Part shown: positions 1 through 14,397 of the stretch, one piece after another
Layout of the letters: every line of letters starts with the position of its first letter
How positions within the stretch are numbered: the stretch's first letter is position 1
DNA from: Pseudomonadota bacterium
GTDB taxonomy: Bacteria; Pseudomonadota; Gammaproteobacteria; Halothiobacillales; Halothiobacillaceae
Length of the DNA stretch: 14,397 bases
Direction: 5' to 3'
Assembly: GCA_021795795.1 (NCBI GenBank)
Contig: JAJYPA010000170.1
Span: 1-14,397 of the forward strand
Position numbers and translations under genes: made by a program
The notes under the pieces: generated by a model
What the model saw: only the letters and a program-made list of their open reading frames with translations
Told to the model about the DNA's origin: nothing
Databases searched by the model: none

Positions 1-9
1 CAGGAAAGG

Positions 10-40
10 TTGGACAACGGCGGGGGGAGTTCCCTATAAT
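10..40 (+). promoter_or_regulatory. Promoter of the tRNA-Arg gene
   Basis: A perfect TATAAT lies at 35-40, nine bases before the first base of the tRNA. The best -35 match is TTGGAC at 10-15, with a long 19-bp spacer. The discriminator between the -10 box and the tRNA is GC-rich, as is usual for stable-RNA promoters under stringent control. The -10 call is strong; the -35 call is weaker because of the spacing. Confidence 0.6.
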
Positions 41-49
41 CTGGCCCAC

Positions 50-126
50 GCGCAGTTAGCTCAGATGGATAGAGCGTCGGCCTCCGAAGCCGAAGGTCAC
101 TGGTTCGACTCCAGTACTGCGCACCA
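50..126 (+). tRNA. tRNA-Arg (anticodon CCG)
   Basis: The cloverleaf can be drawn by eye. The acceptor GCGCAGT (50-56) pairs with ACTGCGC (116-122). The D stem is GCTC/GAGC. The anticodon stem TCGGC/GCCGA encloses the loop CTCCGAA, with CCG at 84-86. The T stem ACTGG/CCAGT encloses TTCGACT. A discriminator A and an encoded CCA follow. It decodes CGG as arginine. The gene is intact and its 3' end faces the integrase gene, as expected for a tRNA used as the attachment site of an integrative element; the inserted element has therefore preserved or restored the tRNA sequence. Confidence 0.97.
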
Positions 127-170
127 ATAAAATCAAATAGTTAGATAATAATTCTCCTCGGCGCTCAGTC

Positions 171-214
171 GATTGTGTCCAGATTGTGTCCAAAATGTGC
201 CCAGATTGTGTCCG
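171..214 (+). repeat. Four tandem 11-bp direct repeats, probable integrase/excisionase arm sites
   Basis: GATTGTGTCCA (171-181) is followed at once by an identical copy (182-192), a diverged copy AAATGTGCCCA (193-203) and GATTGTGTCCG (204-214). A further lone match, TCTGTGTCCA, lies at 262-271. The 11-bp period is close to one helical turn, so bound proteins would line up on one face of the DNA. The position between the tRNA attachment site and the integrase suits arm-type or excisionase sites, or an operator. The repeats are seen directly; the role is inferred. Confidence 0.65.
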
Positions 215-305
215 TGGGTTCCCCCCCCTGGCGGATGGCTCTCCCAAAATGACATTTAGCCTCTGTGTCCAAGTTTTCCACTACCTCCAAAGCAACTACG
301 CCTGA

Positions 306-551
306 TCATCGTTGTTGAAGTTCGTCTTGTTCGTCCGGGATGTATTCGAGTAGGTCGCCGACCCCGCAGCGGAGATAGGCACAAAGTTTGTCAATATTGT
401 CTGTCGTGGTGTTGTAACCACGATGATTGGCAAGTTTCGAAAGAGTAGTTCTATGAATGCCGGTCGCCGCGGCAACCTCCTCAAGGGTAATCCGCCTTCC
501 TGCGCGAAACTCCCTGTCTGCGAGCAACGACTTGAGGTGTATTCGAATCAT
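306..551 (-). CDS. Xre/Cro-type helix-turn-helix regulator
   Basis: An 81-aa protein that is almost entirely a compact HTH domain. Residues about 21-40 (ITLEEVAAATGIHRTTLSKL) form the helix-turn-helix, and the C-terminal half (TDNIDKLCAYLRCGVGDLLEY) is the usual helix pair of Cro/C1-like small repressors. The start ATG (549-551, minus) is preceded by an A/G-rich AAGGGGG stretch that can serve as ribosome binding site. It is transcribed away from the excisionase-integrase operon. It most likely represses that operon from the shared 552-691 region, which contains a perfect palindrome. The family is secure; the target is inferred. Confidence 0.85.
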   Translation of the reverse strand: MIRIHLKSLLADREFRAGRRITLEEVAAATGIHRTTLSKLANHRGYNTTTDNIDKLCAYLRCGVGDLLEYIPDEQDELQQR

Positions 552-567
552 GGGGCCCCCTTAATCA

Positions 568-582
568 CATCCAGAGTGGATG
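568..582 (+). promoter_or_regulatory. Operator-like perfect palindrome
   Basis: CATCCA (568-573) and TGGATG (577-582) form a perfect inverted repeat around GAG. It lies just upstream of the minus-strand HTH regulator and about 45 bp before the -35 box of the divergent int operon. This is a good position for an autoregulatory site of that regulator. A second short palindrome, GGGGCCCC, touches the regulator start at 552-559. Binding is inferred only. Confidence 0.4.
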
Positions 583-625
583 ATGCGCAGAAACTACCAT
601 AGGTGAGCAGGTTCATCAAAAATGC

Positions 626-653
626 TTGACAATGTCTGTTACACGCATAGAAT
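626..653 (+). promoter_or_regulatory. Sigma70-type promoter of the xis-int operon
   Basis: A consensus -35 TTGACA (626-631) and a near-consensus -10 TAGAAT (648-653) are separated by 16 bp. Transcription would start near 660, about 30 bases before the excisionase-like gene start at 692. This is the clearest promoter in the window. Because the downstream genes overlap or abut up to 9416, it may drive the whole operon. Confidence 0.75.
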
Positions 654-691
654 GTAGCTTGCGAGCATCACAAAACGATAGGAGGCATCAA

Positions 692-937
692 ATGAGTTGT
701 TTGACCTATATGACTACGGAAGAGTTGGCCCAGAAAATCAAATATGACTGCCGGACTATCCGGAATCGACTCAAGGATTCTGTGCTTCTTGAAGGAGTCC
801 ATTACATCAGGCCCTTTGGTGGGAGAAAGATTCTCTTTATTTGGGAGAGGATCGAGAAGGATATGGCTGAAATATCTTCTAGATCAGATTTTTCTATTCC
901 TCTTTCTAATGGTGGGGTGTGTCATGGGAAGCATTAA
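692..937 (+). CDS. Excisionase-like small HTH DNA-binding protein
   Basis: An 81-aa protein beginning MSCLTYMTTEELAQKIKYD. I chose ATG 692 because GATAGGAGG ends seven bases before it; a longer reading back to 626 would run into the -35 box. Residues 8-60 (TTEELAQKI..DCRTIRNRLKDSVLLEGVHYIR..GGRKILFIWERI) read like the winged-helix/MerR-like fold of excisionases and phage regulators, including a final strand with a W. Its 3' end overlaps the integrase start (924) by 14 bases, which suggests translational coupling. It is probably the recombination directionality factor. A simple activator is the alternative. Confidence 0.75.
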   Translation: MSCLTYMTTEELAQKIKYDCRTIRNRLKDSVLLEGVHYIRPFGGRKILFIWERIEKDMAEISSRSDFSIPLSNGGVCHGKH

Positions 938-2138
938 AAACCGCCCAGAAAATGGAAAATTATTCTTCGATTTTAGGTACAATGGCATGAGGTGTCGAGA
1001 GCAAACGCTCCTGAAAGATACGCCAACTAATCGCAAGAAGATGCAGAAGGTCCTCGATCGCATCGAAGAAGAGATATCTTTGGGAACCTTTGACTATACG
1101 CGTTATTTTCCGGGCAGCAAGGTATTGGAAAAGCTGAAAGTTGAGCGTGTGCGGTTCCAGCCGTACAAGATCGAGCGTGAGGAAAGTGAGGATACCCCGA
1201 CCTTCGAAGAGTTTGCCAGACAATGGGTCGACGAAATGCGGATTCAATGGCGCAACACGCAGATCAAGACGGTTTCCAACACGCTGAGTAAGTATTTGAT
1301 CCCAACGTTTGGGGAGAAGAGGGTTGGCCTCATCACCAAGAGAGATGTTATGGCGTTTCGGTCGGACCTCGCCAAAGTCCCCGGCCGAAATGGAAAAGCG
1401 CTTTCTGCATCCCGTGTAAACCATATCCTCACACCCTTGCGGATGATCCTCAATGAGGCGGCCAACCGGTACGAGTTTACCTCACCCTATCATGGGATCA
1501 AAAGCCTCAAGGTTCCCCGTACCGACGTGCAGCCATTTTCCTTGGAAGAGGTGGAGGCAATCCTGCGCGCAGTGCGCCCCGACTTTCGCAACTACTACCT
1601 GATTCGTTTTTTCACTGGCCTGCGAACCGGGGAAATCGATGGCTTGCGCTGGGACAAGGTGGATCTACAGCGGCGACAGATACTGGTGCATGAGGCCTTG
1701 GTTGATGGAGAGGTGGTGCCAACCAAGAATGATGGCTCCTTTCGCACGGTGGAAATGTCTCTGCCGGTCTATCAGGCATTCCTGGAGCAGCATCGGGCGA
1801 CCAGGCAGGGGAGTTACGTGTTTTGCACCCGAGATGGCACGCCACTGCGGCATGGCAATGTTACTAAGCGGGTCTGGTATCCGCTCCTGCGTTTTCTTGA
1901 CCTGAAACGCCGGCGCCCCTACCAAACCCGGCACACCGCCGCGACCCTTTGGCTCGCGGCGGGGGAAAGCCCGGAGTGGATCGCCCGACAGATGGGGCAC
2001 AGCACCACGGAAATGCTGTTTCGCATCTACTCGCGCTATGTCCCCAATCTTACCCGGCAGGATGGTTCGGCCATGGAGCGACTCCTGCTCTCTCGTCTCG
2101 CCGGGGTCTCTGCGAGGGAGGAACGCGACCATGATTGA
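924..2138 (+). CDS. Tyrosine recombinase / integrase with DUF3596 arm-binding domain
   Basis: A 404-aa integrase that catalyses site-specific insertion and excision of the element at the tRNA. Residues about 1-65 (KLFFDFRYNGMRCREQTLL...EISLGTFDYTRYFP) are the DUF3596-type arm DNA-binding domain. Residues 93-185 are the SAM-like core-binding domain, and 203-375 the catalytic domain. The catalytic set is visible: R234 (TGLRTGE), K268, Y333-x-x-R336 with H337 (YQTRHT; Tyr replacing the first His occurs in relatives), H359 (MGHST) and nucleophile Y369. I chose ATG 924, with the purine-rich GGTGGGG upstream, because an open frame reaching back to 744 overlaps the excisionase gene. Its stop overlaps the next start (2131). 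Confidence 0.93.
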   Translation: MGSIKNRPENGKLFFDFRYNGMRCREQTLLKDTPTNRKKMQKVLDRIEEEISLGTFDYTRYFPGSKVLEKLKVERVRFQPYKIEREESEDTPTFEEFARQWVDEMRIQWRNTQIKTVSNTLSKYLIPTFGEKRVGLITKRDVMAFRSDLAKVPGRNGKALSASRVNHILTPLRMILNEAANRYEFTSPYHGIKSLKVPRTDVQPFSLEEVEAILRAVRPDFRNYYLIRFFTGLRTGEIDGLRWDKVDLQRRQILVHEALVDGEVVPTKNDGSFRTVEMSLPVYQAFLEQHRATRQGSYVFCTRDGTPLRHGNVTKRVWYPLLRFLDLKRRRPYQTRHTAATLWLAAGESPEWIARQMGHSTTEMLFRIYSRYVPNLTRQDGSAMERLLLSRLAGVSAREERDHD

Positions 2139-2433
2139 ATCTTCGCGGTCAGTATCTGAGATCGTCCCTATAGTCGCCTATTCCGATAGACTTGCTCCAA
2201 GGAACCCGGTGGTGGGGCGCCTAGTGACTGCGCTGTCCTCAGCATTTGCCTTACACGATGCCAGAAGCCTGGCGGCATTGTTGCGGGTGCCGGTCGAACA
2301 GGAGGTCGGTATGGTGCTGCAATGGTGGATATTGCGCTGCTTCCTGGAAATCGACGAGGGGCAGGCCGCCCTCTTGCTGCCCAAGCTGGTGGCGCAGCTC
2401 GACGAAATCCTTGCCGGTCGAGGTGAAGCATGA
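2131..2433 (+). CDS. Unrecognised 100-aa protein in the integrase operon
   Basis: I do not recognise this protein. ATG 2131 overlaps the integrase stop by 8 bases and is preceded by GGGAGGAAC, so translation is coupled. The N-terminal 25 residues look disordered. Residues about 28-95 are rich in Leu/Ala and look all-helical (RLVTALSSAFALHDARSL..., then WWILRCFLEIDEGQAALLLPKL). There is no signal peptide, Cys cluster or clear nucleic-acid motif. Its gene ends in an ATGA overlap with the HD-domain gene, so it probably works with that protein, perhaps as a small helical partner or accessory factor; this is inference from position only. Confidence 0.8.
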   Translation: MIESSRSVSEIVPIVAYSDRLAPRNPVVGRLVTALSSAFALHDARSLAALLRVPVEQEVGMVLQWWILRCFLEIDEGQAALLLPKLVAQLDEILAGRGEA

Positions 2434-3353
2434 ATAAGGAACTATGGCGAGAGGAGTTCGTTCTGCAAAAACTGCGATCAGCGACCAGCCGGTTTGGCCA
2501 GCCCTTCACCGTCTGCGCGCTACAGGATACCTCGGAGCAAGTCTGGACCGCCTACTGGTGGCAGCAATTCCCGCACCCAATACTTTGGCCCGATGGGATC
2601 GAGGTGATTGCTACCGTGCGGGATCGGCGCTTTGGAGATCGTCGGGTTTTGGACGTGACGACGATGGAACTAACCGCACTCTCCGACTCGGTGCCGGGTG
2701 GGACGCTAGACTCAATCCCCTTTCCGCAGTGGTTGCTGCCGCAGACCTCCGCGCCGTGCCTATTACGCGAGCTGTGGGCGCAGATTGGACTGGTGGAAAA
2801 CCCCTGGGTGCGTCTTTTCAATCAGCGCATCCTCCACGACCCCGATATCAGTCTTCGCTGGGTATCGATTCCCGCAAGTCGCGATCATCACCACGCCGAG
2901 TCTGCAGGATTGCTGCGGCACAGCCTCGAGGCGCTGCGCTTGCTTAGCAAGAGCCCGCAAATGTCGCAACTGGAGTGGGATATTGCCCGCACGGCCATCC
3001 TCTGGCACGACGTCGGGAAAATACTCTCTTTTTCGGCGGGGGAACGACGGGGGGTAGAGGGATATCTGGTGCCGCATGAGACGGCCACGTCAGAGATACT
3101 CGCCCCCCATCTGGTATGGTTGCGTCAGCGAGCCCCGGATTTGGTCACGGCCTTGAAACTGCACTGGTACCCGCCTCGCCATGGACGCCCGCTCATGCCC
3201 GGGCAACTATTGGTCGAAGCTTGCGATCGCATGAGTGCTGCATTGGATAGTCGGGAACAGGCTTTCCAGCAGCAGCCAGCATGGCGCCAGTTTGGTCGGT
3301 TGGATGGTTCGGGGCCAGCCTCTCGCTTCTGGCGTCTTCGGGAGGGACCCTGA
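2430..3353 (+). CDS. HD-domain metal-dependent phosphohydrolase-like protein
   Basis: A 307-aa protein with a C-terminal HD domain. Visible metal ligands are H164 (HHHAESAGLLRHSLEAL), the H193-D194 doublet (ILWHDVGK), H216 (PHETAT) and D266 (EACDRM). Residues about 22-80 have strand-rich OB-like character (FTVCALQDTS..., IEVIATVRDRRFGDRRVLDV). The OB-plus-HD order and the HHHxxxxGLLRHSLE motif recall two groups: YhaM-type 3'-5' exonucleases, and the HD part of TraI_2/MobH relaxase proteins of integrative conjugative elements. The substrate is therefore likely a nucleic acid or nucleotide, but that is inference. ATG 2430 overlaps the previous stop (ATGA). The stop TGA is followed directly by an ATG. 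Confidence 0.85.
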   Translation: MNKELWREEFVLQKLRSATSRFGQPFTVCALQDTSEQVWTAYWWQQFPHPILWPDGIEVIATVRDRRFGDRRVLDVTTMELTALSDSVPGGTLDSIPFPQWLLPQTSAPCLLRELWAQIGLVENPWVRLFNQRILHDPDISLRWVSIPASRDHHHAESAGLLRHSLEALRLLSKSPQMSQLEWDIARTAILWHDVGKILSFSAGERRGVEGYLVPHETATSEILAPHLVWLRQRAPDLVTALKLHWYPPRHGRPLMPGQLLVEACDRMSAALDSREQAFQQQPAWRQFGRLDGSGPASRFWRLREGP

Positions 3354-3380
3354 ATGGCGATAGTGGTTTACACATGCTGA
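3354..3380 (+). other. Eight-codon leader with in-frame TGA before protein A
   Basis: ATG 3354 follows the HD-gene stop without a gap (TGAATG) and has GGGAGGGA about 7 bases upstream, an excellent ribosome binding site. Its frame is that of protein A, but after eight codons it meets TGA (3378-3380). The open frame then continues, with TTG at 3384 the nearest usable start and no ribosome binding site of its own. It could be a nonsense mutation, a natural leader with termination-reinitiation, a recoded codon, or a sequence error. Confidence 0.6.
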
Positions 3381-3383
3381 CGG

Positions 3384-6125
3384 TTGCCCAACAATAACCC
3401 AGTCTTCTTCTCATGGGCACGTGAATACGTGGCAGACTCCGGGGCTTCTCCAAAAGCAAATGATGATCGCCAACGCCAAGCTATCCCGGCCGCCTTTGCG
3501 GAATTCCAGAAATTCTATCGAGTGCTGGAAGCCGACGCATCAATAACGACTGCGGATATGCTGGAGATGTTCCGTGATCTGGGGGTGTACGGCCATCTGA
3601 CAGAGATCCAAACCGTCTGCGCGAATCTGCAAGAAATTCTGGATCTGTTGCGGGGGCTTCCCAGTTGGCAGGCATACCTGGAGCCGGTGCAAAAATGGCC
3701 CAGGCTTTTGGATTGGGTTTTGTCCCACGCTGATAGTTTGCCGCAACCACGGTACAGTGTCAGCACGGCCTTTCGGAACCCGCTGGTGCATCTGTGTACC
3801 ACCAGCCATCCGCTTTATGCATTGCTTTGGACCAGTACTGAGCCAGAACAATTACGGGACTTTCGCCTACTCCAAGGCCATGTCGTGCTTTCTCATATGC
3901 GAAAAATAAAAAAACATCCCGACTACGCCTATAACTATCGGGATCAGGAGAGAGCCCCATATACCGAGTTGCTTGAAGGGACCTATCGATGTGGCCTGGC
4001 GCTGCGAGAAATTTCCCTGCCGGGATCGGCGATAACCCCAGAACTGCTACGGCCAGAACGTCCACCGGTCTTGTTTGCCGAACAGTTGTATGCGATATGG
4101 GAAGCCCTGCAAGCGTACCGGAAAATGCGAAAGGATGGGCTTTCAAGTCAGGGGCAAGGGTCGGATGGAGAGGAGGGGATCGACGGAGTTTCCGCGAGCG
4201 ATCCAGAGTTGTTTGATCTTCTGCGTCGGTTGGAGTCTTCCAAAATACACGGTCACTTGCGAAGTTTCTGCTACGATATGGCCGAGGCTTATGAGCTTCG
4301 GAAGCGCGGAATCAGAATTCGAGAACCGGGTAAGCCACGAGAACGTCACACCCTCCATGGCTATCTTCCACTCGTCAGTTTGCAGGGCGACGAGATTGGG
4401 AAGTCGGATGATGATCCAGCGAAACGCCCCATTCGCTGGCAGCTAGGTGGGGAGGCCGCCCATAGTTTGGGGCGGGGCGCGGCTGGTGCGCGCCGCTTCG
4501 AAGAAGAGTTTGATTTGGATAGCGAAGAGAACGTCGGTGACGAATTTCTCGAGGTGGATTCTGACTGTTCGTTGCTATCGCAGAGTATTCCTTCCCTGCA
4601 GTCCCTGGCATTGCGGGGGAAAATGTATGCCGAGGCGTTGCAGAACCAGATCTTCCCCTGGGAGTATGACCTCCTGACCGATAGCGCTTTGCGCTCCCTG
4701 CTCGATCATATGGACAGCGACTTTGCCGAGGAACTCGAAAAATCGGAAGCGAAGCCGTCGATCCGGGCGGAGTGCATCGCCCTGCTGAGCATTCTCCTCT
4801 GGACGGGCTGCGGGCTCAAAGCGGCTCGACAAATCCATACGGTGGAACCCGGACAAAAGCTGGGTCTGCACATGCTTGGTCTGCAGGAAGGGCCAGAGGG
4901 GGCAACTTGGCTCTTGCGGATTCCTCCACCCAGCCACGGGAATGCCGCGCGACTCCAGATTCCCGGATGTGCGGATGTGAGTGAGCAGGTTTTGTTTTTG
5001 CCGGATATTGCTGAGGGCAGCGCATGCTGGCGTCAATTACGCCAGCATTACCCGAGTGACAGTGAGCTCTCGTTTTTTCGACCCGTCACTTATTATCGGA
5101 AGTTGTTGCCACGATATCTGCGTCAAGTGGACCCCAGTGGCTACCTGAGCCTGACGAAAGTGGAGGACTATCTCTGGCGGCGACTGGCCAGCAGCGGAGA
5201 TTTGGCAGAGGCGGATCTGATCGTGGGCAAACAGCATCGTTTGAGTCAGGTGCGGCGTTTCTACACCACGCTCCAAACCGAAAGGTTGGCGCTACGCTAT
5301 CAGTCGGTGGTTTCACAAGTTTTGCAGGACATGGGGCGCGACCAGCCCGCGAGAGCCATTGCCATGACACCCGCCAGCTACATTGGGGCGGTATATCGTC
5401 CGAAGCTTGCCACCGTACGTGATGTCGTGGCGCGTCTGCAGGAGGAGTTGCATAACCTCCAGGGGCAGTGGCAGAACATCGCTGCAGGAGGTTGGGATTC
5501 TGCCAGCAATCGCCTGTGGCGCGAGCATTACAATACCTACACCCTCTATACTTGGGTCTTTTTCTCCTATGGCACTGCGGCCCGGGCGACTTGCGCGCCT
5601 TTTCCGCAAGAGGGATTGGAAGATCTCCAAGAGGGTTTCATCGTCTATTCGGACAAGACGACGCGAGATCGGTCCCATGTCCGCCTTTTGTGGATGCCGG
5701 AAGCGCTCTTGAGCCAGTTGCGTGCGCAAAAGGCTTTTGCTTGGAGCGTAAGTGATACCGGGGCCGCCGGGGAAGAAGCGGTCGAAAAGGGGAGTAATTT
5801 CCTGATGGGGCAACGGGCGGCGCAACCCCTTTGTCCCAAGGTACTTCAGCCGTACCTTGAGGCGTGGTTTGGGCATGCGCTACCCGTAAATAGCCACCGG
5901 CGATTCTGTCGCTCCTATCTTTTGGAGCTGAGCTGCCCGATTGAGGTGGTGGACGCTTTCATGGGCCATTGGTTTACGGGCGAATCGCCCTGGAGCCGCT
6001 TTTCCAGCCAGTCGGCCAGAGACTATGCCCGACAACTCAAGCCGTATTTGACAAAGCTGTTGGCAGAAATTGGGCTGGTCTTTGTTCCGCCGCCGAAGCC
6101 GGCCGATTTGCGCAGAGAGTGTTGA
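3384..6125 (+). CDS. Giant tyrosine-recombinase-like protein A (divergent active site)
   Basis: About 913 aa if read from TTG 3384, far longer than a usual 300-400 aa tyrosine recombinase. The C-terminal 200 residues carry a recombinase-like catalytic fold: R734 (SYGTAARAT), K758 (IVYSDKTTRDR), R839/R840 in NSHRRFCRSYLLEL, and H861 in FMGHWFTGESPWSRFSS. At the nucleophile position I see F873, with Y881 further on. A second box-I-like stretch (LLWTGCGLKAARQI, 471-484) suggests an additional recombinase-like fold mid-protein, with Lys for Arg. Residues 1-440 are helical and unrecognised, with an acidic linker (375-396). The start is unsure: the well-placed ATG at 3354 meets an in-frame TGA at 3378. 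It lies 6 bases before protein B. Confidence 0.8.
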   Translation: MPNNNPVFFSWAREYVADSGASPKANDDRQRQAIPAAFAEFQKFYRVLEADASITTADMLEMFRDLGVYGHLTEIQTVCANLQEILDLLRGLPSWQAYLEPVQKWPRLLDWVLSHADSLPQPRYSVSTAFRNPLVHLCTTSHPLYALLWTSTEPEQLRDFRLLQGHVVLSHMRKIKKHPDYAYNYRDQERAPYTELLEGTYRCGLALREISLPGSAITPELLRPERPPVLFAEQLYAIWEALQAYRKMRKDGLSSQGQGSDGEEGIDGVSASDPELFDLLRRLESSKIHGHLRSFCYDMAEAYELRKRGIRIREPGKPRERHTLHGYLPLVSLQGDEIGKSDDDPAKRPIRWQLGGEAAHSLGRGAAGARRFEEEFDLDSEENVGDEFLEVDSDCSLLSQSIPSLQSLALRGKMYAEALQNQIFPWEYDLLTDSALRSLLDHMDSDFAEELEKSEAKPSIRAECIALLSILLWTGCGLKAARQIHTVEPGQKLGLHMLGLQEGPEGATWLLRIPPPSHGNAARLQIPGCADVSEQVLFLPDIAEGSACWRQLRQHYPSDSELSFFRPVTYYRKLLPRYLRQVDPSGYLSLTKVEDYLWRRLASSGDLAEADLIVGKQHRLSQVRRFYTTLQTERLALRYQSVVSQVLQDMGRDQPARAIAMTPASYIGAVYRPKLATVRDVVARLQEELHNLQGQWQNIAAGGWDSASNRLWREHYNTYTLYTWVFFSYGTAARATCAPFPQEGLEDLQEGFIVYSDKTTRDRSHVRLLWMPEALLSQLRAQKAFAWSVSDTGAAGEEAVEKGSNFLMGQRAAQPLCPKVLQPYLEAWFGHALPVNSHRRFCRSYLLELSCPIEVVDAFMGHWFTGESPWSRFSSQSARDYARQLKPYLTKLLAEIGLVFVPPPKPADLRREC

Positions 6126-6131
6126 TCTGGG

Positions 6132-9100
6132 ATGGCACAAGGTGCTGAAGGCTCTTACCGAGAGCAAGTCCAGGAGCTCTGGGAAACGATTCAGGCAAGC
6201 CCGGGGGCGAAGCGGGGGAGTCGTCTGTTCCATGAGTCGGAGGTCCAACGCTACCGCGCTTGGCTCAGCCGTGAGACGGCCACGGCAGATTCCCTGAGCA
6301 GATCAGGAAGAAAGCTTCCGTATCGGTTTTTTTTGCGCTGTTTGCAGGGAGACGAACCCCCAGAATCCGTGGGTGACAATAGCCGAGAATCTCTGACGCA
6401 GCAGCTTCACGACCGGGTGTTGCTATTGTTTGCGCCGGAGGAGGAGGGCAACGCTGCGGCGGCCGTAAAGAATCGCCAGGAAAAAGTATTGAAATCGCGC
6501 CTGCGCGGTCAGGCGAAGTTCCTCCAGTTCCTGAATTTGCTGATTCGGTTGGGAAATGCCCAAAAACTGTGGCAGTGGTGCCCTCCCTCCGTGCCCAGAT
6601 TACTGGATCGAGAGTCAACCCCCTTCACGCCGGACGGATTGGAAGGGTATCGGTACGTGCAGGCGGCCAAAAGCTTGCTCTGGGAGGATTTTCGAAAGGG
6701 AACGAGGCCGGATGAACTGGTCGCCGAAGGGCGCATTTTGCTGAGTGCCTTGCTCTTCGGCGGCCTCGGCGAAATGGCCGCGTTACGCGAGCTGCAAAAA
6801 AAACTGCGCGGTGGGGCTGTGCTACAATATTTTCCAAAACCTGGCTGGAGTTTTCTGGATCTCGAAATCCCCATGGGCCGGGGCGGCAAACGACTACGTC
6901 GGTGGTTTCCAGACCCCTTGTCGGAAATTCTCTTCTTGCATCATAACCCCAGCCCAAAACTACTGGAGGAAAGTGAAAAGGCGGAGGTCCTGCGCGCAAT
7001 TGATGCCTATCTTCACATCCTCCCTAAGTTGTATGGAAAGTACATCCGTGTCCGAAAATTGATCACCGCTATCCCACAATCGCTGCTTGTGGACCTTCCC
7101 CAGTTCTTGGCGGCCTACGGCGCTGGCTCCTTGACTGCCCACGCCGTCCGGCCTGAGCGTTGGTGGCGTCTGCACGGCTATGAGTGGGGCAGCAAAGACG
7201 GAGAGGGAAAATCCCCGGGTACAGACGCTGAAGAAGAGGCTCTATCCGCAGAGAATACGCAGGATGCGCGGACAGGAACGATTGCCGATGTCCAGGAGGC
7301 GATTCAAACCGTACCGTGGATACAGTCCCTGCGAAAGATTCTGGGCAACCAGAATCGCTTATTGGCGTTGCGGGAACTTGGAGCAACGCCAATGGATGCC
7401 AGATCAGATAGCTTGGGTCGGCTTTTTTATGGTTGGGCGGAGCACCTCCTGAAGCATGGGTCTGCCTATCGCCACCGGTTGGCGATGCGCACCATCCGGC
7501 GGTACGTCAGTCGTCTTGCGGCATTGATGGCGCAACTCCTGGAAAAACCCGCAGACATCAAGATGTTCGGAGACCCGTCTTGGCGACAGATCTATGAAGA
7601 CCTTCTGGATTTGGTGGAAACGGAACATCAACGAGCGTTTCTCGTGCGAGCCATCCGGGAGTGGCATCAGTACCTCGTCGAGAGATACCTCGCAAGTCCC
7701 ATTTCCGATCAGGAATTAGGAGGCTTCGCCATTGATGTCGTGCCCGATGCACGCATCATTAGCGAAGCGGAGTTTGCGCAAGTCAAATGGATGATTGCGC
7801 AGGGGCGGCATAGGGTCTACCATGCCCAGCTTCCGACGGTGCTCACCCTTATTTCGATCTTGGGATATCGTTGTGGATTGCGCCGCATGGAAGTTCTGCG
7901 GTTGCGCCTAATGGATTGCCACCTATTTGGCAGGGCCATGTTGCTCATTCGCCCTTTTGCGGAACGCTCCCTCAAGAGTCGGAATGCGACGCGGGCGATT
8001 CCCCTCTATGTCCTGCTGGAACCCGACGAGTTGCAGCTGCTCTCAGAATGGGTGCAGATTCGAGAGCAGTCGGGTGCTCAGGACGAAAGTTATCTTTTTG
8101 TGCTGGCGGAAATTGGTCACGATCCGATCTCCCAGGAAATGGCGATGTCGCGTGTTCATGAAGCCATGCGCCAGGCGACGGGTGATGAGCGGATCCACTT
8201 CCATCACTTGCGCCATAGCTTTGCGAATCAACTCCTCTGGCGGCTGTCCTTGTCGCAGATCGCCCCGGAGGTGCTGCCTCATGACTTGCGCGACGAACAA
8301 CAGGCTGCCAGGCAATTTGCGGCGCGACTCCTGGGAACCGGGCAGCAGACCCGAAAGCATCTCTATGCTCTGACGAGCCTGTTGGGACACTCGACGCCGG
8401 AGATTACCCTGAACCACTACGTCCACAACCTGGATCTGCTGCTCGCCCTGCACTTGCGGAAGCAGATTCCCAGGGGAATCGGGCGGGATTGGCAGGGATT
8501 TCTCTCGGATATTCACCAGGCGACGATCTATCGGGCACTGGCCAAAGGGATGGATGGCCCGTTGGACCTCGTGCGCAAGCAGCGCAAGGATCGGCTTCGG
8601 ATTCCGCGTGACATCGAGGAGGTCAAAGAGGGGCCGAGACCAAGGCAGACCGTTGAGGAGGGCGATCTAGAAAGTCGTATGGAAGAGGCCTGGCGGATGC
8701 TTTTGCAGGGGATGGTGCTGCAAAAAGAGAACAAGGGGGGAGAGGATGTGTGGGAACGCTTGGCACAGGAAAGTAACTTCTCGGGGGGGCAGATGCGGGC
8801 GATGGCGGCCAAGGCAGAGGAAATATTCGAGCTGAAGGGTCACAGAGGGCAGCGGCATCGTCCCTTTGAACTGTCGACAGTGGGGGGGCGGATGCAGATC
8901 GATCTGCCCCCCAAGATCTCCCGCCGGGTCGATCGCGAAATCTATCTGCATCTGCTGCCAAGCTTTTGGCAAAGCATTCAGCAGGATGCTGGCAGCGTGA
9001 GTTGGGTTTTGGATAGCTACCTGCAACAGGCGTGGCGGGATTGTCCGGGCTATTATCTCGCCAAGTCGGTGGAAACGCCGGAAGACGTCCAGGCGTTTCG

Positions 9101-9416
9101 GGACCTACTCTTCGACTGGGGGATTAAGCCCGGGCAAATCGCGTATGTCAGTTATGATCCGGCAGAGCGGTCGTTTTGGCGCCAGCGCTGGCGAAAGGCG
9201 TTGGGCTTGCATAAGAGAATCTCCATAGATATTAGGCAGCTACCAGACCCAGACTCCGCAAGGCCATGGCTTCACATCTATCCCCGGTTCCCTCGCGGGA
9301 AGAGGGGATATCTCTCGGCGTCGCCTGGGTTCAGCTACCTGTTGATCATGGGTGCTATCGTGCTGCGAGGAGCGCTATGGTTACAGACGGATAGCCATTC
9401 GACGAGCTACAGCTAA
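6132..9416 (+). CDS. Giant tyrosine recombinase B with complete catalytic motif
   Basis: A 1094-aa protein. A typical catalytic domain occupies about residues 540-775: R584 and E587 (YRCGLRRMEVLRLRL), K615, H691-x-x-R694 (HHLRHS), H753 (LLGHSTPEITLNHY) and nucleophile Y763, ten residues after H753 as usual. It is therefore expected to cut and join DNA. Residues 425-525 look like the core-binding SAM-like domain. The N-terminal 400 residues are unusual; LLSALLFGGLGEMAALREL (203-221), followed by strands around 228-265, could be a second, decayed recombinase fold. The last 310 residues are also unassigned, with an acidic/basic linker at 810-860. ATG 6132 follows protein A by 6 bases. Similar-size partners and tight coupling suggest A and B act together. 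Confidence 0.88.
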   Translation: MAQGAEGSYREQVQELWETIQASPGAKRGSRLFHESEVQRYRAWLSRETATADSLSRSGRKLPYRFFLRCLQGDEPPESVGDNSRESLTQQLHDRVLLLFAPEEEGNAAAAVKNRQEKVLKSRLRGQAKFLQFLNLLIRLGNAQKLWQWCPPSVPRLLDRESTPFTPDGLEGYRYVQAAKSLLWEDFRKGTRPDELVAEGRILLSALLFGGLGEMAALRELQKKLRGGAVLQYFPKPGWSFLDLEIPMGRGGKRLRRWFPDPLSEILFLHHNPSPKLLEESEKAEVLRAIDAYLHILPKLYGKYIRVRKLITAIPQSLLVDLPQFLAAYGAGSLTAHAVRPERWWRLHGYEWGSKDGEGKSPGTDAEEEALSAENTQDARTGTIADVQEAIQTVPWIQSLRKILGNQNRLLALRELGATPMDARSDSLGRLFYGWAEHLLKHGSAYRHRLAMRTIRRYVSRLAALMAQLLEKPADIKMFGDPSWRQIYEDLLDLVETEHQRAFLVRAIREWHQYLVERYLASPISDQELGGFAIDVVPDARIISEAEFAQVKWMIAQGRHRVYHAQLPTVLTLISILGYRCGLRRMEVLRLRLMDCHLFGRAMLLIRPFAERSLKSRNATRAIPLYVLLEPDELQLLSEWVQIREQSGAQDESYLFVLAEIGHDPISQEMAMSRVHEAMRQATGDERIHFHHLRHSFANQLLWRLSLSQIAPEVLPHDLRDEQQAARQFAARLLGTGQQTRKHLYALTSLLGHSTPEITLNHYVHNLDLLLALHLRKQIPRGIGRDWQGFLSDIHQATIYRALAKGMDGPLDLVRKQRKDRLRIPRDIEEVKEGPRPRQTVEEGDLESRMEEAWRMLLQGMVLQKENKGGEDVWERLAQESNFSGGQMRAMAAKAEEIFELKGHRGQRHRPFELSTVGGRMQIDLPPKISRRVDREIYLHLLPSFWQSIQQDAGSVSWVLDSYLQQAWRDCPGYYLAKSVETPEDVQAFRDLLFDWGIKPGQIAYVSYDPAERSFWRQRWRKALGLHKRISIDIRQLPDPDSARPWLHIYPRFPRGKRGYLSASPGFSYLLIMGAIVLRGALWLQTDSHSTSYS

Positions 9417-9560
9417 TCAGGACCGGGCCCATATCGCCTCAAGTATGGACAGGAAGCCGAGGTCTGAAATAGACTGAAAGCGGACGTTCGTATCTTTTGT
9501 GAAATTGCTGGCAGATATTTATTACTGCGATAGATTACAATAAGCATGAAGATCATGACC
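9417..9560. other. Gene-free stretch after the integrase operon
   Basis: About 140 bases, AT-richer towards the right, between the end of the giant recombinase B gene and the minus-strand small lipoprotein. I see no gene and no convincing hairpin-plus-T terminator. There is a small inverted repeat, CATGA-AGA-TCATG (9545-9557). No copy of the tRNA 3' end is present. Confidence 0.5.
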
Positions 9561-9728
9561 CTATTTCCCTACATTTAATGATGGTCGATCTTTTTTCGGC
9601 AGATTATAATAGGCCACTGTTCCCGCACCATTGAGTGCGATGAGGGCCAGACATCCGGATAGCGGTATAAGCAGTATAACAAGGATGAGTAACCGAAGTA
9701 CTCGACGTGAAGTGAGAGCCCTAATCAT
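9561..9728 (-). CDS. Small lipoprotein (55 aa)
   Basis: A short minus-strand frame reads MIRALTSRRVLRLL followed by a hydrophobic run, with a lipobox LSGC at residues 23-26. The mature part begins CLALIALNGAGTVAYYNLPKK and ends KDRPSLNVGK before TAG. Basic n-region, hydrophobic h-region and lipobox are in the right order, which is unlikely by chance in a frame this short. The mature sequence (GAGTVAYY) recalls small DUF3568-like lipoproteins. An in-frame ATG at 9737 would add three residues (MLW). The ribosome binding site is weak (ACGAG). It would be anchored to the inner or outer membrane; its role is unknown. Confidence 0.6.
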   Translation of the reverse strand: MIRALTSRRVLRLLILVILLIPLSGCLALIALNGAGTVAYYNLPKKDRPSLNVGK

Positions 9729-9827
9729 CCACAGCATCTCGTAACTGTAGACGTTTGGCTACAGGCTGATGCGGACAATTGCGTTGCAATTTTGCTTTTC
9801 ATCCGAATATTCGTGCTCTATCTATTT

Positions 9828-9844
9828 AGGCATGAAACATGCCT
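9828..9844 (+). promoter_or_regulatory. Perfect 7-bp inverted repeat upstream of the glycine-zipper lipoprotein
   Basis: AGGCATG (9828-9834) and CATGCCT (9838-9844) flank AAA. The repeat lies about 37 bases before the lipoprotein start and lacks a T-run, so an operator or a hairpin in the leader is more likely than a terminator. A second shorter palindrome, AATTGC-GTT-GCAATT, lies about 40 bases further upstream, so this leader may be regulated. I see no convincing -10/-35 pair. Confidence 0.4.
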
Positions 9845-9880
9845 TCATAAAACGTGCTTCTGTGCTTAGGAGGATACACC

Positions 9881-10168
9881 ATGTTTTCGTTCACAAAAAC
9901 TGGAAATCAAATACAGGCCCATTCTCCCGCCCATCCAATCAACTTTAGCGGGCGCCAGCTTTTGCTCATTCCGCTTTGCCTGGTTTGTCTTGGAGGCTGC
10001 GCGAATATGACGCCTACCCAGCAGTCGGCTTTGAGCGGTGGCGCAATTGGTGCCGCCGGTGGGGCGGTGATGGGCACAGTGGTTGGGGGGAGCCCTGCCG
10101 TTGGTGCAGCCGTGGGCGGCGCGGTAGGAGCCGCTTCCGGGGCGTTGTTGTCGCAGAACGGGCAATAA
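9881..10168 (+). CDS. Glycine-zipper lipoprotein
   Basis: A 95-aa exported lipoprotein. ATG 9881 follows a strong TAGGAGG site. After a rather long 26-residue n-region comes a hydrophobic stretch (LLLIPLCLVCLGGC) with lipobox LGGC at 37-40. The mature part is a glycine zipper: GGAIGAAGGAVMGTVVGG and AVGAAVGGAVGAASGALL (about 53-90). Such Gly/Ala zippers pack helices in or on membranes, as in the Rickettsia 17-kDa and YMGG-like families. It starts an apparent three-gene run with the next two genes; its stop is one base before the following ATG. Confidence 0.85.
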   Translation: MFSFTKTGNQIQAHSPAHPINFSGRQLLLIPLCLVCLGGCANMTPTQQSALSGGAIGAAGGAVMGTVVGGSPAVGAAVGGAVGAASGALLSQNGQ

Positions 10169-10169
10169 A

Positions 10170-10613
10170 ATGAATGGTCAGACGCTGGAGAATATGGACT
10201 TGGTGACCCAAGTGCCGGGTTCCTTATCAGACATCGAAGGTCGGGTATTTACAGAGATGAGCTGTTTGGGAGCCAATCTGCTCCACGTTTATGAGCCACC
10301 CCGTGATGTTTTCGAGAGTGATGCTGAGCCAGTGATGGGCGCACGTGTAATGTTCTGGGACTTCCCTGGGCTTTCCCAGGCCTTCTTTCGCAAATCGCGT
10401 GCGTTGGCTTTGTTCCTTCCGGTGCGCTGGGTTTTGCGAGAGGAGCCCTTGGGAATATGGTTACATACCACGATACCCAAGGTGCCGAAAGATGCTGCCG
10501 CAGGTCGAGTTACGGACGCGATTCTTCTGAAGCTTGCGGAGAATCTGCAAACAGCTTTTAGTCGTATCTGCGAGGAGCGGTATCCTGCTATACCTTCTCG
10601 TTTTTGCGATTGA
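10170..10613 (+). CDS. Unrecognised 147-aa protein
   Basis: I do not recognise this protein. It has mixed alpha/beta character, no signal peptide and no transmembrane run. The core has aromatic strands (GARVMFWDFPGL, LALFLPVRWVLREEPLGIWLHTTIPK), then an amphipathic helix (VTDAILLKLAENLQTAFSRICEE). ATG 10170 lies one base after the lipoprotein stop. ATG 10194 (MDLVTQ) has a better ribosome binding site (GGAGAAT) and may be the true start, which would shorten the protein by eight residues. It overlaps or abuts the transglycosylase gene start, so it may belong to the same envelope-related transcription unit. Function unknown. Confidence 0.75.
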   Translation: MNGQTLENMDLVTQVPGSLSDIEGRVFTEMSCLGANLLHVYEPPRDVFESDAEPVMGARVMFWDFPGLSQAFFRKSRALALFLPVRWVLREEPLGIWLHTTIPKVPKDAAAGRVTDAILLKLAENLQTAFSRICEERYPAIPSRFCD

Positions 10614-10618
10614 CTTCC

Positions 10619-11221
10619 ATGTCCTTGATAATGTGTGGCAGACCTTGGCAGCGAGGTCGGTGGATCCAAGGGTTGGTGCTGGTCCCTTTCTGCTTCCTTT
10701 TTCCCCAATCCCTGCAGTATGACCTGCCCAGAGTCCCTATCGGATTGCAGTGGGAGGCAATGATCTCTGCCCAGAACCGAGATTGGCACCGCTTGGCAGG
10801 GCCCTTTGTCAGGCCTGTGGAGATGGCTTCCAGAGAGACTGGGATTCCACCGATGTTGCTCGCTGCTGTGGTCTTTGTGGAGAGTCGGGGCCAAGCGAGA
10901 GCTATCAGCTCTGCCGGGGCCATTGGCCCCATGCAGCTGATGCCGACTACGGCAATGAGGGTCTTGCATGTGAATCCTTGGCAGATCCAGCAAAACATTC
11001 TAGGTGGGGCGGTGTTCTTGCAAGACCTCCTCAAACGGTTTCACGGAAACCTGACGTTGGCCTTGGAGGCGTACAATGCCGGTCCAACCAGGGTGGCCTC
11101 GGGAGAACCGCTTCCCCCGTCTGCTGTCGCCTACGCCAAAACTGTTGAGGCGCTCTTGCAGTGGGCCAAGGCGGGAACCCAGGCAGCACCACTGCAAAGC
11201 CGCGCCACTACTCAGTTGTAA
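10619..11221 (+). CDS. Lytic transglycosylase (SLT/GH23 domain)
   Basis: A 200-aa peptidoglycan-cleaving enzyme. Numbered from ATG 10619, the catalytic Glu is E88 in VVFVESRGQ. It is followed by the GH23 motifs GAIGPMQLMPTTA (100-112) and ALEAYNAGPTRV (148-159). An N-terminal hydrophobic segment (WIQGLVLVPFCFLF, 15-28) acts as a signal peptide or anchor, so the enzyme works in the periplasm. The start is uncertain: TTG 10604, ATG 10619 and ATG 10631 are all possible and none has a good ribosome binding site, so coupling to the upstream gene ending at 10613 is likely. Small solo SLT proteins of this kind often serve secretion or pilus assembly, but no such genes are visible here. Confidence 0.9.
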   Translation: MSLIMCGRPWQRGRWIQGLVLVPFCFLFPQSLQYDLPRVPIGLQWEAMISAQNRDWHRLAGPFVRPVEMASRETGIPPMLLAAVVFVESRGQARAISSAGAIGPMQLMPTTAMRVLHVNPWQIQQNILGGAVFLQDLLKRFHGNLTLALEAYNAGPTRVASGEPLPPSAVAYAKTVEALLQWAKAGTQAAPLQSRATTQL

Positions 11222-11442
11222 TATCCGGGGGGTGGAGGTGGCGGCGGTCCCGGTGGCGGGGGAGGTGGTGCTCCCGGCCCTGGCGGCGGTGGTGGGGGTG
11301 GCCCATAGAACCCCCCTGGTCCTGGAGGCGGCGGTGAGACTTCGGCGTAGCAGCCCGCGAGTCCCAAGCTCAATCCTAAGAGCGTCAGCCAACCGGCTAG
11401 TCTTACTCCCTTCACCTTGCGCTTACTCCAATCGATATCCAT
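11212..11442 (-). CDS. Proline-rich small lipoprotein
   Basis: A 76-aa lipoprotein with ATG at 11442 behind a strong AAAGGAG site. After a basic n-region (SKRKVKGVR) come a hydrophobic run and the lipobox LAGC (28-31). The mature part is almost wholly proline and glycine (PPPPGPGGFYGPPPPPPPGPG..., ending PPPPGYYN). It was probably an extended, wall-spanning or surface-exposed spacer. It lies 12 bases after the upstream minus-strand gene in the same direction, so the two form an operon. Its last 10 bases overlap the convergent transglycosylase gene. Low-complexity sequence limits family assignment. Confidence 0.8.
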   Translation of the reverse strand: MDIDWSKRKVKGVRLAGWLTLLGLSLGLAGCYAEVSPPPPGPGGFYGPPPPPPPGPGAPPPPPPGPPPPPPPGYYN

Positions 11443-11454
11443 TCGCGTTCTCCT

Positions 11455-11796
11455 TTAGTAACCGTAGATGGAGCGATCATACTTCCGTTGTGCCTTGTAC
11501 ATTCTCTTGTAGTATTTGCGTCGCGCTTTCCAATAGCGATGCTCCGCCTTTCGCTGACGCTTTTCCCAGTGCCGCTCCCAGTGTGCCTCTTTTCGGTAAG
11601 CCCGCCAGGAATATGCGGGACTGTAGCCATCGGTATACAGGTCTTCTCCAAGAGGTTGCCCCCAAGCGGCAGGGGACACGTTCAAAGCGAAGGTGAGCGT
11701 ATCGGCCCGTGCAGTACCGAAACCCATGGCCGAACAGCCCAAAGAAACCAATACGATCCCTAACGATAGAATTCGGTTACAACGTCTTCTCTGCAT
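11455..11796 (-). CDS. Exported basic, aromatic-rich protein
   Basis: A 113-aa protein. I chose ATG 11796 because GGAG lies about eight bases upstream; the longer frame to 11829 would need a TTG start. Residues 1-31 form a signal peptide (QRRRCNRILSLGIVLVSLG..., cleavage after ARA). The mature N-terminus ADTLTFALNVS resembles that of the plus-strand Pro-rich protein at 12782 (ADPLNFSLDLG). The C-terminal half (65-113) is highly basic and rich in W/Y/H, reading as a charged helix (EAHWERHWEKRQRKAEHRYW...). It could bind polyanions such as lipopolysaccharide or nucleic acid in the periplasm, but this is inference. No known family recognised. Confidence 0.8.
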   Translation of the reverse strand: MQRRRCNRILSLGIVLVSLGCSAMGFGTARADTLTFALNVSPAAWGQPLGEDLYTDGYSPAYSWRAYRKEAHWERHWEKRQRKAEHRYWKARRKYYKRMYKAQRKYDRSIYGY

Positions 11797-12077
11797 CACT
11801 TGTCTCCGATCGTCCCGCTGGGTACCCAAGCAGGAAAGATGCCAACCAGAAGAAACCCTGCTGCAATCGTAGAGAATTCGCTGATTCCCACCGATTAAGA
11901 TACCCCCTGTCCAAGCTTCCCAACCCCACAGTCGTCTCCGTCAGGCGACAATTCTGGAGGAAACTGCGGGAGGTTTGCGAGGGTCCTACCAGTAATTCTC
12001 GAAGAACATGGCAGTTTTTGTCGCTGGCACGAGGATTGCTGCTCTGTCTCGCAAGTCGCAAGATCAGGAGTGATCCC
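11797..12077. promoter_or_regulatory. Divergent intergenic region between two envelope genes
   Basis: About 280 bases separate the minus-strand exported-protein gene from the plus-strand beta-barrel gene. Promoters for both must lie here if they are expressed, but I see no -35/-10 pair good enough to name. I see no repeat or small gene either. The open plus-strand frame through it is not a convincing gene. Confidence 0.35.
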
Positions 12078-12752
12078 ATGAAAAAAAATCGATTGTTCGT
12101 TTTGCTGCTGGGCACGACTCTGCTCGCTGCTACCGTAACGGCAGATGCTTCGATTTATTCGGCCATGAATCAGGCGGATGTATCCGGCAATGTCCAGGGC
12201 ACAACCAACCAGTATGGTAACACCGCAGGCGGCCTAGGCGTGCGCGGGAGCCTGTTTAGCAACGGGCTCTTTGGCACCGCCAAGTATCGTCATCAATTCG
12301 GACCCGTTTACCAGGGGTACACGGGCGGCGATAGCAATACCTTTGGACTGAAGGTCGGTTACCTCTTCGCTGCCACCCCTTTCGTTGCGGTAGGCCCCTA
12401 TCTGGGATACGAGTACAACCGATTTTCGGAAAATGACGCCTATCTGCATTCTCAAGCATCCCAGAGCCTGGATAATCTTGGTGGCGGCCTGTATGCAGCA
12501 GCTTCCTTGCCTTTCGCGAACGTAACTGGGTACCTGGGATATCTCGGAGGAGTATCGGAAACCAATCATGTCACTGGTTTCCCCCCGGTACAGTACAACC
12601 GATCCTCGAATCTGCTGCAGATGGGGGTCAATGTTTACTACCCATTGGTGGCCAACCTGGATTTCTTTGTGGGCCTGCACGATGATGACTTTACCCAAAC
12701 CGGTGCCCCCAACCTGCTACGCGGTGACGTCGGTCTTGGCGCTTCCTTTTAA
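12078..12752 (+). CDS. Small outer-membrane beta-barrel protein
   Basis: A 224-aa protein. ATG 12078 follows CAGGAG; the open frame reaches further back, but that part overlaps the minus-strand gene and looks non-coding. Signal peptide 1-24 (KKNRLFVLLLGTTLLAATV, cleavage after ADA). The mature protein alternates short aromatic strands with Gly/Asn turns (GTAKYRHQFGPVYQGY, FGLKVGYLFA, VAVGPYLGYEYNRF, MGVNVYYPLVANLDFFVGLH) and ends in Phe (GLGASF), the signal recognised by the Bam machinery. Probably an eight-stranded barrel of the YfaZ/OmpW-like size class. The divergent minus-strand pair and the Pro-rich gene downstream make an envelope cluster. Confidence 0.85.
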   Translation: MKKNRLFVLLLGTTLLAATVTADASIYSAMNQADVSGNVQGTTNQYGNTAGGLGVRGSLFSNGLFGTAKYRHQFGPVYQGYTGGDSNTFGLKVGYLFAATPFVAVGPYLGYEYNRFSENDAYLHSQASQSLDNLGGGLYAAASLPFANVTGYLGYLGGVSETNHVTGFPPVQYNRSSNLLQMGVNVYYPLVANLDFFVGLHDDDFTQTGAPNLLRGDVGLGASF

Positions 12753-12781
12753 GCATTCCTACCCAGAATAAGGAGTCTTCC

Positions 12782-13345
12782 ATGTTGAAGCCGCCAAATA
12801 AAACCCTGCTCTCGCTATTTCTGGCATCGAGTCTCGGTTTTGTCGGGAGCGCACACGCCGACCCGTTGAATTTCAGCCTGGACTTGGGTGGGCCTGGGTA
12901 CGCCGTAGGGTTTTCCAACTACCCGCAGTATAGTTTTTGGGCTCCACCTCCAGCATATGGGGAATACTATCCGCAGCCGCTCTATGCCCAGTATCTGATG
13001 TGGTACTACTACCCCCAATACTACTATGAGTACTACCCAGCGCCGCCACCCCCGCCGCCTCCGGGGGCACCGCCTCCGCCCCCGCCGCCGGCAGGCGCTC
13101 CGCCACCACCGCCTCCAGGGGCATATTTTGCGGGGCTAGGTATTTCGCCACCCCCACCTCCACCGCCAGGGGCACCACCCCCGCCACCGCCGGGAGGACC
13201 ACCGCCGGGAGGACCACCACCAGGAGGACCGTCACCAGGAGGACCACCACCAGGAGGACCACCACCAGGAGGACCACCACCAGGAGGGCCGCCACCGGGA
13301 GGGCCGCCACCAGGAGGGCCACCACCAGGAGGGCCACCAAGATAG
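12782..13345 (+). CDS. Exported Pro/Gly/Tyr-rich repeat protein
   Basis: A 187-aa protein starting 29 bases after the beta-barrel stop, with AAGGAG upstream; it is probably co-transcribed with that gene. Signal peptide 1-26 (cleavage after AHA). The mature start DPLNFSLDLGG matches the minus-strand exported protein's DTLTFALNVS. Next is a Tyr/Pro-rich part (residues about 46-85, e.g. LMWYYYPQYYYEYYP), then polyproline blocks with GA spacers, then a run of PPPGG pentapeptides encoded by ten 15-bp repeats. Extended polyproline with tyrosine suggests a surface or adhesive/structural protein, or one able to be cross-linked. No catalytic domain. Low complexity makes homology uncertain. Confidence 0.8.
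   Translation: MLKPPNKTLLSLFLASSLGFVGSAHADPLNFSLDLGGPGYAVGFSNYPQYSFWAPPPAYGEYYPQPLYAQYLMWYYYPQYYYEYYPAPPPPPPPGAPPPPPPPAGAPPPPPPGAYFAGLGISPPPPPPPGAPPPPPPGGPPPGGPPPGGPSPGGPPPGGPPPGGPPPGGPPPGGPPPGGPPPGGPPR
13186..13335 (+). repeat. Ten tandem 15-bp repeats encoding PPPGG
   Basis: Fifteen-base units of the form ACCACCAGGAGGACC run without a break for ten copies; a partial unit precedes the stop. Copies differ mainly at third positions (CCA/CCG, GGA/GGG), and one copy has TCA for CCA (Ser for Pro). Because the unit is a multiple of three, copy number can change by slippage without breaking the frame. Confidence 0.9.
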
Positions 13346-13454
13346 GTCTAACAAGTTGCCCCTGCGTCTTCATCGACTCGGGGGCTTCGCCTTTCAGGAG
13401 AACACATCGCATGGAGAGAGAGCCTTCATCTGCGACCTTTGGGCGTTGGTGCCC

Positions 13455-13483
13455 TTGCCAACAATGCTGCCCATGGCTACTCT
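13455..13483 (+). promoter_or_regulatory. Possible promoter of the TumE-like operon
   Basis: TTGCCA (13455-13460) is 5/6 of a -35 box and is 17 bp from TACTCT (13478-13483), a weak -10. The start codon at 13490 is only 6 bases after the -10, and no ribosome binding site precedes it. If real, the transcript would begin at or close to the ATG and be leaderless. Low confidence because the -10 matches at only three positions. Confidence 0.3.
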
Positions 13484-13489
13484 TAGCCC

Positions 13490-13786
13490 ATGAAGGCCAC
13501 AAAACTGGTACAACGCCGCGTCATTATTTCGGAGATGCGCTTTGCCGAGATCGTGGTCTGGCGTGTGGCTAACCCGGTACCAGGCAGCGCACACTCGTTT
13601 AAATATCGGCTCGCCTATGTGGTCCTCGGCGAGTGCGTTCTGCGCTACGACAACGAGGCAGGGAAAGGGGACCATCGGCACCTGGGCAGCAAGGAAGAGG
13701 TCTACCGATTCTCCAGCCCGCGTCAGTTGATGGCGGATTTTTTTGAAGATATTGCTAGGTGGAATGATGAACACCCTGACGATTGA
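13490..13786 (+). CDS. tumE: TumE-like toxin (DUF6516 family)
   Basis: A 98-aa protein (MKATKLVQRRVIISEMRF..., AEIVVWRVANPVPGSAHSFKYRLAYVVLGECVLRYDNEAGKGDHRHLG) with the pattern of the DUF6516/TumE family: an RVxLxxxxFAExVVW-like opening, the YRLAYV-x-G strand and the YDNE-x-GKGDHRH motif. Relatives are annotated as toxins of a TumE/TumA pair. The gene after it encodes the expected winged-HTH partner and overlaps it by 23 bases. No ribosome binding site precedes ATG 13490. The biochemical activity was not evident from sequence alone. Confidence 0.85.
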   Translation: MKATKLVQRRVIISEMRFAEIVVWRVANPVPGSAHSFKYRLAYVVLGECVLRYDNEAGKGDHRHLGSKEEVYRFSSPRQLMADFFEDIARWNDEHPDD

Positions 13787-14108
13787 GGTCCGGTCCCTGC
13801 GCGACAGCCTAGCGAACGCCGCACAGGCTATGGAGGACTTGGTGCCTACCGAGACCTCTATCAGCTTTGATTCTCCCGAGCTGCTCTGGAAGGTTTTGAC
13901 CGCAAAGCGGTGGGAACTCCTGAAGGTCATGGTGGGTGCCGGCCCGCTGGCGTTACGTGAGATCGCACGGCGGACGGGGCGCGACGTGAAATCTGTCCAT
14001 ATGGATGTTCATGCACTTTTGGATGCGGGGGTCATCGAGCGCCGTGCTACGGGTTTTATTTTTCCGTACGATGCCGTACACGTTGATTTTTTTCTCAAAG
14101 CCGGGTGA
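13764..14108 (+). CDS. tumA: Winged-HTH antitoxin-like partner of TumE (HVO_A0114-like)
   Basis: A 114-aa DNA-binding protein. Start ATG 13764 (or 13767, MNTLTIEV) follows TAGGTGG within the end of the toxin gene. The first 35 residues are probably the toxin-contacting part. Residues about 57-95 form a winged HTH (LALREIARRTGRDVKSVHMDVHALLDAGVIERR) ending in a strand pair (GFIFPYDAVHVDFFL). DUF6516 proteins are commonly paired with HVO_A0114-type regulators. It should neutralise the toxin and repress the operon. The pairing is established for the family; the activity here is inferred. Confidence 0.85.
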   Translation: MMNTLTIEVRSLRDSLANAAQAMEDLVPTETSISFDSPELLWKVLTAKRWELLKVMVGAGPLALREIARRTGRDVKSVHMDVHALLDAGVIERRATGFIFPYDAVHVDFFLKAG

Positions 14109-14304
14109 CGAGACAACCATGGCATTTCTGCGGGGGCATTGCGCATACAGAGCTTGTGGAGATATTATCGAATACAGGGAACGGCAAATTCAGACTGGAA
14201 GCAGTCGTTTGATTGGGTTAGGCTTACAAAGCGAGAATCGTTTACTCCAGAAGGAGACCAAGCCATGAAGCAAACGAATGAAGCGTTCAGGCCTGGTGTA
14301 ATTC
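14109..14304. other. Spacer between the TumE/TumA genes and the HicA-like gene
   Basis: About 195 bases. A 49-codon frame starts at 14119 (MAFLRGHCAYRACGD...) but has no family likeness. A 15-codon frame at 14265-14312 (MKQTNEAFRPGVILG) has a strong AAGGAG site; it could be a leader peptide or a frame-shifted start of the HicA-like gene. No terminator hairpin was noticed. Confidence 0.4.
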
Positions 14305-14397
14305 TTGGGTAAACACGAAAAGATCCAGACCGCCGTTCTCAGCGGTCGGAGCGATGCCAACATAGCTTTTGCTGACCTTTTGTCTTTGTTAGATGGG
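14305..14397 (+). CDS. hicA: HicA-like toxin, N-terminal part (cut by window end)
   Basis: The frame from TTG 14305 reads GKHEKIQTAVLSGRSDANIA followed by FADLLSLLDG up to the window end. This matches the start of HicA-type mRNA interferases (pattern K-x-EK-x2-x-L-x-G-x-SDANI-x-F-x-DL-x-LL). The catalytic His, normally further on, lies outside the window. The upstream in-frame stop (14299-14301) forces a TTG start without a good ribosome binding site, whereas a 15-codon ATG frame with a good site overlaps this start in another frame. Either coupling from that leader or a frameshift is possible. A HicB antitoxin should follow. Confidence 0.65.
   Translation, partial: MGKHEKIQTAVLSGRSDANIAFADLLSLLDG

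Follow-up and report, generated by a model that had tools for sequence, protein, structure and literature searches.

The window, by which we mean the whole 14,397-nt stretch of DNA analysed here, carries seven tightly packed genes beside a tRNA-Arg(CCG) gene, in the order HTH regulator, Xis-like protein, Int, S, HD, A and B (Table 1). The initial annotation had described an integrase followed by four genes encoding a 100-aa protein, an HD protein and two recombinase-like proteins of about 913 and 1094 aa. This gene set was confirmed by the open reading frames and by Pfam, with A being recognised by its predicted structure only, but it was incomplete, as the Xis-like gene and the HTH gene on the minus strand also belong to it. 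On re-reading of the junctions, Int and S overlap by 8 nt (the Int stop lies at 2138) and S and HD by 4 nt, with a gap of 30 nt between HD and A and of 6 nt between A and B. Because the overlaps and gaps are so short, the arrangement suggests that the genes from Int through B form one transcription unit.

Table 1. Features of the window and the basis of their assignment
Feature	Position	Strand	Basis or remark
tRNA-Arg (CCG)	50..126	+	ARAGORN; presumed integration target
HTH regulator, 81 aa	306..551	-	Pfam HTH_26 4e-16; homologues in L001-L004, L005, L006
Xis-like small protein, 81 aa	692..937	+	56-81% identity to 9 relatives beside Int
Int, tyrosine integrase	924..2138	+	PF12167 5e-26, PF00589 8e-16
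S, 100 aa	2131..2433	+	outside known families; homologues in L001-L004
HD, 307 aa, predicted OB-HD phosphohydrolase/nuclease	2430..3353	+	Pfam TraI_2 6e-7, HD 1.7e-4
A, 913 aa, predicted tandem tyrosine-recombinase-fold protein	3384..6125, TTG start	+	AF2 model, VIA-align
A domain 1, residues ~427-651	4662..5336	+	without Box I Arg and GH His; Tyr627 kept
A domain 2, residues ~665-897	5376..6074	+	R734 K758 R839 H862 kept; slot 873 is Phe; Tyr881 present
B, 1094 aa, active-type tyrosine recombinase (predicted), long N and C extensions	6132..9416	+	Pfam PF00589 1.5e-15
B core-binding and catalytic domains, residues ~425-773	7404..8450	+	

Family searches identified Int as an ordinary Arm-type integrase (PF00589, PF12167). 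Its reading frame is open from position 744 and the ATG at 924 agrees with the homologues; the Pfam search used a translation from 855. The small protein encoded upstream is a putative excisionase, a label taken from its position and from a weak PHROG match (E 0.32), and S gave no match to Pfam or to any family in the other family searches. A tyrosine integrase and an Xis-like gene thus adjoin a tRNA gene, as in tRNA-integrating IMEs and ICEs. No second copy of the 3′ end of tRNA-Arg(CCG) occurs within the window, and the extra tRNA-end copies found on other contigs of two of the four relatives (G001 and G003, with up to one mismatch) could not be linked to this element. The proximity to tRNA genes recurs outside the window. 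Twelve further stretches were read, ten around Xis matches without A nearby, one for genome G124 and one for G008; ten of them carry an Int gene, and in all ten a tRNA gene (Arg, Met or Val) lies within 2.6 kb. One of the ten (L122) bears a probable A-B fusion, and the Int family genes with no A-B in the stretch likewise adjoin tRNA genes.

The HD protein resembles, by its sequence, the OB-HD nucleases of the YhaM type and the N-termini of MobH relaxases. It matched the YhaM structure 9o7t with an E of 7.6e-5 over profile positions 12-226, a stretch common to the two proteins that spans both parts, while the likeness to MobH (TraI_2) lies in the HD motif block. Residues H154, H155, H164, H193, D194, H216 and D266 are invariant across the 10 aligned rows. 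The scores stay far below the cut-offs of both curated equivalogs (29.6 of 200 bits for NCBIfam MobH and 21.9 of 460 bits for YhaM/CBF1), and the protein is about half as long as the MobH-like frames found (605-773 aa). When the family was counted, 19 genomes gave a match and 11 with E between 3e-11 and 9e-9 were left out, ten of them with frames of 605-773 aa and one (G083) with an 88-aa frame containing stops; this cut-off was set after the E-values were known. Four genomes gave weak HD matches that cover about 30 residues and contain stops; these were also dropped, as tblastn of the surrounding stretches (L052, L061, L066, L067) gave no support for them.

Judged by its residues and its modelled fold, B is a complete tyrosine recombinase of the active type. 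The pentad residues R584, K615, H691, R694, H753 and Y763 lie in a predicted recombinase fold, and the pentad is complete in all 17 readable sequences, the 18th (L100) stopping short of the region. The predicted fold resembles Xer recombinases, and Cre, lambda Int and other tyrosine recombinases match in the same table; folds missing from such listings were not counted as absent. Among NCBIfam models, only generic recombinase models match B, all below their cut-offs.

Protein A is a different case. It had no weighty match in Pfam (best E 0.22) and no significant NCBIfam model, and its recombinase-like character comes from the predicted structure only. Alignment of the AF2 model (pLDDT 74.5) by VIA-align gave tyrosine-recombinase-fold matches at residues ~427-651 and ~665-868, so that A is predicted to consist of two such folds in tandem. 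The decay of these domains is complementary. The first keeps its Tyr in 18 of 18 sequences and misses the Box I Arg and the GH His; the second keeps R, K, R and H in 19 of 19 and has no fixed Tyr, and in the window it shows Asn at 836, the expected place of the first HxxR His, and Phe at 873. Neither domain therefore holds a complete pentad. The sets of 19 A and 17 B sequences both include L122 (1767 aa), whose status as a fusion is only probable (A profile 5e-5). Profile-profile comparison of the two A domains and B, with 17-19 rows each, gave nothing significant, and when a diverse alignment of A was used to search proteins, only three came back, all near its first row.

Relatives of the locus were looked for through B. 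A scan of genome contigs with the single B query found no relative, and a scan with a B alignment found 11 loci, although in L011 B is present only as a fragment. No relative was found on viral contigs, and no phage matched B; B matched 13 of 72,556 plasmid records and the B of L091 matched 14, and in three of the plasmid stretches (L134-L136) A, B, Int and HD were looked for. The window is Acidithiobacillus-like: every near relative of A or B with an organism name belongs to Acidithiobacillus. In four other Acidithiobacillus loci (L001-L004), located by the B alignment and therefore chosen for holding B, all seven genes of the window stand in the same order at the same tRNA, so that the seven-gene order is found in all five loci including the window, a recurrence beyond chance. 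A common right end was not detected in the right flanks of these five loci. The family was represented by 29 genomes, four of which have A; full-length HD was found in those same four, and three more have an HD match of only about 30 residues, with stops. The description of the integrase and four genes as continuous holds in the window but fails in L002 and L003. There HD and A are parted by extra genes, named by eye: a PemK-like ORF in L002 and two ORFs in L003, one of them metallo-hydrolase-like. Because other genes separate HD from A in these two loci, the genes form two modules, Xis-Int-S-HD and A-B, rather than the single unit first proposed.

Outside Acidithiobacillus, a B-like gene with an A-like neighbour was found at two near-identical loci of Marinobacter, and also in MAGs assigned to a betaproteobacterium, a Saccharospirillaceae member, Propionivibrio and an acidobacterium. 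In 369 genomes of the class, A matched 12 places in 10 genomes. At seven of them a separate B adjoins A (A is a C-terminal piece in L095, and the contig ends within B in L100), three are A-B fusions and two are contig-end or fragment cases, such as L092, where B is lost at the contig end. The fusions L098, L099 and L097 measure 1825, 1278 and, in truncated form, 530 aa. Immediately before A, ten loci (L006-L010, L090, L091, L093, L094 and L099) have a small ORF of 158-381 aa, here called X, with a C-x-G-N stretch in four of the five sequences first aligned; its profile matches mostly its own seed sequences. The Acidithiobacillus loci have no X ORF, and in L134-L136 an ORF stands at the place of X and gives no X profile match at E<=0.01.

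In many of these loci the integrase module accompanies A-B. An Int family gene lies beside A-B in L005, L006, L090, L091, L093, L094 and the Aeromonas caviae locus L134, and L122 has one next to its probable fusion; in all eight the two modules are convergent and at most 4 kb apart. Both Int-family and Xis genes stand beside A-B in the two near-identical Marinobacter loci and in four gammaproteobacteria (L090, L091, L093, L094). HD adjoins A-B or lies near it in L091, L094, L095 and L134, so that the Aeromonas locus has both Int and HD; the Aeromonas record is chromosome-sized at 4.9 Mb, although the collection labels it a plasmid. No HD matches are listed for L005-L010, L090 and L093, and Int was not found in the stretches L007, L008, L010, L092, L095 and L097-L100, several of which are short contigs. 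The genome of L009 carries an Xis-Int-HD set on a separate contig (L133). Across the 369 genomes, Xis (E<=1e-10) is present in 15, namely 7 of the 10 with A and 8 of the 359 without (Fisher p 4e-9, kinship ignored); five of these seven have it on the contig that carries A, and G124 and G178 have it on another. Short proteins of the HD type occur in eight genomes, 5 of the 10 with A and 3 of the 359 without (p 2e-7, kinship ignored and with a post hoc E cut), and HD and Xis occur together in seven of the 369 (p 3e-10, kinship ignored). The co-occurrence of A-B with HD, put forward initially as a check, is seen in four loci of other genomes but does not extend to the 5 of 10 A genomes that, at the cut used, lack the HD family. 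The Int module and A-B are associated yet separable, and HD is optional because A-B exists without HD nearby.

Plasmid stretches of Vibrio cyclitrophicus and Acinetobacter carry A-B with a small upstream ORF and without Int or HD. In Acinetobacter the left boundary of X-A-B falls at one base (L139:8352), 245 bp before the first gene, and meets two different neighbours, one in L139 and another common to L137 and L138; the left neighbour of L139 is also found without X-A-B in L141. The DNA immediately after the B stop recurs in the plasmid stretch L140, which has no annotated X-A-B genes, and in L138 a segment of 241 bp from the right of B is repeated upstream with 95% identity. With neither a clean empty site nor a long terminal repeat, this boundary pattern is a lead only. 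It would fit X-A-B being an autonomous transposon, similar to the GInts or SEs discussed below, that nests in islands with Int or hitchhikes with them, so that the modules merely travel together. Against this, Xis, HD and A co-occur far above expectation, the convergent layout is repeated in L090, L091, L093, L094 and L134, and the Acinetobacter boundaries show no terminal repeat longer than 12 nt. We regard an autonomous element as possible, though somewhat unlikely. The Acinetobacter plasmid copies also lie near rep and par genes, which, with the Xer-like fold of B and the likeness of HD to YhaM, would suit a role of A-B in maintaining the island or its circular form by dimer resolution or segregation, with HD processing DNA ends. 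The fold of B also matches Cre, lambda Int and other tyrosine recombinases, however, and most A-B loci are on genome contigs, beside an integrase or none, which makes a maintenance function improbable.

The open literature searched contained no named element with exactly this composition, in agreement with the initial annotation, and the nearest plans are those of the GInts (PMC5385486) and the SEs (PMC10214605), both compared by description. Like the locus in the window, GInts are genomic islands with several adjoining tyrosine recombinases, one of them degenerate, and a large variable cargo (PMC5385486). Their ginABCD genes form one operon at one end, made of three recombinases and a small fourth protein, and the examples described are inserted in protein genes, flanked by direct repeats of only 10-17 nt; excision and integration each require the complete set of four gin genes, and GinC misses the first Arg (PMC5385486). 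The window has recombinases of similar types, but here a tRNA integrase, an Xis-like protein, S and the HD enzyme make up a separate module, with S and HD parting Int from A-B. The SEs, strand-biased circularizing integrative elements with 13-19 bp inverted repeats, combine an ordinary recombinase, a large one and Tfp, a protein of recombinase fold that misses the RHRY motif, in an operon intA-tfp-intB with srap (PMC10214605). The recombination product disappeared when intA, intB or srap was knocked out, srap being the only one complemented, and a tfp knockout was unobtainable (PMC10214605). Neither Xis nor HD is named among the SE core genes, the A model has two recombinase folds, and the order here is Int-S-HD-A-B, with the insertions of L002 and L003 between HD and A, instead of a contiguous intA-tfp-intB-srap. 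RIT elements are, in their archetype, three recombinases of 315-410 aa that all have the catalytic Tyr (PMC10214605), sizes and active sites unlike those of A (913 aa, no complete single-domain active site) and B (1094 aa).

The comparison with Gamma-Mobile-Trio (GMT) made initially holds for the mobile islands with antiphage defence genes (PMC12039261) and a recombinase among the members, for which the GmtY model stands, but fails for GmtY itself: the NCBIfam model NF040693 gave no match with Int, A or B listed at E<=1. No such match was listed for GmtX and GmtZ either, the presence of both models in the release being unconfirmed. In one GmtY-positive genome, GmtY lies on another contig than the A-B loci and its neighbours match neither the A nor the B profile. 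Defence genes do neighbour several of our loci. According to PADLOC, A-B lies beside a CBASS set (phospholipase, cyclase, E1-E2 and JAB) in L094, a type I methylase in L091, together with specificity subunits, and in L006 an Mrr-type enzyme plus Hhe. Among Int loci with no A-B in the stretch, L123 has ZacB and ZacC, L126 has genes for type I restriction and specificity, and L129 encodes a PDC-M55C/HEC-05 protein. Weak matches are a TIR protein in L001 and a JukA-like protein in L090, with a marginal one in L093. The 20 proteins scanned were chosen by eye, and four had no match at the thresholds, so that the figures are not a rate; each defence gene is a candidate for island cargo. Because some related islands bear virus-defence genes, the A-B pair may help such DNA move. 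That the cargo includes A-B or HD as an anti-phage system in its own right, an idea to which the neighbouring defence genes and a weak match of HD to Cas3 HD models (2e-4) could be brought, is very improbable: no PADLOC model matches A or B, and A-B stands in a repeated layout beside the integrase module and not amid variable cargo.

The integrase being already present, A-B is additional machinery, as first proposed, and most likely related to mobility. The reading that we prefer, with a probability of about 0.5, is that the window covers the end of a mobile island next to the tRNA, and that this island has two recombination modules, Xis-Int for tRNA genes and A-B as a second, heteromeric recombinase machine, with HD as an accessory nuclease. 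The analysis shows the gene order, conservation, linkage, predicted folds and catalytic residues, whereas complex formation, the reaction and the role of HD are inferred. Xis-Int would insert and excise the island at tRNA genes, as the tRNA position and the enzyme family indicate. A-B, together with the upstream X in most relatives, would recombine the island or its cargo in a further step, such as excision, circularisation or DNA capture. By analogy with GInts and SEs, which combine active and degenerate recombinases, B would be responsible for the chemistry, cutting and rejoining DNA, and A would be a non-standard partner which, its ordinary active site lost, binds the partner sites through its two recombinase folds and positions the DNA. 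The least supported step is that of HD, which may act with the Int module and trim or process DNA or RNA. A more elaborate proposal is that A has a composite active site, in which Tyr627 of domain 1, as the nucleophile, would meet the Arg-Lys-Arg-His pocket of domain 2 for cleavage in trans between the halves of one chain, A thus being a fused intramolecular dimer that forms a hetero-tetramer with B, and the whole defining a new family of defence-carrying, tRNA-integrating islands; taken together, we hold this to be unlikely.

If the two-module reading is right, the small set of multi-recombinase islands represented by GInt, SE and GMT would gain a family that is built of two modules and has a nuclease as partner, some members also carrying defence genes; it was seen in gammaproteobacteria and in MAGs of betaproteobacteria and Acidobacteria. 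Xis, A and B would be markers for such islands, where the PADLOC and NCBIfam models miss A and match B at most generically. The family would also raise a testable question, namely why a protein of recombinase fold that is unable to cut in the ordinary way is kept, to which the complementary decay of the two domains of A would offer a specific answer.

In the predicted model of the tyrosine recombinase B, a pattern of a helix and three strands is found in the N-terminal part of the protein, and this arrangement recalls a possible additional, degenerate recombinase fold. Further along the window, past B, two proline-rich ORFs carry runs of proline together with GGPPP repeats. The gene for A, the tandem tyrosine-recombinase-fold protein, is apparently in two pieces in one genome, where both pieces lie on short contigs and the same 282-aa mobile-element-like ORF adjoins each of them. 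A genome with a locus positive for GmtY, the recombinase of Gamma-Mobile-Trio islands, also has two A-B loci, one of which is a fusion.

Coordinates of the features discussed
Feature	Position	Details
N-terminal part of B	window 6624-7181	residues about 165-350
Two proline-rich ORFs	window 11212-13345	76 aa (-), 187 aa (+); beyond B
A pieces in one genome	L095:904-2151; L096:1089-2954	
GmtY-positive locus	L105:7519-12656	ORFs of 441, 908, 200 and 159 aa
18-nt repeat	window 174-213	three copies, 11-bp spacing; between tRNA and HTH gene
Further tRNA-Arg 3′-end copies with following bases	G003 C99:28560-28589, C99:31247-31276; G001 C26:73-102	
Acinetobacter plasmid X-A-B features	L139:8352; L139:14731-15109; L138:6001-6240	

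On Acinetobacter plasmids, rep/par genes are located close to the X-A-B set (X being the small ORF just before A), whose left boundary (L139:8352) is constant and joined to two differing neighbours. One of these plasmids (L138) contains a 241-bp repeat of DNA from the right of B, and the defence genes qatC and qatD are annotated approximately 3 kb past B on the same plasmid.

On the tRNA side of the window, the three 18-nt repeats are perhaps arm-type sites for the tRNA-proximal integrase Int. In two relatives (G001 and G003), the further sequences that repeat the 3′ end of tRNA-Arg and the bases after it could represent att sites, either of these islands or of others.
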